Origin: a virus
Strand: one strand, 5' to 3'
Length of the DNA stretch: 64,000 bases
IMG/VR virus record: IMGVR_UViG_3300047472_000155
Span: 1-64,000 of that record
Part shown: positions 1 to 64,000 of the stretch, piece after piece
How the letters are laid out: each line of letters begins with the position of its first letter
Numbering within the stretch: the stretch's first letter is position 1
Notes under the pieces: model-generated
What the model was told of the DNA's origin: nothing
Database searches by the model: none
The model's input: only the letters and a program-made list of their open reading frames with translations
Translations under genes and position numbers: made by a program

Positions 1-309
1 ATCGTTTACAGTTAACCATGCAACAGATCCTGGAACTGGTGGTGCCGTTGTAGACCATGTATTACCTGCATTACCTCCACTTGCTAAAGTCGTATTCAAA
101 TAATAGTTTACGGAAATATAATATGATGTACTAGCACTAAGCCCTGACACTGTTCTTTGTGCGCTATGACTAGTTGTTTGCGTGAATGATACGCTATCTA
201 CTAAGTTACCATCACGATATAACTTGTAGTTATTTACCGCATTACCATTGTGTGCAATGTTAACTATGATTGTACTAGATGTAGCTCCAGCAAAACTAAT
301 TGTTGCCAT
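1..309 (-). CDS. Fibronectin type III-like tail/fibre protein, N-terminal part only
   Basis: Open reading frame entering from the left edge; the ATG is at 309 and a strong site (AAGGGGAAA) lies 6-10 bases upstream. The 103 visible residues alternate short beta-strand-like segments with Ser/Thr/Gly turns (SSTIIVNIAHN, NYKLYRDGN, STSYYISVNYY), the look of a fibronectin type III repeat. Such domains are common in siphovirus tail tips and fibres. It follows the Tal-like gene in transcription order, which fits a receptor-binding or tail-decoration role. The C-terminus and any lysis genes lie outside the window. The domain call is inferred from pattern only. Confidence 0.7.
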   Translation of the reverse strand, partial: MATISFAGATSSTIIVNIAHNGNAVNNYKLYRDGNLVDSVSFTQTTSHSAQRTVSGLSASTSYYISVNYYLNTTLASGGNAGNTWSTTAPPVPGSVAWLTVND

Positions 310-353
310 TAATAATTTCCCCTTTCTTTAATTAAAAATATTTTTAAAACAGA

Positions 354-401
354 TTGACTGTAACCATATTTTGTGGTATAATATTGTTATATCTTGGTTA
401 C
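354..401 (+). promoter_or_regulatory. Sigma-A promoter with flanking inverted repeat
   Basis: TTGACT (354-359), a 17-bp spacer and a perfect TATAAT (377-382) sit upstream of the stalk-domain gene. GTAACCA (360-366) and TGGTTAC (395-401) form an inverted repeat bracketing the -10, so a repressor could bind here. The right half, TGTTATATCTTGGTTAC, recurs with one change at 48533-48549 between the long inverted repeats beside the second recombinase. Confidence 0.8.
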
Positions 402-431
402 GATGATATAAAAAACTAAGAGGTGAGAAAA

Positions 432-1010
432 ATGAAAAAAATCAATTTAAAAAGTATCAAGAATTTTACTATCGGATTCCTTGTCGGTGTATCACTACTA
501 GCGACTGGAAGCGCATACGCAAATACGAATACCATTGAGAAGATACAAGCTTATCTCAACTACGATGTTAACGTTGTGTACAATAGTAAAAATGTAGCGT
601 TAAGCAATCCGCCGATCACATATAATGGTAAAACTTACTTGCCATTGACGGACGTTGGGAAGCTAACGAACACAAGTGTTAAATGGAACCAAAAGGAAAG
701 GAGTGTTGAAATGACAAGCAACAAACAGGATATCGAAGTACTTGAAGATTACTATTCCTCAGGTAGTGAAGATATTGCCATCAAGATAGATGACACTGTA
801 TTTGTTACATTGGCAAGCGGAAGTAGACAATATGGTTTGTTTAATGACATATCGTATACACAAAAAACAAAAACCGTATCCTTTAAAGATAGCGACAAAA
901 TAATCGTATCTTCGGATGTAGTATCTTCGGATGTTGAAGCTTTCACTTACCAAGGGATAGTGTTTATCAAAGAATCTATACTCAAAGAATTATCTAAAGC
1001 ACCTCTATAA
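432..1010 (+). CDS. Secreted stalk-domain (copper amine oxidase N-terminal-like) protein
   Basis: 192 residues. The start is taken at 432, six bases after AGAGGTG; an in-frame GTG at 423 lies inside that site. Residues 1-31 are a classical Sec signal peptide: lysine-rich start, hydrophobic core IGFLVGVSLLATG, cleavage after SAYA. The next part (NGKTYLPLTDVGKLTNTSV, KWNQKERSVEM) matches the copper-amine-oxidase N-terminal/stalk domain common in Paenibacillus-type bacteria. It is the only plus-strand gene in the structural half, has its own promoter and ends in a shared terminator. That pattern resembles a lysogenic-conversion (moron) gene acting at the host cell surface. Its function is not known. 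Confidence 0.8.
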   Translation: MKKINLKSIKNFTIGFLVGVSLLATGSAYANTNTIEKIQAYLNYDVNVVYNSKNVALSNPPITYNGKTYLPLTDVGKLTNTSVKWNQKERSVEMTSNKQDIEVLEDYYSSGSEDIAIKIDDTVFVTLASGSRQYGLFNDISYTQKTKTVSFKDSDKIIVSSDVVSSDVEAFTYQGIVFIKESILKELSKAPL

Positions 1011-1026
1011 GAGGTGCTTTATTTTT
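996..1026. terminator. Bidirectional intrinsic terminator
   Basis: AAAGCACCTC (996-1005), loop TATAA, GAGGTGCTTT (1011-1020), then ATTTTT. It overlaps the 3' end of the stalk-domain gene and lies just before the stop of the converging Tal-like gene, so it can end both transcripts. Confidence 0.9.
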
Positions 1027-3973
1027 ATCCAAATACGGCTTTAACACCTGTTACAGTTGCATTTGTAAAATCCCATGGTCCATATGCATAAATTGATCCA
1101 CTAGGTTTTCCAATATATATAGGAGTACTTGTAGGACTATATATTGTAGTATGATCTACATCATCTTCTATTCTAAATATATTTGACGAATTGTGATACA
1201 AGTTTATATCAGCCAATCCAGAACTCAAAACTACTCTTGTCGTTCCTGCATTTCCAGTTGCAATATCGCCAGATATTACAGCATTCGTTGCCATCAATGA
1301 TCCACCCATACTAACTTTAAATGGTGCACTTGCATAAGATGCATTACCTAAGTAAATACCATTGGCATCAGCTTTAAAGATATTATTCCCAGTTCCAATT
1401 GCTATCGTTACACCTGAGATTGTTCCTGCTACAAGCGCATTTGCATTTACCTTGATAGCCCATATTCCATTGGCATCAATATATGTGCTTGAGATACCTC
1501 CAATTTGAGTTGCATCTGTTGGTATAAAAGGTTGACCTGTTATATTGGTCCAACTTAAATATGCATTTGGTCCCATCAATACGTTTGTACCAACTATTAA
1601 AGATTCAATCATAGCTGTACCAATCTTTGCGGTTGTGGCATCTAATTGTTGCACTTTGATACTATCAATCATGTCTCCGTCAAGTTTACCTCCAGCAATT
1701 ACCTCTACTCCATTGATCTTTATTGATTTCGCATTAAATTCTCCATCTAATACTAAATTTCCTGTAACAGCATTGTAATAAAGTTTCTTATCCCAAGCTG
1801 TTCCATTTTTCTTTTCAAAGCTGAATCCTTCTGTTGCATTTAGTATCGTTCTTATTGTGTTGTCACTCTTCGTTATCACAAGACCGTTTTCTATACCAAT
1901 TACAACTCCATTGTATACCGTGTTAAGGTTTACCAAAGAATCTTTAAATGATGGGTCCAATTGGGAAGGTGGAAGCCCTCCTGTGATAATTAGATTCGAT
2001 CCAGCAATAGTTACTCCACTCTCATCCACAGTAAACGTTTTATATCCACTAGATGTACTCGCATCAATAACCAAGTTGGCACCAGCCAAAAGCTTGCCAT
2101 AAATTCTTTCTCCAACTATACCATTAGCAGTTATTGCATGTTTCCAAGAATTACCATTATCATTAGTAATTGCTAGTACTCCATTTTGAATAACAAGATA
2201 ATTGTCTGGATCAAGAGTATTTTTAACAAGTATACCTCTTTCTGTAATAGATATTGTGTTATTTACTCCACCCTCTATTCCAGTTTTTATAGCGCTCCAA
2301 GTGTTTTCAATTATAGCATTAACCTTGGAGGTTGTAGTATCTATTCCATCCCATTTTGTACTCTTAAGATCAAGTAGAGTAGATGCTGCATTGTTTGAAT
2401 AAATCATCTTGATAAGTTTTTCTTCATCTGTCATTATATCTTTTGTATTAGCAATAGTAAGACCTATACTATCAGATTCAAAATCAATAGAAATTTCTAT
2501 TATTTTTGCTTCCATATTAATATTCAGCTTACCGTATCTAATAGTTATTGTATCTCCAAGGTTTAACTTATCCCAATCTCTTTGAGCTTCAACGATATTC
2601 ATAAAGTTGATTATGTCAATGGTCAATATTATTTGAGGTTGTTTAGCTTTTTCAAACTCTTTAACAGCATCATCATACAACATTTGTTCTTCCGTATAAC
2701 TTTCGTTTGAGAATTCCTTGTAAATAATATAGTCAGATAATTCTCTTAAAAGTTCTGTTGTGAAAAATACGCTATACTTTAATGAGCTTTTCAACGTCAA
2801 TATTTGATCATCTAAGCTGGTTAATGATGCATTTATAGATGTAATTTCTCCATTTTTACTATCTATTTCTACTTGCTTTGCATTTTTTTGGGCAGTCAAT
2901 GATGTATAATCATATTCCATAGATTTATATATATCAATATTGTTATTGATAATAGCAATCTCTTCTTGAAGTGCTGCAAGTTCGTTTTTTCTAGCCGCTA
3001 AAGATACTTCAAACGGAACCTTTTGGGCTAATAAGCTTGTAAATTGACCTTGTTTGGATTGAGTATATTCCGAATAATCTAAGATTGCATGACAAAGTTC
3101 GTCACTCATGTAATAACTATGTTGAATTACATTGTGATTTACATCTCTTTGAAATGGATAAAGAAAATATGTATAGTCTTCAAGATAATTTTGTCCATTA
3201 ATATTTAATGCCTGAATAGACATTCCATCTTTACCAAATACCTTAAGTCTTGTAACCATTTCATCGCTTTTGCTTTCTCTACTTAAAGATTTCAAGTATC
3301 GACCATAGTTAATTGTAAATCCTCGATTAATACCGTAATTGTCTGCATCATAGAATGAAATTGTTTTAGTTATCGTATTCCATACAATAAGAGCATTCAA
3401 TGTTTCTGCAACTTTAAATACAGCGTCAAGGACAGTTGTAGAAGTAAAGCTGTATCCTCTATACTTGTAAGCTATCTCTGCATCAACATATCCAAGGGTC
3501 CATAATGTTTCGTCAAGTAGTCCATCAATTTGATATGAAGTACCTGAATCTGGGTCAACAATTGTTCCTCCATTCATTACTTGGTCTAAACTTAAAGCAT
3601 CTTCTTGGAATACTTTTATGTTTTTATCAGATAATTCATATGGAAGAAGATAGCACGTTACATCCATTGAATCTCCTTCACTCATTGCATTTACAATGTT
3701 GATAATCTTATACCACTCTACTTTTCCAGAAAATACGGCTTTGATAAGATATCTTTCTCTTAACAAGTTCATATGCGGATTTATAGTGAGTTTTTTATTT
3801 TTATCTACATCATATGGAATAGTAAATGTAATTTCATTTATATTACCAAGTTTTAAAAGCAGTTTTTTATTGTAAGCCTCCGTTAATTTTGCAACAATTT
3901 CACGATTTGGTTTGGCTAAGAATAATTCTACATTTCTTGCTGGCAAAGTTAAATCTATATCACCTAAAGCCAT
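1025..3973 (-). CDS. Tail-associated (Tal-like) minor structural protein
   Basis: 982 residues, immediately downstream of the Dit gene, where siphoviruses of Gram-positive hosts encode the tail-tip antireceptor/endopeptidase (Tal) protein. The first ~350 residues fit the minor-structural-protein N-terminal domain that forms the tail-tip hub. Residues ~345-440 are rich in A/E/K/Q/L heptads and read as a coiled coil. The C-terminal half is a Gly/Ser/Thr/Asn-rich beta-type region (GVTIAGSNLIITGG, GNNIFKADANGIYLG) like many receptor-binding shafts. No catalytic motif could be named, so an enzymatic role is not claimed. Strong AAAGGAGA site upstream of ATG 3973. Confidence 0.8.
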   Translation of the reverse strand: MALGDIDLTLPARNVELFLAKPNREIVAKLTEAYNKKLLLKLGNINEITFTIPYDVDKNKKLTINPHMNLLRERYLIKAVFSGKVEWYKIINIVNAMSEGDSMDVTCYLLPYELSDKNIKVFQEDALSLDQVMNGGTIVDPDSGTSYQIDGLLDETLWTLGYVDAEIAYKYRGYSFTSTTVLDAVFKVAETLNALIVWNTITKTISFYDADNYGINRGFTINYGRYLKSLSRESKSDEMVTRLKVFGKDGMSIQALNINGQNYLEDYTYFLYPFQRDVNHNVIQHSYYMSDELCHAILDYSEYTQSKQGQFTSLLAQKVPFEVSLAARKNELAALQEEIAIINNNIDIYKSMEYDYTSLTAQKNAKQVEIDSKNGEITSINASLTSLDDQILTLKSSLKYSVFFTTELLRELSDYIIYKEFSNESYTEEQMLYDDAVKEFEKAKQPQIILTIDIINFMNIVEAQRDWDKLNLGDTITIRYGKLNINMEAKIIEISIDFESDSIGLTIANTKDIMTDEEKLIKMIYSNNAASTLLDLKSTKWDGIDTTTSKVNAIIENTWSAIKTGIEGGVNNTISITERGILVKNTLDPDNYLVIQNGVLAITNDNGNSWKHAITANGIVGERIYGKLLAGANLVIDASTSSGYKTFTVDESGVTIAGSNLIITGGLPPSQLDPSFKDSLVNLNTVYNGVVIGIENGLVITKSDNTIRTILNATEGFSFEKKNGTAWDKKLYYNAVTGNLVLDGEFNAKSIKINGVEVIAGGKLDGDMIDSIKVQQLDATTAKIGTAMIESLIVGTNVLMGPNAYLSWTNITGQPFIPTDATQIGGISSTYIDANGIWAIKVNANALVAGTISGVTIAIGTGNNIFKADANGIYLGNASYASAPFKVSMGGSLMATNAVISGDIATGNAGTTRVVLSSGLADINLYHNSSNIFRIEDDVDHTTIYSPTSTPIYIGKPSGSIYAYGPWDFTNATVTGVKAVFG

Positions 3974-3992
3974 TTTATCTTTCTCCTTTCAA

Positions 3993-4766
3993 TTATTGTA
4001 GTGTTCGATATTGATATCTAAAATTCAAATTACATCTTCCTGTTATTTCTAACACATTTTTACCTCTAACTAATTTAAGATATTTATTATTGAATTGTCC
4101 ATATCTATATGTGTTGGCTAAATCTGTCTCTATATACTCTGTTTCATTATCAACATAAATAGTTTCATTGTCCAATAATGTGGAGAAATTAAATGTTTCA
4201 TTCCCATTTGTTTTGTTTAGAATTGTTAGTGGACCTGTTTCAATTTTTTTAATCCACAATTCAGGCTTTAGGTCTACATCTCCATCATTTACAAACTCAA
4301 ACGCGTGAGGACCAATTATAGTACTGAAATTGAGCCACCCTTTTGTTAATACTGGTGAATATGTATAAGGACTGTCACATCTAAGTTTAAGTGTAATGTA
4401 TCCTTGTTTTAATCCATTGTGAACTAATTGAGAATCATCAACACACATACAGTAAAATATTCTTCCAGGGTCTTCTGCGAACCAAAGAGGTTTATAATAA
4501 TCTTGTCTAAGCCATCTTGCAACATCTCTTATTAATGCATCATTCCATGTATCTTCAAAAGCAAACGATAAAGATAGTGTGAGTGGTTCATATTCAACTC
4601 CTTGGAAATAAGGTTTTGAATTTCCTCTTATCTTTTGCTCTACAATGCTTCTACTAGCAAAAAATTGTTCTTCATGCATATTATTATTTAAGCTTACATT
4701 GTATATCCCAAAATTTACGCTATACTTTCCATCGTAACAAAAGCTAATACTTTCCATTACTGCCAT
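3993..4766 (-). CDS. dit: Distal tail protein (Dit)
   Basis: 257 residues between the tape measure and Tal-like genes, the invariant position of Dit. The N-terminus (FGIYNVSLNNNMHEEQFF), the central SLSFAFEDTWND and the LRQDYYKPLWFAEDPGRIFYC block match the Dit N-domain that makes the hexameric ring at the tail tip. The C-terminal ~120 residues form a beta-rich second domain (GPHAFEFVNDGDVDLKPEL) typical of the galectin-like Dit C-domain. The AGGAGG site lies 9 bases before ATG 4766. Dit joins the tail tube to the Tal hub. Confidence 0.85.
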   Translation of the reverse strand: MAVMESISFCYDGKYSVNFGIYNVSLNNNMHEEQFFASRSIVEQKIRGNSKPYFQGVEYEPLTLSLSFAFEDTWNDALIRDVARWLRQDYYKPLWFAEDPGRIFYCMCVDDSQLVHNGLKQGYITLKLRCDSPYTYSPVLTKGWLNFSTIIGPHAFEFVNDGDVDLKPELWIKKIETGPLTILNKTNGNETFNFSTLLDNETIYVDNETEYIETDLANTYRYGQFNNKYLKLVRGKNVLEITGRCNLNFRYQYRTLQ

Positions 4767-4784
4767 TTTATTTTCCTCCTTTAT

Positions 4785-4813
4785 AAAAAACAGAGAGGGC
4801 GATTAACCCTCTC
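4785..4813 (-). terminator. Intrinsic terminator or attenuator between tape measure and dit
   Basis: On the minus strand GAGAGGG, a 7-base loop, CCCTCTC, then TGTTTTTT. It sits between the tape-measure stop and the dit ribosome-binding site and could lower tail-tip expression relative to upstream genes. Confidence 0.65.
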
Positions 4814-4822
4814 CATGTGTAC

Positions 4823-7800
4823 TTATCCCTTCCAACCAAGCTTCTTTAATCCATTTACCAATCTAGTAGTAACTAAGTCAGCACCTTTTTCATCTCCCGT
4901 TACACTACCAATATTGATGTTAATGTTGCTTCCACCACTATTAGTAACCACAGAAGGAGAAATTGATGAAACAAGTTTTCCCATGTTTGGCATGAATTTG
5001 TTTTGAATGTTTGTAGAAGGAGACATTAACTCATCTTGCAAAGCTAATATCACTTGTTCGTTTGCATCAGTATTCATCATCTGATCCATAAGTTTAGTTA
5101 ATTTATTTCCACCTCCACCAACAACACCACCTTTATGAAGAACTTGAAGACCGCTCTTATCATACCAATGACCATCAGCTTTTTTAGACAATCCAATACT
5201 TGGACCCAACTTTTCGTTTAAGGCAACAAGTTCTTTTTGTCTAGCGGCAGTTGCAGTATGCCATTCTGCTGCGTTTGCTTTCATTTGTGCTACAACAGAA
5301 GCATAGCTTGACGATGTAGTTGTTGAACCGCTTGTAGAAGTAGTAGTACCTCCATACAACGCGTTTCCACTTGAATCAAGCCAAACACCAGCGCTTGTTT
5401 TTGTAGCTCCTATACTTGAACCAAGAGCTTCATTAGCGGCTTCAAGATTTTTCTTTTCTTCCGCAGTTGCACTAGCCCATTTTGCAGAGTTTGCTTGCAT
5501 TTCTGTAATAATATCTGATTCGCTTCTAATGAGTTTAAGGTTTTCAACTACCTTTTGAAGTTGAGTTGTAACATTATCATATATTGATTGACCAACAAGC
5601 GGAAGATTTGCATCAAACCATCCTTTTAAAGTTCCAAGTTCGCTTGAAATTCCTTGAATGTTGCCTTTCTCAATTTCTGCTTTAAGGTTAGACCAATGAG
5701 TTTCATCATCTGCAATGTCTTTGAAGTATTTGTTAGCACTATCTTTATAATCTTCAATGATGTCTTTCATATCATCGTAAGATTTCCCAGTTATAGTTAC
5801 CATTTGTTGAGATGTAGCATCCCAAAGTTCAACACTCATTGTCCAAGCTTCTTTATCCGCTTCTGCTTTTTCTTCTAAATAAGTTTTTTGATCTTCTAAA
5901 TCTTGTTTTTGAGCATCGGTAGAATGGTCATCTTGAAGTTTAGCAATTTCCTTGTCCGCAGCATCTCTTTGTTCGATAAGGTCTTTGAGTTGAGCCTTGC
6001 CCTCTTTGGAATCATCTAAAGATAAACGATTGATTTTATCTTGTAACTCTTGACGACTTTGCGTCTTTGTGTTCAAGCTATCTTGATATTCAGCTTCTGA
6101 CTTGTCAAATTCAAGTTGTTTGATCTTGCTTTCAATTATCTTTTGATCTGCCTTAAGCTTTTCATCAATTCTATCCATTTCTTTTTCATGAGCTTTTTCA
6201 AGTGCATCATCTTGTTCATCAATCGCATCAATGATTGCATCCTTTTGTTTCTCATACATATCCTTAAGAAGTTCGATGGCATTGTCTGCAATATTGTCAT
6301 TGAAATCTTTTAATGCATCATTGGATTGTTTAATAGCAGCTTCAATATCCCACCATTCAAGTTTCAATGCAGCAAGTTTTTGATTGTATTCTTCAACTTT
6401 TTCAATACTCAATTTGTGACTCTTTTCATTGTCTTTGAGAATTTTACGAATTGCTACAGCCTCTTCTTCCTTTTGTTTTTGAAGAGTTTCGTTTATTTTA
6501 ATTTGTTTTATCAACTCAGCTCTATACTCTTTTGATTCTTCATCATAAGTACTCAATCTTGCAGATGATAATGCCAATTCAGCGTTTGTGCTTTCTATTC
6601 CCTTTTCATACTTATATAACGAATTATCAGCTAAATCTCCATTTAATGCATCTATTTGATCTTGCACATCTCTATATGATTGACTAAGTTCTAACGTTTT
6701 TTGAGTCAAGTCATCTGACTGAATCCCCGAATTTCTAAGATATTCAGCCTCTTCGTGCATAAGTTTTTGTTTAACTTTTAACTGCATAATTTGTTCATTT
6801 GTTTCTTTGGCATTTTTAGCAGTGTAATTAGCAGAATTTGGATCAAGTCTTGCTGCTCTATATTGAGATTGGCTTATGGCTTCATCTTTGTTTGCCAACT
6901 GATTTTCATATTGTGCCATATAACTATCAACAACGTTTCTAGCGCTAGTGAATAGTGCACTATCAACCTCAACTAATTGATCCTCAACTGATTTCTTCGC
7001 ACTATCAATGTCCTTTGAGGAAGGAGCATTTACAACTGTCGTTGTAGTACCTGTTGTTGTGGAACCTGTTTTTGTACTTGCTGAACTACTTGTAGCGTTT
7101 CCTCCTTGAGCATAACCAATAACTTTTGGAACATAGTTAAGAGTTTCGCTTTTAAAGATGTTGTCTCCAACACCACGGTTTAATTTTGCCGTATCAGCTT
7201 TTGCATTTTTTAATACGTCCCAATCTTTGCTTCCTGTAGTCTTCATAGCCCAATCGACATAACCAGGACCAGCATTATATGCCGCTAAAGCAAGATCATA
7301 AGAACCGTATTTATCATACAATTGACTAAGATATTTTGCTCCACCGTTTGCTGATTGTTGAGGATCATAAACATTTGATACACCTAATCCCTTAGCGGTT
7401 CCTGGCATTAATTGCATCAATCCTGCGGCTCCCGCACCACTCTTAGCATTAGGATTATAACTTGACTCAGCCCATGCAACAGCGTCTAATATAGATGTGT
7501 CAACACCGTTATTTGCCGCCGCTTCACTTATAATCTTTTTAATGTCTCCAGTAGACTTAGCACCAGTTCCTCCAGTATAATTTGTACTAGCAAAAGTACT
7601 TCCTCCAGATGTTGTCGTTGTTGTTGCTGCAACTAATTTGGATGGATCAGCCTTTGCTTCAAGAAGCAATGTTTTCTTTTTCTCTAAAAGTTTTACTTCT
7701 TCTGCTACCGAAGCTCTATATTCTTTAGAAGATTTAGCGTATTTACTTTGTTGTGCATGTACCTTGTCAAGAGCAGCATCAACATCATTGATAGCTCTTT

Positions 7801-10800
7801 GGAGAGCAGTTATGGATTCTGTCGTATCATCAGCATCTTTTCCAACATTCTCTAATGCTTCTGCTCCAAGTTCTGCCTGAGTTTTTAAATCGTCAAGGAC
7901 TTGAACAAAATCTTTAAGATTCTTGCCATCTTCTTGAAGACTCTCAACAAGATCGCCTTCGCCCATTTGACGAGCTAAATAAATCATTTGTGCTGTTTTA
8001 ATGTTGATAGTATCGAGAGCAGCACCTACATCATTTATAGCATTTACTTCTATGCCATAAGCGGTCAATTTTGCAACCAATGCAGAGTTTTGATTTAAAA
8101 CACTTTGCCATTGTGCAGTACCTTCATCTTTTACAGCTTGAATCATGGTATCACGTTTTTTTACAATAGCTTGTGTGTTTAATTTAACAACACCATTTTC
8201 AATTTTGAATAAACTAATAAGAGATGCATCTTTAGCAATCAAGTCCATAACTGCATCAGCACTTATTTGTTTGCCATTTGCATTATCTTCTAAAAATCCA
8301 TTAAGCGTTGAAACAGTATCGGAAGTATCACTGTAACTATCATTCAAAGCCTTTAATGCTGTAGCGAATGATTCAAGGTTTGTTCCAGAGTCTGCAAGTT
8401 CATCGTTTAATGCGGCAAATAGAGGTGTTCCACCTTCTACAGCTTCAACAATTCTTCTAATTGCATCAGTTCCTAAATTCAACGTTTTTCCATATGAGTT
8501 ATAAACAGCATCTTGTTTCTCTACTGTTGTCATATTTTTAACTTGTGCACTATTGAGGTCTTCTATCATAGATTCGAAAACTTGGAAGTTTTTAGTATTA
8601 AATTCTACGCCATTGTCAAAAAAGAATGATTTCAATTCCTCAGTAGAATGAATTCCAACTTTTTCAAGACTATCCAAAGATTTTTCCAGAAAAGAAACTT
8701 GACTGTCGAAATCTGCAAAGTCCATTTGACCAATAACATTTGTAAGAGACTCAGCGAACGCACGTTGTTCGTTTGTTACAGTTTTTCCTGCTTCTTGGAG
8801 TCTTTCAGTATATTCATTTTTGATAGCATTAATTCTATCAGCAGTAAGTGCATCTAATTCTGTTTTACTCTTTTCAAGCTCAGTTTCTACTGCAACTTTA
8901 GCTTTATTTATTTCTTCAATATCAGTTTTAATTTCTACTGCTTTTGTCTCGCCAAATGAAGTTGGTACATTTACTACTCTCGTGTTTGTTTTTCCGTCTA
9001 AATAGTCTTGTTCTTGTTTTTGTAAATCCAACAATGCCTTTTGATTTTCTTCATATGCTTTTGCCTTATTTTCTATTTTTTCAGACTTATCTGTATATGT
9101 AGAAATTACCTTAGATTTATTAAGGTCATTTTGAATCTTAATCAAATCACTAAGTATATCTATTCTATCCTGAATAGCATCTTGGCTGTTTACATATGCA
9201 TTACCCTCTGCGTCAACTCCGGTAGCAGTAACTCCATAATTTTTAACAAGTTCATTCTGAATTTCAAGCAATCTATTTTTTTGTTCGATTGATTTATCTT
9301 CAGTAGCCATAAGCGTATTGTATTCATCGTTTAATGCCTCAATGCCACTTTTTTGTTCCTTGTAAGAGTCTCTAAGAGTGTAATTTACAGTCTTAAGTTC
9401 TTTTATTTTTTCATTATGTTTTTGAACTGCCTCAGTTATCTTTTGAATAACAAGACCTACCGCCATTAATGCTAACATTGGACCTATTGTAGCCAGCGCT
9501 ATGCCAAGACCTTTTGCAGAAACCTTTAAAACATTCATAGCTCCAGCAGTTGTTTTCATTCCAAGTGCAGCCTCTTTAAGTCTAAGTGCAAGGAATTGTG
9601 TTTCATATGAAACCTTTTTGAATAATGCTACACTAGGGATGAAAGATGCATACATTCTTCTTGCGGCACCACTTAATATAAGTGCAGCAGTTGTAGCTAC
9701 ACCAATGACAACGGGGAATATTCCAATAGTTTTTACGACAGCATTTACAGCAGTTCCTAATGTTGTCAATGCATCAATAAGACTTCTTATTCCATTTGAA
9801 TCAAATGAAGACTGGAATATTTCATTCCAAGCATTTTTCATTCTTGTTAAATGGGCTTCTGTTCCTTCTTGATATCTATTGAATTTCTCTTGTGCTATAC
9901 CAGCAGAATCAAGAGATGCTTCATATAACTTAACAGAATCTGGATATCCTTCCATGATGTTTAAAAAACGTGATTGCTGATATGAACCAGCAACAGTTGT
10001 TGCAATGTACGCTTGTTGTCTATTACTTAATGTAGTCCATTTAGCACCTAGTTCGTCCATTACTGTACCAAAGTTACGGAATTCACCTTGTGAATCAACA
10101 AGTTGTATTCCAACCTTTGCCAATGCTTTTGCTACTTGGTTTACTTGTGTTCCATCTTCTTGATCAAACCCATTTTCTTTCAAAGATTGCACACGTGCCA
10201 TGATTGACTTAACTGAGCTACCAATTGTCTCAGCACTTTCACGTGTTCTTGATGAAATTGTCGCAATCCATGAAGAAACCTTTTCAAACTCAAGTCCAAT
10301 TGCTCCAGCAGTACCACCAACTTTTTGCATTGCACGACCAATTTCATCGGCACCAGTAGCTGTTGCATCACCCATGTATGAGTAAATATCCGCAGCATGT
10401 TCAGCACTTACACCCATTGAGTTTACCGTAGCTGTAAGAATTTGAGCTGATTGTATGAAATCTAAATTTGAAATTTTGGCATAAATGGTAGCAGTTTTCA
10501 TTTTATCCATCATTTCTGCACCCTTTAAGCCTTGACGAGCAAATTCAACTGCTCCATTTGCAATTTCTTCTGTAGAAACGCTCATTTGCATTCCAAGATC
10601 ATAGAATTGTTTAGCGTATTTTTCTACATCAGATTGACTCTCATTGAATACGATAGAAAGCTGCGTTAATGCCTTATTGAATTCGTTTACATATGCTACT
10701 CCATTTGTGAAGAAGTGTAACGATTGATAGAATGCGGTCATACCAATCATCCACACTGGTATTCTTGACATAGCCGTTTTCAATTGATCCATAAAGCTCA

Positions 10801-11890
10801 TATTGTGTTTAGATGCTTCTGTAAGTCTTTGACCAAAGATTCTTGTTGAATCAGACGCTTCATCAACCTTTATCTTAAAGGATGCGAATTTACCCTTTCC
10901 AATTTCAACTTGTGCATTGAGAGTCGCAATAGCTTTCCCAGCTTCTGTCAACTTTACACTATCAACATTAAAACTACTTGCTTTAGATGTTCCGGTTATA
11001 CCATTACTAGCCATATATGCATTCAACTGAGGAATTGCATTAGAAATAAGTTTTGAATTGCTTGTAGTTGCAAAATTAAGTCCACCAGAATTTCCTATAA
11101 TGTCTCTTCCTAAGTTTTGGGTTTTAATTTGTGCCTTTTGTTGACGAATAATTTCATCCGTTAATTGCTTATTTTTAGCAATTTCCTTCTCAATACCTTC
11201 AAGTGTCTTTGCGCGTAAGTTATTCCCACTAGCTTGAGCAGTTTCTATTTTATTCTGCAATGTACTATATGAATCTACTAACTTCTTAGATTCATTTGAA
11301 TCAAATACATTAGTTTTTCCAGAAGTTAAATTGTATTTCAACTTTCCAGCTTCATTGTAAAGCGCTTGCATTTTCTTTGCCGCTTGTGTACTTGAATTTA
11401 CTACTGTTTCATTAACTTGTTTAAATGTTTTTGTAGTTGTATCTCCAACTCTTTTGCTAACCCAATCAAAATTCTTTTGAATGGTTTTGCCCATTTCGTT
11501 CGTATATGTAACAGTAGCTCTTTTTATGTCTCCGTTCACATCTTTAGTAACTGAGTATTTTTTAGGAGTTGACTTCCCAATTTCATCATTTACTCTTCTC
11601 ATAGCAGCTTGGAATTCTTTCAAATCATCTCTTTGCTTGCTAATTGTCTGAGTACTTTGTTTAACAACTCTACCAGTTGCTTGCGCAGCTTGCGCTACAC
11701 CCTTATTGGCTTTTGCTACATTTTCATTTATACCTTTTATGATTACACCAGCATCAGTCAAAGCCTTTGTATCAACCTTAAGTTGAATCTTAGTAAGTTT
11801 TTCTTGAATTTTTGCTATTGCAGCATTAATATCTCTTGTAGACTGTGCCACATTTAAATCTGCTGTTAATAATATTTTTAAATCGGACAT
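4823..11890 (-). CDS. Tail tape measure protein with lytic transglycosylase domain
   Basis: 2355 residues, the largest gene in the window. It sets tail length and is threaded through the tail tube; by the usual scale of about 0.15 nm per residue the tail should be roughly 350 nm. The N-terminal ~400 residues are coiled-coil (AAIAKIQEKLTKIQ). Hydrophobic stretches near residues 720-820 (FPVVIGVATTAALILSG, IGPMLALMAVGLVIQ) resemble the membrane-active part. Residues ~1450-1545 are a soluble lytic transglycosylase domain: catalytic Glu in AWAESSYNPNAKS, then GAAGLMQLMPGTA and LALAAYNAGPG. It should cut host peptidoglycan during DNA entry. A long K/E/D coiled coil follows (about 1700-2000). GAGGGGCGA site before ATG 11890. 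Confidence 0.93.
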   Translation of the reverse strand: MSDLKILLTADLNVAQSTRDINAAIAKIQEKLTKIQLKVDTKALTDAGVIIKGINENVAKANKGVAQAAQATGRVVKQSTQTISKQRDDLKEFQAAMRRVNDEIGKSTPKKYSVTKDVNGDIKRATVTYTNEMGKTIQKNFDWVSKRVGDTTTKTFKQVNETVVNSSTQAAKKMQALYNEAGKLKYNLTSGKTNVFDSNESKKLVDSYSTLQNKIETAQASGNNLRAKTLEGIEKEIAKNKQLTDEIIRQQKAQIKTQNLGRDIIGNSGGLNFATTSNSKLISNAIPQLNAYMASNGITGTSKASSFNVDSVKLTEAGKAIATLNAQVEIGKGKFASFKIKVDEASDSTRIFGQRLTEASKHNMSFMDQLKTAMSRIPVWMIGMTAFYQSLHFFTNGVAYVNEFNKALTQLSIVFNESQSDVEKYAKQFYDLGMQMSVSTEEIANGAVEFARQGLKGAEMMDKMKTATIYAKISNLDFIQSAQILTATVNSMGVSAEHAADIYSYMGDATATGADEIGRAMQKVGGTAGAIGLEFEKVSSWIATISSRTRESAETIGSSVKSIMARVQSLKENGFDQEDGTQVNQVAKALAKVGIQLVDSQGEFRNFGTVMDELGAKWTTLSNRQQAYIATTVAGSYQQSRFLNIMEGYPDSVKLYEASLDSAGIAQEKFNRYQEGTEAHLTRMKNAWNEIFQSSFDSNGIRSLIDALTTLGTAVNAVVKTIGIFPVVIGVATTAALILSGAARRMYASFIPSVALFKKVSYETQFLALRLKEAALGMKTTAGAMNVLKVSAKGLGIALATIGPMLALMAVGLVIQKITEAVQKHNEKIKELKTVNYTLRDSYKEQKSGIEALNDEYNTLMATEDKSIEQKNRLLEIQNELVKNYGVTATGVDAEGNAYVNSQDAIQDRIDILSDLIKIQNDLNKSKVISTYTDKSEKIENKAKAYEENQKALLDLQKQEQDYLDGKTNTRVVNVPTSFGETKAVEIKTDIEEINKAKVAVETELEKSKTELDALTADRINAIKNEYTERLQEAGKTVTNEQRAFAESLTNVIGQMDFADFDSQVSFLEKSLDSLEKVGIHSTEELKSFFFDNGVEFNTKNFQVFESMIEDLNSAQVKNMTTVEKQDAVYNSYGKTLNLGTDAIRRIVEAVEGGTPLFAALNDELADSGTNLESFATALKALNDSYSDTSDTVSTLNGFLEDNANGKQISADAVMDLIAKDASLISLFKIENGVVKLNTQAIVKKRDTMIQAVKDEGTAQWQSVLNQNSALVAKLTAYGIEVNAINDVGAALDTINIKTAQMIYLARQMGEGDLVESLQEDGKNLKDFVQVLDDLKTQAELGAEALENVGKDADDTTESITALQRAINDVDAALDKVHAQQSKYAKSSKEYRASVAEEVKLLEKKKTLLLEAKADPSKLVAATTTTTSGGSTFASTNYTGGTGAKSTGDIKKIISEAAANNGVDTSILDAVAWAESSYNPNAKSGAGAAGLMQLMPGTAKGLGVSNVYDPQQSANGGAKYLSQLYDKYGSYDLALAAYNAGPGYVDWAMKTTGSKDWDVLKNAKADTAKLNRGVGDNIFKSETLNYVPKVIGYAQGGNATSSSASTKTGSTTTGTTTTVVNAPSSKDIDSAKKSVEDQLVEVDSALFTSARNVVDSYMAQYENQLANKDEAISQSQYRAARLDPNSANYTAKNAKETNEQIMQLKVKQKLMHEEAEYLRNSGIQSDDLTQKTLELSQSYRDVQDQIDALNGDLADNSLYKYEKGIESTNAELALSSARLSTYDEESKEYRAELIKQIKINETLQKQKEEEAVAIRKILKDNEKSHKLSIEKVEEYNQKLAALKLEWWDIEAAIKQSNDALKDFNDNIADNAIELLKDMYEKQKDAIIDAIDEQDDALEKAHEKEMDRIDEKLKADQKIIESKIKQLEFDKSEAEYQDSLNTKTQSRQELQDKINRLSLDDSKEGKAQLKDLIEQRDAADKEIAKLQDDHSTDAQKQDLEDQKTYLEEKAEADKEAWTMSVELWDATSQQMVTITGKSYDDMKDIIEDYKDSANKYFKDIADDETHWSNLKAEIEKGNIQGISSELGTLKGWFDANLPLVGQSIYDNVTTQLQKVVENLKLIRSESDIITEMQANSAKWASATAEEKKNLEAANEALGSSIGATKTSAGVWLDSSGNALYGGTTTSTSGSTTTSSSYASVVAQMKANAAEWHTATAARQKELVALNEKLGPSIGLSKKADGHWYDKSGLQVLHKGGVVGGGGNKLTKLMDQMMNTDANEQVILALQDELMSPSTNIQNKFMPNMGKLVSSISPSVVTNSGGSNININIGSVTGDEKGADLVTTRLVNGLKKLGWKG

Positions 11891-11920
11891 TTATTTCGCC
11901 CCTCTCATAGTATTAGAATA

Positions 11921-11948
11921 AAAAAAGAAGGGCATATAATATGCCCTT
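11921..11948 (-). terminator. Intrinsic terminator before the tape measure gene
   Basis: Minus-strand AAGGGCATA, loop TTA-like, TATGCCCTT, then CTTTTTT. It directly follows the upstream 140-residue gene and precedes the tape-measure start, so part of the transcription must read through or restart here. Confidence 0.75.
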
Positions 11949-12369
11949 ACACGTTGAGTTCTTCAACAATATCACACCATTTATCATACTCAAGTGCCTC
12001 ATTGCCTTTAAAAAATTTTGGTGTATTAAGTACAATTTCCTTAATACATTTAAGCATTTCTTTTTTCTCTTCATTCGCTTCCAAAACAAAATATTCATTC
12101 ATTAGCTCTGAAAGGTCTTTATTAAATGAATCTAAATCTTCAATTTCATAATGTTGACCAGTTGCATCTGTAATTATTTTAAGTTCTCCATCTTCATCTT
12201 TTTTGCAATATTGATTTATGATTTCCATTCTTTCTTGGTAAACCAAGTTCAATCTCTCTTTTGCATATCCTACAACGAATCTTGAACGCATTCTTGAAAG
12301 CTTGTTTGGAAGCTCTTCTGACATAACAAATTCAACAAATCTCTCAATATCTTGATTCTTAATTTTCAT
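11947..12369 (-). CDS. DUF1617-like phage protein upstream of tape measure
   Basis: 140 residues, acidic and helical. The opening MKIKNQDIERFVEFV with KLSRMRSRFVVGYAKE and EDGELKI resembles the DUF1617 family found next to tail genes in Gram-positive siphophages, where it may act as an assembly factor. Family membership is recalled from pattern and not verified. It is transcribed from the promoter at 12426-12454, whose leader carries an inverted repeat (ATTGTTAA / TTAACAAT), and it is followed by a terminator. Confidence 0.6.
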   Translation of the reverse strand: MKIKNQDIERFVEFVMSEELPNKLSRMRSRFVVGYAKERLNLVYQERMEIINQYCKKDEDGELKIITDATGQHYEIEDLDSFNKDLSELMNEYFVLEANEEKKEMLKCIKEIVLNTPKFFKGNEALEYDKWCDIVEELNV

Positions 12370-12425
12370 TATACCTTCCCCTTGTTATCAAAAATTGATT
12401 GTTAACATATTTTATTAACAATTAT

Positions 12426-12454
12426 ATTATACCATTTTATCTGTCATTTGTCAA
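12426..12454 (-). promoter_or_regulatory. Conserved-spacer promoter
   Basis: TTGACA-17-TATAAT on the minus strand, with the same spacer pattern (AATGACAGATAAAATGG) as the promoters in the tRNA region. It begins two bases after the recombinase stop codon. The expected leader contains ATTGTTAA...TTAACAAT. Confidence 0.85.
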
Positions 12455-12455
12455 G

Positions 12456-13433
12456 TTAGATTTCATACTTCTCTTTTTCTTCTGCTATCTTCTTGACATT
12501 GTCTTTGATATAGTGTTTAAGAGTTACGTCAATACCATTATGATTAAGCAGTTTAGATATTGTTTCTATCTCCATGCCAGCTTCCTTAAGTAAAGTTGCA
12601 CCAGTATGACGCAAATCATGCATATGTAAATCCATGTCGATTAGCTTACCAATTTTCTTAATCCAATTTTGCTGTAACGTTCTCTTATCTACCTTTTGCC
12701 ATGTCTTACCATAAAGTGCCAAGAATAAATATTCACTTTCGATATTATTTTTTTTACGATATTCAAGCCACTCTTTTATGAGAATTATAGTTCTACGAGA
12801 CATGAGTAAATCAACAATCTTTCCTTCTTTTTCAAGTACGTCATTAACTTCTCTATCTTTAAAATTAAGTTGAGAAACCTTGACATTACTTATTGCATTT
12901 ACTCTAGCCATTGTACTCAATCCAAATTCAAAAAGTAATTCCAATTGCATGTTGTAAAGATTTTTTTCAAGTTTTCCAAACAACTTTCTTAATCGTTCCA
13001 CATCTTCTAACGTTAAGAATGTTTGTTTAATTTGCACTTTTTCATCTTTACCAAGACTTGGACGCTCAAGGAAATCTATTGGATTCTGTTCAATCTTTCT
13101 TTTCTTTTTGAGTGCTAGATAGAAAGATGATATACTTGACATACGTCTTTGAATTCTTCTATCGTTGTTTCCAAGTTCCATTGAACAAAATAGCATATAC
13201 TCTTCAAGCATATCCGCCATATCTCCAGCATCAGTGCTCACAATATCAGCATTGTCGTAATACTCCATTATGTAAACTAACCATTGATTGAAATCGCTTT
13301 CATAACTCTTCTTTGTTGAATCTGAGAGTTTTCTATGTTTTGATATGAAAAATTTTCTTATATGCTCAACATTGGATGGATTTACTAAAGCAAGCTTTTC
13401 TTTTGTTGCATAAAATTTATAATTTCTTGCCAT
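12456..13433 (-). CDS. Tyrosine recombinase (XerC/D-like integrase) inside the tail module
   Basis: 325 residues. The N-terminal ~110 form a SAM-like core-binding domain (SDSTKKSYESDFNQWLVYI). The C-terminal catalytic domain has the full set: Arg in STMARVNAISNV, Lys in EKEGKIVDL, HDLRH in MHDLRHTGATLL, His in LLNHNGIDVT and the nucleophile Tyr in LKHYI. It should cut and rejoin DNA at a specific site, as an integrase, dimer resolvase or invertase. Its place between neck/tail genes and the tape measure, on the late strand, is unusual because phage integrases normally lie near the lysogeny genes. No attachment site is visible beside it. Confidence 0.9.
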   Translation of the reverse strand: MARNYKFYATKEKLALVNPSNVEHIRKFFISKHRKLSDSTKKSYESDFNQWLVYIMEYYDNADIVSTDAGDMADMLEEYMLFCSMELGNNDRRIQRRMSSISSFYLALKKKRKIEQNPIDFLERPSLGKDEKVQIKQTFLTLEDVERLRKLFGKLEKNLYNMQLELLFEFGLSTMARVNAISNVKVSQLNFKDREVNDVLEKEGKIVDLLMSRRTIILIKEWLEYRKKNNIESEYLFLALYGKTWQKVDKRTLQQNWIKKIGKLIDMDLHMHDLRHTGATLLKEAGMEIETISKLLNHNGIDVTLKHYIKDNVKKIAEEKEKYEI

Positions 13434-13446
13434 TTAATTTCACCTT

Positions 13447-13947
13447 CTAACCTCTTCTGATTGTAAGACCATTTCTAATTAATTCAGTTCTCAATTTTTC
13501 ACTAAAGTTCACTTTAAATTTAGTTGCAAATATGGAGAAATATCTACGTGGTCTTGTGAATGCTCCTTCACCGAATATCTTGCCACTAGTTCCATCTTCA
13601 ACTACCGTTGGAACAAAGTACGCATACTCTTGAGGAGAATAATTTTCCACGCTACTGTGATGAGTTCCCATACGATAATTTGATGTTGGTGCCATTTGTC
13701 TCATTTTTCCAGTATTATGATAAATTCTTAAACTTGTAAGTGACCCTTTTTGTAAAACCTCTTTTGATGCACTTTTTTTCAAGTCTCCAGTTCGTTTGTA
13801 ATATTTGGGAATGTAAACATTATAAACGTTATTTTGCACGCTTTCCTTTAAATTATTTACTCCATCATTACCAACAGACTTCACAGAAGAAAGTATCTTT
13901 TTATTCAACACTTTCTCCAGGTCAGCCATAGACTTTATTGTAGTCAT
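13447..13947 (-). CDS. Head-tail joining / neck protein (HK97 gp10-like)
   Basis: 166 residues. KRTGDLKKSASKEV, SLRIYHNTGKM, then YAYFVPTVVEDGTSG and FTRPRRYFSIF reproduce the order of the HK97 gp10-like tail-completion family (RTGxLxxS, YAxxVExG, A/TxPRxF). Such proteins cap the tail where it meets the head. It follows the 191-residue gene by 5 bases. The family call is by motif order only. Confidence 0.65.
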   Translation of the reverse strand: MTTIKSMADLEKVLNKKILSSVKSVGNDGVNNLKESVQNNVYNVYIPKYYKRTGDLKKSASKEVLQKGSLTSLRIYHNTGKMRQMAPTSNYRMGTHHSSVENYSPQEYAYFVPTVVEDGTSGKIFGEGAFTRPRRYFSIFATKFKVNFSEKLRTELIRNGLTIRRG

Positions 13948-13952
13948 TTATA

Positions 13953-14516
13953 TCACTCCTGAGAATCTTCTACTCCCATTTCAATCCATTCTTCATCTGA
14001 AAGATCAAGAATTTTTTCAATGTCTCCATTGTCAAATGCTTTTTGAATTTCTTCAACTCTTGCAGCGATTTCCTTATACTTCTCATCAACCCCAGCAATT
14101 GTTTCATTTATTGTGTTAAATATCAAATCTGCTTGATCTTCTGGAAGAGATTCGAGAATTGGTTGCAACAAGTCCATGTTGATCATATTGTTCATAACTA
14201 TAATCTGACTAGGAAGATCAGGAGGAATTTCTGGACCAAATGAAGTGAAGTATTTAATCATCAATAAAATTGAATATGGAATGAATACTTCTTGTAGATC
14301 AATTTCATGTACACTTGCATATTGAACTTGAGACATTAGTTCTGAAACAAGTTTCATAACTTTGGTCTTTTTAAATGTTTCATCTACTTTGAGTGTGAAA
14401 AATTCGTCAAGAGTTGAACTATAAACCTTTACTTCCGATTGAGCATCTAGACTTTTTACTTTTTTATTGACATTTGTCATACTTAACTTTGTGCTGCTTG
14501 ATGTTGTCTTTGCCAT
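13953..14516 (-). CDS. Probable tail assembly chaperone
   Basis: 187 residues from ATG 14516, eight to nine bases after AGGAGATG. An in-frame ATG at 14528 lies within that site and is not favoured. The protein is acidic and helical, with a Ser/Thr-rich N-terminus and a Glu/Asp-rich C-terminus (DIEKILDLSDEEWIEMG). Position between tail tube and tape measure, size and composition fit a tail assembly chaperone. No -1 slippery heptamer leading to an extended product was recognised. Confidence 0.5.
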   Translation of the reverse strand: MAKTTSSSTKLSMTNVNKKVKSLDAQSEVKVYSSTLDEFFTLKVDETFKKTKVMKLVSELMSQVQYASVHEIDLQEVFIPYSILLMIKYFTSFGPEIPPDLPSQIIVMNNMINMDLLQPILESLPEDQADLIFNTINETIAGVDEKYKEIAARVEEIQKAFDNGDIEKILDLSDEEWIEMGVEDSQE

Positions 14517-14537
14517 TTTATCTTTCATCTCCTTCTT

Positions 14538-14888
14538 TTATTCTAAAACAAAACCTGTAATAACATCGTATCCTTCTTTTTTCAACTTCTTATAGTCAAC
14601 GCCTTCATCAAAAACAATTGGTTTACTTATTCCTCTTACCATCTGACTTTTTTCTCCATAGATGTCTTCATACATAAATTCATCTCTAAAATAATTTACC
14701 AATCCACCATTAGCTATTACAACACCGTACCCAAACTCTTTAGCAAAACGTATTAATGCTGTAGTTTTTCCAATACCACGTAAACCATATACATAAAGAT
14801 TTTCATTTTTTATTGCACCTTCAAGCAATTTTTGATAAACAACTTCCGATGTAGCTCTTATAAATTCCTCTGTTCTAACACTTACCAT
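14538..14888 (-). CDS. Small P-loop ATPase in the tail module
   Basis: 116 residues with a clear Walker A (YGLRGIGKTTAL) and a likely Walker B/DExx (KPIVFDEG). It looks like a single, minimal AAA/DEAD-type nucleotide-binding core without the usual C-terminal lid. It lies between the tail tube gene and the tail chaperone candidate, just downstream of the promoter-terminator overlap at 14962-15022. ATPases are not standard in this part of a siphovirus genome. It could regulate assembly or be an inserted accessory gene; no role is known. Confidence 0.6.
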   Translation of the reverse strand: MVSVRTEEFIRATSEVVYQKLLEGAIKNENLYVYGLRGIGKTTALIRFAKEFGYGVVIANGGLVNYFRDEFMYEDIYGEKSQMVRGISKPIVFDEGVDYKKLKKEGYDVITGFVLE

Positions 14889-14961
14889 GTTTTTATTAGC
14901 ATCTCCTTATATTCTGGAATAGATAAAACTAACCTTTTATCTATGTATTTAAATCAAAAAA

Positions 14962-14995
14962 ATAGGGACACAGAACTTTCGCCCTATATCCCTAT
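14962..14995 (-). terminator. Intrinsic terminator interlocked with a promoter
   Basis: Minus-strand ATAGGGA (14995-14989), a 20-base loop, TCCCTAT (14968-14962), then seven T. It would end transcripts coming out of the tail tube gene. Its 5' arm overlaps the -10 of the promoter at 14994-15022 by two bases, so RNA started there would lack most of that arm. Confidence 0.8.
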
Positions 14996-15022
14996 TATAC
15001 ATCATATTCTTCTGTTTGTCAA
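14994..15022 (-). promoter_or_regulatory. Promoter downstream of the tail tube gene
   Basis: TTGACA (15017-15022), a 17-bp spacer, TATAAT (14994-14999). It starts directly after the tail tube stop codon and should drive the P-loop ATPase and following tail genes. A second hairpin, AGATAAAA/TTTTATCT near 14924-14945, lies in the leader. Confidence 0.85.
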
Positions 15023-15031
15023 GTCCTGAAC

Positions 15032-15772
15032 TTAGTACTTAATCATGCGATACATTTCAGTATCAGCAGTTCTACGATAGATTTCGAGGTTCATGTCAAA
15101 CACTGTAGGGTCCCCATCCGCTTGGAATGTGAATGTGAATGCTGGTTGAATTTTTGCTTTGTCAATGATGATTTGGAATGCTTCATCAAGACCAGTATCA
15201 GCATTACGAACTACAGTATCTCCAACTACTTTTACGTATGCAGGGAACTTATCAGCAGAAATTGTGATTGTTTGAGCATTAGCATCTGTAGCATACTGGT
15301 AGTATACAGCTACTTGTGCACCAAGCGCAACATCAGTCAGATCAAAGATCAAGTCTCCAGTAGTCAACGTTGCATCTACTTCATCGGAATCGTTAGAAAC
15401 CAAGAACGCAGTAAATGAACCAGCTAAAGGCGTTTTCTTTGGAGTAACCTTAGTTTTTCCAGTAGCTCCAGCAACAGCAGTTAACACTTCACGGCTATGT
15501 ACATTTGCAATACCAGTAATAACTTCATTACCTGTCATTAAAGCAATTGACTTGGTTGACATAAGAGCATCTTGCATTTGCACTGTACCTTCACGGTTGT
15601 AGTCCCAAGATAAAAGTTTTGGATTACCTTTACCACCACGAGCATAAGATGTTTCAGCGGTATTTTCGATTGTAGTCATTTTCAGAGTATCCAAGAACAA
15701 TACTGGCTTATTGGTAGTAAGATCATAAAACGTAATATCTGCTACCTCTTTAACTCCGTATTTATTTGCCAT
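15032..15772 (-). CDS. Major tail (tube) protein
   Basis: 246 residues, beta-rich, ending in LEIYRRTADTEMYRMIKY. RGGKGNPKLLSWDYNREGTVQMQDALMS resembles the tube-domain core of siphovirus major tail proteins, which bind identity-type repeats to make the stacked rings. The initiation region is an ideal AAGGAGGAAATATTAAAATG, shared with two head proteins, as expected for an abundant structural protein. It ends an upstream operon, with a terminator and promoter immediately downstream. Confidence 0.75.
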   Translation of the reverse strand: MANKYGVKEVADITFYDLTTNKPVLFLDTLKMTTIENTAETSYARGGKGNPKLLSWDYNREGTVQMQDALMSTKSIALMTGNEVITGIANVHSREVLTAVAGATGKTKVTPKKTPLAGSFTAFLVSNDSDEVDATLTTGDLIFDLTDVALGAQVAVYYQYATDANAQTITISADKFPAYVKVVGDTVVRNADTGLDEAFQIIIDKAKIQPAFTFTFQADGDPTVFDMNLEIYRRTADTEMYRMIKY

Positions 15773-15828
15773 TTTAATATTTCCTCCTTAAGATATTTTA
15801 ATATGTAATAGGCTTCCACCTAAATTAC

Positions 15829-16608
15829 TTAATCAACTTTTGCTGCCCAATGTCTAAGATCATCAATCTTAGCACCTTGAATCATTGCAGCAATATTTAT
15901 TTCATAACTTGATATGGCTTCCAATCTTTTATATTCATCATATAACTGATATACAGTGGAATCCCATATGTTACTTCTATTGAAATTATTACTTTTAGTG
16001 CTAACCGCACTTATAACGTCTGCAAAATCTGTGTCAGATGATTTTGATGATGAATTTTTCGCTAATGATTTCGCTTTTTCTACCATCTCTTTACCTTTTT
16101 TCAGCTTCTCAAGTATTAACTTAGCCTTATCACTAGCAGGAGCTTCATTCACATACTTTTCACTTGCTTCAACTAGACAATTTTGATACTTGATTATCTT
16201 AATAAAGTCTGAAAAATTACTTGAATCTACAACATTGCATGTCTTAGCATCTCTATCTAAGTTCTTGCCTCCAAATACAAATCCTAATGTGTCATTTATC
16301 AATAAGTCATTTACATCCTCATTTAGAAATGCTCCCATTGCTTCTGAAAAAGAAGATATAAGCATATCGTTTCTAGACTTAATAACACGATCAATTATTG
16401 ACATTCCTTCAAGATCTGGATTGTAGTTCGTTAGTGATTTTACATCTAATGTAACAACACTTAAAAACCTATTGTAATTCATGAAACCTATTTCCTTTAT
16501 TTTTCTAATTGTTAGCGGTTTAACAACTAATTTGTCACAAGTCATCTCATCACCACAAAGTAGATTCATTTTAAGATCAACATTTCCTTCAACATTTCTA
16601 ATGTCCAT
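15829..16608 (-). CDS. Unknown structural-module protein
   Basis: 259 residues. Start ATG 16608 overlaps the stop of the upstream gene as TAATG, which indicates translational coupling. The N-terminus (VDLKMNLLCGDEMTCDKLVVKPLTIRKIKEIG) is followed by a helical region and a lysine-rich stretch (KLILEKLKKGKEMVEKAKSLAKN). Its position just before the tail tube gene suggests head-tail connection or tail assembly. No family is recognised. Confidence 0.75.
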   Translation of the reverse strand: MDIRNVEGNVDLKMNLLCGDEMTCDKLVVKPLTIRKIKEIGFMNYNRFLSVVTLDVKSLTNYNPDLEGMSIIDRVIKSRNDMLISSFSEAMGAFLNEDVNDLLINDTLGFVFGGKNLDRDAKTCNVVDSSNFSDFIKIIKYQNCLVEASEKYVNEAPASDKAKLILEKLKKGKEMVEKAKSLAKNSSSKSSDTDFADVISAVSTKSNNFNRSNIWDSTVYQLYDEYKRLEAISSYEINIAAMIQGAKIDDLRHWAAKVD

Positions 16609-17099
16609 TACTTTGCACCAAACAACATCATGGTAGATTCAAGTCTCATACAATCAAACTTTTGATTTATATGTAAATGAGCAAAATTTGTAAATTTAAT
16701 TCTACCAAGTGTACCCACACTAACCTTATTAAAATGATCGAATATGTGATTCATAATCATATACGGTCTAATTGCTGACTTGTCGTCACTAACAAGCCAA
16801 AGACTTTTGGCACACACGATATCAAAATATAAGAATGTTTCCATGATTGATTTCGTATCATCAAAAGCACCTTCTGGATAATAGATTCTCAACTCAACAG
16901 CATCATTCTCTTGTGAAACTGGATCAAACGGAAATGGATGAATCTTTGACATAACAAGATTGGTTGCTGGCAATGTTAAATCAGGTTGAGACATCGGATT
17001 AACTACGCTGTAATTAAGATATTTGCATATCTTTTGATTCGATATAATCTCATTTATCAATAATGTCAAATTGTCTGACATAAGTTCCATATTTACCAT
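16608..17099 (-). CDS. Tail completion/terminator-type protein candidate
   Basis: 163 residues; overlaps the upstream gene by 7 bases and the downstream one by 1. PASQ-type text is absent, but LRIYYPEGAFDDTKSIMETFLYFDIVCAKSLWL followed by RPYMIMNHIFDHF and GRIKFTNFAHL resembles tail-terminator proteins that accept short domains from the tube. The call rests on size, context and this layout. Start ATG 17099 or the in-frame ATG 17090. Confidence 0.5.
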   Translation of the reverse strand: MVNMELMSDNLTLLINEIISNQKICKYLNYSVVNPMSQPDLTLPATNLVMSKIHPFPFDPVSQENDAVELRIYYPEGAFDDTKSIMETFLYFDIVCAKSLWLVSDDKSAIRPYMIMNHIFDHFNKVSVGTLGRIKFTNFAHLHINQKFDCMRLESTMMLFGAK

Positions 17100-17836
17100 A
17101 ACTTTTTATTGCCCCCATCCTCATCCGATTCATTATTTGCTAATCCATTATCACTACGATATATAGCTTCATTATCTGCAATTCTAGAAACAAAATCATC
17201 TTCATCATTTATAGTTGTAATTTTACAGGAAAACTGTATTATTCCTACTCTATTTACATCTAACATTGTCAAGTCATCTGTTCCAGATATCTCATAAACT
17301 CTATCGCCAAAAATGAATCTTTGAGATGTTCTTATTTCTTTTGTAGACTCATTATATGGAAGATAGGCATATACACCAGCTTGAAGCATTTCTACTTGCA
17401 TTTTGTCACTAGCAATGTCAAATTTCGTATTTCGTGTTGCAGTTGCAAGTGTAGGATATTGTATGATATTTCCATTTTTATCTTTCCACTTCATAATTTC
17501 ATTACAAGCTTGAAGCGTTGCTTTCGGTGAAATAGCTTCTCCATTAAAATCAAAAACAAGCCACAATGCAGAGGCATATTCAACATAGTCTCCTACATTT
17601 ACTTTAGCCCTTGGACGTAACAACATGTTTTTCAACAATCCTGTTTTTCCATCCAATATTCTTGCGTCAGTATCTACACCATTTACTTTGACTACATTGA
17701 AAGTTGGTGAATTTGAAAATTCTCTGTTCACCAACTCAAATGTAGAATTCATGATTGCATCTGATTCTTTTGAACCTTGTCTTGACATTCTATTTCTGAA
17801 TCCGTCACTAAAACTCAAATCATTCACCACTTTCAC
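17093..17836 (-). CDS. Head-closure region protein, unknown family
   Basis: 247 residues, beta-rich in the centre (AKVNVGDYVEYASALWLVFDF), with an acidic C-terminus (NNESDEDGGNKK). It overlaps its neighbours on both sides, so it belongs to the head-tail connector operon. KVNVGDYV plus LWLV recalls the SH3-like stopper/head-closure proteins, but the length is greater than usual. Function inferred from context only. Confidence 0.6.
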   Translation of the reverse strand: MKVVNDLSFSDGFRNRMSRQGSKESDAIMNSTFELVNREFSNSPTFNVVKVNGVDTDARILDGKTGLLKNMLLRPRAKVNVGDYVEYASALWLVFDFNGEAISPKATLQACNEIMKWKDKNGNIIQYPTLATATRNTKFDIASDKMQVEMLQAGVYAYLPYNESTKEIRTSQRFIFGDRVYEISGTDDLTMLDVNRVGIIQFSCKITTINDEDDFVSRIADNEAIYRSDNGLANNESDEDGGNKKLW

Positions 17837-18152
17837 TAGTGGATTTTAATTGCTTTATAACATCAATACATCTAAAGACTTCTCTTCTTATAATTACTTG
17901 ACTTTCTTCGTCATACATTAACACTTCATCTGAAATGGATTCTAATGTAGCAAGCAATAACAAAAAGTTACCTTCCTTTTGTAATGATTCAATAGTCCAA
18001 TACAAACCATTCAATTCAAAAATAAGTGATTGAATGTAAGAAAATAATCCTTCATTTTTTTCCTCAAAAAGAGGAAGAATTTTAAAGAATCGAGGAACAA
18101 GTAACTCAGTGTAATTTGCGAATATTACACTTTTTGCTTCTATGTTCTTCAT
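17820..18152 (-). CDS. Small connector-operon protein
   Basis: 110 residues, helical (LIFELNGLYWTIESLQKEGNFLLLLATLESISDEV). It starts within a 4-base ATGA overlap with the gene above and overlaps the gene below by 17 bases. Tight coupling points to a virion-assembly role. No family is recognised. Confidence 0.6.
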   Translation of the reverse strand: MKNIEAKSVIFANYTELLVPRFFKILPLFEEKNEGLFSYIQSLIFELNGLYWTIESLQKEGNFLLLLATLESISDEVLMYDEESQVIIRREVFRCIDVIKQLKSTSESGE

Positions 18153-18577
18153 GTCAATTTATCCAAATCTGCACCACGATAAGAATATTTCACAATCAAC
18201 TTATCCACTTCCGAACGCATACCATTATAAATTTTCATTATTTCTTTGATATGATTGGCTTGTGAATATGTTTTATAATCACTATCTGACATTGACAATC
18301 TGTAGTTTTCGCTTGTAACTACTCTTGGTTTCAAATAGGAGACAACCATAAGTCTTGCAAGGATGTCTTTTTCTTTGTCTGTCAAATCTTCTTGGAATTG
18401 CTTAATAGTTTCATCTCTATCCGAAAGATCACTTTTACATATATCAAAGTCAGCAATTGCAGTCTTAAGATATATGCGCAAATCATCTTCAAGTTCTTCA
18501 TCTGTAAGATTTAGAAATGAATAATCGCTTATTTTTGAAAGGAAAAATTCATATATTTCTACATAAGGAGTTGCCAT
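18149..18577 (-). CDS. Head completion / adaptor-like protein
   Basis: 142 residues, all-helical by composition. PYVEIYEFFLSKISDYSFLNLTDEELEDDLRIYLKTAI and the later ILARLMVVSYLKPRV resemble the head-tail adaptor family (gp6/gp15-type) that docks under the portal. It is the first short gene after the capsid block, the usual adaptor position. AGGAGTTAT site 8 bases before ATG 18577. Confidence 0.6.
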   Translation of the reverse strand: MATPYVEIYEFFLSKISDYSFLNLTDEELEDDLRIYLKTAIADFDICKSDLSDRDETIKQFQEDLTDKEKDILARLMVVSYLKPRVVTSENYRLSMSDSDYKTYSQANHIKEIMKIYNGMRSEVDKLIVKYSYRGADLDKLT

Positions 18578-18590
18578 TTATAACTCCTCC

Positions 18591-19151
18591 TTATTCTTGC
18601 ACCAATGAAAGATCAATATTTAACTGAGTATTCAAAATTTTAATTACACGTGTATCATGTAATGTTTCATTGACAATCATTTCTCTTGCTTTATCTGCTA
18701 ACAAGTCTTTAATTCCTCTTGGAGCTTTTTGAAGCTCACTAGTAAGTTCTGCTAAGTCTGTGTTAAGCAAGAATCCTTCTAAGTCTTCAAGTGGAATAAT
18801 GTTATCATAAATAGAGCGAAGTCCAAGGTAATCAACAATTTCATCGTCTTCAACGATAATCCAAGGTCTTGTCAAAAATGATTTTTGAGAAGACTTCATT
18901 GTCATAAGTTCTTCAACAGTAAGGTACTGAATTGAACCATATTCATCCCACTCAACAGTCATAAGTGTTCTACGTGATGTATAAATAAGTTCTCCACTTA
19001 CTACACTACGACAAGACACTTCTTCATCCTTGTCAATTTTTCTTCTTTTTGGAGCTTCTACATTCGTACTAACTACCACCTTCACTTCTTCCGGTAGTGT
19101 TTCTGCACCATCTGTCGTTGTTTTAGCTGGAACATTTTTATTATAAGCCAT
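18591..19151 (-). CDS. Capsid-proximal structural protein
   Basis: 186 residues with a disordered, Lys/Glu/Thr-rich N-terminus (KTTTDGAETLPEEVK, APKRRKIDKDEE) and a folded C-terminal part (YIDEYGSIQYLTVEELMTMKSSQKSFL-like order). The initiation region is the same AAGGAGGAAATATTAAAATG block used by the tail tube gene and the 176-residue head gene, implying high expression. It is likely a virion component between capsid and neck. No family is recognised. Confidence 0.6.
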   Translation of the reverse strand: MAYNKNVPAKTTTDGAETLPEEVKVVVSTNVEAPKRRKIDKDEEVSCRSVVSGELIYTSRRTLMTVEWDEYGSIQYLTVEELMTMKSSQKSFLTRPWIIVEDDEIVDYLGLRSIYDNIIPLEDLEGFLLNTDLAELTSELQKAPRGIKDLLADKAREMIVNETLHDTRVIKILNTQLNIDLSLVQE

Positions 19152-19190
19152 TTTAATATTTCCTCCTTGTATTCTGTAATTTTAATGAAC

Positions 19191-19215
19191 GGTGTAGAGG
19201 GGTTGCCTCTACACC
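19191..19215 (-). terminator. Strong hairpin after the major capsid gene
   Basis: A perfect 10-bp stem, GGTGTAGAGG / CCTCTACACC, with a 5-base loop, directly downstream of the capsid stop on the minus strand. No T-run follows, so it may be an mRNA 3'-end stabiliser or processing signal rather than a true terminator. Confidence 0.6.
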
Positions 19216-19224
19216 ATATGTAGA

Positions 19225-20226
19225 TTAAGACAGTGTATATTCGCCATAAGCGTTGTTGAACACTACCGCAATACCATACCGAGTGATGAAGGTATGTTCC
19301 ATGCTCATGTCCATAGCGCCTTCTGTTCTTTCTTCGATGATAGACTCACCTTCACGAACTACTTTGACTGGCTTAGTGTTTGCAGGAAGAACCAGCAACT
19401 TAGTGTCGTCAAGAGTGAATGTGAATGTGTTAGGAATGAACACTTGAGGAATCTCAAGCAGTTGGCATCCTTCATAAACATTGAGAATTCCGTTTTGGTT
19501 AAGTCTATTCTTCATGTCTTCACTCACAAGGAATGATTGAGCTGAATAAGACGCACCAATTTTCTTCAATGCATTACGAGTACCAGCGATAATTACAGGT
19601 GCGTGACCATTCGCAGTACTTACTTTCTGAATAAGATCACTGATCTTAGTGTCATCAAACGTACCAGTTTTCTTGAATTCTGCAGGCAGATACTGAGAAG
19701 CACCCATGAATGAAGCATAAACATCAGCAGCAATCTTAAGACGCATTGCTTCATCAATTTTAGCTACAAGACCAGCCCAATCAAGACGACCTGTGATGAA
19801 ACGAAGGAAATCTCCGTATACTTTCGCACCGTAAACCTTAGTTGTAACGGAGAATGATTCACCAATGTTTAATTTCTGTCTACGAAGATTCAAGTGACCA
19901 TCAGCAATTTCACTAATTGTCAATACTGAACGATCTTCAACGTAGAAAACATTATCATCTCCAAGATTGATATCACGATATTCAACAAACTGATCGAAGA
20001 ACTGTGTGCTTGTAACCCCATCAGTGATAAGGTCATCTAAAACTACTTCCAGAATTTCGAAAATCTCAGGCTTGAATTTACGATATGTTTTAAAATCAAT
20101 TTTTTCAGTACCCAGCATTTCCATGAACTTAGCACGAATAGCGTCTGACGCTTGACCTGTGCTGAACTTAGTTCCTACATCTCCACGTGCAGCATCAATG
20201 CATAATTTAACAAGATTTGTATCCAT
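19225..20226 (-). CDS. Major capsid protein (HK97-type fold expected)
   Basis: 333 residues. LRFITGRLDWAGLVAKIDEAMRLKIAADVYASF, then APVIIAGTRNALKKIG and the C-terminal HTFITRYGIAVVFNNAYGEYTLS follow the order of the HK97-fold major capsid proteins (spine helix, P- and A-domain, final strand). Gene order portal, protease/scaffold, decoration, capsid supports it. A stable hairpin lies just after its stop. No N-terminal cleavage site could be read with confidence. Confidence 0.75.
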   Translation of the reverse strand: MDTNLVKLCIDAARGDVGTKFSTGQASDAIRAKFMEMLGTEKIDFKTYRKFKPEIFEILEVVLDDLITDGVTSTQFFDQFVEYRDINLGDDNVFYVEDRSVLTISEIADGHLNLRRQKLNIGESFSVTTKVYGAKVYGDFLRFITGRLDWAGLVAKIDEAMRLKIAADVYASFMGASQYLPAEFKKTGTFDDTKISDLIQKVSTANGHAPVIIAGTRNALKKIGASYSAQSFLVSEDMKNRLNQNGILNVYEGCQLLEIPQVFIPNTFTFTLDDTKLLVLPANTKPVKVVREGESIIEERTEGAMDMSMEHTFITRYGIAVVFNNAYGEYTLS

Positions 20227-20257
20227 TTATTATAAACCTCCTATATTTTTTATTTGA

Positions 20258-20788
20258 TTAGTTCTTAACGACTTCAATAACAACATACTTATTGATACGA
20301 GCAATAGTTCCAGCCTGACCAATAACAGTGCTTGTGCCAAGTGTTTCTACTGCGATAATTTTACCTACGAAAGCCTCAGTAGTAACAGCAGCAACTTCTT
20401 TAAGCTTGAATCCTGCTTGAGCAACAACATAATTGCCAACTACTGGATCTGTTCCAATAAGTGTCAAACCATCATAAGTAACACTAAAGATGTCAGCGCG
20501 TTCCAAGTGATATGCACGAATTGCTTTGCCAGCTTCATTTGTGAAGTTTTCAAGAGCATTATCTGTTCTTACATATTCACTCTTCACAATTTCTGGAGCA
20601 GCAATAAGAACGAGTGCTCCTGCACCTGCTGTTGGTGTTACTGCGGTTCTAAGATCACGATTGCCATTCTTAAGACCACCAACTTGTGCCACCCATCCAT
20701 TCTGTAATTCAGCAGTATGTACGATAGACTCAATGTGACCATTATAGATTGACTTTACTCTGTCCAAACGAACGATTGATTTTGCCAT
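20258..20788 (-). CDS. Capsid decoration/accessory protein candidate
   Basis: 176 residues rich in Ala/Val/Gly/Thr with alternating beta-type segments (VAQVGGLKNGNRDLRTAV, VTYDGLTLIGTDPVVGNYVVAQAG). It lies between scaffold and capsid genes and has the strongest form of the shared AAGGAGGAAATATTAAAATG initiation block. Small beta proteins in this position are often head decoration proteins. Assigned by position and composition only. Confidence 0.55.
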   Translation of the reverse strand: MAKSIVRLDRVKSIYNGHIESIVHTAELQNGWVAQVGGLKNGNRDLRTAVTPTAGAGALVLIAAPEIVKSEYVRTDNALENFTNEAGKAIRAYHLERADIFSVTYDGLTLIGTDPVVGNYVVAQAGFKLKEVAAVTTEAFVGKIIAVETLGTSTVIGQAGTIARINKYVVIEVVKN

Positions 20789-20818
20789 TTTAATATTTCC
20801 TCCTTGAAATTAATTTAA

Positions 20819-21424
20819 TTAAGACTTAGCAAAATTGCTAAGAATGCCACCGTAATTGTCGTCTTCTTGTTCATCTTTGTGAACAATAATCTTATTTACT
20901 TCTTTGGTTTTTTCTTTTTTAGAGAAATTCTTTTTGCCAACCAAAGCAAACAACTTGAATTCAATTTCTTCTAATGTGAACTGTGAAGATTCGGATTTTA
21001 CTGATTCAATATCTTCTTTCGACAATTGTTCTGAGAAACTTTCAAAAATTGCGTTTTCTGCATTAACTCTTTCTTCCGCAACTTTAGTTTCTTTGAAACT
21101 ACGAAGTTCAGATACTTCTTCATTCAATGTTTGGAAGTCACCATCTACTTGATCCTTTTCATTTTTCAATGTGTCAAAGTCAGCTTTAAGAGATTCAAAA
21201 TCACCCTTAACCGTGTCTAATTCACTTGTAAGTGAAGTAATTTTATCAGTAAATTGGTTCGTTACCTCTAATCCTTTTTCTGTTGTTGCAACCTCTAAAG
21301 CGATTGAAAATACCTTCGCTTCCAAATCAATTTCTGATGTGAAGTCTCCAATAACAATTTGTGCTTCGATTCCTTTGTCAGATAAACCATACTTAGACAA
21401 AAGTTCAAGAAGTTTTTCATTCAT
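20819..21424 (-). CDS. Internal in-frame start: separate scaffold protein
   Basis: Inside the 436-residue gene, AAGGAGG lies 7 bases before an in-frame ATG at 21424 (MNEKLLELLSKYGLS). The product would be 201 residues: the coiled-coil scaffold without the N-terminal domain. This is the lambda C/Nu3 arrangement. The site is as good as those of real genes here and is placed exactly at the boundary between the globular and coiled-coil parts. Confidence 0.65.
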   Translation of the reverse strand: MNEKLLELLSKYGLSDKGIEAQIVIGDFTSEIDLEAKVFSIALEVATTEKGLEVTNQFTDKITSLTSELDTVKGDFESLKADFDTLKNEKDQVDGDFQTLNEEVSELRSFKETKVAEERVNAENAIFESFSEQLSKEDIESVKSESSQFTLEEIEFKLFALVGKKNFSKKEKTKEVNKIIVHKDEQEDDNYGGILSNFAKS

Positions 21425-22129
21425 ATTTTTATCCTCCTTACTCGATTTATTTGTATCATCCACTAGGGATTCTTGATACCTAGAAAAAGCAATTTTTAAC
21501 TCTTCCATTTTTTCTTGTATTTGCAACTGGAATGATTCTTGTGAGAATGAGAATTCTTTTTCAATAGAAGCTGAATTCATACCAGGCATTACATTAGAAC
21601 CTAATATACATGCTCCGAAAAATTTGAAATCTGTGAAATGGAATAATTGAGTATCGTCATTCCAATATCCTTTAAAGTCTTTGTGCAATTCCATGCTTTG
21701 GCTTTTAACTAAATCACGATCCATGATTTCAGTTGGAATGTCCCATTTCTGCCAAAGTAAACCTTCACATGTAAGATACTCTCTCTCTACTCCATCATCA
21801 CCAACACGCAATTCAAACTGTGCATTGTTATCTTCTGGAATAGTGCCATACGCTTGACCTATGTATTTTTCTTCAAATTTCCCATTTTTTCGTGTGAGAA
21901 TAATTCTATGATCAGAATAATCTTCTTCATTTCCATTGCTTTCAATAAATCCAAGTATAGGAGTATTAGCTAAAGTCGGAATTGCTTTGATTACATTCTC
22001 TTTTTCAAAAGAACTGCCATTGTAATTCTCTCCTAAATGCATAAGCCATATCTTAACACGCATAAACCTGTCATCTACTTCTTGTATCTTCTGGAATATA
22101 ACAGGAATATTTGTATTAACTACCTTCAT
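20819..22129 (-). CDS. Prohead protease-scaffold fusion candidate
   Basis: 436 residues in two parts. Residues 1-~200 are a globular domain (GENYNGSSFEKENVIKAI, LANTPILGFIESNGNEED, YSDHRIILTRKNGKFEE) in the place where many phages encode the prohead protease. No catalytic triad could be assigned. Residues ~235-436 are an acidic coiled coil (TSLTSELDTVKGDFESLKADF) ending in a basic/acidic tail, typical of a scaffold. A ribosome-binding site and ATG inside the gene would make the scaffold part on its own. It lies between portal and capsid genes. Confidence 0.65.
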   Translation of the reverse strand: MKVVNTNIPVIFQKIQEVDDRFMRVKIWLMHLGENYNGSSFEKENVIKAIPTLANTPILGFIESNGNEEDYSDHRIILTRKNGKFEEKYIGQAYGTIPEDNNAQFELRVGDDGVEREYLTCEGLLWQKWDIPTEIMDRDLVKSQSMELHKDFKGYWNDDTQLFHFTDFKFFGACILGSNVMPGMNSASIEKEFSFSQESFQLQIQEKMEELKIAFSRYQESLVDDTNKSSKEDKNMNEKLLELLSKYGLSDKGIEAQIVIGDFTSEIDLEAKVFSIALEVATTEKGLEVTNQFTDKITSLTSELDTVKGDFESLKADFDTLKNEKDQVDGDFQTLNEEVSELRSFKETKVAEERVNAENAIFESFSEQLSKEDIESVKSESSQFTLEEIEFKLFALVGKKNFSKKEKTKEVNKIIVHKDEQEDDNYGGILSNFAKS

Positions 22130-22158
22130 TTTCTCACCACCTTTCTCAATTACAACAA

Positions 22159-23607
22159 TTATCTGTCTCTATTCTTGTCGCCCTCAGTAGTAAGACCTTT
22201 CTTCGTAGGCGCTCCACCCTCATCATCACTAGATAATGTGTGAGCCGTTTGTAAAGGAACAAACTTGTCAACAAGTCCAAGTACTTCATTTTCAAGGAAC
22301 GTCATACCTATAACTGACATAGGCGAATAACCCAATGCTCCTAGTGCCATCATTTTTGTTGGCATACCATCTTCCGCTGCACTCTTTGCTGCTTCATATA
22401 CATCCATGTGATTATTCTCAGTAGTATTCAACATTCTTATTTTAAACATTGTCTTAGCTGTCAATAATTTCAATCTACGATTTATCCATCTTTCAATTTG
22501 TCTCAACACATTGAAAGCAATTGTTTCATCGTTTTTTATTGAAGCTTCTAATCCAGCACTACCATTTATTCCATCGAATAAACTAACACCAGTATCAAGC
22601 CAATATTCAGAAGTTGATTTTTGAACATTGTCAGAATCAACAGAATCTTTCTCGAAGTTGATATCAGTGATGTCCATTGGAGTAGTTATTAATGCAACTT
22701 GAGCTGGTAAGGCTTCTGCTGCTTTATTGTGGAACATCATCATATTGTCAAAGTCTATCATGAAGTCATTATTATCTTCACTGTCTTCACGAATAGGAAG
22801 CTTTTGAATTAAAACTTTGTAGTTTTGTATCTCTTGCTTATCTTTTCTCAAAGCCTTGAAATCTGATATGTCAAACAATCCTTCAAACACCGCTGAAAAT
22901 GGTGGAATATTGTAGTCCAAATCCTCATTTACCTTTATGCATATTGTCATCTTAGAATCCAATTCTTGCCATTTCAAAGTATTATCATTTTTATACTTAT
23001 TGTATTTTGACTTGAACTCTTTTGGGAATGTATCAAGCTTATTTAAATCATTAGAGAAATATGAAAAATCATATGCAAAATTGTAACATCCATCTTCGAT
23101 ACTTGAAATCATACAATAGTCAGGATTTAATTTTTGAATGAAATATGAATCATCCTTGTAATGCTCATAGCCAAAGAAAACGTCTTCACGGAAAGCAACA
23201 TTCAATATTTTAGCAAATTCATGCTTTATATTCATTGATTCCAAAAAGAAAACAGTTCTAAAATATTGAAGCAGAAAAGTTGACTTATTAACCTTTGACG
23301 GATCAATATTGTATGGCTCTACAACATAATCAAGTGTAAGCATTCTTGAAAAATACTGAATCAATCTTTTGTATTGATGACTTTTGCTATACAATGCGAT
23401 ACTAATATCACGTAATTGCTTTTCATTTTTTGAAGGATTTTCAATATATGAAGCAACTTCTTCTCTTGTGTAGTTCTTAACAGCCTTAGTTTCATTTCTG
23501 ATTCTCTTTAAATCTTTAAGCATCATTTGATTCAAAGCTGTCGCAAAGTTTATAGCTGTTACAGCACTTTTTCTACCTACTACTTCTTTTACAGTGTCTT
23601 CGCTCAA
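22159..23607 (-). CDS. Portal protein
   Basis: 482 residues, directly downstream of the large terminase. LYSKSHQYKRLIQYFSRMLTLDYVVEPY, then PAQVALITTPMDITDINFEKDSVDSDNVQKST and ETIAFNVLRQIERWINRRLKLLTAKTMF follow the portal stem/wing/crown order. The C-terminus is polar (EGGAPTKKGLTTEGDKN). The dodecamer forms the DNA-entry vertex and binds the terminase. Start ATG 23607 follows AGAGGTGAT. Confidence 0.85.
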   Translation of the reverse strand: MSEDTVKEVVGRKSAVTAINFATALNQMMLKDLKRIRNETKAVKNYTREEVASYIENPSKNEKQLRDISIALYSKSHQYKRLIQYFSRMLTLDYVVEPYNIDPSKVNKSTFLLQYFRTVFFLESMNIKHEFAKILNVAFREDVFFGYEHYKDDSYFIQKLNPDYCMISSIEDGCYNFAYDFSYFSNDLNKLDTFPKEFKSKYNKYKNDNTLKWQELDSKMTICIKVNEDLDYNIPPFSAVFEGLFDISDFKALRKDKQEIQNYKVLIQKLPIREDSEDNNDFMIDFDNMMMFHNKAAEALPAQVALITTPMDITDINFEKDSVDSDNVQKSTSEYWLDTGVSLFDGINGSAGLEASIKNDETIAFNVLRQIERWINRRLKLLTAKTMFKIRMLNTTENNHMDVYEAAKSAAEDGMPTKMMALGALGYSPMSVIGMTFLENEVLGLVDKFVPLQTAHTLSSDDEGGAPTKKGLTTEGDKNRDR

Positions 23608-23621
23608 TTTAATATCACCTC

Positions 23622-25388
23622 TTATCTTCTATATCTTGTGGTGGGAACTTTTACCGCAAAGAATTGGGAAACATCTATTTTTTCCTTTTTGCGTCTTTGA
23701 TTTTTCATTTCAAGAGTATAAATGTAATAAAGTCCATATTCGAAAGCTGAAAATTTATCCTTATTGATTGATCTTGAAATTTGCTTTATCTTTGTTTTGT
23801 TACCTTCTTGCTTGTGTTCAAGATTCATTATCTCTTCACAAAGTAGGTCGCACATAACATAGGGCATCAAATCTTTACTTAATTGTTCTGAATTTGATTC
23901 TGTATCTTTCTTCTTTTTTCTTGTTTTTGAAACAAGTGAAAGTTCTGATTTTGCTTCTGATTCGGATTGAAGTATTTTAACTTTCTTATTGGTAATCATG
24001 TTTACAAATACGTTATGAATGTCACTTGCGCTATTTTCTTTCGTATTTGAACTCAATGCATATACCATAGGAATGCTATTTTCCGTCTTGTATTTATCGA
24101 ATCTATCGTCATTAATAACAGAATAGGAAGGATTTTCATCACATTCAGTAACAAGAACGTCTACCAAGCCTTTACCAGGACCATTGCTATCTACAATCAA
24201 CATACTTGCTTTAAACTCATTCACCTTTTTCTTTAAGAAAATAGCTTGAGTTAAGAAGTGTGTTCCTTCAAAACTATATAGATTAACCAGATGCTTCTGA
24301 TACGTACCGTCACCGCGAGGTATAATTTTTATAACAACTAACGCACAATTTGCGTTCTGACTACCTTCACTACGTGCTACGTCATAGGCTAAGATGTATT
24401 CAACATTCTTTTCACCGCTATGTCTATGTTCCGCTTTCGATATTGTGCGGCATTCTTGCAAGTCTTCCAATTGAACCAATGAGTTATCACTTGTTCCTGT
24501 CCAAATACTTTCGTACTCTCTTGCAAAAGACAATGGATTGAATGTAGGTCTATTCTTAAGGTCATTGATGAACGTTTCACTTAATTGCTCATGCATACAA
24601 GCTAATTCGAAACCAGCACCTAAATTGAAAGCACTTTTACCTTGAGCCATTTCACCTAAAATTTCTTTCATTTTTTCAAATGCGAAACTTTGTCTTGTGC
24701 CACTTGTAGTAATATACCATTCAAACTTATGTATTTCATTTGCATCTTTCTTTCCTTGGAAAGAACTTAATCTATCATTTGCCATACGTGGAATAATAGC
24801 TTCATTCAAGATGTCTTTTTTCATCTTGTCATCAACAATTTCCTCAATTGCTCCACCATTATTACGTCCACCACGTGCACGTTCAGATACTGGAACTACC
24901 TCTAACTTTGAACCGTTGTGAAACTTCAACTCAGTATAATCATTTTGAAACCATTTCTCTTTTATCTCATCTTTAAGCACTGGAAAGAAACTCCAAATTT
25001 TTTCAATATTAGCTTGACTAATATCTGCAGCTTGTGCTTTCCCAGGTGCACATATGAATAACTCCGTTCCAGGATACATTATGCACTTTAGATATAGTGC
25101 TAAAATCTGTGTAAATGACTTTGCTGTACCACGTGTAAATGTAAAATAAACTTTTTGATATCTAAACAATACACGAAGCATTATTCTTTGATAAAAATAA
25201 AGGTCAATCTTACAATCGGAAGGTCTTATGAAATCAATGAATTTGTCTGGATAAAGTCTCCAATATTCGCAATACTTTCTCCAATCTACTTTCACCTCTT
25301 GGAATGATCTAATATTCGCAATTTTCTTGGTGAAATCATTGTCACTATCATCTTCTGGTCGCTTGTAATTCAATCCTTTTACAGCCAT
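23622..25388 (-). CDS. terL: Terminase large subunit
   Basis: 588 residues. The ATPase domain shows a Walker A variant (FTRGTAKSFTQ) near residue 85 and an acidic strand (NNGGAIEEIVDD) consistent with Walker B. The nuclease domain has RNase H-like acids in YILAYDVARSEGSQN and LIVDSNGPGKGLVDVL. It drives ATP-dependent DNA packaging at the portal and cuts the concatemer. It sits between the putative small subunit and the portal gene. Start ATG 25388 overlaps the upstream gene's end region by spacing of only two bases. Confidence 0.92.
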   Translation of the reverse strand: MAVKGLNYKRPEDDSDNDFTKKIANIRSFQEVKVDWRKYCEYWRLYPDKFIDFIRPSDCKIDLYFYQRIMLRVLFRYQKVYFTFTRGTAKSFTQILALYLKCIMYPGTELFICAPGKAQAADISQANIEKIWSFFPVLKDEIKEKWFQNDYTELKFHNGSKLEVVPVSERARGGRNNGGAIEEIVDDKMKKDILNEAIIPRMANDRLSSFQGKKDANEIHKFEWYITTSGTRQSFAFEKMKEILGEMAQGKSAFNLGAGFELACMHEQLSETFINDLKNRPTFNPLSFAREYESIWTGTSDNSLVQLEDLQECRTISKAEHRHSGEKNVEYILAYDVARSEGSQNANCALVVIKIIPRGDGTYQKHLVNLYSFEGTHFLTQAIFLKKKVNEFKASMLIVDSNGPGKGLVDVLVTECDENPSYSVINDDRFDKYKTENSIPMVYALSSNTKENSASDIHNVFVNMITNKKVKILQSESEAKSELSLVSKTRKKKKDTESNSEQLSKDLMPYVMCDLLCEEIMNLEHKQEGNKTKIKQISRSINKDKFSAFEYGLYYIYTLEMKNQRRKKEKIDVSQFFAVKVPTTRYRR

Positions 25389-25390
25389 TA

Positions 25391-26254
25391 TTATTCAACT
25401 CCTTCATCATCATAAGGAGCATCCTCTGGAACCTCGATTAATTGTTCCATATTAAATAATTTTCGTTGATAATTCAACATATATATAATTGTTTTATCAA
25501 CTATGTCCTGTGGAAATTTAAGGGGATCAGATATGATAAAACCGTCGCGCTCTACTTCCTCAAAGATAGTTGAAAAACTTCTTATTCCAGCAGATTCGCT
25601 TCCAGACTTCTTATCAATTGGTCTGAATCCTGAATTCTTCTGAATCGTATCAAATTCCTTATTTAACAACTGGAATGTCTTAGTATCATTTTCTTCTAAT
25701 GCTCTATCAATAAGTACTGCTACTTTGCAATAATTTTTCAATTGCTTTTTATGCTGAGGTGTAGAAATATCATTTGCTCTATCCATTTCGTCCCATAGAT
25801 TTTCTAATTCATAATACTCTTTATTAGAAAAGCTTGTTCCCCATTTGCGCAATACATCAATAGTTGGCTTGTCATAAATATCATCTTCTGTTAGCATGTC
25901 GTTGTTGTATTTATATAATTTAGTATCTACTACAGAATGTTCATCTGAAATTCCATCTTCATATCCAAGTTTACTATGTTGCATCAACCCCGAAATCTTT
26001 CGCAAATACCAGCCAAAAGGTTCTTTACCAGAGTCTAAGCATGATTGCCATTCTTTTTCAATAAATGGTTTGTCAATTTGACGAAGCATTTTTTTAACAG
26101 AATCAACACTTGCAACATCTACATTCTTTAATACACATGCTTTGCATAAAGACACTCTTCCATCTGGAAACAATGGACTATTTGAAGCATAAAACCCAGT
26201 AGAAATTGTTTTTAATTTCTTGCATTCTGTGCACTTCTTTTTTTCATTTGCCAT
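25391..26254 (-). CDS. Putative terminase small subunit with N-terminal zinc ribbon
   Basis: 287 residues. A four-cysteine zinc-binding motif opens the protein (CTECKKL ... CKACV, residues ~8-40), followed by FYASNSPLFPDGRVSLC, a layout seen in small-terminase or terminase-adjacent proteins of Gram-positive phages. The remainder is acidic and helical. Position right before terL supports DNA recognition for packaging. A specialised HNH-like or regulator role remains possible. Confidence 0.6.
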   Translation of the reverse strand: MANEKKKCTECKKLKTISTGFYASNSPLFPDGRVSLCKACVLKNVDVASVDSVKKMLRQIDKPFIEKEWQSCLDSGKEPFGWYLRKISGLMQHSKLGYEDGISDEHSVVDTKLYKYNNDMLTEDDIYDKPTIDVLRKWGTSFSNKEYYELENLWDEMDRANDISTPQHKKQLKNYCKVAVLIDRALEENDTKTFQLLNKEFDTIQKNSGFRPIDKKSGSESAGIRSFSTIFEEVERDGFIISDPLKFPQDIVDKTIIYMLNYQRKLFNMEQLIEVPEDAPYDDEGVE

Positions 26255-26328
26255 AAAAAATTCTCCTTGTTTATATGAAGAGAACTTTATATAAAGCCTA
26301 ATTTACTTAGACTCTATTAAAACTCTCT

Positions 26329-26520
26329 TCATTTTGTATTTAACATGAAATTTAATGTGTGCTTATCTTGTTCAATTCTTTCTTTTAGTGCGGTAGAGAA
26401 TCCATGAAGATATCCTTCATTAAAAAGAATGAATAAAACTTCTTCAACTTCTTCATCTGTTTTAGCTTTATATATTTCCTCTAAATAACGAGTAGTCAAC
26501 TCTTGAATAGTTTCTTCCAT
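26329..26520 (-). CDS. Small acidic protein, unknown
   Basis: 63 residues, helical and Glu-rich (YLEEIYKAKTDEEVEEVLFILFNEGYLHGFSTALKERIEQD). Good AGGAGATGAAG site before ATG 26520. It lies in the packaging operon between the phosphoesterase and small-terminase candidate genes. No family is recognised. Confidence 0.65.
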   Translation of the reverse strand: MEETIQELTTRYLEEIYKAKTDEEVEEVLFILFNEGYLHGFSTALKERIEQDKHTLNFMLNTK

Positions 26521-26532
26521 ATCTTCATCTCC

Positions 26533-27801
26533 TTACACTATTTGCAAATCTACTTTCAATGGAATAAGTTCTCCTTCACCATTAACAACCAACATCATTT
26601 GAGATGCATTAGTTGCCGCTGAGAAGTGTTTTCCATAATCATTTCTACCAGACATACATCCAACACCAATAGCTAATCTTCCATGATCAGAATCTTCAAC
26701 ATGGTAATGATGCAAATGACCATACACAAGACAATCGAAGAAATCATTTTGCATTGATATATAGCCTTTCATTTTATCTTTCTTGTTGCCACTGTCTAAA
26801 TGACCATGAACAAGCTTGATCTTCTTTCCATTGGCTTCAATATTCATTTCAGTAGCTCCATCTTCTGTTGGAATGTACTTAAGACGATCCGAGTTAATGA
26901 ATTGAATTGCCGTTCTTATATTGTAGTTGATAATAACATTAGCGTTATCATCATCAAAATTTAAATCTTTGTCACCTTGTAATCTATCATGATTACCAGC
27001 AATACCACTGTATTCAATGTCAAACACTTCCGACAAACCAATTAGGAACTCAATAATAAGTTCACTGGCTTTAAGAATTTGTTGCGCCAATCCGAATTCT
27101 GCATTTCTACTCTGCTTTGCTCTCATGTAAAGATGCTCTATAAAGTCTCCTAATCCAGCGACACTTACTGTTTCCACTTGATACATAAGGCAATTCTTTA
27201 TAACTTTCTTGAGATACAATTGCATTCTCTTTTTTGCAATTTCATAATTATATGAATTACCATATACATCATTTATTACTTCTCCAACGTGAATGTCAGT
27301 CAAGATGATAATTGCTTTATTCTTAGAATAATATCTTCCTTCATTATATGGGTCATATTTTTTTGGAAGAGTAACTTTGAAATTATTAAATTCTTTAACG
27401 ACTTCTTCCGCAACTACCTTGCTAAGATGAAAATCTCTTTTGAATTTATTGATTTCTGCAAGAGCCAATTGATTGTCCCTTTTTTCACTGTAAAGCTCAC
27501 CAAGTAAGTTGTTTAAAGATTCCAATTTGTTATCTTTAACCACACCCACGTGCTTAGATAAAGGTGTAAGTAAACCAACTTGTCTTTGATAATCTTTAAC
27601 AAGGATACGATATCCTTCATTCGTGTCAGAATTTTCAAATCCTTCTTCCTCCATCATTTTCTTATGTTTCTTCCAATCACACCGTAAGGATGGAGACATT
27701 TTTTGAAGCTCTATCTTAAGCGTTACCGCTGTGTCAAGATGTTCCTGTGTAACTTCAACAATTAACCCCTCTTTGTTGGTGTAGAATCTATTTTTGCTCA
27801 T
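26533..27801 (-). CDS. Calcineurin-like metallophosphoesterase
   Basis: 422 residues. The metal-binding motifs of the family appear in order: LTDIHVGEV (D-x-H), LGDFIEHLYM (GD), GIAGNHDRLQGD (GNHD), VHGHLDSGN and LVYGHLHHYH (GHxH). It should hydrolyse phosphate esters using two metal ions, possibly on nucleic acids as in Mre11/SbcD-type enzymes. The N-terminal ~150 residues lack a recognised fold and may bind DNA. Several phages carry such an enzyme next to the terminase. Substrate unknown. Confidence 0.85.
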   Translation of the reverse strand: MSKNRFYTNKEGLIVEVTQEHLDTAVTLKIELQKMSPSLRCDWKKHKKMMEEEGFENSDTNEGYRILVKDYQRQVGLLTPLSKHVGVVKDNKLESLNNLLGELYSEKRDNQLALAEINKFKRDFHLSKVVAEEVVKEFNNFKVTLPKKYDPYNEGRYYSKNKAIIILTDIHVGEVINDVYGNSYNYEIAKKRMQLYLKKVIKNCLMYQVETVSVAGLGDFIEHLYMRAKQSRNAEFGLAQQILKASELIIEFLIGLSEVFDIEYSGIAGNHDRLQGDKDLNFDDDNANVIINYNIRTAIQFINSDRLKYIPTEDGATEMNIEANGKKIKLVHGHLDSGNKKDKMKGYISMQNDFFDCLVYGHLHHYHVEDSDHGRLAIGVGCMSGRNDYGKHFSAATNASQMMLVVNGEGELIPLKVDLQIV

Positions 27802-27814
27802 TTACACCAACCTC

Positions 27815-28033
27815 CTATTCTTCCTCTTGATTGTCGTTAACATCAATATCTTCTTCTGCTTGCTTAACAATATCTTCTTCTTTTATTGAAAATGTTACAT
27901 TTTTTCCAACGAATTCTTCCATCAATTCAATTAAATTGTAGAATTCACTAGGTTCATCTTTTTTGCCAAGGACTTCTAATATAAAATTGTCATGAAGTAT
28001 TCCTTTACCAGCGATTGAATGTGCTCTTTTCAT
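27815..28033 (-). CDS. Small acidic protein, first gene of the late operon
   Basis: 72 residues. A basic start (MKRAHSIAGKGILHDNF) leads into an acidic tail (EEDIVKQAEEDIDVNDNQEEE). It is the first gene after the promoter at 28182-28210 and its structured leader, so it heads the packaging/head operon. AAAGGTGAAAT site. No family is recognised. Confidence 0.7.
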   Translation of the reverse strand: MKRAHSIAGKGILHDNFILEVLGKKDEPSEFYNLIELMEEFVGKNVTFSIKEEDIVKQAEEDIDVNDNQEEE

Positions 28034-28101
28034 TTAATTTCACCTTTTCCTCATTTAAATTTTTACTCTATGTATTCCTCAGTGTGCCTGAATGCACTTT
28101 A

Positions 28102-28158
28102 AGACTAAAAAATAAACCTTCCACAAGCAGCCTTTGTGAAAAGCTTATTTTTTAGTCT
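28102..28158 (-). ncRNA. Structured 5' leader of the late operon
   Basis: AGACTAAAAAATAA (28102-28115) pairs perfectly with TTATTTTTTAGTCT (28145-28158), with a smaller CACAA/TTTGTG-type hairpin inside. A second small hairpin (GTGC/GCAC) lies at about 28084-28097. All of this falls between the promoter and the first gene, so it would form in the 5' UTR. Confidence 0.55.
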
Positions 28159-28181
28159 ATCGTCTTCTTCACTACAATCAT

Positions 28182-28210
28182 ATTATACCATTTTATCTGT
28201 CATTTGTCAA
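28182..28210 (-). promoter_or_regulatory. Conserved-spacer promoter for the packaging/head operon
   Basis: TTGACA-17-TATAAT on the minus strand with the conserved spacer AATGACAGATAAAATGG. The only gene downstream for 13 kb without another clear promoter is the packaging/head block. A cre-like TGTAATCGCTTACA lies just upstream (about 28216-28229). Confidence 0.85.
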
Positions 28211-28264
28211 GTGTTTTGTAATCGCTTACAATAGCTTGTATTTGAATATATTTTAAAATAATAA

Positions 28265-28412
28265 ATAAAAAAATTGCGTCTTATACTCTGTTTACATTTT
28301 TACGTAGGTGAGAAATTTGTACTACTGTCACTTTTTTGGACATTTGTACAAATCTACGTTGTATTCGTTCTCACGCGAACTACTCAATGTAAACATAATA
28401 TAAGACGCAATT
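28265..28412 (-). ncRNA. Candidate structured RNA with pseudoknot and terminator-like 3' end
   Basis: A 14-bp outer helix (28272-28285 with 28399-28412) and a 9-bp helix (TGTTTACAT 28289-28297 with 28387-28395) enclose GTGAGAA (28308-28314) paired with TTCTCAC (28368-28374), and ACGTAG (28302-28307) paired with CTACGT (28354-28359). Those two helices cross. TTTGTAC (28316-28322) pairs with GTACAAA (28346-28352) within. On the minus strand the outer helix is followed by seven T, like a terminator, downstream of the tRNA-Asp gene. No protein frame fits. Confidence 0.65.
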
Positions 28413-28413
28413 C

Positions 28414-28442
28414 ATGTATTGACTTTGGTAGAGTCAATACAT
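28414..28442 (-). other. Perfect 11-bp hairpin between tRNA-Asp and the RNA candidate
   Basis: ATGTATTGACT / AGTCAATACAT with a 7-base loop. It separates the tRNA-Asp 3' end from the structured RNA and may be a processing signal. Confidence 0.5.
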
Positions 28443-28456
28443 ATGTTATTTCCCAA

Positions 28457-28528
28457 CGGTTCTTAGGAGAATCGAACTCCTATTTCTGCACTGACAATGC
28501 AGCGTAATAGCCACTATACCAAAGAACC
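28457..28528 (-). tRNA. tRNA-Asp(GTC)
   Basis: 72 nt cloverleaf: acceptor GGTTCTT/AAGAACC, anticodon stem CTGCA/TGCAG with loop TTGTCAG, T-arm GTTCGATTC. No encoded CCA. It is the last tRNA of the minus-strand cluster in transcription order. Confidence 0.9.
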
Positions 28529-28533
28529 ATATA

Positions 28534-28605
28534 CGCACCTACCAAGATTCGAACTTGGACTAGAGGATTAGAAGTCCACTGTGATATCCTTTTCACTATA
28601 GGCGC
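28534..28605 (-). tRNA. tRNA-Arg(TCT)
   Basis: Acceptor GCGCCTA/TAGGTGC with one G-U, anticodon loop CTTCTAA, T-loop TTCGAAT. The anticodon stem has one mismatch. It reads AGA, a codon common in AT-rich phage genes. Confidence 0.85.
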
Positions 28606-28611
28606 AAATTA

Positions 28612-28726
28612 AGCGGAAACTAGGAATCGAACCTAGATCATGTTTGGTATCGTGTAAATGGGTGCTGCCGCTACCCACTATACCACGCCCCTGGAGGGGG
28701 ATGTCCTGCCATTAGACGATTTCCGC
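28612..28726 (-). tRNA. tRNA-Gly-like gene with a large insertion (chimera or degenerate)
   Basis: 115 nt. The ends match perfectly (GCGGAAA/TTTCCGC), with a normal D-arm (GTCTAATGGCAGGAC) and T-arm (GTTCGATTC). The anticodon region reads CATCCCC-CTCCA-GGGGCGTG, without a normal 7-base loop. About 45 extra bases with their own stems (GTGGGT/ACCCAT, GGTAT/ATACC) follow. It looks like a fusion of a Gly(TCC) 5' half with the remains of another tRNA. An intact Gly(TCC) gene exists at 34219-34290. Confidence 0.5.
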
Positions 28727-28731
28727 ATATA

Positions 28732-28806
28732 TACGCAGTGTGAGAATCGAACTCAACCAATAGTGGCATATAAGACCACCTCCACCCACCAGATGGAATA
28801 CTGCGC
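28732..28806 (-). tRNA. tRNA-Ile(TAT)
   Basis: Acceptor GCGCAGT/ACTGCGT, anticodon stem GTGGT/GCCAC, loop CTTATAT, T-loop TTCGATT. It would read AUA directly; most bacteria use a lysidine-modified CAT anticodon for that codon. Confidence 0.8.
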
Positions 28807-28816
28807 AAATTTAAAA

Positions 28817-28889
28817 TGGACTCTAGTGGACTTGAACCACTGACCTCTTGCGTTTCAAACAAGCGCTCTACCAACTGAGCTAAAAGTCC
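28817..28889 (-). tRNA. tRNA-Phe(GAA)
   Basis: Acceptor GGACTTT/AGAGTCC, D-arm AGCTCAGTTGGTAGAGC, anticodon stem CTTGT/GCAAG with loop TTGAAAC, T-loop TTCAAGT. Confidence 0.88.
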
Positions 28890-28895
28890 ATAGAA

Positions 28896-28977
28896 TGAGG
28901 GAAATAGGATTCGAACCTACTAAGCCGAAGCAACAGATTTACAGTCTGCCCCAGATCTCCAACTCTGGTGTTCCCCC
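28896..28977 (-). tRNA. tRNA-Tyr(GTA)
   Basis: Acceptor GGGGGAA/TTCCCTC, anticodon loop CTGTAAA, long variable arm (TGCTTCGGCTTAGTA) as expected for bacterial tRNA-Tyr, T-loop TTCGAAT. Confidence 0.9.
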
Positions 28978-29007
28978 GTAGTAGCTGAACAAGTCAGCTA
29001 ATTTTAA

Positions 29008-29292
29008 TCATTTCCAATAATATGTTTTGTACCAATAACGCATTGCTTGATGGAAAGGTCTGTCTTTAATCCATAACCAACGATGTACATCATGTCGATG
29101 TTCCCATCGTTTAAGGAAACTTTTTTTGCTTTGTGTGTACTTAAAATCAGAGATGTCATATGAATTATAAAACTTACGATATGCCTTACCATTTGGAACA
29201 TCTTTACTTCTTCTTACCTTGTGATTGGCAAACTTTTTGCCTCCCACTCTTCGATCCTTTACAATAGGTGTCTTCTTGAAACTTCTACTCAT
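29008..29292 (-). CDS. Small basic protein encoded among tRNAs
   Basis: 94 residues, strongly basic and aromatic (KKTPIVKDRRVGGKKFANHKVRRSK, then RWEHRHDVHRWLWIKD). The N-terminal pattern SRSFKKTP...NHKVRR...NGKAYRKFYNSYDI recurs in short proteins of many Firmicute mobile elements, whose function is not known. High charge suggests nucleic-acid binding. It has its own conserved-spacer promoter at 29370-29398 and AAAGGAGTTGT site, and lies between tRNA-Tyr and tRNA-Lys. Confidence 0.75.
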   Translation of the reverse strand: MSRSFKKTPIVKDRRVGGKKFANHKVRRSKDVPNGKAYRKFYNSYDISDFKYTQSKKSFLKRWEHRHDVHRWLWIKDRPFHQAMRYWYKTYYWK

Positions 29293-29369
29293 ATTCTACA
29301 ACTCCTTTCGGTAATTATAGAACGTTAAATGAAATTTTCATTTCCTCACCTCTTCTTGACTATAATAGT

Positions 29370-29398
29370 ATTATATCATTTTATATTTAATTTGTCAA
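29370..29398 (-). promoter_or_regulatory. Conserved-spacer promoter
   Basis: TTGACA-17-TATAAT on the minus strand (spacer AATTAAATATAAAATGA). It serves the basic-protein gene and probably the tRNAs downstream to 28457. Confidence 0.85.
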
Positions 29399-29416
29399 GC
29401 TTTTTCTTTAATAAAA

Positions 29417-29489
29417 TAGGACTACTGAGATTCGAACTCAGAATGACGGATTAAAAGTCCGCTGTGATAAACCATTTCACCATAATCCC
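29417..29489 (-). tRNA. tRNA-Lys(TTT)
   Basis: Acceptor GGGATTA/TAGTCCT, anticodon stem GCGGA/TCCGT with loop CTTTTAA, T-loop TTCGAAT. It lies upstream of the 29370-29398 promoter, so it belongs to the preceding transcript. Confidence 0.88.
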
Positions 29490-29496
29490 ATATGGT

Positions 29497-29601
29497 AGTA
29501 GGTTCAGGTCTCGACCCTGCTTCTCTTTGTCAACTTTTACACTCTCATCTAGAATTGAACATAGAGTATTGACAAGTGTTTTATCCGATAAACTAACCTA
29601 C
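29497..29601 (-). tRNA. tRNA-like gene with an extra hairpin in the anticodon arm
   Basis: 105 nt. The acceptor GTAGGTT/AACCTAC is perfect, with a D-arm (TTTATCGGATAAA) and T-arm (CAGGGTCGAGACCTG). The anticodon arm is an extended helix, CTTGTCAA/TTGACAAAG, carrying a second stem ACTCT/AGAGT with a 17-base loop. About 37 bases are extra relative to a normal tRNA. No anticodon can be assigned. It could be an intron-like insertion, a decayed gene or a tRNA mimic. Confidence 0.45.
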
Positions 29602-29797
29602 TATAACTTTTGGTTCCTCAACGGAGAACCACTCCGATCCTTTTTTTAAGATTTAGGATGAAACTTAAAACAAGCAACAATAGGTGTGACCTACTAAGAA
29701 TGAAGAAGTGACACGCAAAGCGTTTGTCTGCATCTTTTAATCATTCTCAAACTCATAGTTAGAAGCTTGATATTAATTTTATGTTATACTTGTTAAT

Positions 29798-29858
29798 AAA
29801 TGAGAGAGGGGAAAGGAAATCGTTTCCCTTCTGAGAGGAGGGAACCCCTCTCTCATTT
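29798..29858 (-). ncRNA. Candidate small RNA: 14-bp stem with two inner hairpins
   Basis: AAATGAGAGAGGGG (29798-29811) pairs perfectly with CCCCTCTCTCATTT (29845-29858). Inside are GGAAA-TCG-TTTCC (29815-29827) and an overlapping CCCTTCT/AGGAGGG hairpin, together a three-way junction. The promoter at 29915-29943 points at it. The flanking 29610-29797 holds no gene that can be supported. Confidence 0.5.
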
Positions 29859-29914
29859 CACCACCGGAATGTGATTATTGAAATAGTCATTGACTACTAT
29901 CTCAACTAAAATAA

Positions 29915-29943
29915 ATATTATCACATTTCTTTTCTATTGTAAA
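29915..29943 (-). promoter_or_regulatory. Promoter for the small RNA candidate
   Basis: TTTACA-17-TAATAT on the minus strand, 57 bases upstream of the 14-bp stem. Weaker hexamers than the other promoters of the cluster. Confidence 0.6.
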
Positions 29944-29960
29944 CACATTTTTTTAATTGG

Positions 29961-30031
29961 CAGAGGACTTGAGACTTGAACTCAAACTAGAAGGATCAAA
30001 ACCTTCTGTGCTACCTTTACACCAATCCCCG
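29961..30031 (-). tRNA. tRNA-Gln(TTG)
   Basis: Anticodon stem GAAGG/CCTTC with loop TTTTGAT, D-arm GTGTAAAGGTAGCAC, T-loop TTCAAGT. The first acceptor pair is not Watson-Crick, which is typical of tRNA-Gln. Confidence 0.82.
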
Positions 30032-30038
30032 ATATTAA

Positions 30039-30116
30039 GCGCCCCAAGTTGGACTGGAACCAACAAGCTCTCCCCGCTAATGGGAAGCGACTTTACCATC
30101 TTTGTCTATTGAGGCG
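30039..30116 (-). tRNA. tRNA, anticodon probably TAG (Leu), class I shape
   Basis: Acceptor CGCCTCA/TGGGGCG, T-arm GTTGGTTCCAGTCCAAC, anticodon arm CTTCCC-ATTAGC-GGGGAG. Reading TAG gives Leu, but the variable loop is short, whereas bacterial tRNA-Leu has a long variable arm, and position 37 would be a pyrimidine. Identity uncertain. Confidence 0.55.
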
Positions 30117-30120
30117 ATGG

Positions 30121-30194
30121 CTCAGACTATTGGACTTGCACCAATGTCATCTCCTCATGCGGGAGATTATTCTAGCTAGTTGAACTAAGTCTGA
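30121..30194 (-). tRNA. tRNA, anticodon probably CAT (Met or Ile2)
   Basis: Acceptor TCAGACT/AGTCTGA perfect, T-arm ATTGGTGCAAGTCCAAT, anticodon arm TCTCC-CGCATGA-GGAGA. The base before CAT is G rather than the near-universal T33, so decoding is questionable. Confidence 0.55.
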
Positions 30195-30198
30195 AAAG

Positions 30199-30270
30199 CT
30201 TACTCGATGGGAATCGGACCCATGACAACGTACTTAACAGGTACGCGCTCTACCATTGAGCTACGAGCAA
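30199..30270 (-). tRNA. tRNA-Asn(GTT)
   Basis: Acceptor TTGCTCG/CGAGTAA, D-arm GCTCAATGGTAGAGC, anticodon stem CGTAC/GTACG with loop CTGTTAA, T-loop TCCGATT. Confidence 0.88.
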
Positions 30271-30281
30271 GATAATAAAAA

Positions 30282-30353
30282 CAGAGAAGGTAGGATTCGA
30301 ACCTACGGTGCATCGGGTAACAACCGAACGCCTTACCACTTGGCTACAACTCT
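30282..30353 (-). tRNA. tRNA, second GTT anticodon (Asn-like)
   Basis: D-arm GCCAAGTGGTAAGGC, anticodon arm TTCGG-TTGTTAC-CCGAT, T-arm GTAGGTTCGAATCCTAC. The acceptor has two T-T mismatches and the D-arm looks like that of Gln/Glu tRNAs, so identity may differ from Asn. Confidence 0.6.
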
Positions 30354-30362
30354 ATAATACAA

Positions 30363-30452
30363 AGGAGATGACAGGATTCGAACCTGCACATCGGTTCATC
30401 ACCGACTTAAACGCTTTTCAAGAGCGTCCCAATACCGTTCTGACACATCTCC
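30363..30452 (-). tRNA. tRNA-Ser(TGA)
   Basis: 90 nt class II: acceptor GGAGATG/CATCTCC, anticodon stem ACGCT/AGCGT with loop CTTGAAA, long variable arm CGGTGATGAACCG. Confidence 0.9.
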
Positions 30453-30461
30453 AAAAATCTA

Positions 30462-30546
30462 AGGAAGGTAAGGGAATCGAACCCTTGTAGCCGTTAAGCC
30501 AGCCTTGGTTTAGCAAACCAGCACATTACCACTCTGTCAACCTTCC
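30462..30546 (-). tRNA. tRNA-Ser(GCT)
   Basis: 85 nt class II: acceptor GGAAGGT/ACCTTCC, anticodon loop TTGCTAA, long variable arm, T-arm AAGGGTTCGATTCCCTT. Confidence 0.88.
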
Positions 30547-30558
30547 ATTTAATTCATA

Positions 30559-30717
30559 TTAAATTTCCAACAATTCTTCAATTCTATTTGACACTTTTTT
30601 AATTCTTTCCTTATTTTCCGAATTATTAAAATTAGTATCGCTAATAATCAATTGCAAAAGATTACTTTGGTAATCTAAAAGCTGAGTTATTGTCTTATTT
30701 TTTTCATAAAAGTCCAT
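30559..30717 (-). CDS. Small helical protein, unknown
   Basis: 52 residues from ATG 30717, nine bases after AAAGGAGAA. MDFYEKNKTITQLLDYQSN opens it and RIKKVSNRIEELLEI ends it: a heptad-like helix. It lies between tRNA-Ser(GCT) and the 78-residue gene. No family is recognised. Confidence 0.6.
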   Translation of the reverse strand: MDFYEKNKTITQLLDYQSNLLQLIISDTNFNNSENKERIKKVSNRIEELLEI

Positions 30718-30741
30718 TTATACATTCTCCTTTTCATAATT

Positions 30742-30978
30742 TTATTCGAATGTTAATTCCTCAATTGAACTTCTTACATTTGGATAGGTTATTTCTCCAA
30801 CACAAAATCCAAAAGGATCAATTGTAGTCCATTGAATAACGATTCCATTGTCATTAAACTCCTTGATAAACCCTTTGTTGACGAATGGATTTCTCTCTTG
30901 TGGAAACGTAAGAGTAAATGATCTTCCTTTATAAAAGTTCTCTTCTTGTTCTGAAATTTTGTTAAAAGCTTCCATCAT
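30742..30978 (-). CDS. Small protein, unknown
   Basis: 78 residues if translation begins at ATG 30978, nine bases after GGGAGG; an in-frame ATG at 30987 directly abuts that site. Beta-rich sequence (YKGRSFTLTFPQERNPF, FNDNGIVIQWTTIDPFGFCVGEITYP) suggesting a small barrel. It forms a short operon with the 73-residue gene upstream. Confidence 0.65.
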   Translation of the reverse strand: MMEAFNKISEQEENFYKGRSFTLTFPQERNPFVNKGFIKEFNDNGIVIQWTTIDPFGFCVGEITYPNVRSSIEELTFE

Positions 30979-31022
30979 TAAAATCATCCTCCCATAGATA
31001 AAACATTTATTTTATCTTATGC

Positions 31023-31244
31023 TTATGCCTCCAATTCCGCAATCAATTCTCCATAAGCACGTTTATACATTTGAAGAGAATCAACAATTTCTTCTGCTTC
31101 AAGTTGTTCTTCTTCAATAAATTCTTCATTAAGAATGTCACATACAATTGATGCGAAAGCAAAGTCAATTCCTGAAAGACTTCTATCATTTCCTGCAATC
31201 TCAAGAATTGCATCTTTAAAAGCTTGAGTGTCAAAATTTTCCAT
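31023..31244 (-). CDS. Small acidic protein, unknown
   Basis: 73 residues, Glu/Ile-rich and helical (FDTQAFKDAILEIAGNDRS, EFIEEEQLEAEEIVDSL). AAAGGTGAT site before ATG 31244. It lies just downstream of tRNA-Cys and probably shares its transcript. No family is recognised. Confidence 0.65.
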   Translation of the reverse strand: MENFDTQAFKDAILEIAGNDRSLSGIDFAFASIVCDILNEEFIEEEQLEAEEIVDSLQMYKRAYGELIAELEA

Positions 31245-31275
31245 TGAAGATCACCTTTTTCTCATTTGATTTTTA

Positions 31276-31346
31276 ACGGCAGAGTGAGAATCGAACTCAC
31301 GATTGCAACTTTGCAGGTTGCCGCCTTACCACTTGACCATCAGCCG
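31276..31346 (-). tRNA. tRNA-Cys(GCA)
   Basis: Anticodon stem GCAAC/GTTGC with loop CTGCAAA, D-arm GTCAAGTGGTAAGGC, T-arm GTGAGTTCGATTCTCAC. One mismatch in the acceptor. The promoter at 31369-31397 is immediately upstream. Confidence 0.87.
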
Positions 31347-31368
31347 AAGTGTTTGATCTATAGTACTC

Positions 31369-31397
31369 ATTATACCATTTTATCTTTCATTTGTCAA
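31369..31397 (-). promoter_or_regulatory. Conserved-spacer promoter
   Basis: TTGACA-17-TATAAT with spacer AATGAAAGATAAAATGG on the minus strand, upstream of tRNA-Cys. Confidence 0.88.
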
Positions 31398-31400
31398 CAG

Positions 31401-31616
31401 TTATTTTTTAACTTGCCGAAGCTTATAAAGTTTCTCTACTTGAGAATATACGGTATGATGACTTATAGAAAAATTCCATCTAGTCATTTCATTTAATATT
31501 TGTTCATCAGTAGGGTAAGCCTTAAACTCTTCCTTGCTATAAACATCAGTAAACTGTCCACTTTTCACTTCAAGTAATCTTGTTTTAATTATAAACAAAG
31601 TTTCTAAATCTTTCAA
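31401..31616 (-). CDS. Small protein, unknown
   Basis: 71 residues (LFIIKTRLLEVKSGQFTDVYS, HHTVYSQVEKLYKLRQVKK), basic at the C-terminus. The middle (YPTDEQILNEMTRWNFSISHHTVYSQV) could be a short helix-turn-helix. AAGGAGATGA site; its own promoter at 31641-31669. Confidence 0.65.
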   Translation of the reverse strand: MKDLETLFIIKTRLLEVKSGQFTDVYSKEEFKAYPTDEQILNEMTRWNFSISHHTVYSQVEKLYKLRQVKK

Positions 31617-31640
31617 TTCATCATCTCCTTAACATGTTGC

Positions 31641-31669
31641 TATTGTAACACTTTATCTTCCATTTGTCA
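31641..31669 (-). promoter_or_regulatory. Conserved-spacer promoter
   Basis: TTGACA-17-TACAAT on the minus strand, spacer AATGGAAGATAAAGTGT. Drives the 71-residue gene. Confidence 0.8.
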
Positions 31670-31678
31670 AGTATTATT

Positions 31679-31757
31679 TGAGGAGGGTTGATTATTCGTC
31701 AATCCTCCTCCTTGGTCGGTGCGCGGATTGCGGACATGATACATGCGTTCCTTACAA
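31679..31757 (-). ncRNA. Candidate small RNA between nrdG and the 71-residue gene
   Basis: The promoter at 31763-31791 reads into a 75-base gene-free stretch. It holds a GC-rich segment (CCGCAATCCGCGCACCGACC) and an 11-bp hairpin (31681-31691 with 31699-31709). The hairpin lacks a T-run. The next gene has its own promoter, so this reads as an independent short RNA. Confidence 0.45.
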
Positions 31758-31762
31758 AATAC

Positions 31763-31791
31763 ATCATATCATATTATGATTAAATTGTCAA
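31763..31791 (-). promoter_or_regulatory. Promoter overlapping the end of nrdG
   Basis: TTGACA-17-TATGAT on the minus strand; the -35 lies within the last codons of nrdG. It points at the RNA candidate 31679-31757. Confidence 0.7.
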
Positions 31792-32280
31792 TAGTTTTAC
31801 ACAATTATCTTTTAAACTCTCACGAACATCAATTATTCTTTGATTTTTACTTCCTCTAAATAGAAGTGTTGTGTCTTTTTCTTCTATTATAAATCTACCA
31901 TCAATAAGTACATCACACATCACAAGTAGCTCTTTCAAATTCTTGTTCTTTACAATTTCTTCGTACGTATATCCACTATACGCCCAAACATTTACATTTG
32001 GTATATGATATTTGCAAAGTTTTAAGAATAATACAACCTCTCTAACAGAAAAGAATGGATCGCCACCACACAGAGTTATTCCGTCAATTAAAGGATTATT
32101 TTTGATATCATCAATAATCTCTAATTGTCTATTGTAAGTAAATTCTTCACCATACTTGAAATCCCAAGCTGCTTCATTGAAACAACCTGGGCAAGCATGT
32201 TTACATCCACTTATAAATAATACAGAACGTAATCCGTGTCCTTCATTAATACTCTCTTTATAATATCCTGAAAGGTACAC
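31780..32280 (-). CDS. nrdG: Anaerobic ribonucleotide reductase activating protein
   Basis: 166 residues if started at GTG 32280, eight bases after AGGAG; a longer in-frame start at 32415 would overlap nrdD by 119 bases and adds no family-like sequence. The radical-SAM cluster motif C-x3-C-x2-C is present (GCKHACPGCFN), followed by GEEF, DGITLCGGDPFF and VWAYSGYTYEEI. It uses a 4Fe-4S cluster and S-adenosylmethionine to form the glycyl radical on NrdD. It starts 17 bases after the nrdD stop, so the two are translated as a unit. Confidence 0.92.
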   Translation of the reverse strand: MYLSGYYKESINEGHGLRSVLFISGCKHACPGCFNEAAWDFKYGEEFTYNRQLEIIDDIKNNPLIDGITLCGGDPFFSVREVVLFLKLCKYHIPNVNVWAYSGYTYEEIVKNKNLKELLVMCDVLIDGRFIIEEKDTTLLFRGSKNQRIIDVRESLKDNCVKLLTI

Positions 32281-32296
32281 AAATTCATCTCCTAAT

Positions 32297-34159
32297 TTAA
32301 TTTGTTGAGTGTTTGACTCTATCTCTTTCTTCTGCACGTTTTCCAGAATTGAACCTAGTAAGCAGATTGCCAACCAGATAGCCTGTGATGCGTCTAATTT
32401 TGACGATACGACCACCTGACTCTAACTCTCCACACTGTGGACACGACTCCCCTATGACTCCGTCATAGCCGCAGGAATTGCACTTGTCAATTGGATGGTT
32501 AATGCTGAAATACCCTACATTATTTTTTAATGCAAATTGAACAATTTTTTTAAATGCATCTGGATTGTTTTTCATATTTCCATCAACTTCTACATAACAT
32601 ATATGTCCTGCGTTTGTGAGTTCATGGAAAGGAGCTTCTAATTCTATTTTCTTATGCGCTTGTATTTGATAGTATACAGGAATATGATTAGAATTTGTAA
32701 TATATTCTCTATCAGTTACTCCATCAATAATTCCATACTCTTTCTGATTCATTTTAGCAAACTTACCAGCTAACGACTCCGCAGGAGTTGCAAACAACGT
32801 AATGTTTGAATCTAAATCTTCTGACCACGTGTCACAAAAATCACGCATAAACTTGATGATATCATATCCAATTTTCCAAGCTTCTTCATCTTCTCCGTGA
32901 TGCTTTCCTACAAGCGCCTTAAGGCACTCTGCAAGACCAACAAAGCCAATAGACAAACTACCATGCTTTAATATATCTCCAACTTTCTCTTCTGGATCAA
33001 GCTTTTCTCCATCCATCCATGTCCCATTAGCCATCATAAAATCACTTGCTTTTGCAGGCTGATTTTTTTGAATTCTATATCTATGAACAAGTCCTTCAAG
33101 ACATATCAACATAACTTCTTCAAGCTTATTATAGAAATACTCAATGTCACCCTTAGATTCAATCCCAATCTTTGGTAAATTAATGCTATTAAAACTAAGA
33201 TTTCCCCTACCTGACTGATGGTTGTCACCATGTCTATTTGAAATTACTCTTGTACGACATCCCATTGTGCCAATAATTGTGTCAGGGTCTTCTTCTTTGT
33301 AGTATTGAAGATTGTATGTTGCATCAACATTTACAAAGTTAGGGAACAAACGTTTGCTTGAACATTCTACAGCTTTCTGGAATAAATCGTAATTTACTTC
33401 TCCTTCGTTCTGATTAATTCCTTGCTTGCATTGAAAAATCAATTGAGGGAATATTGCCGTTTCACCATGACCCAATCCATTGATTGAAGCTTGTAGAATT
33501 GACTCACTAACAAGTCTTCCTTCCCATGATGTACACACACCAAAACAAATACTTGAGAATGGAACCTGTCCACCTGCACGTGAAGCCATTGTGTTGAGAT
33601 TGTGAATCATACTTTCCGCAGCTTGAAGTGTTTCATTTTTCGTTTCTTTCATAGCAAATAACTCCGCACTTGCATGAGTACCTTTGAAATATTCAAGACC
33701 TTTTTTGTAATGTTTGTTGTACGATTTCTTAACATATGGAGCCAAATCCCAATCAATCTTACTTGCACCACATCCACCATATTGTGAGTTTTGTTGTGCT
33801 TGAAATATAATTGCCACTTGTGCCATTGCTGTAGAAATACTGTTTGGGGTACGAACACTACCTTTATCCCCTACTGTAAAGCCACTTGCCAATATTTTTT
33901 CGAAAGGTATAAAGATACAATTATGCGTTCCAAGTGCATAAAAATCTAAATCATGAATATGCATATATCCCTGCTTCATATATTCCATAATAAATTCTGG
34001 AATAATATATTTCATTGCATACTCTTTACACGCTTCGCTTCCCATTTTTCCCATTTTACCGCTAAATGATTCGCCATTAACATTCGCATTCTCTCTAATA
34101 ATATCAAGATTTTGAGTGTCAATAACATCTTTGCCAAGTTTCAAAAATGTGTCTGTCAT
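32297..34159 (-). CDS. nrdD: Anaerobic (class III) ribonucleoside-triphosphate reductase
   Basis: 620 residues from ATG 34159, eight bases after AAAGGAGAG. Text in family order: YMHIHDLDFYALGTHNCIFI, NTMASRAGGQVPFSSICFG, then the C-terminal zinc site CNSCGYDG...CPQCGE and the glycyl-radical loop RITGYLVG near residue 593, ending ERDRVKHST. It makes deoxynucleotides without oxygen for phage DNA synthesis. With nrdG it interrupts the tRNA cluster; tRNA-Gly lies directly upstream. Two extra residues between GYL and the usual continuation are minor. Confidence 0.93.
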   Translation of the reverse strand: MTDTFLKLGKDVIDTQNLDIIRENANVNGESFSGKMGKMGSEACKEYAMKYIIPEFIMEYMKQGYMHIHDLDFYALGTHNCIFIPFEKILASGFTVGDKGSVRTPNSISTAMAQVAIIFQAQQNSQYGGCGASKIDWDLAPYVKKSYNKHYKKGLEYFKGTHASAELFAMKETKNETLQAAESMIHNLNTMASRAGGQVPFSSICFGVCTSWEGRLVSESILQASINGLGHGETAIFPQLIFQCKQGINQNEGEVNYDLFQKAVECSSKRLFPNFVNVDATYNLQYYKEEDPDTIIGTMGCRTRVISNRHGDNHQSGRGNLSFNSINLPKIGIESKGDIEYFYNKLEEVMLICLEGLVHRYRIQKNQPAKASDFMMANGTWMDGEKLDPEEKVGDILKHGSLSIGFVGLAECLKALVGKHHGEDEEAWKIGYDIIKFMRDFCDTWSEDLDSNITLFATPAESLAGKFAKMNQKEYGIIDGVTDREYITNSNHIPVYYQIQAHKKIELEAPFHELTNAGHICYVEVDGNMKNNPDAFKKIVQFALKNNVGYFSINHPIDKCNSCGYDGVIGESCPQCGELESGGRIVKIRRITGYLVGNLLTRFNSGKRAEERDRVKHSTN

Positions 34160-34218
34160 GTGAATCTCTCCTTTAAATAAGTATTCCCCCATCCTTATAT
34201 AAGGTGGGGGAATCTCAA

Positions 34219-34290
34219 AGCGGATAACGAGACTCGAACTCGCAACCTTTTGGGTGGAAGCCAAACGCTCTACCATTGAGCTATATCCGC
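34219..34290 (-). tRNA. tRNA-Gly(TCC)
   Basis: Acceptor GCGGATA/TATCCGC, D-arm GCTCAATGGTAGAGC, anticodon stem TTTGG/CCAAA with loop CTTCCAC, T-loop TTCGAGT. Complete and regular, unlike the Gly-like gene at 28612. Confidence 0.92.
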
Positions 34291-34326
34291 ATATGAAAGC
34301 CCTAATTAAAGGGCTATTTGTATTTA

Positions 34327-34677
34327 TTATTCATTACCTTTTATTCCATAAGCTTTATGAATTGCAATATTTATTACTCTTTGTGCCTTCATAAGATAAT
34401 GATCTACTCTCGCACCTTCATTATCACCATACATAAGACGCATAAGTAAATACAACTCTGGATAACATGATCTCCAATTCCATTTCTCAATTTCTAGATA
34501 CCTATATTCATATCCAAAATATTCCTTAGCTAATTCAATTTCACTAGTAGTTAAAGTCATATTTTTTTTGATATGATCATAAGAATGATTTAATATTGTT
34601 TCAATTTCATTTTGATACGCCTTAAAACGCTTTTGATCTTCAATCATTAAACGTCCAATATCAAACAGTTCAATCAT
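34327..34677 (-). CDS. Unknown protein; 5' end unclear
   Basis: 116 residues from ATG 34677 (MIELFDIGRLMIEDQKRF ... YRYLEIEKWNWRSCYPELYLLMRLMYG). There is no good ribosome-binding site before this ATG. The same frame stays open about 130 bases further upstream with protein-like text (YVKNKRPLIRLKRKSE, YFKHYGDNEWEALGKIRK) but without ATG, GTG or TTG. A short ATG-led frame with a GAGATGAGG site begins one frame off near 34808. The gene may have lost its start to a frameshift or use a rare start codon. Confidence 0.5.
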   Translation of the reverse strand: MIELFDIGRLMIEDQKRFKAYQNEIETILNHSYDHIKKNMTLTTSEIELAKEYFGYEYRYLEIEKWNWRSCYPELYLLMRLMYGDNEGARVDHYLMKAQRVINIAIHKAYGIKGNE

Positions 34678-34833
34678 TATATCTTTTCTAATTTTTCCCA
34701 GCGCTTCCCACTCATTGTCTCCGTAATGCTTAAAATAGCTTACCTCTACACTCTCACTCTTCCTCTTTAATCTGATTAAAGGACGTTTATTTTTTACGTA
34801 GATAACATCCTCATCTCACTAAAAACTACGTAT

Positions 34834-34905
34834 TGCTGCGCCTTAGAATCGAACTAAGTTAACAAGGCTTATGAGACCTCACCGGATATCCAACCCGCCG
34901 CCAGC
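34834..34905 (-). tRNA. tRNA-Met(CAT)
   Basis: Anticodon arm GAGGT-CTCATAA-GCCTT, T-arm CTTAGTTCGATTCTAAG. The acceptor pairs only in its outer four positions (GCTG/CAGC). CAT could be elongator Met, initiator or Ile2. Confidence 0.7.
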
Positions 34906-34913
34906 TATAAGTA

Positions 34914-34985
34914 TAGGGATAAGGAGAATCGAACTCCTGTCTAGTCCTTATCAGAGACTAATAATAACCACTATAAGATATCCCA
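34914..34985 (-). tRNA. tRNA-Ile(GAT)
   Basis: Anticodon stem AGTCT/GGACT with loop CTGATAA, T-arm AGGAGTTCGATTCTCCT, acceptor TGGGATA/TATCCCT with an unpaired first position. Confidence 0.82.
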
Positions 34986-34990
34986 TCATT

Positions 34991-35078
34991 TGGTGGCAAG
35001 GGATGGAATTTAACCACCTAAGATTGTAAATCACTCCCGTTACATGGGAGCGCGACTCATCATCTTCGCCGCCTTGCC
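34991..35078 (-). tRNA. tRNA-Tyr-like (GTA), class II, with encoded CCA
   Basis: Acceptor GGCAAGG/CCTTGCC, anticodon stem CTCCC/GGGAG with loop ATGTAAC, long variable arm GATT-TAC-AATC, followed by ACCA in the DNA. The T-loop is TTAAATT, lacking the normal C56. It is the only tRNA here seen with a genomic CCA. Confidence 0.7.
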
Positions 35079-35087
35079 ATATTATAA

Positions 35088-35327
35088 TTAACTTTCTATT
35101 ACTTTCCAATCTTCAAGTTTAAGGTCTTCATCAATCAACAGAAACATTGGCATGTCGTTATTAGTAAACTCAACGATTATCAATTTTCCTTTTTCATATT
35201 CTGGACATTTGTTAGGATCATTGTACGTTTCCTCTGCAAGACATACACGATACTTACCACCATAACTTAGCGAATCACCAATATACTCGATTCTCATTCC
35301 TTCTTTTACATTAGAAACGTTCAACAT
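35088..35327 (-). CDS. Small acidic protein, unknown
   Basis: 79 residues (MRIEYIGDSLSYGGKYRVCLAEE, GKLIIVEFTNNDMPMFLLIDEDLKLEDWKVIE), beta-rich, likely a small barrel. AGGAGAGAT site. Third gene of a three-gene block (35850 to 35088) flanked by tRNAs. Confidence 0.65.
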   Translation of the reverse strand: MLNVSNVKEGMRIEYIGDSLSYGGKYRVCLAEETYNDPNKCPEYEKGKLIIVEFTNNDMPMFLLIDEDLKLEDWKVIES

Positions 35328-35347
35328 GTTATGATCTCTCCTAAAGA

Positions 35348-35623
35348 TTAAATTGAAACTACACCTTCATCGTATCCAAATAAATAATACTCGCTACCGT
35401 TTGAAGTAAAATCAAGACGATAGTCACCTTGGCGATAACTAAATTCAATTTCTCCAAACCCATCAAGAATAAATTCTTCTGTGTTTATTGCTTGTTGATC
35501 TAAATCGTCTACACGTAAAATTGTTGTATTATTTCTTAAATCAGTAATCAAGTAGTATGTCTGTGGATTTGATGCAAAGAATCCTTCTAAAGCTTGCAAC
35601 AATGTAATGTCTTGATCCATCAT
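35348..35623 (-). CDS. Small acidic protein, unknown
   Basis: 91 residues (QALEGFFASNPQTYYLITDLRNN, EFILDGFGEIEFSYRQGDYRLDF). AGGAGG six bases before ATGATG. Middle gene of the three-gene block; no family is recognised. Confidence 0.65.
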   Translation of the reverse strand: MMDQDITLLQALEGFFASNPQTYYLITDLRNNTTILRVDDLDQQAINTEEFILDGFGEIEFSYRQGDYRLDFTSNGSEYYLFGYDEGVVSI

Positions 35624-35631
35624 TTTACCTC

Positions 35632-35850
35632 CTAAAGTTTTTGTCTTCGTAAACTCTCAACAGAACAGTATTCTTCGTATTCTTCTTCGCCAATATTTAC
35701 AACAACCATAATGTCAACACTTCCATTTTCATTGTATGTTGCATTTGAAATGTACACATTTTCTGGCTTTAACTTTAAACCATTCTCATTGGCATTGATC
35801 TTTTTCAAGATTGTTTCTTTGTCAATGAAAACTTTAACATGTCTTAACAT
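35632..35850 (-). CDS. Small protein, unknown
   Basis: 72 residues (HVKVFIDKETILKKINANENGL, YNENGSVDIMVVVNIGEEEYEEY). AGGAGG site before ATG 35850. First gene of the three-gene block, just downstream of tRNA-Leu(CAA). Confidence 0.65.
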   Translation of the reverse strand: MLRHVKVFIDKETILKKINANENGLKLKPENVYISNATYNENGSVDIMVVVNIGEEEYEEYCSVESLRRQKL

Positions 35851-35880
35851 GATTTACCTCCTTTTATTATTAAAGAGATT

Positions 35881-35979
35881 AGGTGACGGAAGGAATTGAA
35901 CCTCCAAACTACTCTACCTGAGTTGTTAGCGGATTTGAACCGCCGTGTTCGTGTGCACCGAACTGCAACCAGCATCACC
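35881..35979 (-). tRNA. tRNA-Leu(CAA)
   Basis: 99 nt class II: acceptor GGTGATG/CGTCACC, anticodon stem GCGG/CCGC with loop TTCAAAT, long variable arm (AACTC...GAGTAGTT), T-loop TTCAATT. The D-loop is enlarged. Confidence 0.82.
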
Positions 35980-35985
35980 ATGATA

Positions 35986-36059
35986 TGCGTCAGACAGGAC
36001 TCGAACCTGCAAGATTTGCGTTCTTAGCGCAAAATGTTTGCCAATTACATCACTGACGC
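35986..36059 (-). tRNA. tRNA with anticodon AAG (Leu), class I shape
   Basis: Acceptor GCGTCAG/CTGACGC, anticodon stem TTGCG/CGCAA with loop CTAAGAA, T-arm GCAGGTTCGAGTCCTGT. The fold is excellent, but the variable loop is short, which is unexpected for leucine, and an A34 Leu anticodon is rare in bacteria. Confidence 0.75.
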
Positions 36060-36091
36060 AAAATGTAGTCTTTCGACTACTAAAATTCATT

Positions 36092-36661
36092 TTATCTTAC
36101 ATTTGCATAACTTATAAAGTTTCTAATTTTTGAAATTGTAGTAGTACCAACACCATACTCTTTTGCCAAAGATATTCCTGTTTTCATTGAATTTCTGATG
36201 TATCTAATATCTTCTTCTGAGAACATTTTATTATGATCAGCGTCACTTTTTCTTTCTAATGATTGATAATCTATATCAGACAATATATGTTTCCATTTTT
36301 TGCCACTCCAAATATTCTTTATAGTACCTCTATCTACTCCAAATATTTTTGAAAGCTCTGTTGGAGAATTTGTAGTATTCATTCTTATACTTATTACACT
36401 TTCTTCGTCAAGCTTCGATCTTCCATTATTTATACCAATTGCACTTCTTCCTCTAGAAACTCTATCCATAACATTGTCTTGATGTGTACCAGTTTCTAGA
36501 TGATTTGGATTAATGCAGAATGAATTGTCGCACTTGTGACGAATTACAAGACCATCTTCTATCTTGTTGCCACTAAATAATTCATATATATACCTATGCA
36601 TTATTAATTGGACACCATTTCTCTCTACTTTGTAACCATGTCTCTTTTTTGCATGAGACAC
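36092..36661 (-). CDS. HNH homing endonuclease
   Basis: About 189 residues from GTG 36661. HRYIYELFSGN then VIRHKCDNSFCINPNHLETGTHQDNVMD is the HNH core (His, Asn, His plus zinc cysteines) of free-standing homing endonucleases. The C-terminal part has two helix-turn-helix-like segments (LSKIFGVDRGTIKNIWSGKKW, LAKEYGVGTTTISKIRN) for DNA binding. Upstream in the same frame, protein-like text with a further cysteine pair (IEYEVENECWVC) has no start codon before a stop. The real 5' end may therefore be frameshifted (see findings). It sits between tRNA-Leu genes, a usual target. Confidence 0.8.
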   Translation of the reverse strand: MSHAKKRHGYKVERNGVQLIMHRYIYELFSGNKIEDGLVIRHKCDNSFCINPNHLETGTHQDNVMDRVSRGRSAIGINNGRSKLDEESVISIRMNTTNSPTELSKIFGVDRGTIKNIWSGKKWKHILSDIDYQSLERKSDADHNKMFSEEDIRYIRNSMKTGISLAKEYGVGTTTISKIRNFISYANVR

Positions 36662-36822
36662 ACAAACCCAACATTCATTTTCAACTTCATATTCAATCTT
36701 TCTTGCTCTTGGAGATAGTCTTTAATAGTAAATATTTCTTTCACATAACTTTTCCTCTCTAAAAATTGATTAATAGAGAATTTTTGTTGGGAGTTTACCC
36801 CAATCATGCGTGAAAAATTCTA

Positions 36823-36904
36823 TACTGGCGAGGAGACTCGAACTCCCAATCCCGAAGGCTGCGCATTTTAAGTGCGCAATGTATGCCAATTCCATCACAC
36901 CAGC
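36823..36904 (-). tRNA. tRNA-Leu(TAA)
   Basis: 82 nt class II: acceptor GCTGGTG/CGCCAGT, anticodon stem GCGCA/TGCGC with loop CTTAAAA, long variable arm AGCCTTCGGGATT. Confidence 0.88.
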
Positions 36905-36910
36905 AAAATA

Positions 36911-36988
36911 TCTGAACGGCTGGATTTGAACCAGCGTAAGCTCCTCCTTCCAAGGGAGGCGAGATAAGCCAAACTCCTCTACGTCCAG
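36911..36988 (-). tRNA. tRNA-Pro(TGG)
   Basis: Acceptor CTGGACG/CGTTCAG, D-arm GAGGAGTTTGGCTTATCTC, anticodon stem CCTCC/GGAGG with loop CTTGGAA, T-arm GCTGGTTCAAATCCAGC. Confidence 0.9.
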
Positions 36989-37044
36989 TTAATAAAAAGT
37001 GTACGTTACTTTTCGATTTGTTGTTTACGTACAAACAGTCCCAA

Positions 37045-37115
37045 TAGCGTGTACGGGGATCGAACCCGTGATACCGTATAGAAAGTACGGAGTCTTACCA
37101 CTTGACCAACACGCC
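37045..37115 (-). tRNA. tRNA-Glu(TTC)
   Basis: Acceptor GGCGTGT/ACACGCT, D-arm GTCAAGTGGTAAGAC, anticodon stem CCGTA/TACGG with loop CTTTCTA, T-arm ACGGGTTCGATCCCCGT. Confidence 0.9.
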
Positions 37116-37126
37116 ATATTGAATAG

Positions 37127-37417
37127 GTTTTTTCTTCGAAAGGGAAAACCATCTAACCCTTGCACAGCGCTATGCGTTTATGGAAAACTCGAAACCTTTG
37201 CATCTTATGGTAATGCAATAACCCCTCTACACATGTGGAATTGTAGTCAACCTCTGCGATCTTGGGAAGTGCAGTCACACCACTACTCTTATGGCAATAG
37301 TAGCAAACCCTACATATATGGAATGTAGCGAACCTCTAGTCTTGTGGCTGAGAACTAGTAGACCTCTTACTTTCTGGATAGTAAAGTAAACCTTGCATTT
37401 TTATGGATCTGCATAAA
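37127..37417 (-). repeat. Array of about eight covarying hairpins, period ~28 bp
   Basis: Between tRNA-Glu and tRNA-Thr lie units in which a 4-6 bp stem encloses a loop centred on TGG (plus strand) or CCA (minus strand). A minus-strand linker near AGGTT joins them. Left arms begin at 37198, 37227, 37254, 37283, 37310, 37336, 37367 and 37394. Stems differ (TTGCAT/ATGCAA, CTACA/TGTAG, CTGCG/TGCAG, CTACT/AGTAG, CTACAT/ATGTAG, CTAGT/ACTAG, TTACT/AGTAA, TGCA/TGCA) yet stay paired. Two looser hairpins precede them (37127-37149, 37176-37188). Confidence 0.7.
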
Positions 37418-37421
37418 CCAA

Positions 37422-37492
37422 AGCCCTGTGACAGAATTGAACTATCGTTTGCGGGTTACAAAACCGCCGTTCTACCATTAAACTAAAAGGGC
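37422..37492 (-). tRNA. tRNA-Thr(TGT)
   Basis: Acceptor GCCCTTT/ACAGGGC (one mismatch), D-arm GTTTAATGGTAGAAC, anticodon arm GCGGT-TTTGTAA-CCCGC, T-arm GATAGTTCAATTCTGTC. Confidence 0.78.
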
Positions 37493-37500
37493 ATATAAAG

Positions 37501-37586
37501 GGTGCATAACAGGACTTGAACCTGCAAGAAGAGTACTCTTCACGAAGTTCACAGCTTCGCGCGTTTACCATTTCGCCATACACACC
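37501..37586 (-). tRNA. tRNA-His(GTG) with an unusual long variable arm
   Basis: Eight-pair acceptor including the His-specific G-1:C73, D-arm GCGAAATGGTAAACGC, anticodon stem CGAAG/CTTCG with loop CTGTGAA, T-arm GCAGGTTCAAGTCCTGT. A self-complementary GAAGAGTACTCTTC forms a variable arm as long as in class II tRNAs, which is not expected for His. Confidence 0.82.
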
Positions 37587-37598
37587 ATATTACTTATT

Positions 37599-37808
37599 TT
37601 AAAATCGCTCACATTCAACCAATACATCATGTTCAGCAATATCAAAAATGAATTTATTAATTTCATAGAATACCTTAACAACATAATTCTGAATTCCATA
37701 TGAATCAAGTTCTGGAATTACTGCAACTATTTCACAAACAACATCAACGTCATCCATATACGACTTGAATTTTTCTCCAATTTCAAATACTTCAATCACT
37801 ACATACAC
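37599..37808 (-). CDS. Small acidic protein, unknown
   Basis: 69 residues (MYVVIEVFEIGEKFKSYMDDVDVVCEIVAV ... FYEINKFIFDIAEHDVLVE), beta-rich. AAAGAGGTGTATG site. It lies between tRNA-His and the tRNA-like fold at 37855. No family is recognised. Confidence 0.6.
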   Translation of the reverse strand: MYVVIEVFEIGEKFKSYMDDVDVVCEIVAVIPELDSYGIQNYVVKVFYEINKFIFDIAEHDVLVECERF

Positions 37809-37854
37809 CTCTTTTAAATTGTAGTTAAATAATATAATATTTCCAACATGTCAG

Positions 37855-37908
37855 CCACGTACAAACCATCAAGGGCAATTTACAACTCCCTATTAAACTA
37901 AACCGTGG
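37855..37908 (-). other. Truncated tRNA-like fold
   Basis: 54 nt: CCACG/CGTGG ends, a D-arm-like AGTTTAATAGG and an anticodon-arm-like GGGAG-TTGTAAA-TTGCC. The T-arm is mostly missing. It may be a decayed tRNA (Tyr-like anticodon GTA) or a chance fold. Confidence 0.35.
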
Positions 37909-37923
37909 ATTTTATCGAATTGG

Positions 37924-38133
37924 CTAGTTAGGACTTATCTTGCCTAACTTCTTAGCCATGAAAATTGCACCTTCACCTTTGACTCTGCGTCTCTGGCAGA
38001 ATAAGAGTCTTGAGTCGTGACAATTGAATGCTTTGAGCGTTGAGTCTTGAACTTTATATCCAATTTGTATAATTTGATATATCGTATCAAATAATCTTAT
38101 ATTTGCTCCTATAGCAAGGAATTGTATTAACAA
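37924..38133 (-). CDS. Possible small protein, doubtful
   Basis: 69 residues with a basic C-terminal half (CQRRRVKGEGAIFMAKKLGKI). There is no clear ribosome-binding site. The last codons coincide with a strong hairpin (GGCTAAGAAGTTAGG paired with CCTAACTAGCC). The stretch could equally be an untranslated RNA ending in that hairpin. Confidence 0.35.
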   Translation of the reverse strand: MLIQFLAIGANIRLFDTIYQIIQIGYKVQDSTLKAFNCHDSRLLFCQRRRVKGEGAIFMAKKLGKISPN

Positions 38134-38246
38134 TGTTAACCCACATTGTAAGAAAGGTGTAAGAGTTCAATGGTTTTCGACATATTGGAAATAGGTAGTT
38201 TTATTTATTTAAGGTGCATGATCTACCAAACAAACACATCATCATA

Positions 38247-38891
38247 CTATTCCGAAACTTCAATCGTTGTTACAACATTACTTGTAGACAAGATGAAGTC
38301 ACATTCGTTTTCAAATTCTTCAATCTCGGATGTCAATTTTTCAATCAATTCTTTAAGACCTACTGGATCAATAAGTTTTGGCTTATTGTCTTTACTGAAA
38401 TTCTTTGTGATTTCCTGAATTTCAATATCTCTTCCATCTCTCTTACCATCTTTACCAAGATTGAGAATTGTTTCAATACGATGATTTAGTGCTGATTCAT
38501 AGCTGTTATTGCTATTCTCAAGAGAATTTAATACCTTGTTGTGTTGGTACTTAAGTGTGCTAAGATATGTTTTATCGTAAGAGATTGAAGTTTTACGTTC
38601 AATAACTTCTGCAACTGTATATTCTTTTCCGCTAGGGAACGTAACTACAGTAATGGCATTTGATGCAACAATTTTAGATTTAATCTCATTTCTACGTGCA
38701 ATGAGAGAATTGATCTTGTCAACAGATGCTTTCGCACTTGTCTCATATTGTTCTACTGTGATGTGACCACCAATAAGCTTGTCGCCAGTTTGAATCGTAG
38801 TCAACTGTGCCTCATTGATTGCTCTTGTAATTCTAGCATCCAACAATTTAAGTTCATTTAAAGCCCTGGTAATTGAGTAACTAATAGTCAT
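38247..38891 (-). CDS. Coiled-coil protein, unknown
   Basis: 214 residues from ATG 38891, eight bases after GGAGA; a GTG two codons upstream lies too close to that site. Mostly helical with coiled-coil stretches (ITRALNELKLLDARITRAINEAQ, DKINSLIARRNEIKSKI, LKELIEKLTSEIEEFENECDFI). The pattern resembles a phage protein seen in Firmicute phages without known role. It is expressed from the promoter at 39039-39067 through a strongly folded leader. Confidence 0.75.
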   Translation of the reverse strand: MTISYSITRALNELKLLDARITRAINEAQLTTIQTGDKLIGGHITVEQYETSAKASVDKINSLIARRNEIKSKIVASNAITVVTFPSGKEYTVAEVIERKTSISYDKTYLSTLKYQHNKVLNSLENSNNSYESALNHRIETILNLGKDGKRDGRDIEIQEITKNFSKDNKPKLIDPVGLKELIEKLTSEIEEFENECDFILSTSNVVTTIEVSE

Positions 38892-38942
38892 TTGCACATT
38901 CTCCTTTTTCCCTTTGAATTTGTTTTATCTTTGATTTATATA

Positions 38943-39012
38943 TTGTATCAAAAAACTCAACGATACTAACGAGGCTGGTAGGGGATTAACATCGTCAAGT
39001 TTTTTCATACAA
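38943..39012 (-). ncRNA. Structured 5' leader with long imperfect stem
   Basis: On the minus strand TTGTAT-G-AAAAAACT-TG-ACGAT pairs with ATCGT-TG-AGTTTTTT-G-ATACAA: 19 Watson-Crick pairs, a G-G mismatch and a tandem G-U pair, with a 26-base loop. It fills the leader between the promoter at 39039-39067 and the coiled-coil gene. Confidence 0.6.
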
Positions 39013-39038
39013 CATCTCGTTCTCAACTCTACTTCTAT

Positions 39039-39067
39039 AGTATATCATTTTATCTTTCATTTGTCAA
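39039..39067 (-). promoter_or_regulatory. Conserved-spacer promoter
   Basis: TTGACA-17-TATACT with spacer AATGAAAGATAAAATGA on the minus strand. Confidence 0.87.
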
Positions 39068-39092
39068 GTACTTTTTAAAATTATTTAATTGG

Positions 39093-39168
39093 CAAAGGAG
39101 GGGAGAATCGAACTCCTTGGGAACGGTTTTGGAGACCGCCTTATTACCTCTCCAATTTAACCCTCTCT
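39093..39168 (-). tRNA. tRNA-Trp(CCA)
   Basis: Anticodon stem GCGGT/ACCGT with loop CTCCAAA and T-loop TTCGATT are clear. The acceptor (AGAGAGG/CTCCTTT) contains several G-U pairs and one mismatch, and the D-arm is irregular. The promoter at 39183-39211 lies just upstream. Confidence 0.7.
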
Positions 39169-39182
39169 CCCTCATGTTCTTT

Positions 39183-39211
39183 ATTATACCATTTTATCTT
39201 GTATTTGTCAA
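39183..39211 (-). promoter_or_regulatory. Conserved-spacer promoter for tRNA-Trp
   Basis: TTGACA-17-TATAAT with spacer AATACAAGATAAAATGG on the minus strand, 15 bases before tRNA-Trp. Confidence 0.88.
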
Positions 39212-39234
39212 GCACTATTTTTTTACTCTTTAAT

Positions 39235-39583
39235 AATGTAGTCATAGTAACCGTCCATCCTCACCTATGACACAATAGGTCGATCAATCCTATTGATCCT
39301 CACGTTAATCATTTATCTAACAACCTAATGTTGGTCTCAATGATTAACATTACCAATATAGTACCCTCCTACTACCTACTATATTGAGTAGCGGTTCACT
39401 CATGACAATATCACCACCACTTGCCCTCATAGTCCGTTGTAACGTCTCTATTCATGAGTTTCAACGTTACGCTCTTTCGGAGCTACTACGCAACATGATA
39501 AACACTAATATTATATCACTTGCATTGTGATCTCATCGGCTTATTTTATTGCCGACATTCGATATTGTGTTCATCACCTTACA
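39235..39583 (-). ncRNA. Candidate ~350-nt structured RNA with pseudoknot
   Basis: Gene-free, with its own promoter (39590-39618). Minus-strand helices in order: TCGGC/GCCGA; ATCAC/GTGAT; GCTC-CGAAA-GAGC; GTAGC/GCTAC enclosing GTAACGT/ACGTTAC crossed by CTCATGA/TCATGAG (a pseudoknot); CAATATAGTA/TACTATATTG; GTTAATCAT/ATGATTAAC with inner CAAC/GTTG; AATAGG/CCTATT; GTCATAG/CTATGAC. No reading frame longer than a dozen codons has a convincing start. Large ornate phage RNAs such as ROOL or GOLLD are known near tRNA genes; identity untested. Confidence 0.7.
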
Positions 39584-39589
39584 TAAAGA

Positions 39590-39618
39590 ATTATATCACA
39601 CTTACAATAGAAAGTCAA
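39590..39618 (-). promoter_or_regulatory. Promoter for the 39.4-kb RNA candidate
   Basis: TTGACT-17-TATAAT on the minus strand, immediately downstream of the PhoH-PIN stop codon. Confidence 0.83.
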
Positions 39619-39649
39619 GCACAATATAAAATGAAAGTAAAATTATTTT

Positions 39650-40843
39650 TTACAAGTCGGCAAATACCTTAGAGGACTCAGAACGAATATCTTCTTGAAG
39701 ACACATAATACCAACTAATGGATTACCTTTAAGTCCTTCAATAGCTGCTATAAGACCGTTATTATGTGTATATTTGTCTTCTGCTTGATTAATATCTCCA
39801 CTAAATACTACACACGCATTCTTGCCCAAACGTGTACCGATAAGCTTGATAGTTTTCTTGTCAAGGTCTTCCGCTTCATCTACAAGAATAAATGTGTCAG
39901 AGATAGATAATCCTTTCATAAACCAAGGAATCTCTTTCTTAATCTTATTATTTTGTTGCATTGCTGCCAATTCAAACTCTCCACCATTAAGATGCTGAAT
40001 GATTGGTCTAAAAAAGTCTGCTGTTTTTTCGTCTTTACTACCAGGTAAGAACCCAATTTCTTCTCCACCAGCTCCAGACGGATTACGTACCATCATCAAC
40101 GAACTATACTTCTTCTTACTATTAGAGCCATTTACAAATTCAAGAGCAGTCTTAACAGCAAGATACGTTTTACCGCTTCCATAAGTTCCTGTAATGATCT
40201 TAATAGGGATATCTTTATCCCAAAGCAAGTCTAATGCACATGCTTGATGTGCATTTTGAGCAGTAACAACACGTTCAGGTGGAAGGTCTATATCTACTAG
40301 AAACTCTCCATTCCAACGTGCACAATGGAATTCCCCATTAAAGTCAATGATAAGATATTCATTTATCAACAGCTCAAACATATTGGTATTGTCTTCGTAA
40401 ATTTCAGCAAGTTCTTCATCATTGTCAACTTTGATTTCTTTGAACCCTTGGTATGAAGTGTCTTTTGATTTATCTTCATCAGCTTCAATTAATTCAATTC
40501 CATATCCTTCTGCCTTGAATTGTAATAGAATATCATTTGTAATCAATCCATAATCCTTTTCAAGACAAGCTTTAATAATCATGTTGTCAACGTAAGTGTT
40601 TTCATATGGGTCTTCGGCATTCCATGTGTAATCCGAAAGATCAAAATGAATTAGATCATTTTCTTTTCTTTCTTTAATCCATCTTACAGCCTTTCTTGCT
40701 TTGAATGCCAAATCTCTCTTTTCTCTATTGCCCTTATGTTTCTCCAATTCTCTTAATACATGAGATAAAATTACAATCTCCTTATTCTCAAGTAATCCAA
40801 GATCATCCAGCAGGGTATTGGTATCCACCACAAATTTTGTCAT
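39650..40843 (-). CDS. PIN-PhoH fusion (ribonuclease/ATPase)
   Basis: 397 residues. Residues 1-~140 are a PIN nuclease domain (FVVDTNTLLDD, then YVDNMIIKACLE and LITNDILLQ supply the acidic residues). The rest is a PhoH-type ATPase with Walker A (TGTYGSGKTYLA, about residue 221), Walker B (TFILVDEAEDLD) and FSGDINQ. The architecture matches YlaK/PhoH2-type proteins, which couple RNA unwinding and cleavage. Many large phages carry PhoH. It lies downstream of HU behind a terminator; AGAGGATGT site. Confidence 0.9.
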   Translation of the reverse strand: MTKFVVDTNTLLDDLGLLENKEIVILSHVLRELEKHKGNREKRDLAFKARKAVRWIKERKENDLIHFDLSDYTWNAEDPYENTYVDNMIIKACLEKDYGLITNDILLQFKAEGYGIELIEADEDKSKDTSYQGFKEIKVDNDEELAEIYEDNTNMFELLINEYLIIDFNGEFHCARWNGEFLVDIDLPPERVVTAQNAHQACALDLLWDKDIPIKIITGTYGSGKTYLAVKTALEFVNGSNSKKKYSSLMMVRNPSGAGGEEIGFLPGSKDEKTADFFRPIIQHLNGGEFELAAMQQNNKIKKEIPWFMKGLSISDTFILVDEAEDLDKKTIKLIGTRLGKNACVVFSGDINQAEDKYTHNNGLIAAIEGLKGNPLVGIMCLQEDIRSESSKVFADL

Positions 40844-40879
40844 AGCTCTACATCCTCTCAGTAGCTTCTATTTTTTATA

Positions 40880-40912
40880 GAAAAAAGGGCAGGGATTTTA
40901 CACCCTGCCCTT
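40880..40912 (-). terminator. Intrinsic terminator after the HU gene
   Basis: Minus-strand AAGGGCAGGG, loop, CCCTGCCCTT, then TTTT: a 10-bp GC-rich stem between HU and PhoH-PIN. Confidence 0.88.
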
Positions 40913-40942
40913 AGTTTCATTATTTTGTTAAAACCTTATTAA

Positions 40943-41239
40943 TTACTTTACAGAATTTTTCAGACCTGTAACACGAAGACCAACTGTTTTTGTTTCTGGA
41001 ATATCAATTGATTCGCCTGTCTGTGGATTGCGACCAGTGTGTGCTGCACGTGTACGAACTTCATATACACCATGACCTTGTAGTGCTACATCGTCACCAT
41101 TTGCCAATGAGGTATAAAGTGCTGTCAGTACTGCGTCAACTGCGCGAGCTGCATCTTTCTTTGTGAACTTTTCACCTTCACCAAGTTCCACCGAAGCCTG
41201 TACTACATCAATAAATTCTTTCTTTCCAAGTTGTGCCAT
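40943..41239 (-). CDS. HU/IHF-family DNA-binding protein
   Basis: 98 residues. KKEFIDVV, KKDAARAVDAVLTALYTSLANGDDVALQGHGVYEVRTRAAHTGRNPQTGE contains the HU helices and the beta-arm signature (GRNPQTG). The family dimer bends and packs DNA. Several phages encode their own HU, for example SPO1 TF1. AAGGAGAAA site and an own terminator suggest high, monocistronic expression. Confidence 0.95.
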   Translation of the reverse strand: MAQLGKKEFIDVVQASVELGEGEKFTKKDAARAVDAVLTALYTSLANGDDVALQGHGVYEVRTRAAHTGRNPQTGESIDIPETKTVGLRVTGLKNSVK

Positions 41240-41322
41240 TTTAACATTTCTCCTTTTTCTCTTTTGAGATAATTTTTATTTAGTCAAGTGATTCATTTTA
41301 TGTTTCACTTGTATACTACAAT

Positions 41323-41640
41323 TTACAAACCTGTCTTGATCTTAATTTTTTCTGAGTCAATTTCAGTCAAATTCTCATCGAAAAACTTAATCTCATTTAC
41401 AACATCAACATAAAGTACTCTTGTCATAAGTGCCTGATTAGTCCAATCATTGTACTTACCATTCTTGAGTTTGGGCTTATTGAATACCATATATTGCTTT
41501 ACTGATTCATCAATTATATATGTCCAATTAGGAACATCATAATTAAATTCATTATCAGTATTTACAATACACCATTTGGAAAATATAGCTTTACTCAATA
41601 TTTCATCCATCACTTCAACTCTAGATTTCTTCTTTGCCAA
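41323..41640 (-). CDS. Unknown protein
   Basis: 105 residues if read from TTG 41640 (MAKKKSRVEVMDEILSKAIFSKW), six bases after AGGTG; an in-frame GTG at 41649 overlaps that site. The body (NYDVPNWTYIIDESVKQYMVF, KYNDWTNQALMTRVLYVDVVNEI) suggests a mixed alpha/beta fold. It overlaps the 3' end of the 72-residue gene, so the two are coupled. No family is recognised. Confidence 0.65.
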   Translation of the reverse strand: MAKKKSRVEVMDEILSKAIFSKWCIVNTDNEFNYDVPNWTYIIDESVKQYMVFNKPKLKNGKYNDWTNQALMTRVLYVDVVNEIKFFDENLTEIDSEKIKIKTGL

Positions 41641-41839
41641 TCTTATCACCTACTTCTTTGCTTTCATGACAGAGATAACTAGAAAGAACTTCTAAACAAA
41701 TGTGCGTTTTGTTGTTCTTATATCTAGCAAAGTAGTCATTCCACTCATTCAGTATTTCCTCAACAACAATTTTCTTTTGTTCGAAAGGAATCTCATTGTC
41801 AAGATCAATCTTCTTGCCATTCGGTAGTATTAACTTCAT
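41621..41839 (-). CDS. Small protein, unknown
   Basis: 72 residues (MKLILPNGKKIDLDNEIPFEQKKIVVEEILNEWNDYFARYKNNKTHICLEVL). It is driven by the promoter at 41865-41893 and has AAGGAACGC-type spacing. It heads a two-gene operon. Confidence 0.65.
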   Translation of the reverse strand: MKLILPNGKKIDLDNEIPFEQKKIVVEEILNEWNDYFARYKNNKTHICLEVLSSYLCHESKEVGDKIGKEEI

Positions 41840-41864
41840 GTTGCGTTCCTTCCTTACATTAGTA

Positions 41865-41893
41865 ATTATACCATTTTATCTTTCATTTGTCAA
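41865..41893 (-). promoter_or_regulatory. Conserved-spacer promoter
   Basis: TTGACA-17-TATAAT with spacer AATGAAAGATAAAATGG on the minus strand. Confidence 0.9.
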
Positions 41894-41949
41894 GCATTTT
41901 TTATTACTGATCTTTCTGAGCATTGAATGTTTCTCCTTAACATGTTACT

Positions 41950-41978
41950 ATTATACCACTTTATAATGCCTTTGTCAA
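41950..41978 (-). promoter_or_regulatory. Conserved-spacer promoter
   Basis: TTGACA-17-TATAAT with spacer AAGGCATTATAAAGTGG. Between it and the next promoter only a 15-codon frame preceded by AAGGAGAAA is found, ending LTNER because it runs through the next -35 and spacer. Confidence 0.82.
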
Positions 41979-42004
41979 GCATTATTTTTAATATTCTGTT
42001 TTCA

Positions 42005-42100
42005 AGGAACAATATACTATAGTTATATAGGAAAGTCTTTGGACCGCTTGGTCTTTTGTAGCTCCTTGTAAATAAGGACTTTTATTTCTTTCCCTTAACT
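42005..42100 (-). ncRNA. Candidate small RNA, three-way junction
   Basis: Minus-strand order: outer TAGTTA-type/TAACTA pairing, GGAAAG/CTTTCC, AAAGTC/GACTTT, enclosing two hairpins, CCTT-ATTTAC-AAGG and GACC-AAGC-GGTC. It starts about 7 bases after the -10 of the promoter 42107-42135 and is followed by the promoter at 41950. No open reading frame fits, so it reads as a stand-alone RNA gene of about 90 nt. Confidence 0.65.
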
Positions 42101-42106
42101 AACTAT

Positions 42107-42135
42107 AGTATACCATTTTATCTTTCGTTTGTCAA
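42107..42135 (-). promoter_or_regulatory. Conserved-spacer promoter for the three-way-junction RNA
   Basis: TTGACA-17-TATACT with spacer AACGAAAGATAAAATGG on the minus strand. Confidence 0.88.
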
Positions 42136-42169
42136 CAGTTATTTTTATAGGACTCTAAAATCATCCCGA

Positions 42170-44488
42170 TCAAGCCATAAAGTCATTACTAATCCCATCG
42201 TTGCTGAAAAGCACACTGTCAACAGAAGCGCGAAAAGAAGCGTCATTTTCATATTCCTCCTCTATTATATATCTTAGATACTTTTCATTTCCAATGGTTC
42301 CATTTAATATGTCACACAGAAACGTATTGCGTCTAAGGTTCTCAAATTTCTTAAGTGCCTCATTTATTGTTCTTGCTTGACCCAAGATAACAAGAAATTC
42401 TTCTGGTCTAGTCCAAGCTACATACAACAAGTTAGCATTTAATTGATGTGTATGAGCCTTATCGCTAATAGAGATTACTCCTCTTGCCGCTGATCCTTGG
42501 CTCTTGTGCATTGTCATACACGCCGATAAAAGTAGTTTCGCAAGTTCAGAACTCTTGAACATCACAACATCATCTTCAAATTGTATTGTCAATACTCTAT
42601 TTTGAGTGTCAATGTCAATAATAGTTCCTGTATCTCCATTCATAATGTCAACCTCTTGCTCATACTGATTTAATACTCTATATGTGTTAACATTATTCAA
42701 CACTTTATCTCCTACACGAAGAAATATTTCATTCTTATCTTTTATCATTTTAACTTCACTTACAAAATCATCTTCTTTCGGATTGATGATCTCTTGAAGT
42801 ACATTATTAATATGATAAGTTCCTAAGTTTCCTTTCTTAGTGGGAGATAATACCATCAATCCATCAACTGTATATGTCTTAACCATTCTATTGAAGTAAT
42901 GCAAATACGCCTCTTCCATTTGACCTTGAGGACAAGATACGAACAAACAGTTGTTGCCAAACTTCTTTACTCCCATAAAGTCATCTTCAATAAATTTTTC
43001 ACCTTTACGTACCATTGTAACTACGTCAAGTATTCCACCTTCTTTTTGACGAAATACAATATCAAGCAATGTAATAGGGAACACTCCGCTTTGCTGACAG
43101 TCATACAAGAAGTTTCCTGCTGACACACTTGGAATTTGGAAGCTGTCTCCTAAAAACAGAATACGTACATTCGGATTTGTAAGCTTATAAAGAAGTATCT
43201 TTGCTAATTTGATATCACACATAGAACTTTCATCTACAATTACAAAGTCTTCATCTACAATCATCATCCCAAATTCATCTTCACTTGAACCTATGCCCAC
43301 TTTTTTATGAATAGTGAAAGCATCTTCCTTAGTATATTTCTTCAACACCTTAGAAGCTTTTCCTGTCGGTGCAAGTAACGCAAATGTCAATCCTAATTCT
43401 TTGGCAAGTTCAATTATCAACTTTTGCATCATACTTTTACCTGTACCCGCATAACCAATCAAGAAGTTTACAGCATTTTTCTTTAAATTCACAAACAAAC
43501 TTCTTTGTTGATGAGTTAATTTTATTTTGTACTTGTCTTCCATTCTCTTAATAAAGTCTTCGATATCGAAATTTAATTCTGCGGAATGTTCTTGTAACTT
43601 ATTCAATTTATATGACACTTGTACTTCTAATTTGAAATTACTTTCAAGAGCGAATTTGCCATCAATATCAACAATGTCTTCAACATTTGGCAATTCCTTG
43701 GTGATTAATTCCTTTTTAAGCTTAAGAAGCTTATAAGAATCCATTATTAACTTCTGTCTTAAGATATACGTGTCACCATTGCTTTCAACTTCTCTAATGG
43801 AATATCTTATCGCAGCATGAATTCTAAAAGGACTTTCCTCATCTACTCCCATTTGAAGTGCAATGTCATCCGCTGTTTTAAATCCTATTCCAGCAAAATC
43901 CGTCATGATGTATGGGTTCTCTCTAAGCTTTTCTGCTAACACTTTTGCCGTTGGGTATCTTCCCATTAACTTGTGAAGCATTGAGTAGTCTAACATAGGG
44001 AACTCATTGTGTAACTCAAGAAGTTCAAGATTTTTTAGAATTTTATCTCTAAATATTGGATAAGTAATTTCTCCAAATCCATATACCTTCTTATATTCAA
44101 AGGTATCATCTTTTAATAACTCAATGATATCATGCCCTTTGTATACGTTCATAATTGACTCAAATTGCAATGGAGTTACAAGCATCTTGATAAATCTTTC
44201 TTGTTGTTCTGGAGTCGATGGAATGTCTTGTTTCATTCTGTTGATTTTATAACTCCATCCCCACTTGGGATCATTTCTATCAAGTGTAGCTTCCATCATC
44301 CATATTGATCCAACATCCAATCTGTGTACAATACCATTTACCGATAAGTTGCCATACTTATTCACATGAACATCTTCTAGCGAATAGTCTTCATAATTTA
44401 CAAGGCTAACGCCATAACTTCCCCACCCAGAATCTTCTCTATATGCAATTTCACGATCAATTCTAACTTCAACCTCAATCTTACTCAT
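42170..44488 (-). CDS. RecD2-like superfamily 1 helicase
   Basis: 772 residues from ATG 44488, five bases after GGGAGG; an upstream in-frame ATG at 44530 is less well placed. The N-terminal half holds the RecD2 family helix-hairpin-helix (LRENPYIMTDFAGIGFKTADDIALQMG). The motor has Walker A (GYAGTGKSMMQ, about residue 345), Walker B (VIVDESSM), LGDSFQIPSVSAG and motif VI-like TMHKSQGSAARGVI. It should unwind DNA 5'-3' in replication or repair. It heads a minus-strand unit driven from 44537-44565, divergent from tubR-tubZ. Confidence 0.92.
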   Translation of the reverse strand: MSKIEVEVRIDREIAYREDSGWGSYGVSLVNYEDYSLEDVHVNKYGNLSVNGIVHRLDVGSIWMMEATLDRNDPKWGWSYKINRMKQDIPSTPEQQERFIKMLVTPLQFESIMNVYKGHDIIELLKDDTFEYKKVYGFGEITYPIFRDKILKNLELLELHNEFPMLDYSMLHKLMGRYPTAKVLAEKLRENPYIMTDFAGIGFKTADDIALQMGVDEESPFRIHAAIRYSIREVESNGDTYILRQKLIMDSYKLLKLKKELITKELPNVEDIVDIDGKFALESNFKLEVQVSYKLNKLQEHSAELNFDIEDFIKRMEDKYKIKLTHQQRSLFVNLKKNAVNFLIGYAGTGKSMMQKLIIELAKELGLTFALLAPTGKASKVLKKYTKEDAFTIHKKVGIGSSEDEFGMMIVDEDFVIVDESSMCDIKLAKILLYKLTNPNVRILFLGDSFQIPSVSAGNFLYDCQQSGVFPITLLDIVFRQKEGGILDVVTMVRKGEKFIEDDFMGVKKFGNNCLFVSCPQGQMEEAYLHYFNRMVKTYTVDGLMVLSPTKKGNLGTYHINNVLQEIINPKEDDFVSEVKMIKDKNEIFLRVGDKVLNNVNTYRVLNQYEQEVDIMNGDTGTIIDIDTQNRVLTIQFEDDVVMFKSSELAKLLLSACMTMHKSQGSAARGVISISDKAHTHQLNANLLYVAWTRPEEFLVILGQARTINEALKKFENLRRNTFLCDILNGTIGNEKYLRYIIEEEYENDASFRASVDSVLFSNDGISNDFMA

Positions 44489-44536
44489 GTTTTCCTCCCT
44501 TCTCCCTTCTTTTATTCCGATAATTAACATACATAT

Positions 44537-44565
44537 ATTGTATCATTTTATCTTTCATTTGTCAA
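44537..44565 (-). promoter_or_regulatory. Conserved-spacer promoter for the helicase gene
   Basis: TTGACA-17-TACAAT with spacer AATGAAAGATAAAATGA on the minus strand. Confidence 0.87.
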
Positions 44566-44643
44566 CTGTTTTTGTGAGAGTATCGACAATAATTTTGGGG
44601 GAGTCTTCCGTGGTCGGTCGGCATTAGAGGTCGATACCCTCAT
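44548..44643 (-). CDS. Possible 31-residue leader peptide over a long stem
   Basis: ATG 44643 with AGAGGAAAGG upstream encodes MRVSTSNADRPRKTPP... and ends in LTNER inside the helicase promoter. The frame lies over an 11/12-bp stem (44576-44587 with 44630-44641). It may be a translated leader or only a structured intergenic element. Confidence 0.3.
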   Translation of the reverse strand: MRVSTSNADRPRKTPPKLLSILSQKQLTNER

Positions 44644-44784
44644 TTTCAAGCCTTTCCTCTCTCTCCCTTTTTTATACATATAATGAAGGAAAAATATTTT
44701 TGATGATATAAGAATATATTTGTCCATGCCCTAATATTATTAAGTATCAACAAAAATAAACGATGATTGGAGGCGATTAAAAAC

Positions 44785-45069
44785 GTGGATCAATACTTTA
44801 GGTGTGTTGTGAACGGTCTTACGATTGATGACACAATATTACTAGGCATTCTCCAAGACAAAGATGCCATATCTAAACAGAAGTCAATTAAGGTTAGCGT
44901 AGTACTCAAGGAAAGCGAATATACCGAAGCAAAATTTAGAAAGTCAATCGACAGACTTACCGCTCTCCAATTTATCGTCCTCAACAAAGATTACAAGGAA
45001 CATGGTGTGTTTATCTCTGAGTATGGTGTTGTTGCATTAAAAAATACATTAGAAACTATGGGAGGTTAA
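44785..45069 (+). CDS. tubR: TubR-like winged-helix centromere-binding protein
   Basis: 94 residues from GTG 44785, eleven bases after GGAGG; an in-frame TTG at 44767 overlaps that site. The sequence is a compact winged-helix: helices (TIDDTILLGILQDK, SIKVSVVLKESEYTEAKFRKSIDRLTALQFI) and a wing (LNKDYKEHGVFISEYG). In type III partition systems TubR binds tubC repeats and links plasmid DNA to TubZ filaments. It ends 3 bases before the TubZ-like gene. Assigned by size, fold and position; sequence identity not tested. Confidence 0.7.
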   Translation: MDQYFRCVVNGLTIDDTILLGILQDKDAISKQKSIKVSVVLKESEYTEAKFRKSIDRLTALQFIVLNKDYKEHGVFISEYGVVALKNTLETMGG

Positions 45070-45072
45070 TTA

Positions 45073-46194
45073 ATGTCTATTGCTGTTATTGGTTTAGGTG
45101 GAGCTGGAGGGAATATTGCAAATGAAGCATCCAAGTTAGATATTGTGGCAGGGGCTATCAATTTTTCAAACAAAGACTTGGACTCCATTGATGTTAAGTA
45201 CAAACTAAAGGTCATGGGTTCAGAAGGAGTTGGACATGATAGAAATATGGCTATTAGACTTATGCATGAACATCATCCAATGGTTGTAAAGTTTATTGAA
45301 GACAATTTCTCAGATCCTTCTATTGAAATTATATTCTTACCATTCGCTTCTAGCGGAGGTAGTGGCTCAGGAATTGCTCCAATGTTGGCAGATATATTAT
45401 CTTGCAAAATGCCAGATAAAGTGATTGTTCCATTGCCAATAATTCCGGAAAAATCAGAACCTCTTATATCTCAGATCAATTCCTATAATTCTTTAATTGA
45501 ACTTTCTAGTCTTAACCTTTGCATATTGCCTATTGACAATAATGAAGTCAAATTGCATCATAATGCTTTCAAAAATCAAATCTTCGAAATTGCAAACAAG
45601 ACATCTATCTCATTGTTGGTCAAATTAATGTCATATACTGAAAAGGCATCTAGAAATGGAAACTTTGACAATAGAGACTTGATTTCCGTATTTTCTCAAA
45701 AAGGAATGGCTACAATAGCGGAAGTTGATATTACCTCCCTTCCCAAAGCAAACGTAACGTCTAAAGGTATATCAGAATCAATTTTTGATTCGTGGGAAAA
45801 ATCTATATTTGCTCCCATTGAATACACTCATGTTTCGAAATGTGCATTCATATTCGATGGTCAAGAATCTCTCATTGAACACATTAACTACAAGGAGATA
45901 TTCTCAAAATTTAATCATGGATTACCTATTGATATTTTTGAAGGATACTATGAAGAAAACAATGGAAAAATACTTACCGTTTTAACAGGACTTCCTTGGT
46001 GTGCATCTAGAATGAACTCTATTGACTCACTTATCGAAAACGATACAAGTAAGGCAGAAACTATCATAAAAACAATGGAAAGTGATCAATTTGTTCCAAA
46101 AATCTTCGATTTTGACCAAAAAATACGACAAAATTCTCAAAAAATAGCAAAAAATGTTGCAGTTACGGATATTTTAAGTAAATATGTGCGATAA
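45073..46194 (+). CDS. tubZ: TubZ-like tubulin/FtsZ-family GTPase
   Basis: 373 residues. The tubulin-family nucleotide loops are visible: GLGGAGGNIANEA (T1), INFSNKDLDSID (T3-like region) and SSGGSGSGIAPMLAD (T4 signature GGxGxG). The C-terminal tail (FDQKIRQNSQKIAKNVAV, ILSKYVR) is basic, as in TubZ where it binds TubR on DNA. It should polymerise with GTP and move phage DNA or the plasmid prophage. AGGTTAAT-type spacing; AGGAGG follows for the next gene. PhuZ-type DNA-centring filament is the alternative, but the adjacent TubR-like gene favours partition. Confidence 0.88.
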   Translation: MSIAVIGLGGAGGNIANEASKLDIVAGAINFSNKDLDSIDVKYKLKVMGSEGVGHDRNMAIRLMHEHHPMVVKFIEDNFSDPSIEIIFLPFASSGGSGSGIAPMLADILSCKMPDKVIVPLPIIPEKSEPLISQINSYNSLIELSSLNLCILPIDNNEVKLHHNAFKNQIFEIANKTSISLLVKLMSYTEKASRNGNFDNRDLISVFSQKGMATIAEVDITSLPKANVTSKGISESIFDSWEKSIFAPIEYTHVSKCAFIFDGQESLIEHINYKEIFSKFNHGLPIDIFEGYYEENNGKILTVLTGLPWCASRMNSIDSLIENDTSKAETIIKTMESDQFVPKIFDFDQKIRQNSQKIAKNVAVTDILSKYVR

Positions 46195-46209
46195 AAGGAG
46201 GAAAAAGTG

Positions 46210-46353
46210 ATGAAAACACCTATTATTGTTCCAAATATCGAAGAAAACACCTTGAAAGCCTTGGCTGAAGCCACGACAAGAAATAACCTTTTGCTTACGG
46301 AAGAAGGAGTAGGAGTATTGTTATCAATAAGTATCAATGAAGATATTCAATGA
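46210..46353 (+). CDS. Small third gene of the tubRZ operon
   Basis: 47 residues from ATG 46210, after GGAGGAAAAAGTG. MKTPIIVPNIEENTLKALAEATTRNN looks like a short ribbon-helix-helix or TubZ-associated helix. Its last codons and stop lie inside a hairpin (GTATCAATGA 46331-46340 with TCATTGATAC 46358-46367). It may be a partition accessory; no TubY similarity was seen. Confidence 0.6.
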   Translation: MKTPIIVPNIEENTLKALAEATTRNNLLLTEEGVGVLLSISINEDIQ

Positions 46354-46371
46354 TAAATCATTGATACGACT

Positions 46372-46412
46372 AGGCTTAGACGGGCTATTGCCTCCCTCTA
46401 AGCCTCCTCCTC
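46372..46412 (+). terminator. Hairpin ending the tubRZ operon
   Basis: AGGCTTAGA (46372-46380) pairs with TCTAAGCCT (46397-46405). It is followed by a pyrimidine-rich stretch instead of a clean T-run. Confidence 0.55.
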
Positions 46413-46440
46413 TCTCTCGAAAAAAGCCTCCCTCAAGTAG

Positions 46441-46460
46441 ATGTCATGATGTCATGACAT
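46441..46460 (+). promoter_or_regulatory. Operator-like repeat before the ribbon-helix-helix gene
   Basis: ATGTCATGATGTCATGACAT: overlapping copies of TGTCATGA that form a palindrome. It lies 36 bases before the start of a ribbon-helix-helix regulator, a typical autoregulatory operator. Confidence 0.6.
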
Positions 46461-46496
46461 CGAACATACAATTACTTTAAAGGTGGTGAAAGATAA

Positions 46497-46784
46497 ATGA
46501 GGAAGGCTGGGAACACAAAACAATTACGCATTGATGCCAAACATCGGTTTCCATTAAGAGTAAGTGAAGTTACTCATAGTGAAGTTGAAGCGGTTGCGTT
46601 TCGACAAAATTTGTCATTAAATCTTTTGTATTGTGAAGCAATTGATTTTGCAATAACTAGTCCGTCTTTTTTGAAAAGATTACAGGAAAAATATGCAAGA
46701 GATGAACGAAGAGGTCACTTTGTTTATCATCAAGACACTACCACTCTACGAAAAGGAAGGATTGTTGAAGAATGGGATTCTTAG
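46497..46784 (+). CDS. Ribbon-helix-helix regulator
   Basis: 95 residues. RFPLRVSEVTHSEVEAVAFRQNLSLNLLYCEAIDFAI matches the CopG/Arc ribbon-helix-helix pattern: a short strand with alternating residues, then two helices split by NLSLN. The C-terminal tail is basic and polar. AAAGGTGGT site, operator-like palindrome upstream. Overlaps the next gene by 13 bases. Confidence 0.75.
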   Translation: MRKAGNTKQLRIDAKHRFPLRVSEVTHSEVEAVAFRQNLSLNLLYCEAIDFAITSPSFLKRLQEKYARDERRGHFVYHQDTTTLRKGRIVEEWDS

Positions 46785-47086
46785 GTCAATTATTTTTTGG
46801 CAAGAAAGAAAGAGAAGCTATACTTGTTCACATCCCCTATCGCCTTGTTAGTGGAATGGATACTCTTGTCTATGTTCATAATTCAAACACAAACGAAATG
46901 GATCACATTTCATATGATGATATTGTTGAAGCTGGAGTGGAACACATTGTTCGTGAAGCACTTCGGATTAAACCTCAAATAGTTGAGCCTAAAGAAATTC
47001 AAAAACCTAAAAGGCAAAATGCCACTCCCGCCTTTTATGTTGAAGATCATGTTTCTACTTCTCGCGGCAGAAATCAGTCCAGGTAA
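46772..47086 (+). CDS. Unknown protein coupled to the regulator
   Basis: 104 residues; the ATG lies within the end of the regulator gene. KEREAILVHIPYRLVSGMDTLVYVHNSN is followed by an Asp/Glu-rich middle and a basic, disordered tail (KEIQKPKRQNATP ... STSRGRNQSR). Tight overlap suggests it works with the regulator. No family is recognised. Confidence 0.65.
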   Translation: MGFLGQLFFGKKEREAILVHIPYRLVSGMDTLVYVHNSNTNEMDHISYDDIVEAGVEHIVREALRIKPQIVEPKEIQKPKRQNATPAFYVEDHVSTSRGRNQSR

Positions 47087-47170
47087 ACGTCACCTCTTAA
47101 AATCGTCTGAGAAGAAGTCTGGTATTGGTAGGTTGTATTCTATCCCTACATGTGAAGCATTTATACCCCT

Positions 47171-47222
47171 CACATCATCATACGCTCACGCCCCTCTCTA
47201 GAGCGTGTGATGATGTGTTTTT
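47171..47222 (+). terminator. Strong intrinsic terminator
   Basis: A 17-position stem (47171-47187 with 47201-47217, one T-G pair) followed by TTTTT. Closes the regulator operon. Confidence 0.92.
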
Positions 47223-47275
47223 CATTCTCTATACAAAATAAACGAATAAAAAATAAAATTAATATCTACTTGGTA

Positions 47276-47321
47276 TTGACAATCTTCTCTTGATGTCGTA
47301 TAATTAAAAATAATACGACAT
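47276..47321 (+). promoter_or_regulatory. Promoter with operator palindrome for the second recombinase
   Basis: TTGACA (47276-47281), 17-bp spacer, TATAAT (47299-47304). ATGTCGTAT (47293-47301) and ATACGACAT (47313-47321) form a palindrome covering the -10 and start point, so a repressor would shut the gene off. Confidence 0.85.
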
Positions 47322-47341
47322 CGGCTAAAGGAGAGATTTAT

Positions 47342-48436
47342 ATGGGTAAAGCATTGCTTGATAATATAGTGATTTTGAATGAACGTAATAAGGGTAAAAA
47401 AGAATTTAAAAACGTAGGTAAAGATATATATAACTTTCTTTACCGCATCAACATTGGACATGGAACAGAACTTCAAGGCACATCAGAAGCTTACGAAAGA
47501 GATATCAAACGTTTCTTTCAATTGATGTGGGGCATTAAAGATTTGAATAAACTTGAAATTGAAGATTTGTATATCCTTCCATCAGATATAGAAAAATTTC
47601 AGACATATCTTGTTAATATGGGATTTAAAAGCAATACCGTAGATCGCAATATTAATGCAGTAAGATCGTTGTATAATTATTTTGAAGAAAATGAGTATCG
47701 TTATAGATATGAAGATGAATGGGTATATATTTCTTCGAGAGTATTTAAAGGTATTAAAAGAGTTGATATTGACGATAAGTCAAGTTATGGATCATTTACT
47801 TTCGAGGAAATGTCCGAAATGATTGAACTTGCAAAAACTCTTGACAATGGAGAAACTAAGTCATTGGCTATTGAATTGGCAAGTATCACTTCCTTTCGCC
47901 TTGAAGCTATTGCAAATATGGAAAGAGGTGATTTTTTCTTCAAAAACAACACATGGGTTGCACGTACTTATGACAAAGGAAAAGAGAATATAAAAGCTAT
48001 TCGTACAGATTTATATGAAAGACTTATTGCTAATGCCGATGAAGGTGACAGAGAAAAACTATTTGATTGCACATCAAGAACATTGCAGCGTACAGTTGAT
48101 ACTTTAATCAATATGATGAAACTTGATAAAGCTGAAAGAAATCTTACCTTCCACTCCATCAAGAAATACGGTATCAATGAAGTTGCTATGATGACAAAAG
48201 GTGATATGAAAGCTATTTCACTTCAAGGTAATCATGCATCATTTGAAACTACTATGAAGTATTACCTTGCATACACGGAAGACTATTCTAAAATGCCTTG
48301 CTTAATGATTGGTCAACCAATTGATACATCTCCCATTCAAGAGCTAGATAGAGAGCAGTTGTTAAATCTATTCATGGAGGCTAGTCGGTCCACTCAATAC
48401 GAATTGCTCCACTTGTTGAATACGCAATCCGAATAA
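47342..48436 (+). CDS. Tyrosine recombinase (second integrase)
   Basis: 364 residues. An N-terminal core-binding domain (TSEAYERDIKRFFQLMWG, SNTVDRNINAVRSLYNYF) precedes the catalytic domain: Arg in ITSFRLEAIANM, Lys in YDKGKENIKA, HSIKK in place of the usual HxxR, His in QGNHASFETTMKYY with the nucleophile Tyr in that segment. The HxxK variant recalls YomM-type phage recombinases. Its own operator-controlled promoter, a terminator after it, and a 31-bp inverted repeat 45 bases downstream suggest an integrase or resolvase with a nearby site. Confidence 0.88.
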   Translation: MGKALLDNIVILNERNKGKKEFKNVGKDIYNFLYRINIGHGTELQGTSEAYERDIKRFFQLMWGIKDLNKLEIEDLYILPSDIEKFQTYLVNMGFKSNTVDRNINAVRSLYNYFEENEYRYRYEDEWVYISSRVFKGIKRVDIDDKSSYGSFTFEEMSEMIELAKTLDNGETKSLAIELASITSFRLEAIANMERGDFFFKNNTWVARTYDKGKENIKAIRTDLYERLIANADEGDREKLFDCTSRTLQRTVDTLINMMKLDKAERNLTFHSIKKYGINEVAMMTKGDMKAISLQGNHASFETTMKYYLAYTEDYSKMPCLMIGQPIDTSPIQELDREQLLNLFMEASRSTQYELLHLLNTQSE

Positions 48437-48445
48437 AAACAAAGA

Positions 48446-48471
48446 CCCCTCCGAATGGAGGGATTATTTTC
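48446..48471 (+). terminator. Intrinsic terminator of the recombinase gene
   Basis: CCCTCC (48447-48452), loop GAAT, GGAGGG (48457-48462), then ATTATTTT. Confidence 0.8.
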
Positions 48472-48480
48472 ATTTTCCGT

Positions 48481-48612
48481 CAGGTTACATTTTTTTCGCT
48501 GAACTAATATATAATTACTTACTCTGTTAATCTGTTATATCTTAGTTACAGTATTATATATTTACAGGATGACTGTAATACTATATTAGTTCAGCGAAAC
48601 TTTTGTAACCTG
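48481..48612. repeat. 31-bp inverted repeat flanking a 70-bp AT-rich centre
   Basis: 48481-48511 and 48582-48612 are inverted copies (27 of 31 positions). The centre holds TGTTATATCTTAGTTAC (48533-48549), which recurs at 385-401, and ATGACTGTAATAC. It lies between converging genes, right after the recombinase, so it is a candidate recombination site or replication/regulatory palindrome. Confidence 0.75.
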
Positions 48613-48628
48613 TCGGGAAAAAAATTTC

Positions 48629-49384
48629 TTATTTTGCAATCGAATATCCATTTGCTATGCCGTTTTCTCCGGCAAATTTCTGTCTATCTATGTTTACTAA
48701 TCCACTACGTTGTAGTTCATCAACATACTTTCTAAAGGTCGGTTCTGACATCAATACCTCATCCTTAATGCTTCTCGATGGTATTTTACATACCTTTAAT
48801 CCTCCTTGTTTGTATTTGATGTATCCGTAAATATAAAATGCATTGACTCCCAAGTCTTTGTTGTTCATGCATTGTTCAAATATTTCATAATTTATTTTGT
48901 GCGTGTTTTCTACTTCATAAAAGGTTCCATCTAGGATTTTGTCCTTTTCTGAGTCGGGATTTCTAAAAAAACTTTTCACAGGGTACTTGACTTTATAGTT
49001 CAAATCCTGTATAATAGTCTTATAGCCAGTTAATGTCCTGTGATCATCTATTAACATAAATTCAACAAACCCATTCTCCATTGTCCATGATATCGGATAA
49101 CTTGACGTTGTACGTGTATAACCCATTGTATCAAGTATCCCATTGTTCTTTATAATATAATCTATCTTCTTTTCGACTGGAGATTTTTGAAGTTTCTGCT
49201 TGATTGTTGCTTGAGTAATCTTCTCGTCTTTGTACCATTCACAATATCTATATAGGTACGTTACATAATAGTAATATGAGTACGTAAATGCATTGTGCTT
49301 CGCTGATGATATGTTTTCACGTATATCTTTGAATATCTCATTTGGAACGTAAATGTGATCTTTTATTTTTTGTTTAGTCTTCAC
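48629..49384 (-). CDS. Winged-helix protein, replication-initiator or regulator type
   Basis: 251 residues. The N-terminal part (HIYVPNEIFKDIRENISSAKHNAFTYSYYYYVTYLYRY) and C-terminal SRSIKDEVLMSEPTFRKYVDELQRSGLVNIDRQKF read as two winged-helix units, the second a clear recognition-helix segment. This layout is common in plasmid/phage replication initiators and in ROM-type regulators. It is a single minus-strand gene with its own promoter (49428-49456) next to a long inverted repeat, which would suit an initiator. Function not proven. Confidence 0.65.
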   Translation of the reverse strand: MKTKQKIKDHIYVPNEIFKDIRENISSAKHNAFTYSYYYYVTYLYRYCEWYKDEKITQATIKQKLQKSPVEKKIDYIIKNNGILDTMGYTRTTSSYPISWTMENGFVEFMLIDDHRTLTGYKTIIQDLNYKVKYPVKSFFRNPDSEKDKILDGTFYEVENTHKINYEIFEQCMNNKDLGVNAFYIYGYIKYKQGGLKVCKIPSRSIKDEVLMSEPTFRKYVDELQRSGLVNIDRQKFAGENGIANGYSIAK

Positions 49385-49427
49385 TAACTACCCTTCTTCC
49401 CTGTGGTTATGTTTTTTGCATACCATT

Positions 49428-49456
49428 AGTATAATATAAATTGAAATGTTTGTCAA
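49428..49456 (-). promoter_or_regulatory. Promoter for the winged-helix gene
   Basis: TTGACA-17-TATACT on the minus strand. The spacer differs from the conserved cassette. Confidence 0.82.
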
Positions 49457-49488
49457 GTGAAATATAAAATGAATCGGGAGTGTTGTAT

Positions 49489-49818
49489 ATGTCAAATGAA
49501 ATCAACGTAGAAAAAATTATTAAATTTATTCACAAGAATATCGAAAGCTTTTACAATATTGAACTTACTGACCGCGAAAAACAATTGATGCACGTTTATT
49601 ATGGAATGCTTGAAATAGCTCTTGAAGATGAAAAAGATGAAGCTTACACCGAATCAATTGAAGAAATGGATGTGCTAGAACAGGAATGGGAATATATTGT
49701 TAATAGCGAGTATGACAACGAAGAAATAGCTAGTTGGGCTGTCTTGAATGTTGATACCCTATTCGAAACGATTAGACAAGAAAGAGAAGTCGCTGATATG
49801 TATAGAGGATTAGAATAA
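49489..49818 (+). CDS. Acidic protein, unknown
   Basis: 109 residues from ATG 49489, eight bases after GGGAG. Strongly acidic and helical (EINVEKIIKFIHKNIESFYNIELTDREKQLMHVYYGMLEIALEDEKDEAYTESIEEMD). Charge suggests a DNA-mimic or protein-binding role, which is speculative. It heads the plus-strand block 49.5-52.5 kb. Confidence 0.65.
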   Translation: MSNEINVEKIIKFIHKNIESFYNIELTDREKQLMHVYYGMLEIALEDEKDEAYTESIEEMDVLEQEWEYIVNSEYDNEEIASWAVLNVDTLFETIRQEREVADMYRGLE

Positions 49819-49867
49819 TTACTAGCAAGACAGTGAATTGATTTTAAAGGGTGAGATGCCTTCACAT

Positions 49868-50782
49868 ATGAAGAGGATGTTTTTAATAATGAATAATAAA
49901 GTAAGTGTAGATGTTAAAAATAATTATAATGTTCAAACACCGTTGTCAAATGTATTGGCAAGTGTATTCTCTTACAATGACAATCATACCGTCAGAACTT
50001 TAATGATTGACAATGAACCGTGGTTTGTTGCAAAAGATGTGTGTGATATCTTAGAAATATCGAAATATCGTGACGCATTAAGTAGATTGGATGATGATGA
50101 AAGGGGGTCGGTATTAGTGGATACCCCTGGAGGAAAGCAAGAAATGGGCGCTGTTAATGAATCTGGATTATATTCGATTATCATGAAGAGTCGAAAACCA
50201 GAAGCTAAGGTATTTAAAAAATGGATTACACATGAGGTTATACCTTCTATTCGAAAAAGTGGAAAATATGATGTAGTAAATACCATTCAGGATTCATACA
50301 TGATTCAAAATCCAGTTGAACGGGCTAAGGCGTGGATTGTAGAACAGGAAAAACTTCAATTAGCAGAATTACAAGTTAAAGAATTGGAGATTGTAGTAGT
50401 AAAAAAAGATGAAGTAATTTTAGAGAAAGATGAAATGATTCAAGAATTAGAACCAGATGCCATATATGCAAGAGACATGTTGATTGGGAATGGTCTTTCA
50501 TTAGCAACTGACATAGCAAAGATTTATGGAATGAGTTCTCATAAATTTAATAAATTACTTAATACACTCAACGTGCAATACAAACTAAAAGGTTCTAATC
50601 ATTGGTTGTTATATAGTAAATACGATGGGCTTGGCTACACTCATTTAAAAAGTACTAGGATAGAAACAAAATATGACTCCAAGACTAGTTACACTATGAT
50701 GTGGACTGAAAAAGGGAAAAGGTTCCTTTATGATTTATTATCTGAATTAAATATTTATCCAGATATTGTAAGTGTAAAATAA
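49868..50782 (+). CDS. BRO/KilAC antirepressor
   Basis: 304 residues from ATG 49868; ATG 49889 is an alternative, with AGAGG between the two. A Bro-N domain (VRTLMIDNEPWFVAKDVCDILEISKYRDALSRLDDDE ... GGKQEMGAVNESGLYSIIMKSRKPEAKVFKKWITHEVIPSIRKSGKY) is joined through a coiled coil to a KilAC/ANT domain (SLATDIAKIYGMSSHKFNKLLNTLNV ... YTMMWTEKGKRFLYDLL). Such proteins counteract phage repressors and mark temperate phages. Confidence 0.93.
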   Translation: MKRMFLIMNNKVSVDVKNNYNVQTPLSNVLASVFSYNDNHTVRTLMIDNEPWFVAKDVCDILEISKYRDALSRLDDDERGSVLVDTPGGKQEMGAVNESGLYSIIMKSRKPEAKVFKKWITHEVIPSIRKSGKYDVVNTIQDSYMIQNPVERAKAWIVEQEKLQLAELQVKELEIVVVKKDEVILEKDEMIQELEPDAIYARDMLIGNGLSLATDIAKIYGMSSHKFNKLLNTLNVQYKLKGSNHWLLYSKYDGLGYTHLKSTRIETKYDSKTSYTMMWTEKGKRFLYDLLSELNIYPDIVSVK

Positions 50783-50788
50783 AATTAA

Positions 50789-51355
<567 letters not shown>

Positions 51356-51385
51356 TTTCATGAACATAAAGGGAGTGAATTGTAA

Positions 51386-51730
51386 ATGTCAGAATTGAAC
51401 AAAGAAGAAATGAAAGAAATGGCACGTGTATTTTTCATGTTTAAAAAACAAGGTTTACACGTTTCGTTTAAAGAAGTTGCAGAAGTTACTTTCTTTGACT
51501 TTAAGACAGATGAAAGATCAGATAGTAAAAAAAATCTTGAATCACTCATAGAACAAATGTTTGATAAAACAAAGGATAGGATTTTAAATGAAGGATATTT
51601 GACTTCTCCAGCTCCATATATTATCCATGAAGGAAAGTATCTTGATTTCCGTGAAGATTATTCAGATGAGTATATTGTAAATAAACTTATGCTTGGTAAA
51701 ATGAAAAGGGTGATATATTATGAACGATAA
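51386..51730 (+). CDS. Unknown protein
   Basis: 114 residues from ATG 51386 after GGGAGTG. ELNKEEMKEMARVFFMFKKQGLHVSFKEVAEV suggests a helix-turn-helix-like start; the rest is acidic. Overlaps the next gene by 11 bases. No family is recognised. Confidence 0.65.
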   Translation: MSELNKEEMKEMARVFFMFKKQGLHVSFKEVAEVTFFDFKTDERSDSKKNLESLIEQMFDKTKDRILNEGYLTSPAPYIIHEGKYLDFREDYSDEYIVNKLMLGKMKRVIYYER

Positions 51731-52028
51731 AGAATGGGAAACAAGAGAATGGAAAACAAGAGAAGTGAGCGATATTAAGCTTATAAACAAAGAAACAGGA
51801 GAGGTAGTTCTTTATATGAATTCATTAAAAGAAACAAAATTTCCTATTACAAATTTGCCATCGTTAGCAAATGTTCAAGTTAGCGCTATTCGTACTATGT
51901 GGGAGATTGCACAAAATAGAATAGATGATATTTATTCTGTCGAAGGTGCTAAAATTGAGAAACAAGCTTTTGAACGTTGGATGGAAATTGTTTTTCCATT
52001 TAATTATATGGATATTATAAGAGCATGA
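51720..52028 (+). CDS. Unknown protein
   Basis: 102 residues. The N-terminus repeats the motif EWETREWKTREV, then a beta-type stretch (IKLINKETGEVVLYMN) and a helical C-terminus. Overlaps the previous gene by 11 bases and the following zinc-protein frame by 4. Confidence 0.65.
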   Translation: MNDKEWETREWKTREVSDIKLINKETGEVVLYMNSLKETKFPITNLPSLANVQVSAIRTMWEIAQNRIDDIYSVEGAKIEKQAFERWMEIVFPFNYMDIIRA

Positions 52029-52222
52029 AACAAAAACACTATAAACCAACTAAGAAGATTAAATCTGAGTTACTTTTGCAAGGAAATAAATGTGAGTGCT
52101 GATATCCTCTTCCATTGCAACCAAGATCAATACATGAAGGATTTTGGTATTATGGTCAAGTATACGTAGAGTATACAGAGAATTGTACGTGGTGTGGCAA
52201 ATCAAATACATGGAAAGCATAA
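52025..52222 (+). pseudogene. Zinc-binding protein frame interrupted by an in-frame TGA
   Basis: From ATG 52025 the frame reads MKQKHYKPTKKIKSELLLQ, then GNKCEC, a TGA at 52100-52102, and continues YPLPLQPRSIHEGFWYYGQ to TENCTWCGKSNTWKA and a TAA at 52220-52222. Two Cys-pairs (CEC and CTWC) frame a zinc ribbon that makes sense only if the TGA is read through. A TGG-to-TGA change is the simplest explanation. TGA is a normal stop elsewhere in the window. Confidence 0.6.
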
Positions 52223-52236
52223 GGAGTGATGATGTA

Positions 52237-52461
52237 ATGTTCTATGTTCACGTTAAAAGTGGTACTAATGGTTATAGCGATTACGGTAATTGCGATTTAA
52301 TGATTAAAGATATTGATAGTTCTAATGTTCCACATGTTGGTGATTTCCTCACAATTGACAATGTCAAATACTTAGTAAGAGAAGTAAATAGGAAGTATTC
52401 CAATGCGTATCAAAGTGATGGTATGCTAGAATATATTTATGTATATGTTATAAATGCTTAA
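52237..52461 (+). CDS. Small protein, unknown
   Basis: 74 residues from ATG 52237, nine bases after AAGGAGTG. FYVHVKSGTNGYSDYGNCDLMIKD and HVGDFLTIDNVKYLVREVNRKYS suggest a small beta-barrel (VGDFL turn). Last gene of the plus-strand block before a bidirectional terminator. Confidence 0.65.
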   Translation: MFYVHVKSGTNGYSDYGNCDLMIKDIDSSNVPHVGDFLTIDNVKYLVREVNRKYSNAYQSDGMLEYIYVYVINA

Positions 52462-52478
52462 CTAAATACAAATATTAA

Positions 52479-52508
52479 AAGCGCTGGAATTATCCAGCGC
52501 TTCTTTTT
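52479..52508. terminator. Bidirectional intrinsic terminator
   Basis: AAGCGCTGG (52479-52487), loop, CCAGCGCTT (52494-52502), then CTTTTT on the plus strand and CTTTTAAT on the minus strand. Separates converging genes. Confidence 0.88.
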
Positions 52509-53041
52509 ATATCTACCTCTACATTTCCAGTTGAAGATACAGTATGAGTTACTTCCTTTACTTCATCCTCTGCAAACATCTTTCGCGCTTTCTCCATTAC
52601 CTTTAAAATGTACGTGTAACTCTCTTCTAACTCTTTACGCTCATTTGCCATGTCACGCATGATTCGTGATTGTTCTGTCAATCTCTTGTCTTGATCAATT
52701 ACTTTTTGATGTAACGTTTTATTTTGCTTTTGTAAATTTTTTAGAAGATCAACAAATCCATCCATTGTTTCTCTTACTTTATTGGCAAGTGTGAAAGATG
52801 TGTTAGATGTATATGCTTCTAATGTAGACTCATCTAGTCCGGTTTCACTTTCCGACATTAAATGTTTGTACCATCGGTTACGACACATATAGAATGTGAT
52901 GCCTAATTCGTTTGCCGCTTCTTTAAATGCTCTTGTTGCACTATTAGGATACTTGGTAACAAGCCTTCTCAGAACCGAATCTTCCTCATCTGTCCAATCG
53001 TGATTAGCACTTTTTTTCTTTATTTCCACAGAAGAGATCAC
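52490..53041 (-). CDS. SANT/Myb-like DNA-binding coiled-coil protein (RsfA-type)
   Basis: 183 residues. HDWTDEEDSVLRRLVTKYPNSATRAFKEAANELGITFYMCRNRWYKHL is a SANT/Myb-type helix-turn-helix like that of the RsfA prespore regulators in Bacilli. Residues ~90-160 are a coiled coil (LKNLQKQNKTLHQKVIDQDKRLTEQSRIMRDM), probably for dimerisation. It is likely a transcriptional regulator, placed at the edge of the gene desert. The family is inferred from this pattern. Confidence 0.75.
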   Translation of the reverse strand: MISSVEIKKKSANHDWTDEEDSVLRRLVTKYPNSATRAFKEAANELGITFYMCRNRWYKHLMSESETGLDESTLEAYTSNTSFTLANKVRETMDGFVDLLKNLQKQNKTLHQKVIDQDKRLTEQSRIMRDMANERKELEESYTYILKVMEKARKMFAEDEVKEVTHTVSSTGNVEVDIKRSAG

Positions 53042-53760
53042 CCATCCCTATATAGTATTTGTTAGCCATGTTTACTAATTATAGGATACACAACTTGAAC
53101 ATATTAGTCAAGCTATTGGTAAACGGCTAAATGTGTCTAGGTATAATATGGGAAATGGTAGGTAAATATTTGGAACAGGTTTCAGAACACAGGGTACTCT
53201 ATATATCGAAAAGCTATAAAAATGTTATAACTAAGCCCCCCTACCTAGTGTGCATATAATAGATGACATTACATGGTTTTATTTTTTAACGTAGAGTAGG
53301 GTGAAAAGTAGATGTCTGAACATCTTGACGATTTTTTATGTGAAAATAATAGCATGGATATCTAATTGAAATGTGAGTACATATAAGTGGTTTACCGTTA
53401 AAGAGCAAAGTCGTCTGCGTTAAAAATAAAACGTGCGAAAATAGGGTATGTTGAGATGTGAGTATGTTTGTAGTTGTTCAGTAGTGTAATGTGATGGGAT
53501 TATAGTGTGATACAAATTGAATGGAAATAAAGTAATCGAGCGCAATTGCAGTGCCCAGGGGTATATGGAAATTGAATCCAGATCTGCATGTTATAACCTA
53601 CCCCCGGCATGTCGTGGAATTAACGTTCCGCGACATTAATCGAGAATATACATTATATTGTGTAAAATACCATATTTTGGCTAATATTTGATAATTGCTA
53701 AATAATGGATATTTTTCATTTTTTTAAAAAATTTTAAAATTTTAAAAATTGCATATATTC
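53042..53760. other. Gene desert, left part, with a near-perfect palindrome
   Basis: No frame here has a credible start and ribosome-binding site. A 28-bp near-palindrome at about 53607-53634 (ATGTCGTGGAA / TTCCGCGACAT) is the only clear structure. C-runs (AAGCCCCCC near 53233, CCTACCCCC near 53600) stand out from the AT-rich background. Confidence 0.5.
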
Positions 53761-54310
53761 AAGCTCACACAACGGAGTGATATAACACCAATCGCATGAT
53801 GCAAGACACCCTCACCACTATGCACAACTATATTGCACACAATCTAATTTTATATTATTCAATTTATTACTATATTATCATCAACAATTCACATTGCAAC
53901 AATTCACATTCCCACAATATACCCAACATGCACATATATCTCACTCAATCAAATAATGCACAATATCCATGCAATACACACAATCTAATCGTCAATATGT
54001 ATACAATCCATACGATAGAGCTAGACATCAATCATAGAAATCAATCATAGACATCAATACGAGATAATCATACATAATTCAATCTAACACCATTTAATTG
54101 TATAAAATAGATGATGCACACATACATATCATGCACAATTCAATCACTCAATATTTAATTGTGCACAATTGAATCAATACCAATATAATTAATAGCCATA
54201 TAATGATATTCAATGTAATCAACTCCGATTATATTTCTAAAAACCGTAAATGCGTATATATGCAATACTATGTCAATATACCTAATATATTATGCACACA
54301 TAGGCATATA
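53760..54310. repeat. Strongly G-poor strand with short A/C-rich repeats
   Basis: The plus strand is nearly free of G over several hundred bases and rich in words such as CACAAT, ATGCACA and ATCAATCATAG (repeated near 54022-54060). TTGTGCACAA palindromes occur. The strand asymmetry is unlike any other part of the window. It holds one low-complexity frame that is not accepted as a gene. Confidence 0.6.
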
Positions 54311-54419
54311 TTGTATGATCTAGGATGTAAGCGTTTAATTTTAAGGTATAAGGCGTATATCATCAATACCTAACAATACCATTACCCTATAGGATAGAGT
54401 GTCTTATACGCAATCCTAC

Positions 54420-54780
54420 CATGACATATATTATGTATATTCTTACAATATAATACATATGATATACTCACTATGATATTATGTATATGTATATATCTAT
54501 ATGTATATATCTATGTGTTAATATCATATTGATAGTAATGATATGATACATACAACATGTATCTATCTATGTGATACTATCTATATGATAATATGTATGT
54601 GTATGTATCTATATGTTACTATCTACATATACATATCATATTGTTATTATCATAATGTTAGTATCTATGTGGATATATGACGATACTTGCAACATGCGAG
54701 CAATATGATATCGACCTAGCATATAGCAACGTGATATATATAGTACATACATATGAGCACTCACACATATAAGATAAAGT
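54420..54780. repeat. Degenerate tandem TATCTATATG-type repeats
   Basis: Variants of TATCTATRTG joined by TTAATATCAT/GTATGTGTATG words fill about 250 bp. They resemble a decayed microsatellite or an AT-rich unwinding region. Confidence 0.6.
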
Positions 54781-54871
54781 CAATAGGGAACATATATACC
54801 CATCTATATGCGTTACAATGCATTGTAATGGGCAAGTTGTTTACTCATTGTTTATACATTGATTTAAAACG

Positions 54872-55990
54872 ATAGAAAGCGCTTACTTGGGAAATAGTGC
54901 ACACCTACGCCATTTGCAAACGCTTACATATTAGAAATGGACAATTATTTCCCAAAACGCATGTATAAGTATTCATTATTAGTGTATATGAAAGCGGTTA
55001 AATGCATGATTATGCATAGAAGCATACGAATGTATGATAAAATGAGGATAAAGTGCTAATATATCAATTGATCTAAATAATGGATAAGTTTTTAATTTTC
55101 AATCTAATATTGATATATGTTTGACTTATTGCTGACTGAAAGTGCTTACATACATAAAATGTAAAATATGTATGTAATTAATATGAAAACGCTTACATTT
55201 TCGGATCGCAAGATATGTAAATAAATATATAAATTACTATAAAATGTATATTTTTATTATTTAAAAAAGTCAAGTAGTAAATTGATAATTATGTGAACAT
55301 TATGTGAACATGCAATTAATCAATTGGTATAATCATTGAGATATTCCGTATAGAGTAAATACACACAATTGATCCATAGAGGGTATTAGGGTTCCGTATT
55401 TTCAATTCCACGGCACAAGTAGTGTACTTGTTAGGGGTAGAATATAAAGCCTCTTAGAAGGGCAAATAAAGCGCTTACATTTGACATACATTTATGTGTG
55501 TTAAAGTGTAGTCAAATAGCAAAATGTATAAATATACATGATATACGTTGCGTTATTGATCCGCAATAATTACCGAACATTCAAAAAAGCCTTATGTATC
55601 AACGATCTGATTCGCTAACTTTCTGATAGCTTACATAATAAATCTGATTTATCGCACATATAAAAATTTTCTATTCCCTTATAGAATAAGGGTTTTAGGA
55701 CTTATGTAAAAATATGTTTATGCATACCCGAATATAATTGTGTCTAAAATATGTACGTTTATTCATTTAAATTTTAAAAACCTATTGACATTTAAAAATC
55801 ATTTGATCTAGCATTTGCAAAACACGAACATTCTGACCAACAGTGGCATAGTTTATGAGCTAAATCCGAACATTCGAGTATATAAAGCGCTTACAATAAA
55901 ATATCCTAAAAATATACGAACATAAATTCGTATATTGACATCTGAAATAATATGTGATTTTAATTAAAATGAAAGCGTTTTATTGACAAT
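54872..55990. repeat. Dispersed CGCTTACA and CGAACAT repeats
   Basis: AAAGCGCTTACA-like words occur near 54876, 54918, 55137, 55185, 55468, 55883 and 55972. CGAACATTC-like words occur near 55568, 55823 and 55867, with related CGAACA at 55917 and 56006 and GTGAACAT twice near 55292-55307. Spacing is irregular. Many TTGACA hexamers are interspersed. They read as protein-binding sites of an origin or control region. Confidence 0.6.
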
Positions 55991-56056
55991 ATATGTAAAA
56001 AACATACGAACAAATGGGAACAAATTGTGAATATTGTGTGTCATATCTTTATGCAC

Positions 56057-56086
56057 TTGACATGCAATCCTACTATGAAATAGTAT
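56057..56086 (+). promoter_or_regulatory. Promoter before the 56.1-kb RNA candidate
   Basis: TTGACA (56057-56062), an 18-bp spacer and TAGTAT (56081-56086). Confidence 0.6.
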
Positions 56087-56700
56087 GGAGAAGCAAACAA
56101 GACAAAACACACCTAGAGCACGAATGAGTGACCGACATTAATAGGTCGCACACGAACGGACACAATGACGGATAAGCTACCGACACACGAATAAGCCTAG
56201 CTACTAGAATTTTAGTAACTAACTTATGGTAAGTGTTAGATAAAATGAGGGTGAATAGGTTGAACACGTTATGCAATGCTAACACGCCTATGAACTATGG
56301 CGAATGACCATAGAAGAAAGGGAATGGTGAGAAGCCCAAAGCGGCATGTATGCACGAAAGGTCATTCGATATGATAACCTAGACGCTCATACATTGATTG
56401 CATTTAATATCATTGGTTCCTTGACAATCTAACGGTTTATCGCATACCTAGACTACGCCGAAAGGCAATGTCAAAAGCGATACATTGTGTGAGGTCTATG
56501 TGCCTAGTAGTGTATAGGGTTAAGGGCAACAAAATGACGAAAGGTTAGTCAATGGTACGTGCATTATGAGCGTACATGATACACATGTAAGGCATTGCGT
56601 ACATGTGTATGGCATAAACTAATTTAGTAACGTTTTGGATACCATGAGAGTAATACATGAAGGACAATGCCATGGATAGCGTACTATCGTTAACTCACAA
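56087..56700 (+). ncRNA. Candidate large structured RNA (~600 nt) with pseudoknot
   Basis: Less AT-rich than its surroundings and without genes. Helices seen: GACC/GGTC (56129-56146); ACAC-ATAAG-TACTA with TAGTA-CTTAT-GTGT (about 56183-56236); CGAATGACC (56301-56309) with GGTCATTCG (56360-56368); TAGACGCTC with GAGGTCTA (56379-56388, 56491-56498); TTGACA (56421-56426) with TGTCAA (56469-56474) crossed by TATCGC (56438-56443) with GCGATA (56477-56482), around a GCC-GAAA-GGC hairpin (56457-56466); GTACG/CGTAC near 56555. GNRA-type loops and the crossing helices favour a folded RNA. Family unknown. Confidence 0.6.
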
Positions 56701-56715
56701 TGTAAAAGGAATAAT

Positions 56716-56801
56716 CGTTGTTCAAGATAGTGCGAAATTCGTAGTATCTTGAACAACGTTGTAAGCAACTAATATAATGTAAGTTAGTTGTTTACAACGT
56801 T
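56716..56801 (+). promoter_or_regulatory. Promoter embedded in two tandem inverted repeats
   Basis: CGTTGTTCAAGATA (56716-56729) is repeated inverted at 56745-56758. AACGTTGTAAGCAACTAA (56755-56772) is repeated inverted at 56784-56801 with one mismatch. TTGAAC (56749-56754), an 18-bp spacer and TATAAT (56773-56778) sit across both. It should be tightly regulated and drives the early-type operon. Confidence 0.75.
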
Positions 56802-56837
56802 GTACATACAACGAATAAAAACATTGGAGTGATTGAA

Positions 56838-57494
56838 ATGCATTTGCCACAACTTAAAGTGTTAGACCGTAAAACGATTATCAATGTACCAATTCTATGC
56901 GGCACAAAAGAATTTGACCAATATTCGGAAATTAACTCTCTTACGGCATCGGGTGAAACGTTTAAAAGTACTAGTTCAACATCAAGCAAATATAATCTTG
57001 CTTCGGTACACGCTTGGGTCAATATTGACCAATTACAAGCCGATGGAATTATTACTAAATTAGGTTTCGGAAGATGGGAAACCGAATTGTCGGAAAAGAA
57101 CGGTATACATTACACAATGAAAATTGATGAAACCGGAGAGGGAAAATATGTAAAAGGTAAGATCACTTACAATATTGTAGCGGTTGAAGTTAATGGTAAA
57201 AAATACACCGTCAAAAACGATCACAAATTGCCAAATGGCACGGAAATGCAAACAAGTTTCGAAATGACTTATAATGGTAAAAGTGCTAAAAATTCCACAT
57301 TGTTCGGATTCTTGCGCCGCATTATCTACAATGGATTACTTCAATTTGACAAGGTTGATCATCTTGAATTGATGGTAGCTAAACCTAAAACACCATCAAA
57401 ACCTAAAGCCAAACCTAAAGCGGCAAGCGTAGATATTCCAAAAGGCAAGGGTGCGGACAAACAAGAGAGTGCACAAAAAGCCGCAAATGAATGA
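56838..57494 (+). CDS. First gene of the early-type operon, unknown function
   Basis: 218 residues from ATG 56838, eight bases after GGAG; GTG 56829 overlaps that site. The core is beta-rich (GFGRWETELSEKNGIHYTMKIDETGEGKYVKGKITYNIVAVEVNGKKYTV), with FGFLRRIIYNGLLQFDKVDHLEL following. The tail is Lys/Pro-rich and disordered (KPKTPSKPKAKPKAAS). A basic tail and beta core suit a nucleic-acid binder, but no family is recognised. Its doubly palindromic promoter and own terminator point to high, controlled expression. Confidence 0.75.
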   Translation: MHLPQLKVLDRKTIINVPILCGTKEFDQYSEINSLTASGETFKSTSSTSSKYNLASVHAWVNIDQLQADGIITKLGFGRWETELSEKNGIHYTMKIDETGEGKYVKGKITYNIVAVEVNGKKYTVKNDHKLPNGTEMQTSFEMTYNGKSAKNSTLFGFLRRIIYNGLLQFDKVDHLELMVAKPKTPSKPKAKPKAASVDIPKGKGADKQESAQKAANE

Positions 57495-57505
57495 TGCGGC
57501 TTTTT
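57475..57505 (+). terminator. Intrinsic terminator overlapping the gene end
   Basis: AAAAAGCCGCA (57475-57485) with TGCGGCTTTTT (57495-57505); the stop codon is in the loop. Confidence 0.88.
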
Positions 57506-57517
57506 GATTTTGAAACT

Positions 57518-57587
57518 AAATTTAAAAATGATAGTAGCTAACATTTAGTAAGCACTTAAAATGTTAGCTATTTTTGATTTTTAAATT
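57518..57587 (+). repeat. Nested intergenic hairpin, copy 1
   Basis: Outer AATTTAAAAAT/ATTTTTAAATT and inner TAGCTAACATTT/AAATGTTAGCTA. Same two-storey design as the other copies downstream. Confidence 0.65.
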
Positions 57588-57607
57588 AAAGAAAGGAATG
57601 GTAAAAT

Positions 57608-57784
57608 ATGGCAACTATGACAATGGAACAAAAGTATTACAACATAAAGCAAGAATTGAAAAATGCCAATAACAACCTTGATTTCAAGGCAATTAAACGA
57701 TTACAAAATAAACTTACCAAATGGCAACAAGCGTATGGAGCGTATGCACCTATAACACAAACAAACTTTCATAAATACGATTAA
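57608..57784 (+). CDS. Small basic protein, unknown
   Basis: 58 residues from ATG 57608, after AAAGGAATGG. Helical and Gln/Asn/Lys-rich (MEQKYYNIKQELKNANNN, KRLQNKLTKWQQAYGAYAP). It follows the first nested hairpin and ends 14 bases before the next start. Confidence 0.6.
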   Translation: MATMTMEQKYYNIKQELKNANNNLDFKAIKRLQNKLTKWQQAYGAYAPITQTNFHKYD

Positions 57785-57798
57785 AAGGAATGATTATA

Positions 57799-58065
57799 AT
57801 GATGATGGAAATTTTAGAAAAAGATAAGACAGAAGTAAGATCAGTAATTGGTAAGCGGCTACGTACAATGATTAAGACATTGCCACAACATGTAAAAGCA
57901 GATATTTTTAATATGATACATAACCAATCAACAAAGGATTATGCATGTTATGGTAAGTCATATGTTGAATTACAATTTGTCAATCATGAGTTATCAGCAA
58001 TCACATTAGATGCAATCAACATCAAGGATAACACATCCAAACGCTTCATGCTTTTAATATCATAA
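57799..58065 (+). CDS. Small protein, unknown
   Basis: 88 residues from ATG 57799 (two more ATGs follow directly), after AAAGGAATG. KDKTEVRSVIGKRLRTMIKTLPQHVKADIFNMI is helical and basic, then YVELQFVNHELSAITLDAIN. No family is recognised. Confidence 0.6.
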   Translation: MMMEILEKDKTEVRSVIGKRLRTMIKTLPQHVKADIFNMIHNQSTKDYACYGKSYVELQFVNHELSAITLDAINIKDNTSKRFMLLIS

Positions 58066-58082
58066 ATATCAGATAAAATTCA

Positions 58083-58144
58083 ATTCAGTGAATGATAGTT
58101 CCCTATAACACACATAAGTATAGGGAACAATTGATTTATTGAAT
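58083..58144 (+). repeat. Nested intergenic hairpin, copy 2
   Basis: Outer ATTCAGTGAAT with TTTATTGAAT, spacer GATA/AATTG, inner GTTCCCTATA (58098-58107) with TATAGGGAAC (58119-58128). Confidence 0.75.
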
Positions 58145-58173
58145 TACAAATAATACAAAAAGGATGATAAAAT

Positions 58174-58353
58174 ATGGAAAAATTGAATCATTATAGTTTT
58201 GAAGTTATTTTTATGGATGGAGAAGAAAAATGGATATCAAATAATAATGTAAGCATGAATGAGGCAATGATACAAATAATTAGAACAGAAGAAAAAGATA
58301 TCAGAAAAATAACAATAATGGAAATGAGTACTAATACTAATAAAGTAATTTGA
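58174..58353 (+). CDS. Small protein, unknown
   Basis: 59 residues from ATG 58174 after AAAGGATGATAAAAT. MEKLNHYSFEVIFMDGEEKWI then SMNEAMIQIIRTEEKDIRKIT: a strand-helix layout like that of DUF-type phage small proteins. Its stop overlaps the next hairpin. Confidence 0.6.
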   Translation: MEKLNHYSFEVIFMDGEEKWISNNNVSMNEAMIQIIRTEEKDIRKITIMEMSTNTNKVI

Positions 58354-58409
58354 AAAGATAGGGAGATACAATATTTTGAATTGTATCTCTTAATTGTTTT
58401 CAAATTTAA
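58348..58409 (+). repeat. Nested intergenic hairpin, copy 3
   Basis: Outer AATTTGAAAA/TTTTCAAATT, inner GAGATACAAT/ATTGTATCTC. It contains the stop of the 59-residue gene. Confidence 0.7.
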
Positions 58410-58430
58410 CACTTAAAGGGTGATAACACA

Positions 58431-58697
58431 ATGTCAAGTGTAAAACAAGAGAAATTCAAGGAAGTCAAGGCGCAACATGAGCTATTGAAAAAAATTAGCT
58501 TCACATCAACTCTGATAAAAGAAATTAATGATTCCTTGTTTGCTTCTAATCAAGCTTTTGTGGAATTTTCTGGTGACGATGTAAACTATCAGACAATGAT
58601 CAGCATTAAGTTAGTGGAACGTTTGTTCTTTGAACAAGGTGCAAACGTAGTGAGCATGTATGGATCAAAGAAATTCATTTTGTCAATAACAATATAA
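58431..58697 (+). CDS. Small protein, unknown
   Basis: 88 residues after AAAGGGTGATAACACA. KQEKFKEVKAQHELLKKISFTSTLIKEINDSLFASNQAFVEF then ISIKLVERLFFEQGANVVSMYGSKKF; helical start and mixed end. No hairpin separates it from the next gene. Confidence 0.6.
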   Translation: MSSVKQEKFKEVKAQHELLKKISFTSTLIKEINDSLFASNQAFVEFSGDDVNYQTMISIKLVERLFFEQGANVVSMYGSKKFILSITI

Positions 58698-58719
58698 CAC
58701 TGAGAAGGAGATGTAACAC

Positions 58720-59037
58720 ATGAGTCTATACGCTGTTACTTTAAGATTAAAACCTGTTCAAATTATTGAAGCATCAAACAGATCAGAAGCAATTGAAATT
58801 GTTCGCAGAAAATTTTTAAATGCCTTTATTACAAAAGTAGAAAAGACGCAAAAACAGAAACTTTGGTGTGACCGTATTGTTATTGTAACGCCAAATAACA
58901 CAAGGTATTTGCCTTTTGAAGTTACATATCATGAATATTGTGACGGAAATGCTCTTATCGAAGCTCAAATAAAATACGGTAAAATTGCTACATGTTCAAT
59001 CAAAAAACCAGTTGAAGCTCTGGCAAATGCAATATAA
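58720..59037 (+). CDS. Small basic protein, unknown
   Basis: 105 residues after GAAGGAGATG. SLYAVTLRLKPVQIIEASNRSEAIEIVRRKFLNAFITKVEKTQ is a ferredoxin-like beta-alpha-beta start. RIVIVTPNNTRYLPFEVTYHEYCDGNALIEAQ follows. No family is recognised. Confidence 0.6.
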   Translation: MSLYAVTLRLKPVQIIEASNRSEAIEIVRRKFLNAFITKVEKTQKQKLWCDRIVIVTPNNTRYLPFEVTYHEYCDGNALIEAQIKYGKIATCSIKKPVEALANAI

Positions 59038-59044
59038 AATGTTT

Positions 59045-59097
59045 TAGCAACCATATCAGTGATTTAAGTCACATCAGATTTAAATCACTTAATGGTT
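59045..59097 (+). repeat. Nested intergenic hairpin, copy 4
   Basis: Outer AACCAT/ATGGTT, inner AGTGATTTAA/TTAAATCACT. Confidence 0.7.
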
Positions 59098-59136
59098 TTT
59101 AAAACCAGCAATAACACCATGACAGGAGGAACCCAC

Positions 59137-59349
59137 ATGAAAAAGAATCAAATCAGAAACTTATTTGATGTTGCTGTAGAAATGAGACTATCAGCCCAAT
59201 ATTTTGCGGTAATCCTATTCCAGTTAAACAAAGAATTAGCAGTATGGATCAGAAAACAATGGATTGTAGGACGTATAACACAATCGGAATACACGGACAG
59301 ATTGATGGATTATATAACATTGGAAGTTGAATTTATCGGCGTCAGTTAG
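59137..59349 (+). CDS. Small protein, unknown
   Basis: 70 residues from ATG 59137, seven bases after GGAGG. KKNQIRNLFDVAVEMRLSAQYFAVILFQLNKELAVWIRKQWIVGRITQSEYTDRLMDYI is helical and amphipathic. The stop lies at the foot of the next hairpin. Confidence 0.6.
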   Translation: MKKNQIRNLFDVAVEMRLSAQYFAVILFQLNKELAVWIRKQWIVGRITQSEYTDRLMDYITLEVEFIGVS

Positions 59350-59420
59350 TAAATGACAATGACATTAAGCATAACACGCCTATATATAAGAGGCTTAATG
59401 TTATTAGTGAGTTACTAACA
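59341..59420 (+). repeat. Nested intergenic hairpin, copy 5
   Basis: Outer GTTAGTAA/TTACTAAC, inner TGACATTAAGC/GCTTAATGTTA. It includes the upstream stop codon. Confidence 0.72.
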
Positions 59421-59442
59421 AAACTAAAAAGGATGATTAAAT

Positions 59443-59733
59443 ATGGAAATCAAAAAGAATCATGATGTAATTAAAGCGTTTTTGATGGGTTATAGGGAAG
59501 GTCAGGCTAATCATCTTAAAATTGAAGAAAGAAAAGACCGAACAGCTTTATTGAACTTTGATACAGTAATTGCAGAAATATTTAGTCATGGAAATGAGAT
59601 TCACATCAATAAAAGCAATTATGGAAGAAGTACTACTCGGATTCAGAATATATTGATTAGAGAAGCCACGGAAGGTAAATGCAACGTTGTTTATCATTTC
59701 GATATTGACAAGCATAGCAAGATATTAGTTTGA
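59443..59733 (+). CDS. Small protein, unknown
   Basis: 96 residues after AAAGGATGATTAAAT. NHDVIKAFLMGYREGQANHLKIEERKDRTALLNFDTVIAEIF then THGNEIHINKSNYG-like text and VVYHFDIDKHSKILV. An alpha-beta protein of unknown role. Confidence 0.6.
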   Translation: MEIKKNHDVIKAFLMGYREGQANHLKIEERKDRTALLNFDTVIAEIFSHGNEIHINKSNYGRSTTRIQNILIREATEGKCNVVYHFDIDKHSKILV

Positions 59734-59741
59734 TGATCGAC

Positions 59742-59809
59742 TCAGTAAATGATAGTCTTCTATATAACACCATATTATATAGAAGACAATTGATTCACTG
59801 AATCAATAA
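59742..59809 (+). repeat. Nested intergenic hairpin, copy 6
   Basis: Outer CTCAGTAAATGAT with TTGATTCACTGAATC, inner GTCTTCTATATAA/TTATATAGAAGAC. Confidence 0.75.
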
Positions 59810-59836
59810 AAAATATACATAAAGGAGAGAATACCT

Positions 59837-59932
59837 ATGACTCCAAGTAAACTTGCTGTATTAAAAAGTCAATGGGACAGAAAGCAACAAATGAAAGATA
59901 AAACTATTGTAGGCGCTCTGATTTTGAAATAG
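59837..59932 (+). CDS. Very small protein, unknown
   Basis: 31 residues from ATG 59837 after AAAGGAGAG. MTPSKLAVLKSQWDRKQQ then KTIVGALILK. A good initiation site is the main support. Confidence 0.5.
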   Translation: MTPSKLAVLKSQWDRKQQMKDKTIVGALILK

Positions 59933-59960
59933 TTTTATAAACGAAAGGATGAATATAACA

Positions 59961-60293
59961 ATGAGCAATTACGTGGACAACAGACGGAAATACTTGGATA
60001 AAGTTGTAGAATTTCAGAATGAAGTTGAAAAGATCATGTTTGAAATTGATCTTATCAACTTGGAAAAAGTAAAATATATGAACATGAGAGATCAGACAAT
60101 TCACTTCCGTCTGACAATTTGCAAAGCATTTATTCATGAAGTATTAAGGTTGAATCAAATTCTTGAGCCTAAGATGAAAGAGCTTCAGGAAATGTGGTAC
60201 AAATACGATACAATGCGGTATCAACCGAATAAACAAGAGCGCCTCAGTGCAATGATTGAGGGGATGTATTCGCCAGAAAGAAATATTGGATAA
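59961..60293 (+). CDS. Small helical protein, unknown
   Basis: 110 residues from ATG 59961; ATG 59949 overlaps the AAAGGATG site. Coiled-coil type (YLDKVVEFQNEVEKIMFEIDLINLEKV, LRLNQILEPKMKELQEMWYKYD). No family is recognised. Confidence 0.6.
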   Translation: MSNYVDNRRKYLDKVVEFQNEVEKIMFEIDLINLEKVKYMNMRDQTIHFRLTICKAFIHEVLRLNQILEPKMKELQEMWYKYDTMRYQPNKQERLSAMIEGMYSPERNIG

Positions 60294-60352
60294 CTCAGTG
60301 ATTCATTAAGCCCTTTATATATTATAGAGGGCTTAAATGTTTTACTGAATAA
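60293..60352 (+). repeat. Nested intergenic hairpin, copy 7
   Basis: Outer CTCAGTGATTCATT with AATGTTTTACTGAAT, inner AAGCCCTTTATA/TATAGAGGGCTT. It starts at the upstream stop. Confidence 0.75.
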
Positions 60353-60388
60353 TACACTTTTTAAAGGAAAGAGAGAGGATGATTAAAT

Positions 60389-60790
60389 ATGTTATCGTTC
60401 ACTAGTAAAGTCGTAGGAAAAGCAATGATTGAGAAAGAGGTCACAGAAAAAGACATTGAAACAATTATCGTCAATGGTTTTGAAGGTGGCATTAAATATT
60501 GGGCAGGATTGGATGTATATTATTCTGAGGATGTATTCAATTGTCCCAAAGATGAACCGTGGTCAACATGGTGCACAAAGCTGTTGATTGAAGGTAAGTC
60601 AGTTAAATTGTATGATGTTGAAGGTACAGAAGATGACAACAATTGGATTTTAACACTAGACAAAATTATCAATGGATATAAATTAAATTGCATTAAGCGT
60701 CCACACGATTCAGATTTAGAAAATGGAGACGCTACGACAAGTGATTCAATCATTCAGTATGCATTGTTTAATGAAATTGTATTTGGATAA
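60389..60790 (+). CDS. Unknown protein
   Basis: 133 residues after GAGAGGATGATTAAAT. VTEKDIETIIVNGFEGGIKYWAGLDVYYSEDV, DEPWSTWCTKLLIEGKSVKLYDVEGTEDDNNWILTLDKIINGYKLNC resembles a phage protein type seen in Firmicute mobile elements, without known function. Confidence 0.7.
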   Translation: MLSFTSKVVGKAMIEKEVTEKDIETIIVNGFEGGIKYWAGLDVYYSEDVFNCPKDEPWSTWCTKLLIEGKSVKLYDVEGTEDDNNWILTLDKIINGYKLNCIKRPHDSDLENGDATTSDSIIQYALFNEIVFG

Positions 60791-60806
60791 GAGAGGATGA
60801 ATAACA

Positions 60807-61004
60807 GTGAATAAAAAAGCGGCAATCGCTATTTTTAAAGGTGAATATGCACAATTTTTAATTGACAAGAAGAACGATATTCCTGCTAAACAGCAAGCAT
60901 GGACAGAATTTGTTGATATGTTGTGCAAGAATGGAGACATAAAACAGAAACAATTTGATACATGGGACAATCCAAGCTTTGCAAAAGCCAAGAAGAGAGG
61001 GTGA
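60807..61004 (+). CDS. Small basic protein, unknown
   Basis: 65 residues from GTG 60807 after AGAGGATG. KKAAIAIFKGEYAQFLIDKKNDIPAKQQAWTEFVDMLCKNGDIKQKQFDTWDNPSF. Short helices; the same layout appears in small phage early proteins. No ATG start fits, so GTG is used. Confidence 0.6.
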   Translation: MNKKAAIAIFKGEYAQFLIDKKNDIPAKQQAWTEFVDMLCKNGDIKQKQFDTWDNPSFAKAKKRG

Positions 61005-61010
61005 TAACAA

Positions 61011-61217
61011 ATGGGAATGATTCAGTCACATCATGAAATAAATGTTTCTTTAAATGGCAGGCATTTGTTTGCAACAGCAGAAAGAAGTTGTGTATCTACA
61101 AGTGAGTTGAATGAAATCTTAGAAGTGTTCATCAAGAAATTTCCAAAATCAGAAGGTTATAGCATATCTTATACAAAGGTAAAATGTGAAGGATCATCAA
61201 AAGAAGTAAGAAATTAA
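61011..61217 (+). CDS. Small protein, unknown
   Basis: 68 residues, starting six bases after the previous stop and overlapping an AGAGGGTGATAACAA site. SHHEINVSLNGRHLFATAERSCVSTSELNEILEVFIKKFPKSEGYSISYT: beta-hairpin plus helix. Ends just before the next hairpin. Confidence 0.6.
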   Translation: MGMIQSHHEINVSLNGRHLFATAERSCVSTSELNEILEVFIKKFPKSEGYSISYTKVKCEGSSKEVRN

Positions 61218-61281
61218 TTCAGTAAATGATAGTTCTCTATATGACAATAGATTATATAGGGAACAATTGATTTATTGAAGT
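61214..61281 (+). repeat. Nested intergenic hairpin, copy 8
   Basis: Outer TTCAGTAAATGAT with ATTGATTTATTGAA, inner GTTCTCTATAT/ATATAGGGAAC. Confidence 0.75.
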
Positions 61282-61309
61282 ACATACTAATGAAAATGAG
61301 GCGGTTAAT

Positions 61310-61594
61310 ATGGCACACCTTGTAAGCAAGAATCAGTATGAAGACATCAAGAATCAGAAATATGTATTGGTAAATTTTGATTTTATTGGAAGAAGAACAA
61401 TGCATTACAGCGGATTGTCAATAATAGGGATAATGGAGGCAATGCAGAAACAGGTTAGTTTGAGTGTGGTATCTACAGTGTTTACAGAAGAAGAGATTAA
61501 AATGTTTAATATTGACTTGACAAAAAGAGATATTGAGTATTTCAGAAAGTTTAAACAAGATATAGAAAAACTGAAAAGAGTTTCGAATCAGTAA
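61310..61594 (+). CDS. Small protein, unknown
   Basis: 94 residues after AAATGAGGCGGTTAAT. AHLVSKNQYEDIKNQKYVLVNFDFIGRRTMHYSGLSIIGIMEAMQ then IKMFNIDLTKRDIEYFRKFKQDIEKL. Its stop codon lies within the outer stem of the next hairpin. Confidence 0.62.
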   Translation: MAHLVSKNQYEDIKNQKYVLVNFDFIGRRTMHYSGLSIIGIMEAMQKQVSLSVVSTVFTEEEIKMFNIDLTKRDIEYFRKFKQDIEKLKRVSNQ

Positions 61595-61651
61595 ATGATA
61601 TCACCTTATATAATACATATTATGTAAGGTGCAATTGATTAACTGATTTAG
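61586..61651 (+). repeat. Nested intergenic hairpin, copy 9
   Basis: Outer AATCAGTAAATGAT with ATTGATTAACTGATT, inner CACCTTATATAA/TTATGTAAGGTG. The stop TAA of the upstream gene is part of the outer stem. Confidence 0.75.
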
Positions 61652-61675
61652 AATAAAACAAAAGGGATGATAAAT

Positions 61676-62713
61676 ATGTTATTTCAAACAATTACAAGAC
61701 CAGTTGTATACAAGAAATTCGGTGATGTCAATCCAATCGAACATGATGGAGGCTTTTACACAGAAACATCTAAAGGCGAATTTGAAATTATTCATATCAC
61801 ACCTGATGAAGAACATGAAAATTTCGGATGGTGGAATGTGGTATCTGTGGATACCACAGACGATTCTTGGATTGATGTGAAAAGCATTTGTTCATTTGCC
61901 GACATTGGTCCAGATAATGTTGATACTATTGATTTTGCACTTGCCTGCATTAATTATTATGGAATAGAAAATTTTGGTGGCAATCAAGCACAAGAATCAG
62001 CGATTAGTCATCGTGAAATTGAAAAATTATATAACACAATCGTATCAGAAAATTTCATTGAAGATGATGAAAATTTAAAACATCGTATTATCAATTATTT
62101 TGATGTATGGGGCAATTCTAAAGACGGTTATGAAGTTAATAACATGTGTGAAGAAGGAGTAATAACATTGCACATGAACGCAACGAATGAAGATGTTCTG
62201 AAAGCGCTTAAGAAATTCGGATTCTTCAAAAAACATGTGCGAATGAACATGGTTCAGTTTGATGACTCATTAATAGATATGTGGGAAATTAACGATTCAA
62301 AAGGCAAACCTATCTGTCGTGTGGAACCAATTATTGAAGAACCAGATTACAAACACACTATAACATATGATAGTGAGCATGGTGAACGTGTTCAGAAACA
62401 CTTTGAAACAAAGTCAGAAGTATATAAGTTTCTTGACACGTTGTCTAATGATTTAAATGATGTATGGACAGACTATAAAGAAGACGAATCCACAAAAGAG
62501 GTGTTACAAATGGAAAAGGATAATATCAAAATCGAAGGTCACAGAGGAACATGGTATATAATTGATGAAGCTAAATACAATGGTGAAGCGGTATATTTGC
62601 TTGAACATGAAGCATATGGAGATACCGCTGCTTGTTTAATTGTTCGTGGAGACCTATCCATTGTTTTAGATGATGTATGGAATGGGTTTGATGATTTAAA
62701 TGATTTAGAGTAG
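61676..62713 (+). CDS. Large early-region protein, unknown
   Basis: 345 residues from ATG 61676; ATG 61667 lies inside the AAAGGGATG site. Acidic, in at least two parts. Residues ~100-290 contain SHREIEKLYNTIVSENFIEDDENLKHRI and EEGVITLHMNATNEDVLKALKKFGFFKK. The final ~65 start with an internal MEKDNIKIEGHRGTWYIIDEAKYNGEAVYLLEHEAYGD, which resembles short stand-alone phage proteins and may be a fused domain. No function is assigned. Confidence 0.7.
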   Translation: MLFQTITRPVVYKKFGDVNPIEHDGGFYTETSKGEFEIIHITPDEEHENFGWWNVVSVDTTDDSWIDVKSICSFADIGPDNVDTIDFALACINYYGIENFGGNQAQESAISHREIEKLYNTIVSENFIEDDENLKHRIINYFDVWGNSKDGYEVNNMCEEGVITLHMNATNEDVLKALKKFGFFKKHVRMNMVQFDDSLIDMWEINDSKGKPICRVEPIIEEPDYKHTITYDSEHGERVQKHFETKSEVYKFLDTLSNDLNDVWTDYKEDESTKEVLQMEKDNIKIEGHRGTWYIIDEAKYNGEAVYLLEHEAYGDTAACLIVRGDLSIVLDDVWNGFDDLNDLE

Positions 62714-62778
62714 TTTCAGAATTGATTATGCCTTATATAACAACATATTATATAAGGCATTAATGAGTTATTGAAACT
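62711..62778 (+). repeat. Nested intergenic hairpin, copy 10
   Basis: Outer GTTTCAGAAT with GTTATTGAAAC, inner ATGCCTTATATAA/TTATATAAGGCAT. Starts at the upstream stop. Confidence 0.75.
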
Positions 62779-62797
62779 CAAGAAAGGATGATACAAT

Positions 62798-63187
62798 ATG
62801 GATAACAAAACTAAACAGTTAATTTTTGAAGGTGCAGGATGGGAAATTGCTGAACATAATGGTGTAGGTAATTGTCGTATCAGAACAAGATTGACAAATA
62901 AAGAAGGTAAATTTATTTACTTAGAAATGTCAGGCAATGATATTTCTAATTCCAGACGCCACCCATACAAAAAGGAATTTCCGTTTATTGGATATGTTCA
63001 GCATTGCTTTGAAAGTGATGATAACGAACATAGTGAATACAGAAAACTAGAAAATGTTCCTTTTCATTATTCCAAAAGTTCCATTTTAAGTATGGTAAAT
63101 GAAAAATTGAATTGCGATTATACTGAATTGGTTGTTATCAATGACAATTCAGTGAGAGTACATGATACAAAAAAACCATTGTGTTAA
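62798..63187 (+). CDS. Unknown protein
   Basis: 129 residues after AAAGGATGATACAAT. FEGAGWEIAEHNGVGNCRIRTRLTNKEGKFIYLEMSGNDISNS then HCFESDDNEHSEYRKLENVPFHYSKSSILSMVNEKLNCDYTELVVIND. Mixed alpha/beta; no family is recognised. Confidence 0.68.
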   Translation: MDNKTKQLIFEGAGWEIAEHNGVGNCRIRTRLTNKEGKFIYLEMSGNDISNSRRHPYKKEFPFIGYVQHCFESDDNEHSEYRKLENVPFHYSKSSILSMVNEKLNCDYTELVVINDNSVRVHDTKKPLC

Positions 63188-63222
63188 AATAAATTAAACT
63201 TAATAATAAGGGATGATATCAT

Positions 63223-63888
63223 ATGACAAAACAAAAGTTGGTACATGGAAACAAGAGAACGATGGAATATATAGGTGAAGATAATTTTAGCAATCCTATA
63301 TATAGATGTGTTGAAAATGACTCTTTGTGGAAAGATATAGCACTTGGAGAGAGCGAGATTCCACAATTGTATGATTGTGGAAATGAAATTGATGGCGATC
63401 CAGGATTTCCTATAAGACCTGAATTGGAATTACACTTTATTAGTAAGCCGCCATCAAAAGAAAATAAATTTAATTACATGATGCTCAGTAGAATGCAAAG
63501 CGATTGCGAATACTATCTTAATTATGGAAATCGTAGTAAAAACAGATTGTATTATGAAGATGAACAGAGACACATTGATGAAATGAGGAAATTGCATAAC
63601 GCATTTCCGGAAGACGGAAAGCCAGAATGGTTAACAATGGAGCAAATAGAGCAATATGAAGTGCAAATGGTTTCCGTAAAATGTCCATCCTGTGGTGAGT
63701 TATATAGTATATCAGAATGGAATAATAACACATTTGAGATTGTTTCGAACTTAAATAATTCAGACGATCCCATTACTTCATATCACAAAAGAAAAGAAGG
63801 AACGCTTTATCGCTGTCCCAATCAAAATTGTGAAGATGAAGTTATTACAGATTCAAATCTTTGTTTGAAGGTTCAAGATTCAGAATAA
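63223..63888 (+). CDS. Zinc-ribbon protein, unknown
   Basis: 221 residues after AAGGGATGATATCAT. The C-terminal third holds two Cys pairs (KCPSCGELYSISEW and YRCPNQNCEDEVI), a zinc ribbon. The N-terminal part (KRTMEYIGEDNFSNPIYRCVENDSLWKDIAL) contains an additional Cys. It likely binds nucleic acid or protein. The gene ends inside the next hairpin. Confidence 0.68.
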   Translation: MTKQKLVHGNKRTMEYIGEDNFSNPIYRCVENDSLWKDIALGESEIPQLYDCGNEIDGDPGFPIRPELELHFISKPPSKENKFNYMMLSRMQSDCEYYLNYGNRSKNRLYYEDEQRHIDEMRKLHNAFPEDGKPEWLTMEQIEQYEVQMVSVKCPSCGELYSISEWNNNTFEIVSNLNNSDDPITSYHKRKEGTLYRCPNQNCEDEVITDSNLCLKVQDSE

Positions 63889-63942
63889 TATACTATGCTC
63901 TTTACTACATATAGTAGAGGGCATAAATACTTTTCTGAATAA
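63878..63942 (+). repeat. Nested intergenic hairpin, copy 11
   Basis: Outer ATTCAGAA/TTCTGAAT, inner ATGCTCTTTACTA/TAGTAGAGGGCAT. It includes the upstream stop codon. Confidence 0.75.
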
Positions 63943-63975
63943 GAAAAGAATTCAATAACAAAAGGATGATATAAC

Positions 63976-64000
63976 ATGACAAACCAAACTAAAAAATCAT
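63976..64000 (+). CDS. Start of the next early-type gene, cut by the window edge
   Basis: ATG 63976 after AAAGGATGATATAAC; only MTNQTKKS is visible. The initiation cassette is that of the upstream genes. Confidence 0.55.

Follow-up and report, generated by a model that had tools for sequence, protein, structure and literature searches.

A predicted terminator-like element with a structured head behind the last gene of a phage tRNA array

At the end of an operon an intrinsic terminator presents a GC-containing stem that runs straight into a U tract, and in its standard form the stem is short and the loop small. For RNAs encoded beside phage tRNA genes, the stable RNAs of the T4 tRNA cluster offer a comparison. 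In Bacillota the 3' maturation cut of a tRNA whose gene lacks CCA is expected at the discriminator base, and in HDV ribozymes the helix strands follow the order P1, P2, P3, P3', P1', P2'. A tRNA trailer with a role of its own is 3'ETS-leuZ of E. coli and Salmonella, for which a sponge role and RNase E cleavage 15 nt beyond the tRNA are reported (PMC5222698). The ROOL and GOLLD RNAs are described as ornate phage RNAs that often lie near tRNA islands and contain pseudoknots (PMC12286853). Theta ribozymes are likewise tRNA-adjacent in phages and lie at tRNA 3' ends, rarely with CCA, the tRNA-associated class being defined as cleaving no more than 5 nt from the 3' end of the tRNA (PMC10879173).

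How does the locus described here compare with these systems? It is a 148-nt element behind a tRNA array in a 64,000-nucleotide stretch of viral DNA (hereafter the window), which is a portion of a 166,838-bp virus record, IMGVR_UViG_3300047472_000155. With an intrinsic terminator it shares the GC-containing stem leading straight into a U tract and the position where an operon ends, whereas its stem is interrupted and 26 bp long and carries an 87-nt structured head. Like 3'ETS-leuZ it would form a trailer after the last tRNA that could potentially be cut free; in contrast, it is phage-encoded and far more structured, and it is not known to have a target sRNA or to involve Hfq or RNase E. It is much smaller than the ROOL and GOLLD RNAs (GOLLD often more than 800 nt, ROOL with stems P1-P19), and it has no Rfam match. 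The nested strand order and the phage tRNA neighbourhood recall theta ribozymes, from which it differs in lacking a J4/2 catalytic C and in not lying at the tRNA 3' end (PMC10879173). Literature searches found no published description of the element, which is a real and unusual sequence feature of predicted terminator-like form.

Genomic setting and architecture

The window's terminase shows 53% identity, across 94% of its length, with the terminase of Brevibacillus phage Sundance. Its counterpart in the closest relative, the 170,562-bp IMG/VR contig L005/L004, is 91% identical. ARAGORN finds 22 tRNA genes in the window, every one on the minus strand; an additional Rfam tRNA match (28612-28726, minus strand, 39.5 bits) was missed by ARAGORN, spans 115 nt and represents either one tRNA that carries an insertion or a pair of tRNA-like segments that overlap. 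The array ends with a tRNA-Asp gene that, as read from the sequence, encodes no CCA, and a spacer of 43 nt containing a hairpin (H0) separates it from the element. H0 is near-perfect and on the plus strand scored as terminator-like with 13 pairs, facing opposite to the tRNA direction. Within the element interval no minus-strand open reading frame of at least 40 aa was found. The promoter of the next operon drives a small ORF of 72 aa, whose YonK-like label is taken over from the Sundance annotation, followed by a 422-aa protein that we take to be a metallophosphoesterase, a name given without a family call; the terminase lies further downstream. The features are listed in transcriptional order, with RNA position 1 corresponding to window position 28412 on the minus strand.

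28456-28529, minus: tRNA-Asp (GTC), final tRNA of the array (ARAGORN; Rfam tRNA 62.2 bits)
28414-28442, minus: H0, separate hairpin in the spacer between tRNA-Asp and element, 11 perfect pairs, loop CUACCAA, 1 nt from P1
28412 to 28265, minus: whole element, 141-base fold plus U run, 148 nt in all
28397-28412, minus: P1, 5' strand, RNA 1-16 (helix search)
28386-28395, minus: P2, 5' strand, RNA 18-27 (helix search)
28377-28380, minus: H1, alternative hairpin, 5' strand GUUC, RNA 33-36 (read from sequence)
28368-28374, minus: P3, 5' strand GUGAGAA, RNA 39-45 (helix search and chance test)
28367-28370, minus: H1, 3' strand GAAC, overlapping P3, RNA 43-46 (read from sequence)
28354-28359, minus: P4, 5' strand ACGUAG, crossing P3, RNA 54-59 (helix search)
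28346-28353, minus: P5, 5' strand AUUUGUAC, RNA 60-67 (helix search)
28315-28322, minus: P5, 3' strand GUACAAAU, RNA 91-98 (helix search)
28308-28314, minus: P3, 3' strand UUCUCAC, forming the 7-nt bulge that separates P5 from P4, RNA 99-105 (helix search and chance test)
28302-28307, minus: P4, 3' strand CUACGU, RNA 106-111 (helix search)
28289-28298, minus: P2, 3' strand, RNA 115-124 (helix search)
28272-28287, minus: P1, 3' strand, at the base of the terminator-like stem, RNA 126-141 (helix search)
28267-28273, minus: U7 tract, RNA 140-146, its first two U pairing in the 16-bp P1
28182-28210, minus: promoter of the next operon, perfect TTGACA-17-TATAAT with TG before the -10 box (promoter scan)

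P1 comprises 16 bp, one of them G-U, with an A-U-rich base, and is separated by a single mismatched position (17/125) from the 10-bp P2; together they enclose the 87-nt head. The original prediction had described enclosing helices of 14 and 9 bp, crossing helices of 7 and 6 bp, a nested 7-bp hairpin and seven U behind the outer helix on the tRNA strand, and every one of these is present, P2 and the nested hairpin being one pair longer than stated. The 14-bp outer helix is P1 minus its two outer A-U pairs, so that seven U follow this form of the stem and five the 16-bp form. The U tract occurs on the tRNA strand only, the opposite end of the element reading CATG. Within the head P3 (7 bp) and P4 (6 bp) cross and P5 (8 bp) is nested; alternatively the head can be drawn as one 14-bp stem of P4 and P5 with the 7-nt bulge UUCUCAC on its 3' strand, and this bulge is exactly complementary to the upstream GUGAGAA (RNA 39-45).

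Folding energy, chance and the crossing helices

The minus strand of the element folds with -52.6 kcal/mol (z -8.7), an energy equalled by none of 200 shuffles, and the plus strand with -47.6 kcal/mol (z -8.0), the plus strand also folding well because the element is an inverted repeat. In a score for long stems closed by a U tract the element reaches 39.8, the window maximum, ahead of 32.8 for an overlapping register of its own and 26.8 for the best site elsewhere, and the best value over 20 block-shuffled windows was 34.6. A bulged 14-bp hairpin arose in one of 300 shuffles of the interior. The 7-nt bulge found a complete partner within RNA 28-53 in 13 of 20000 shuffles, and some 7-bp Watson-Crick helix joining unpaired segments, whichever it was, appeared in 270 of 20000, these shuffles permuting unpaired letters only and P3 having been picked after it was seen. 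The claim that such a density of helices is hard to explain by chance thus holds for P1, P2, P4 and P5, which are far from chance; for P3 the numbers support significance at about 0.001-0.01, after the fact. In a pattern search of the window, crossing cores of this type that lack P1 and P2 were common in AT-rich sequence, many scoring similarly, and the highest-scoring crossing-helix patterns cluster at 54452-54708 on the plus strand, perhaps a repeat-rich stretch.

Does the pseudoknot form? In a nested model most of P1, P2 and P5 pair with probabilities near 1, P3 with 0.1-0.96, P4 with about 0.03 and H1 with 0.016. Folds forced to contain P3 and P5 (-51.6) or P4, P5 and H1 (-50.2) lie close to the optimum of -52.6, all three being nested-model energies. 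The knot is therefore only a possibility, not favoured by the nested-model energies and without comparative support, and a discrete RNA is likewise only a possibility. The competing GTTC/GAAC hairpin that had been proposed does overlap P3 and would compete with it; its nested-model pair probability is the 0.016 given above for H1; an alternation between H1 and P3 is a possible reading of the model.

It could be imagined that this choice gates termination, the bulge either pairing with GUGAGAA in P3 or staying open while GUUC/GAAC forms, such that the state of the head would set whether P2 and P1 close in time to terminate. We regard a gate of this kind as improbable; if it were true, a factor produced in the course of infection could control whether transcription of the tRNA operon continues into the terminase operon.

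Relatives and the slot behind the tRNA array

Searches for homologues, which the original prediction had named as checks, were without success. At gathering score cmscan reports no Rfam family besides tRNAs, with no covariance-model match to GOLLD, ROOL or other RNA families, and at lax E-values it adds chance matches only; sub-threshold matches to plant miRNAs were AT-rich long hairpins far under the cut-offs and were discarded. Distant-mode blastn against 50,697 phage records returned AT-rich pieces of 32-39 bases in 14 records (best E 0.3) and no homologue, a plasmid search gave no match to the element, and its own 166,838-bp record holds no second copy. In 398 Bacilli-class genomes six matches of 19-38 bases and no homologue were found; four of the six were inspected and resemble ordinary sequence, and the sole one checked for an inverted partner (L238) has none. 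The core 14-mer TTCTCACCTACGTA occurs at 82 loci in viral contigs, with both partner strands at none and one strand at two of them. A covariance model built from two identical rows, and hence representing a single sequence, gave as its best match among 80 of 216 loci a 71-nt hairpin (L126, E 0.085), and in six whole virus records it recovered the element itself on both strands and a chance match at E 0.32. In a sequence-independent search of the collected loci for a long stem with a U tract, the strongest hit among relatives was a Tn3-type miniature (L177), the other high scorers being only partly inspected one by one. Two viral scans aimed at the slot between tRNA and promoter yielded 11 and 6 loci, none of which added another distinct close relative. 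The element is an apparent orphan with no relative among the phages, plasmids, viral contigs and Bacilli genomes searched, and comparative folding thus found no homologue in which pairing could be followed.

L004, the closest relative, shares the gene order but lacks the whole element: its tRNA-Asp (5472-5545) is followed directly by the AT-rich sequence located downstream of the element in the window, then by a like promoter and an 82%-identical small ORF. H0 and the element, about 190 nt, are missing, and no hairpin occupies the slot; as the comparison is unpolarised, it fits terminator loss in L004 as well as gain in the window. Two distinct relatives carry plain terminators there, L099 a short hairpin with six or more T at about 7120-7155 (small ORF about 47% identical; L259 is a 99%-identical copy with the same short terminator) and L098 a short intrinsic terminator, its hairpin likewise trailed by six or more T, at about 722-755 (small ORF 61% identical). 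A promoter like the window's is found in L004, L098 and L099, and in the latter two the terminator precedes it. By inspection L102 and L008 have no comparable structure in the slot; a 6-bp site flagged by the scan in L008 sits in apparent coding sequence and was judged not credible. Among 25 tRNA-array rows, which include overlapping loci from the same contigs such as L004 and L097, a long U-tract-closed stem ends only one, the window's own, and only 7 of the 23 other rows show, within 450 nt, a short site resembling a terminator. Given these rows, L004 without a hairpin and L008 without a credible one, a terminator at the array end seems not to be required.

A separate observation concerns the interval between the promoter and the small ORF, where a leader hairpin of more than 20 bp follows right after the promoter (28099-28160, minus strand). 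L004 retains it (about 5652-5710), with both strands altered so that an A-U pair is replaced by G-C, the window's AGACTAAAAAATAA/TTATTTTTTAGTCT becoming AGACTAAGAAATAA/TTATTTCTTAGTCT, and its apparent comparative support is better than that of the element.

Terminator, trailer or insertion

On balance we lean towards the view that the tRNA operon has its 3' end in the element, an oversized intrinsic terminator whose trailer is possibly released as a stable RNA. Polymerase leaving tRNA-Asp would make H0 and next the head as a P4/P5 hairpin, whereupon P2 and P1 could zip, and P1 closing just ahead of the U tract would stop the polymerase, acting as an intrinsic terminator of unusual length. Such termination would shield the strong promoter about 60 nt downstream, and with it the operon of small ORF, phosphoesterase and terminase, from tRNA transcription. 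As tRNA-Asp lacks CCA, its 3' processing should free a structured trailer of about 185 nt, and the 26-bp interrupted stem, by resisting exonucleases, might let it persist as a stable RNA. By pairing the bulge with GUGAGAA, P3 could hold the head in the form of a compact pseudoknot, the alternative being GUUC/GAAC; any use of the head is only a possibility. The terminator account is favoured because strand, place and U tract are right and plain terminators stand in the same slot in two distinct relatives; the better fold of the minus strand agrees with it, as does the location of the interval, which is flanked by the final tRNA and a perfect promoter. The stable stem of P1 and P2 with its immediate U-rich tract on the transcribed strand is that of an intrinsic terminator, but 87 nt lie within P2 in place of a small loop on a short stem, and a consensus terminator scan did not call the element, whose head exceeds the scan's loop limit; the A-U-rich base of P1 also speaks against a terminator. 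For these reasons we call it terminator-like and not a standard member of the class, and termination alone leaves the structured head unexplained.

The main rival is a miniature mobile element, in which the 26-bp arms would serve as terminal inverted repeats for a transposase acting in trans, insertion having possibly duplicated a 4-bp target, AATT, and the U tract would be incidental. The arms do form long terminal inverted repeats, which extend over 27 positions and contain a single mismatch (17/125) and one G-U. L004 lacks the element, and AATT stands at both of its ends, the L004 junction reading AATTTTTAT; AATT is palindromic, however, so that a duplication is indistinguishable from part of the repeat, and the gap in L004 takes in H0 and exceeds the repeat-bounded piece. 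That such insertions occur in related elements is illustrated by the look-alike L177 (6369-6596, P. alvei pPAV141), a 228-bp long-stem miniature flanked on both sides by TAAAA, of which a single copy stands at the empty site in P. agilis (L176). Its ends, GGGGTA...TACCCC, are presumably those of the Tn3 family, it has partial matches, mainly of the right end, in 49 plasmid records, and it lies just upstream of an HU-like gene on a phage-like plasmid. Kinship of our element with it was dropped once it proved to be a Tn3 miniature, and it shows what hazard such insertions pose. A miniature element would be expected in further copies; none were found in the virus's own record, the phages, the plasmids or the 398 Bacilli-class genomes, at all 21 loci with the arm motif in viral contigs a good inverted partner is absent (best 13 of 18 bases), and the matched bulge of the head is unexpected in such an element. 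We therefore consider this origin unlikely, while giving it more weight than the remaining alternatives.

Somewhat less probable still is a dedicated phage sRNA that acts in trans through its pseudoknotted head, the stem and U tract merely forming its 3' end. The dense, partly crossing structure and the shuffle tests of the bulge pairing speak for it, as does the placement of ornate RNAs next to phage tRNA islands, described for GOLLD and ROOL (PMC12286853); against it stand the lack of any homologue or covariation found, of an own minus-strand promoter between tRNA-Asp and P1, and of any stretch in the 64 kb of the window that is complementary to either head loop over at least 11 nt, a search on the phage side. 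A self-cleaving HDV-like (theta) ribozyme has next to no likelihood and was rejected. The strand order P3, P4, P5, P5', P3', P4' does match that of HDV, the first helix has 7 bp, and the element adjoins a phage tRNA lacking CCA. Yet 0 nt separate RNA 105 from 106, which leaves no J4/2 and no catalytic C, and the would-be cleavage site (helix start 28374, tRNA-Asp end 28456) is 81 nt and not at most 5 nt from the tRNA. A simplified theta-ribozyme descriptor found no match in the element, and cmscan gave no HDV family at E up to 10. Applied to 227 tRNAs from 16 sources, the descriptor matched twice with the catalytic C and 2, 1 and 1 times with A, G and T as controls; these matches are ascribed to chance as they show no excess over the mutated bases.

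What would the preferred reading of an operon end mean? If the element is only a terminator, then an elaborate and partly crossing fold can occur in one lineage without conservation, which would be a warning against calling RNA families from a single sequence. If instead the trailer is a stable RNA, the tRNA-trailer RNAs would have a compact counterpart in a phage, and ROOL, GOLLD and the theta ribozymes would be joined by one more ornate RNA in the neighbourhood of phage tRNA islands.

What the first reader, a model, noticed from the sequence alone, without database searches (positions are those of the whole stretch)
37127..37417. Periodic array of eight covarying hairpins inside the tRNA cluster
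Eight stems start every 26-31 bases. Stem sequences change from unit to unit but remain paired, while the loop core (CCA on the tRNA strand, TGG on the other) and the AGGTT-like linker are kept. It is not a CRISPR, since the invariant part is loop and linker, not a repeat with unrelated spacers. On the plus strand most loops carry GGA in a hairpin, the CsrA-binding configuration, so a CsrB-like sponge is possible. On the minus strand it would be part of the tRNA transcript and could bind a tRNA-processing or CCA-recognising factor.
Basis: partly seen in the sequence, partly recalled or inferred. Interest (0 to 1): 0.8.

Follow-up and report, generated by a model that had tools for sequence, protein, structure and literature searches.

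The report
Rapidly changing hairpin array between tRNAs
A phage carries, between two tRNA genes, about 300 bases of nine evenly spaced RNA units whose stems change but stay paired; a sister phage shows this is real structure, most likely a non-coding RNA of unknown partner released with the tRNAs, and not the CsrA sponge first proposed.

Summary
On the tRNA (minus) strand between tRNA-Thr and tRNA-Glu lie nine CCA-anchored units 26-30 nt apart: eight regular hairpins, a ninth in a conserved 3' domain, then a longer hairpin. Shuffles never chain more than three such units. Arms pair within their own unit far better than with other units. In the only relative found with the array (91% identical terminase), the 3' third is 87% identical. 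One orthologous unit there has two compensatory pair changes, and a covariance model built from window units finds another (E 3e-5). The two phages differ in unit number and regularity, so the array evolves fast. No further copy was found in viral contigs, sequenced phages, Rfam or 20 other related records.

Strong promoters lie upstream on the tRNA strand and none of quality near the array on the other. The CsrA-sponge reading is not supported, because GGA is not conserved. The hairpins are weak, and total folding energy is no better than shuffled.

Most likely this is a clade-specific non-coding RNA of the phage tRNA operon that binds a partner at many sites; that function is inferred. A conserved ~360-nt structured RNA lies about 420 bases away, and related phages carry permuted-tRNA elements in their tRNA clusters.

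The parts
37394..37413 (-). unit 1 hairpin, TGCA/TGCA, loop GATCCATAAAAA
   Evidence: found by the model although not used to build it
37366..37390 (-). unit 2 hairpin, TTTACTTT/AAAGTAAG, loop ACTATCCAG
37336..37358 (-). unit 3 hairpin, CTAGTT/GACTAG, loop with GCCA
37310..37328 (-). unit 4 hairpin, CTACAT/ATGTAG, loop TCCATAT
37283..37303 (-). unit 5 hairpin, CTACT/AGTAG, loop ATTGCCATAAG
37254..37274 (-). unit 6 hairpin, CTGC/GCAG, loop ACTTCCCAAGATC
37227..37246 (-). unit 7 hairpin, CTACA/TGTAG, loop ATTCCACATG
37198..37218 (-). unit 8 hairpin, TTGCATT/GATGCAA, loop ACCATAA; in the relative CTACAT/ATGTAG
   Evidence: comparison with L095
37149..37183 (-). conserved 3' domain with the ninth CCA: CCAT [GCATA-GCGC-TGTGC] ATGG (relative: CCAA/TTGG)
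   Evidence: 87% identical over 98 bases in L095
37126..37150 (-). hairpin GGTTTT..AAAACC next to tRNA-Glu
37422..37492 (-). tRNA-Thr (TGT), upstream neighbour
37044..37116 (-). tRNA-Glu (TTC), downstream neighbour
39183..39211 (-). sigma-A type promoter, 12 of 12 with TG before the -10, ahead of tRNA-Trp
   Evidence: consensus match only
39039..39067 (-). sigma-A type promoter, 11 of 12, ahead of the 216-aa gene and the His-Thr-array-Glu stretch
   Evidence: consensus match only

Best explanation
The array is a non-coding RNA module of the phage tRNA operon, read on the minus strand with the tRNAs. The processing that matures the 3' end of tRNA-Thr and the 5' end of tRNA-Glu would free it as an RNA of about 300 nt. 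Each unit offers a partner the same single-stranded signals, GG(U) in the linker and NCC(A) in the loop, held in place by a short stem whose sequence may drift as long as it pairs. Units are gained and lost quickly. The working model is a multivalent binder (sponge or scaffold) for a protein or RNA that reads GG and CC, or a string of small GG/CC docked modules. Shown: the array, the unit-specific pairing, its survival in one relative, the operon context, the fast turnover. Inferred: transcription, release, binding, partner.
For: Chain of 9 units against at most 3 in shuffles, and unit-specific arms; covariation among units; same place in the sister phage with two compensatory changes in the orthologous unit and an extra hairpin tolerated in the 5' half of its loop while CCATAAG is kept; model of window units finds the relative's first unit, E 3e-5, and unit 1 of the window; promoters and genes all on the tRNA strand.
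Against: No expression data. Hairpins are weak and total folding is no better than shuffled. Only two genomes carry the array, and the relative's version is short and irregular. A phage with 71% terminase identity has tRNA-His and tRNA-Thr without it, so it is dispensable. No partner protein is in sight.
Confidence: 0.5

Rival explanations
1. Structured spacer without function: tandem duplicates between two tRNA genes whose arms are kept complementary by the mutation process itself (template switching between the arms of quasi-palindromes).
For: Weak hairpins, no energy signal, fast turnover, absence in L012.
Against: Template switching would not keep CC in the loop and GG in the linker while the stems change; the 3' domain is well conserved.
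Confidence: 0.25
2. Decoy of tRNA: the loops mimic tRNA anticodon arms (NCC) or 3' ends (NCCA) and titrate a nuclease, a T-box leader or a tRNA-maturation enzyme.
For: Position in the tRNA operon; NCC(A) in every loop.
Against: No sequence similarity to any fetched tRNA; loops are 7-13 nt with the core off-centre, unlike a 7-nt anticodon loop; the N is variable; NCCA is not at a 3' end.
Confidence: 0.1
3. DNA element: hairpins of single-stranded DNA read by a recombinase or replication protein.
For: Arm complementarity alone does not tell DNA from RNA; a tyrosine recombinase is encoded in the window (12456-13433).
Against: Lies inside a tRNA operon; arms of a recombinase site would keep their sequence; no skew switch at the array.
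Confidence: 0.08
4. Plus-strand CsrA (CsrB-like) sponge.
For: GGA in 6 of 9 plus-strand loops.
Against: ANGGA in 3 of 9; GGA not conserved in the relative's V8 and V9; linkers lack GGA; no good promoter on that strand; antisense to the tRNA operon.
Confidence: 0.03
5. Antitoxin RNA of a type III toxin-antitoxin system.
For: Tandem short RNA units.
Against: No direct repeats; neighbours are tRNAs, not a toxin gene; ToxN family not found in the record (where the control was silent).
Confidence: 0.02

Closest known systems
Non-coding RNAs of phage tRNA islands: GOLLD and ROOL (PMC12286853); T4 RNA C and D (from memory)
   Same: Phage-encoded, structured, non-tRNA RNA in or next to a tRNA cluster, function unknown; like GOLLD, a conserved 3' part and a less conserved 5' part.
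   Different: About 300 nt made of short repeated hairpin units; no match to GOLLD (control silent) or to any other Rfam family.
CsrB / RsmZ sponge RNAs
   Same: Many hairpins with a kept single-stranded motif and free stems; the working model acts like them.
   Different: Kept motif is CC in the loop and GG in the linker on the transcribed strand, not GGA; opposite strand; inside a tRNA operon.
CRISPR array
   Same: Regular spacing of about 28 nt.
   Different: No direct repeats and no spacers.
Type III antitoxin RNA (ToxI, CptI, TenpI)
   Same: Tandem units that each fold.
   Different: Units not near-identical in sequence; no toxin gene beside them.

Membership tests
CsrB/RsmZ sponge RNA | (A)NGGA kept in most hairpin loops of the transcribed strand | tested here: not met
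   On the plus strand ANGGA in 3 of 9 and GGA in 6 of 9 loops; on the minus strand loops carry NCC (sequence)
CsrB/RsmZ sponge RNA | transcribed from that strand | tested here: inconclusive
   No good plus-strand promoter near; no expression data
CsrB/RsmZ sponge RNA | binds CsrA | not testable with these tools
   No binding data; no csrA in the phage record
CRISPR array | near-identical direct repeats separated by unrelated spacers | tested here: not met
   No repeat family in the array
Type III toxin-antitoxin RNA | near-identical tandem repeats | tested here: not met
Type III toxin-antitoxin RNA | adjacent ToxN-like toxin gene | tested here: not met
   Neighbours are tRNAs; PF13958 absent from the record, but the control genomes were silent too
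GOLLD | match to RF02032 | tested here: inconclusive
   No match in three records, but the control genomes were silent; none in the Rfam scans
Non-coding RNA of a phage tRNA cluster | lies between tRNAs on their strand | tested here: met
Non-coding RNA of a phage tRNA cluster | structure supported by compensatory changes | tested here: met
   (two genomes only)
Non-coding RNA of a phage tRNA cluster | stable RNA present in infected cells | not testable with these tools
   No expression data for this uncultured phage

The most novel reading that the evidence does not exclude
A new class of multivalent phage RNA cut out of a tRNA operon: a string of small modules, each a stem whose loop CC docks with the linker GG or is read by one protein, whose copy number and stem sequences turn over quickly while the docking signals stay fixed, used to titrate a host or phage RNA-binding factor.
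Probability: 0.15. Interest if true: 0.75.

Novelty: new variant of a known kind. Interest (0 to 1): 0.45.

Why it matters
It adds a simple, modular, fast-evolving RNA to the few non-tRNA RNAs known from phage tRNA islands. A synthetic array and its loop mutants could be used directly as bait for the partner. The surroundings (a conserved ~360-nt RNA next to it, and permuted-tRNA elements in related phages) suggest that phage tRNA clusters hold more undescribed structured RNA than annotation shows.

Tried and rejected
CRISPR (no direct repeats). Type III antitoxin. CsrA sponge (motif count). Rfam at lax thresholds in the array and in the relative (only tRNAs and chance hits). GOLLD model. Ro60/TROVE gene as a hint to Y RNA (none in 12 records). 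tRNA remnants (no similarity). Loop-linker pseudoknot longer than GG/CC: the bases flanking GG and CC do not covary by eye, so at most 2 bp. Coding repeats: spacings are not multiples of 3. Scans for further copies: viral contigs by pattern (the known relative and a chance hit in an unrelated gene; two hits) and genomes by pattern (41 single matches); none of these loci holds an array. Distant blastn in phages: none. Model R1 in 22 related records: only the window and the sister convincing. More loci through the neighbouring 216-aa gene: no array. A single-protein PhoH query found nothing.

Full report
Setting. The window is part of a 166,838-bp virus record, a large siphovirus of Bacillota by its relatives: its terminase is 53% identical to Brevibacillus phage Sundance and about 46% to the Bacillus phages FADO, PJN02 and vB_BcoS-136. 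Nearly all genes from 1 to 44.5 kb and all 22 ARAGORN tRNAs are on the minus strand, and the GC skew switches near 44.7 kb. The array fills the 305 bases between tRNA-Thr (37422-37492) and tRNA-Glu (37044-37116).

The array. On the minus strand nine CCA cores stand 26-30 bases apart. Units 1-8 are hairpins with stems of 4-8 bp; in six of them the stem ends exactly 12 nt after the start of CCA. The loop consensus is NCCA-N-AA(G) and the linker consensus is (A)(G/A)GGTT(T/C/G)(A/G). The ninth CCA belongs to a 3' domain, CCAT [GCATA-GCGC-TGTGC] ATGG, followed by a hairpin next to tRNA-Glu.

Chance. The chain of nine compares with at most three in 2,000 dinucleotide shuffles of the region, and with no CCA-anchored run longer than four elsewhere in 3.6 Mb of fetched sequence. 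Dealing the 3' arms of units 1-8 to other units lowers the pairing score from 45.5 to a mean of 32.4; 7 of 20,000 permutations reach the observed value. On an alignment of six units every core pair is standard, three of four vary on both sides, and sliding the partner by one to three columns destroys the pairing. The hairpins are weak, however, and the region folds no better than its shuffles, so the signal lies in the pattern and not in the energy.

Relatives. Among the loci fetched with terminase and PhoH alignments the only one with the array is IMGVR_UViG_3300042923_000502 (terminase 91%). Between its tRNA-Thr and tRNA-Glu it has a shorter, irregular version. Ninety-eight bases at the 3' end are 87% identical. 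In the unit next to them TTGCAT/ATGCAA has become CTACAT/ATGTAG, two compensatory changes; a further hairpin AACCGC..GCGGTT is inserted in the 5' half of its loop while CCATAAG is kept. In the 3' domain CCAT/ATGG becomes CCAA/TTGG. The covariance model built from window units 3-8 finds the relative's first unit (AGGTTGACCACATCCCGAAAAAGTGG, 20.2 bits, E 3e-5 in the region) and window unit 1, which was not in the model. The other hairpins I see by eye in the relative (CTATC/GATAG, CGCTT/AAGTG, TACTA/TAGTA) were not tested one by one. A phage with 71% terminase identity has tRNA-His and tRNA-Thr but no array. The model finds nothing convincing in 20 other related records, and distant blastn finds nothing in 50,697 phage records.

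Strand and CsrA. Consensus promoters lie upstream on the tRNA strand (39211-39183, 12 of 12; 39067-39039, 11 of 12) and none of quality near the array on the other strand. GGA is present in 6 of 9 plus-strand loops and ANGGA in 3 of 9; what is conserved is only GG, and plus-strand linkers carry AACC. The CsrA-sponge reading is not supported.

Mechanism. Fixed single-stranded GG and CC with drifting but paired stems, in many copies with quick turnover, is what one expects of a multivalent binding RNA. Release by tRNA processing follows from the position between two tRNAs and from general knowledge of RNase P and 3' maturation; it is not shown here. Whether GG and CC meet each other (a 2-bp docking) or are read by a protein cannot be told. 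A functionless spacer kept palindromic by template switching remains the main rival.

Comparison with the known. It works most like a sponge RNA of the CsrB kind but fails that family's defining motif test. By position it belongs with the structured non-tRNA RNAs of phage tRNA islands such as GOLLD and ROOL (PMC12286853), which are larger and unrelated in sequence. No Rfam family matches.

Surroundings. Two further things met on the way are listed under 'noticed': a conserved structured RNA at 37838-38193, and permuted-tRNA elements in the tRNA clusters of related phages. Both may deserve more attention than the array.

Noticed in passing
window 37838-38193, minus strand; L095:12593-13021; L012:1070-1520; by eye also L221:6640-7030 and L223:6645-6960: A conserved ~360-nt structured RNA about 420 bases from the array, downstream of the 216-aa gene. 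81% identical in the sister phage, fold z -2.75, 25 pairs with double-sided changes among three genomes, long terminal stem TATTTCCAATATGTC/GACATGTTGGAAATA, last stem CCACG/CGTGG -> CCATG/CATGG -> CCCTT/AAGGG. No Rfam family over its cut-off (Fusobacteriales-1 at 28 bits, cut-off 52). The same gene is followed by similar RNA-like sequence in two more distant contigs.
   Followed up: partly
L006:8300-11300 (Bacillus phage vB_BcoS-136), L003, L004, L029, L036, L158, L249, L250, L255-L259, L265 and others: Elements AG[AG]C[AG]C-NN-ACAGC[AT]A ... G[TC]G[TC]CT(T/A)G in phage tRNA clusters. Of 76 motif matches, 68 are closed by a complementary stem that covaries (GACAC/GTGTC, GGCAC/GTGCC, GGCGC/GCGCC, GACGC/GCGTC), and 22 enclose a circularly permuted tRNA: T-arm and 3' acceptor strand first, then 5' acceptor strand and D-arm (some contigs are represented by two loci). 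They resemble bacterial Y RNA (a tRNA mimic) or permuted tRNA genes, but 12 related records have no Ro60 gene and Rfam YrlA does not match the elements. No paper on permuted tRNA in phages was found in two searches. Absent from the window.
   Followed up: partly
window 29491-29957, minus strand: A tRNA-like gene missed by ARAGORN, acceptor GTAGGTT/AACCTAC, with a long insertion in or near its anticodon arm (TTGTCAA..TTGACAA), seen by eye in the gap sequence.
   Followed up: no
window 34219-34985 and 34986-35110, minus strand: Further tRNA-like sequences not called by ARAGORN, one with a Met-like CAT anticodon loop (by eye).
   Followed up: no
window 28612-28726, minus strand: A tRNA found by Rfam (39.5 bits) and missed by ARAGORN; 115 nt long, so with an insertion.
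   Followed up: no
window 36092-36661, minus strand: HNH endonuclease gene inside the tRNA cluster, probably a homing endonuclease.
   Followed up: no
L221:11016-11085: Skipping-rope RNA (RF02924, 47 bits, above the cut-off) in a related viral contig.
   Followed up: no

Follow-up and report, generated by a model that had tools for sequence, protein, structure and literature searches.

A candidate large structured RNA of a new family upstream of a phage operon

Introduction

The question raised by this locus is whether a gene-free stretch of about 600 nucleotides in a phage genome, lying ahead of a rightward operon, specifies a large structured RNA and, if so, to what kind such an RNA would belong and how it might act. 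The DNA analysed, here called the window, comprises 64,000 nucleotides and covers bases 1–64000 of a virus record that is 166,838 bases long. Large structured RNAs of phages are so far few in number, and a new family that is linked to an operon adds a tractable case. We consider it very probable that the stretch is a real structured RNA, and most likely that it is a large non-coding RNA which the phage encodes and which represents a new family. The evidence for this rests on two sequences, the window and a 170,562-bp phage contig (L003), whose divergence from the window shows which helices count and lets self-assembly and a role in infection be asked about. The features are collected in Table 1.

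The element and its setting

An AT-rich desert extends between a Myb-like gene (52490–53041, minus strand) and the rightward run of small uncharacterised genes. An earlier note, made from the sequence, had picked out within it a stretch that was less AT-rich and contained no genes, and both observations are borne out: the GC content is 0.400 at 56001–56400 and 0.372 at 56401–56800, against 0.26–0.29 from 54401 to 56000, and between 56090 and 56715 there is no plus-strand open reading frame of at least 40 amino acids, only unsupported minus-strand frames. Nor was a protein-coding match found for the stretch; such a match had been named beforehand as telling against an RNA. The predicted body, on the plus strand, is about 620 nt long, with its 3' end placed near 56715. 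The perfect helices that had been described are present (CGAATGACC at 56301 with GGTCATTCG at 56368, and ACGCTCATA at 56383 with TATGAGCGT at 56573), as are a GCC-GAAA-GGC hairpin (56457–56466) and two pairings that cross, TTGACA (56421) with TGTCAA (56474) and TATCGC (56438) with GCGATA (56482). The stability of the single sequence is only mildly unusual (641 nt, z −2.12, with one of 20 shuffles equally stable).

Table 1. Positions of the RNA, its parts and its neighbours in the window
Feature	Position	Strand	Details
Putative RNA promoter	56057–56086	+	TTGACA-18-TAGTAT; L003 equivalent TTTGCA-18-TAATAT, by eye
Structured RNA body	56092–56715	+	No plus-strand ORF, no Rfam match; structure shared with L003 7215–7866; ends inferred
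Hairpin 1	56128–56149	+	GTGACC/GGTCGC; L003 CAACC/GGTTG
Helix P2	56185–56236	+	ACAC/GTGT, then ATAAG/CTTAT, then TAG/CTA; L003 CACAC/GTGTG, ATAAGT/ACTTAT, AGC/GCT
Orphan promoter spacer in RNA core	56232–56248	+	No −35 or −10; weight-matrix (PWM) score 20.5, against maxima of 11.1–16.0 in 5 random sequences
Hairpin P3	56268–56283	+	GTTA/TAAC; L003 TTAG/CTAA; invariant tip GCAATGC at 56273–56279
Helix P4	56302–56367	+	GAATGACC/GGTCATTC; L003 TGGGACT/AGTCTCA; least certain correspondence
Helix P5	56438–56482	+	TATCGC/GCGATA; L003 TATGCC/GGCATA, two compensatory pairs
3' domain	56481–56704	+	Best-supported part (z 9.23, 0/40 shuffles, over 56424–56722); independent folds match
Apical hairpin, 11 bp	56579–56610	+	Invariant tip GCATTGC at 56592–56598, complementary to GCAATGC at 56273–56279
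Two nearly perfect inverted repeats	56716–56806	+	Carry CAACGTTGT palindromes; enclose promoter-like TTGAAC-18-TATAAT (56749–56778)
First downstream gene	56838–57494	+	218 aa, uncharacterised; 61%-identical relative in L003 only
Second orphan spacer	55029–55045	+	About 1.2 kb upstream; PWM score 19.8; conserved in L003 at 6229

A single homologue

The sole homologue of the RNA that we found lies at positions 7215–7866 of L003, upstream of a protein that is 61% identical to the product of the first downstream gene. By blastn the two RNAs align only in pieces, at 84% over query bases 792–888 (the terminal repeats) and 67% over 41–299. Searched with blastn, neither 50,697 phage records nor 72,556 plasmid records gave a match for the RNA; a pattern scan of genomes gave none either, and in viral pattern scans only the L003 match was real; a pattern match in another contig, L030, lies inside a coding gene and was set aside as chance. 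We also searched 45 records, made up of 37 of the best 80 of 181 portal relatives together with eight others that include L003's own record, using the protein alignment, the L003 DNA and a model of the RNA (R1). L003's record was again the only real match, and we took R1 matches at E 0.15 to 0.92 and DNA matches at E 0.017 to 0.1 to be noise. Four named phages yielded no RNA homologue by nhmmer and motif search. The downstream protein was found in L003 only in the viral collection, and neither in the genomes nor in the named phages, so that, in the collections searched, the two phages with the RNA are also the two with the first downstream gene, and neither feature occurs apart from the other. 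The predicted structure of this 218-residue protein has a mean pLDDT of 36.8. The portal protein shares 45% identity with its counterpart in Alicyclobacillus phage KKP_3916, roughly 41% with those of Bacillus phages FADO and PJN02, and roughly 32% with those of Staphylococcus phages named SPbeta-like.

Is the fold conserved?

The two copies were compared with a purpose-written program for simultaneous alignment and folding, in which the gain in structure is judged against shuffles of the alignment columns that preserve gaps and local conservation. The scores reported include a stacking term; when that term was left out, co-folding yielded scattered single pairs. For the full length the gain is 126.3; the 40 shuffles average 59.9 ± 12.0 and do not exceed 83.9, and the reverse complement reaches 79.7. 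The 3' part (56424–56722) gives 95.2 against 30.1 ± 7.1, a score reached by none of 40 shuffles, and its reverse strand z 1.65 (30 shuffles). The 5' part (56090–56423) gives 48.0 against 25.6 ± 9.3 (z 2.42, 0/40 shuffles), with its reverse strand above it at z 3.56 (30 shuffles); over the 5' core with a wider band the forward strand has z 2.15 (1/28 shuffles as high) and the reverse z 1.69 (2/28). On these values the signal of the 3' domain is clear, and that of the 5' domain cannot be told from its own reverse strand. Two pieces of the desert gave z 0.48 and −0.56, and two coding pieces 4.96 and 0.18 (30 shuffles each); because one coding control reached 4.96, neither this test nor the comparison of folds described below is infallible.

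For the alignment-free test the two sequences were folded separately and their minimum-energy structures compared by tree edit distance. The distance for the 3' domain is 140, against 217.1 ± 27.2 and with none of 200 shuffles as close; for the 5' domain it is 210, against 260.1 ± 20.6 and with one of 200 as close. In the controls, shuffles were as close in 121 of 200 cases for the 3' reverse strand, 95 of 200 for the 5' reverse strand and five of 200 for coding DNA. Both strands are equal in identity, and the strand difference in fold agreement is thus not explained by sequence similarity. RNAalifold on a plain MAFFT alignment gave z −2.88 for the 3' domain (1/100), −1.65 for its reverse strand, −1.21 for the 5' domain and −2.29 for one desert piece. 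A coarse shape distance gave no signal for the 3' domain (108/200 shuffles as close), and two-sided changes in the full-length pair number 48, against 49.0 ± 10.1 in shuffles, counts that by themselves are no evidence. Alone, the 3' domain of the window is mildly stable (z −1.74; reverse strand −3.13) and that of L003 strongly so (z −5.55, 0/200 shuffles).

The earlier claim of a large conserved structured RNA is supported, clearly so for the 3' half, where the helices are kept in the homologue; loss of the helices in homologues had been named beforehand as telling against an RNA. Conservation of the 5' helices is less firmly shown. A neutral intergenic stretch might fold in this way by chance, and the mild single-sequence stability and the coding control with z 4.96 could be cited for that reading. 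It has to contend with the absence of comparable 3' scores in 40 and 200 shuffles and with the asymmetry of the strands. We regard it as improbable for the element as a whole; it is largely refuted for the 3' domain, although not for every 5' helix.

Anatomy of the two domains

Despite strong divergence, the 3' domains of the window and of L003, when folded by themselves, take up very similar architectures, and the same fold with different letters in a distant phage suggests that the fold matters. The comparison shows the domain as a long branched rod, closed at its base by a helix and kept in the diverged relative although the letters have changed. Besides the closing helix there are helices of 7 bp (56494/56677), 7 bp (56530/56637) and 8 bp (56542/56625). 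The closing helix is TACAT/ATGTA plus TGTGAG/CTCACA in the window and TACATTGTATGA/TCATACAATGTA in L003; for the rod helices the corresponding pairs are GTCTATG/CATGGAT and ATTTAATC/GATTAAAT, CAAAATG/CGTTTTG and ATGAGGTAA/TTGCCTTAT, and AGGTTAGT/ACTAATTT and TTTCTAGT/ACTAGGAA. Two apical hairpins stand side by side at the top, the second with an invariant tip. A small hairpin (56678–56691) beside the closing helix has AGCG/CGTT in the window and AGCGT/ACGTT in L003, which has extra hairpins (7605–7625 and 7780–7803) where the window has paired rod segments.

The 5' domain would consist of separate hairpins and is less firmly shown. Four hairpins or helices (hairpin 1 and P2 to P4) have counterparts in L003, matched by eye from two lists of folds. 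P2 has a competitor, GTGTTAG/CTAACAC (TGTGAG/CTCACA in L003), which is the pairing used in model R1. Of the crossing pair, TATCGC/GCGATA is kept in L003 and TTGACA/TGTCAA has no counterpart in its shorter loop, so that the pseudoknot is not conserved; the GAAA-capped hairpin is likewise absent from L003, whose loop there is shorter.

The tips GCAAUGC and GCAUUGC, one in each domain, are invariant in both sequences and mutually complementary, and are a candidate kissing contact. In 2000 column shuffles at least one long-range pair of invariant complementary 7-mers arose in 6.6% and two in 0.15%; the real pair has two, the tips and the closing helix. The tip pair alone, expected about once in 15, is only suggestive. 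If formed, it might tie together the two domains, or copies of the RNA.

Transcription and mode of action

The RNA would be transcribed rightward from about 56092. The earlier note had placed a promoter before it, and a consensus match is indeed there (Table 1); such matches are no commoner between 53000 and 58500 than in shuffles (45 against 42.0 ± 5.6), so that the match alone means little. The position at the head of a rightward operon suggests early expression. We infer that the folded RNA works in trans, as a scaffold or an oligomer, as has been proposed for ROOL and GOLLD, and put the probability that the RNA is real and also acts in this way at about one half. It is counted in favour of this reading that the promoter-like site at 56749–56778 could serve the operon without the RNA.

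Action in trans is judged most likely and an operon leader next. The RNA might be a very large 5' leader that acts in cis at the head of an early operon transcript, where it would control elongation, processing or translation. It lies directly upstream of the operon and on the same strand, both it and the first gene are present in the same two phages, neither being found without the other, and no intrinsic terminator separates it from the operon on the plus strand before 58361, as would be expected of a leader. Set against this are the distance of about 120 nt from the RNA 3' end to the start codon, the second promoter-like site that lies between them, and a size that, to our knowledge, would far exceed that of known cis elements. 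We hold the leader to be a possible explanation but the less probable of the two.

Both strands of the two inverted repeats that follow the RNA have high scores (z −9.84 and −5.89), so that these repeats may serve as operators in the DNA in addition to forming hairpins in the RNA; the region may hold an operator and a promoter for the downstream operon. Their CAACGTTGT palindrome occurs five times in the window, counting both strands, against 0.37 expected. Matches to mir-type Rfam models at 56731–56819 fall below gathering scores and reflect these repeats.

The neighbouring desert

A degenerate AT-rich array with a period of 14 nt (54457–54668, 15.1 copies by TRF) lies upstream, and the corresponding desert of L003 has an array with a 15-nt period (5327–5453). 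It is perhaps an origin or a centromere-like site, given that the phage has a tubulin-like gene (45073–46191; Tubulin/FtsZ family, Pfam PF00091, E 1.2e-12, with a weak PHROG match to PhuZ). Nine palindromes like TGWAARCGYTWWCA are clustered in the 1.7 kb upstream of the RNA (54326–55983), with similar copies in L003; the whole window has 47, both strands counted, against 16 ± 5 expected. They resemble CcpA cre sites.

On such grounds the locus might instead yield a replication-origin transcript (a preprimer) or be a control region at the level of DNA, the RNA being incidental or serving to prime replication. The periodic array, the clustered palindromes and the flanking inverted repeats would fit, but not the strand-specific conserved fold of the 3' domain, nor the upstream desert, where neither control piece gave a co-folding signal; we think this explanation unlikely.

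A phage-wide promoter and its orphan spacers

A second R1 match in L003's record (E 0.0016) lies on a gene end and a promoter, and it led to a promoter motif. At up to three mismatches to one query, a 29-bp promoter of the form TTGACAARTGNNAGATAAAATGRTATAAT has nine copies in this phage and 16 in that of L003, and its reversed control none. With a sharper consensus the promoter, TTGACAAATGAAAGATAAAATGRTATAAT, in which the spacer is nearly fully specified, has nine occurrences in the window and none expected; these are on the minus strand, at 12426, 28182, 29370, 31369, 39039, 39183, 41865, 42107 and 44537. Further copies lie elsewhere in the genome and in the phage of L003.

Spacers without a promoter occur at 36103, 41309, 49456, 55029 and 56232, the last within the RNA core; the L003 counterparts of those at 55029 and 56232 have a PWM score of 17.3 each. 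The spacer at 36103 is followed by a GAAA-capped hairpin and a short T run (36063–36103), directly upstream of tRNA-Leu. SPBRE is the operator of the SPbeta repressor MrpR and is repeated at many intergenic places (PMC10516654). By analogy, the simplest reading is that the spacers flanking the RNA promoter are probably a DNA operator for a phage regulator. Such an operator at 56232–56248 could explain some of the extreme conservation seen in the 5' core; the 3' domain is untouched by this. A protein resembling tyrosine recombinases, in which HxxK, identified by eye, replaces the usual HxxR, is encoded at 47342–48433; it had no solved relative by sequence and might, like MrpR, be a repressor. 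An antirepressor-like gene, for a protein with BRO-N and KilAC domains, is at 49838–50779.

A more elaborate proposal is that the RNA belongs to a new class that self-assembles through its complementary tips, and that the 17-nt promoter spacer in one of its invariant stretches lets it help to control the phage promoters: it would either pair with promoter DNA that has been opened or titrate a factor that reads the spacer. Both parts together seem improbable.

Relation to known RNAs and elements

The suggestion that the RNA may be new agrees with the Rfam scans, which gave only tRNAs for the window at gathering thresholds and nothing credible over 55950–56850 at permissive ones. Neither ROOL (RF03087) nor GOLLD (RF02032) matched in these scans or in dedicated scans with their covariance models; the controls of the dedicated scans were silent, and the negative also rests on the Rfam scans. 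The nearest tRNA of the window ends at 39171, 17 kb from the RNA, so that there is no adjoining tRNA island; ROOL is often near such islands, although this is not a strict criterion. ROOL is a homo-oligomeric nanocage, and expression of GOLLD rises during phage lysis. Of the proposed likeness to the ROOL and GOLLD class, size, complexity and phage origin stand and suggest a similar way of working; membership is not supported, and since the models do not match we do not file the RNA under either name. That it is a highly diverged ROOL or GOLLD missed by Rfam, as its phage origin, length, branched fold and complementary tips might suggest, is very unlikely in view of the silence of the models at permissive thresholds.

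The comparison with these RNAs is nevertheless instructive. ROOL and GOLLD are described as large ornate phage RNAs that form homo-oligomers, and their functions, like that of OLE, as poorly understood (PMC12286853). Like ROOL, the present RNA is phage-encoded, about 600 nt long and elaborately folded, and its complementary tips may be compared with the conserved loop contact between ROOL copies (PMC12286853); it differs in lacking a model match, in lying far from tRNAs and in heading a gene operon. GOLLD is likewise a large phage RNA in which the 3' region is conserved and the 5' region less so (PMC12286853), whereas the RNA here is shorter, has no match to the GOLLD model and is not near tRNAs. 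For RNA of this phage group itself our literature search found no paper. The lnc001 and lnc002 RNAs of phage K are also large and intergenic and belong to a phage of Gram-positive bacteria, and lnc001 is transcribed from its own early promoter (PMC9241854); they come from a different phage group and are likened by description, not by sequence. SPBRE, finally, is a repeated intergenic element of a related phage (PMC10516654), and the promoter spacer, here a candidate operator, could work likewise; the likeness is again one of description, not of letters.
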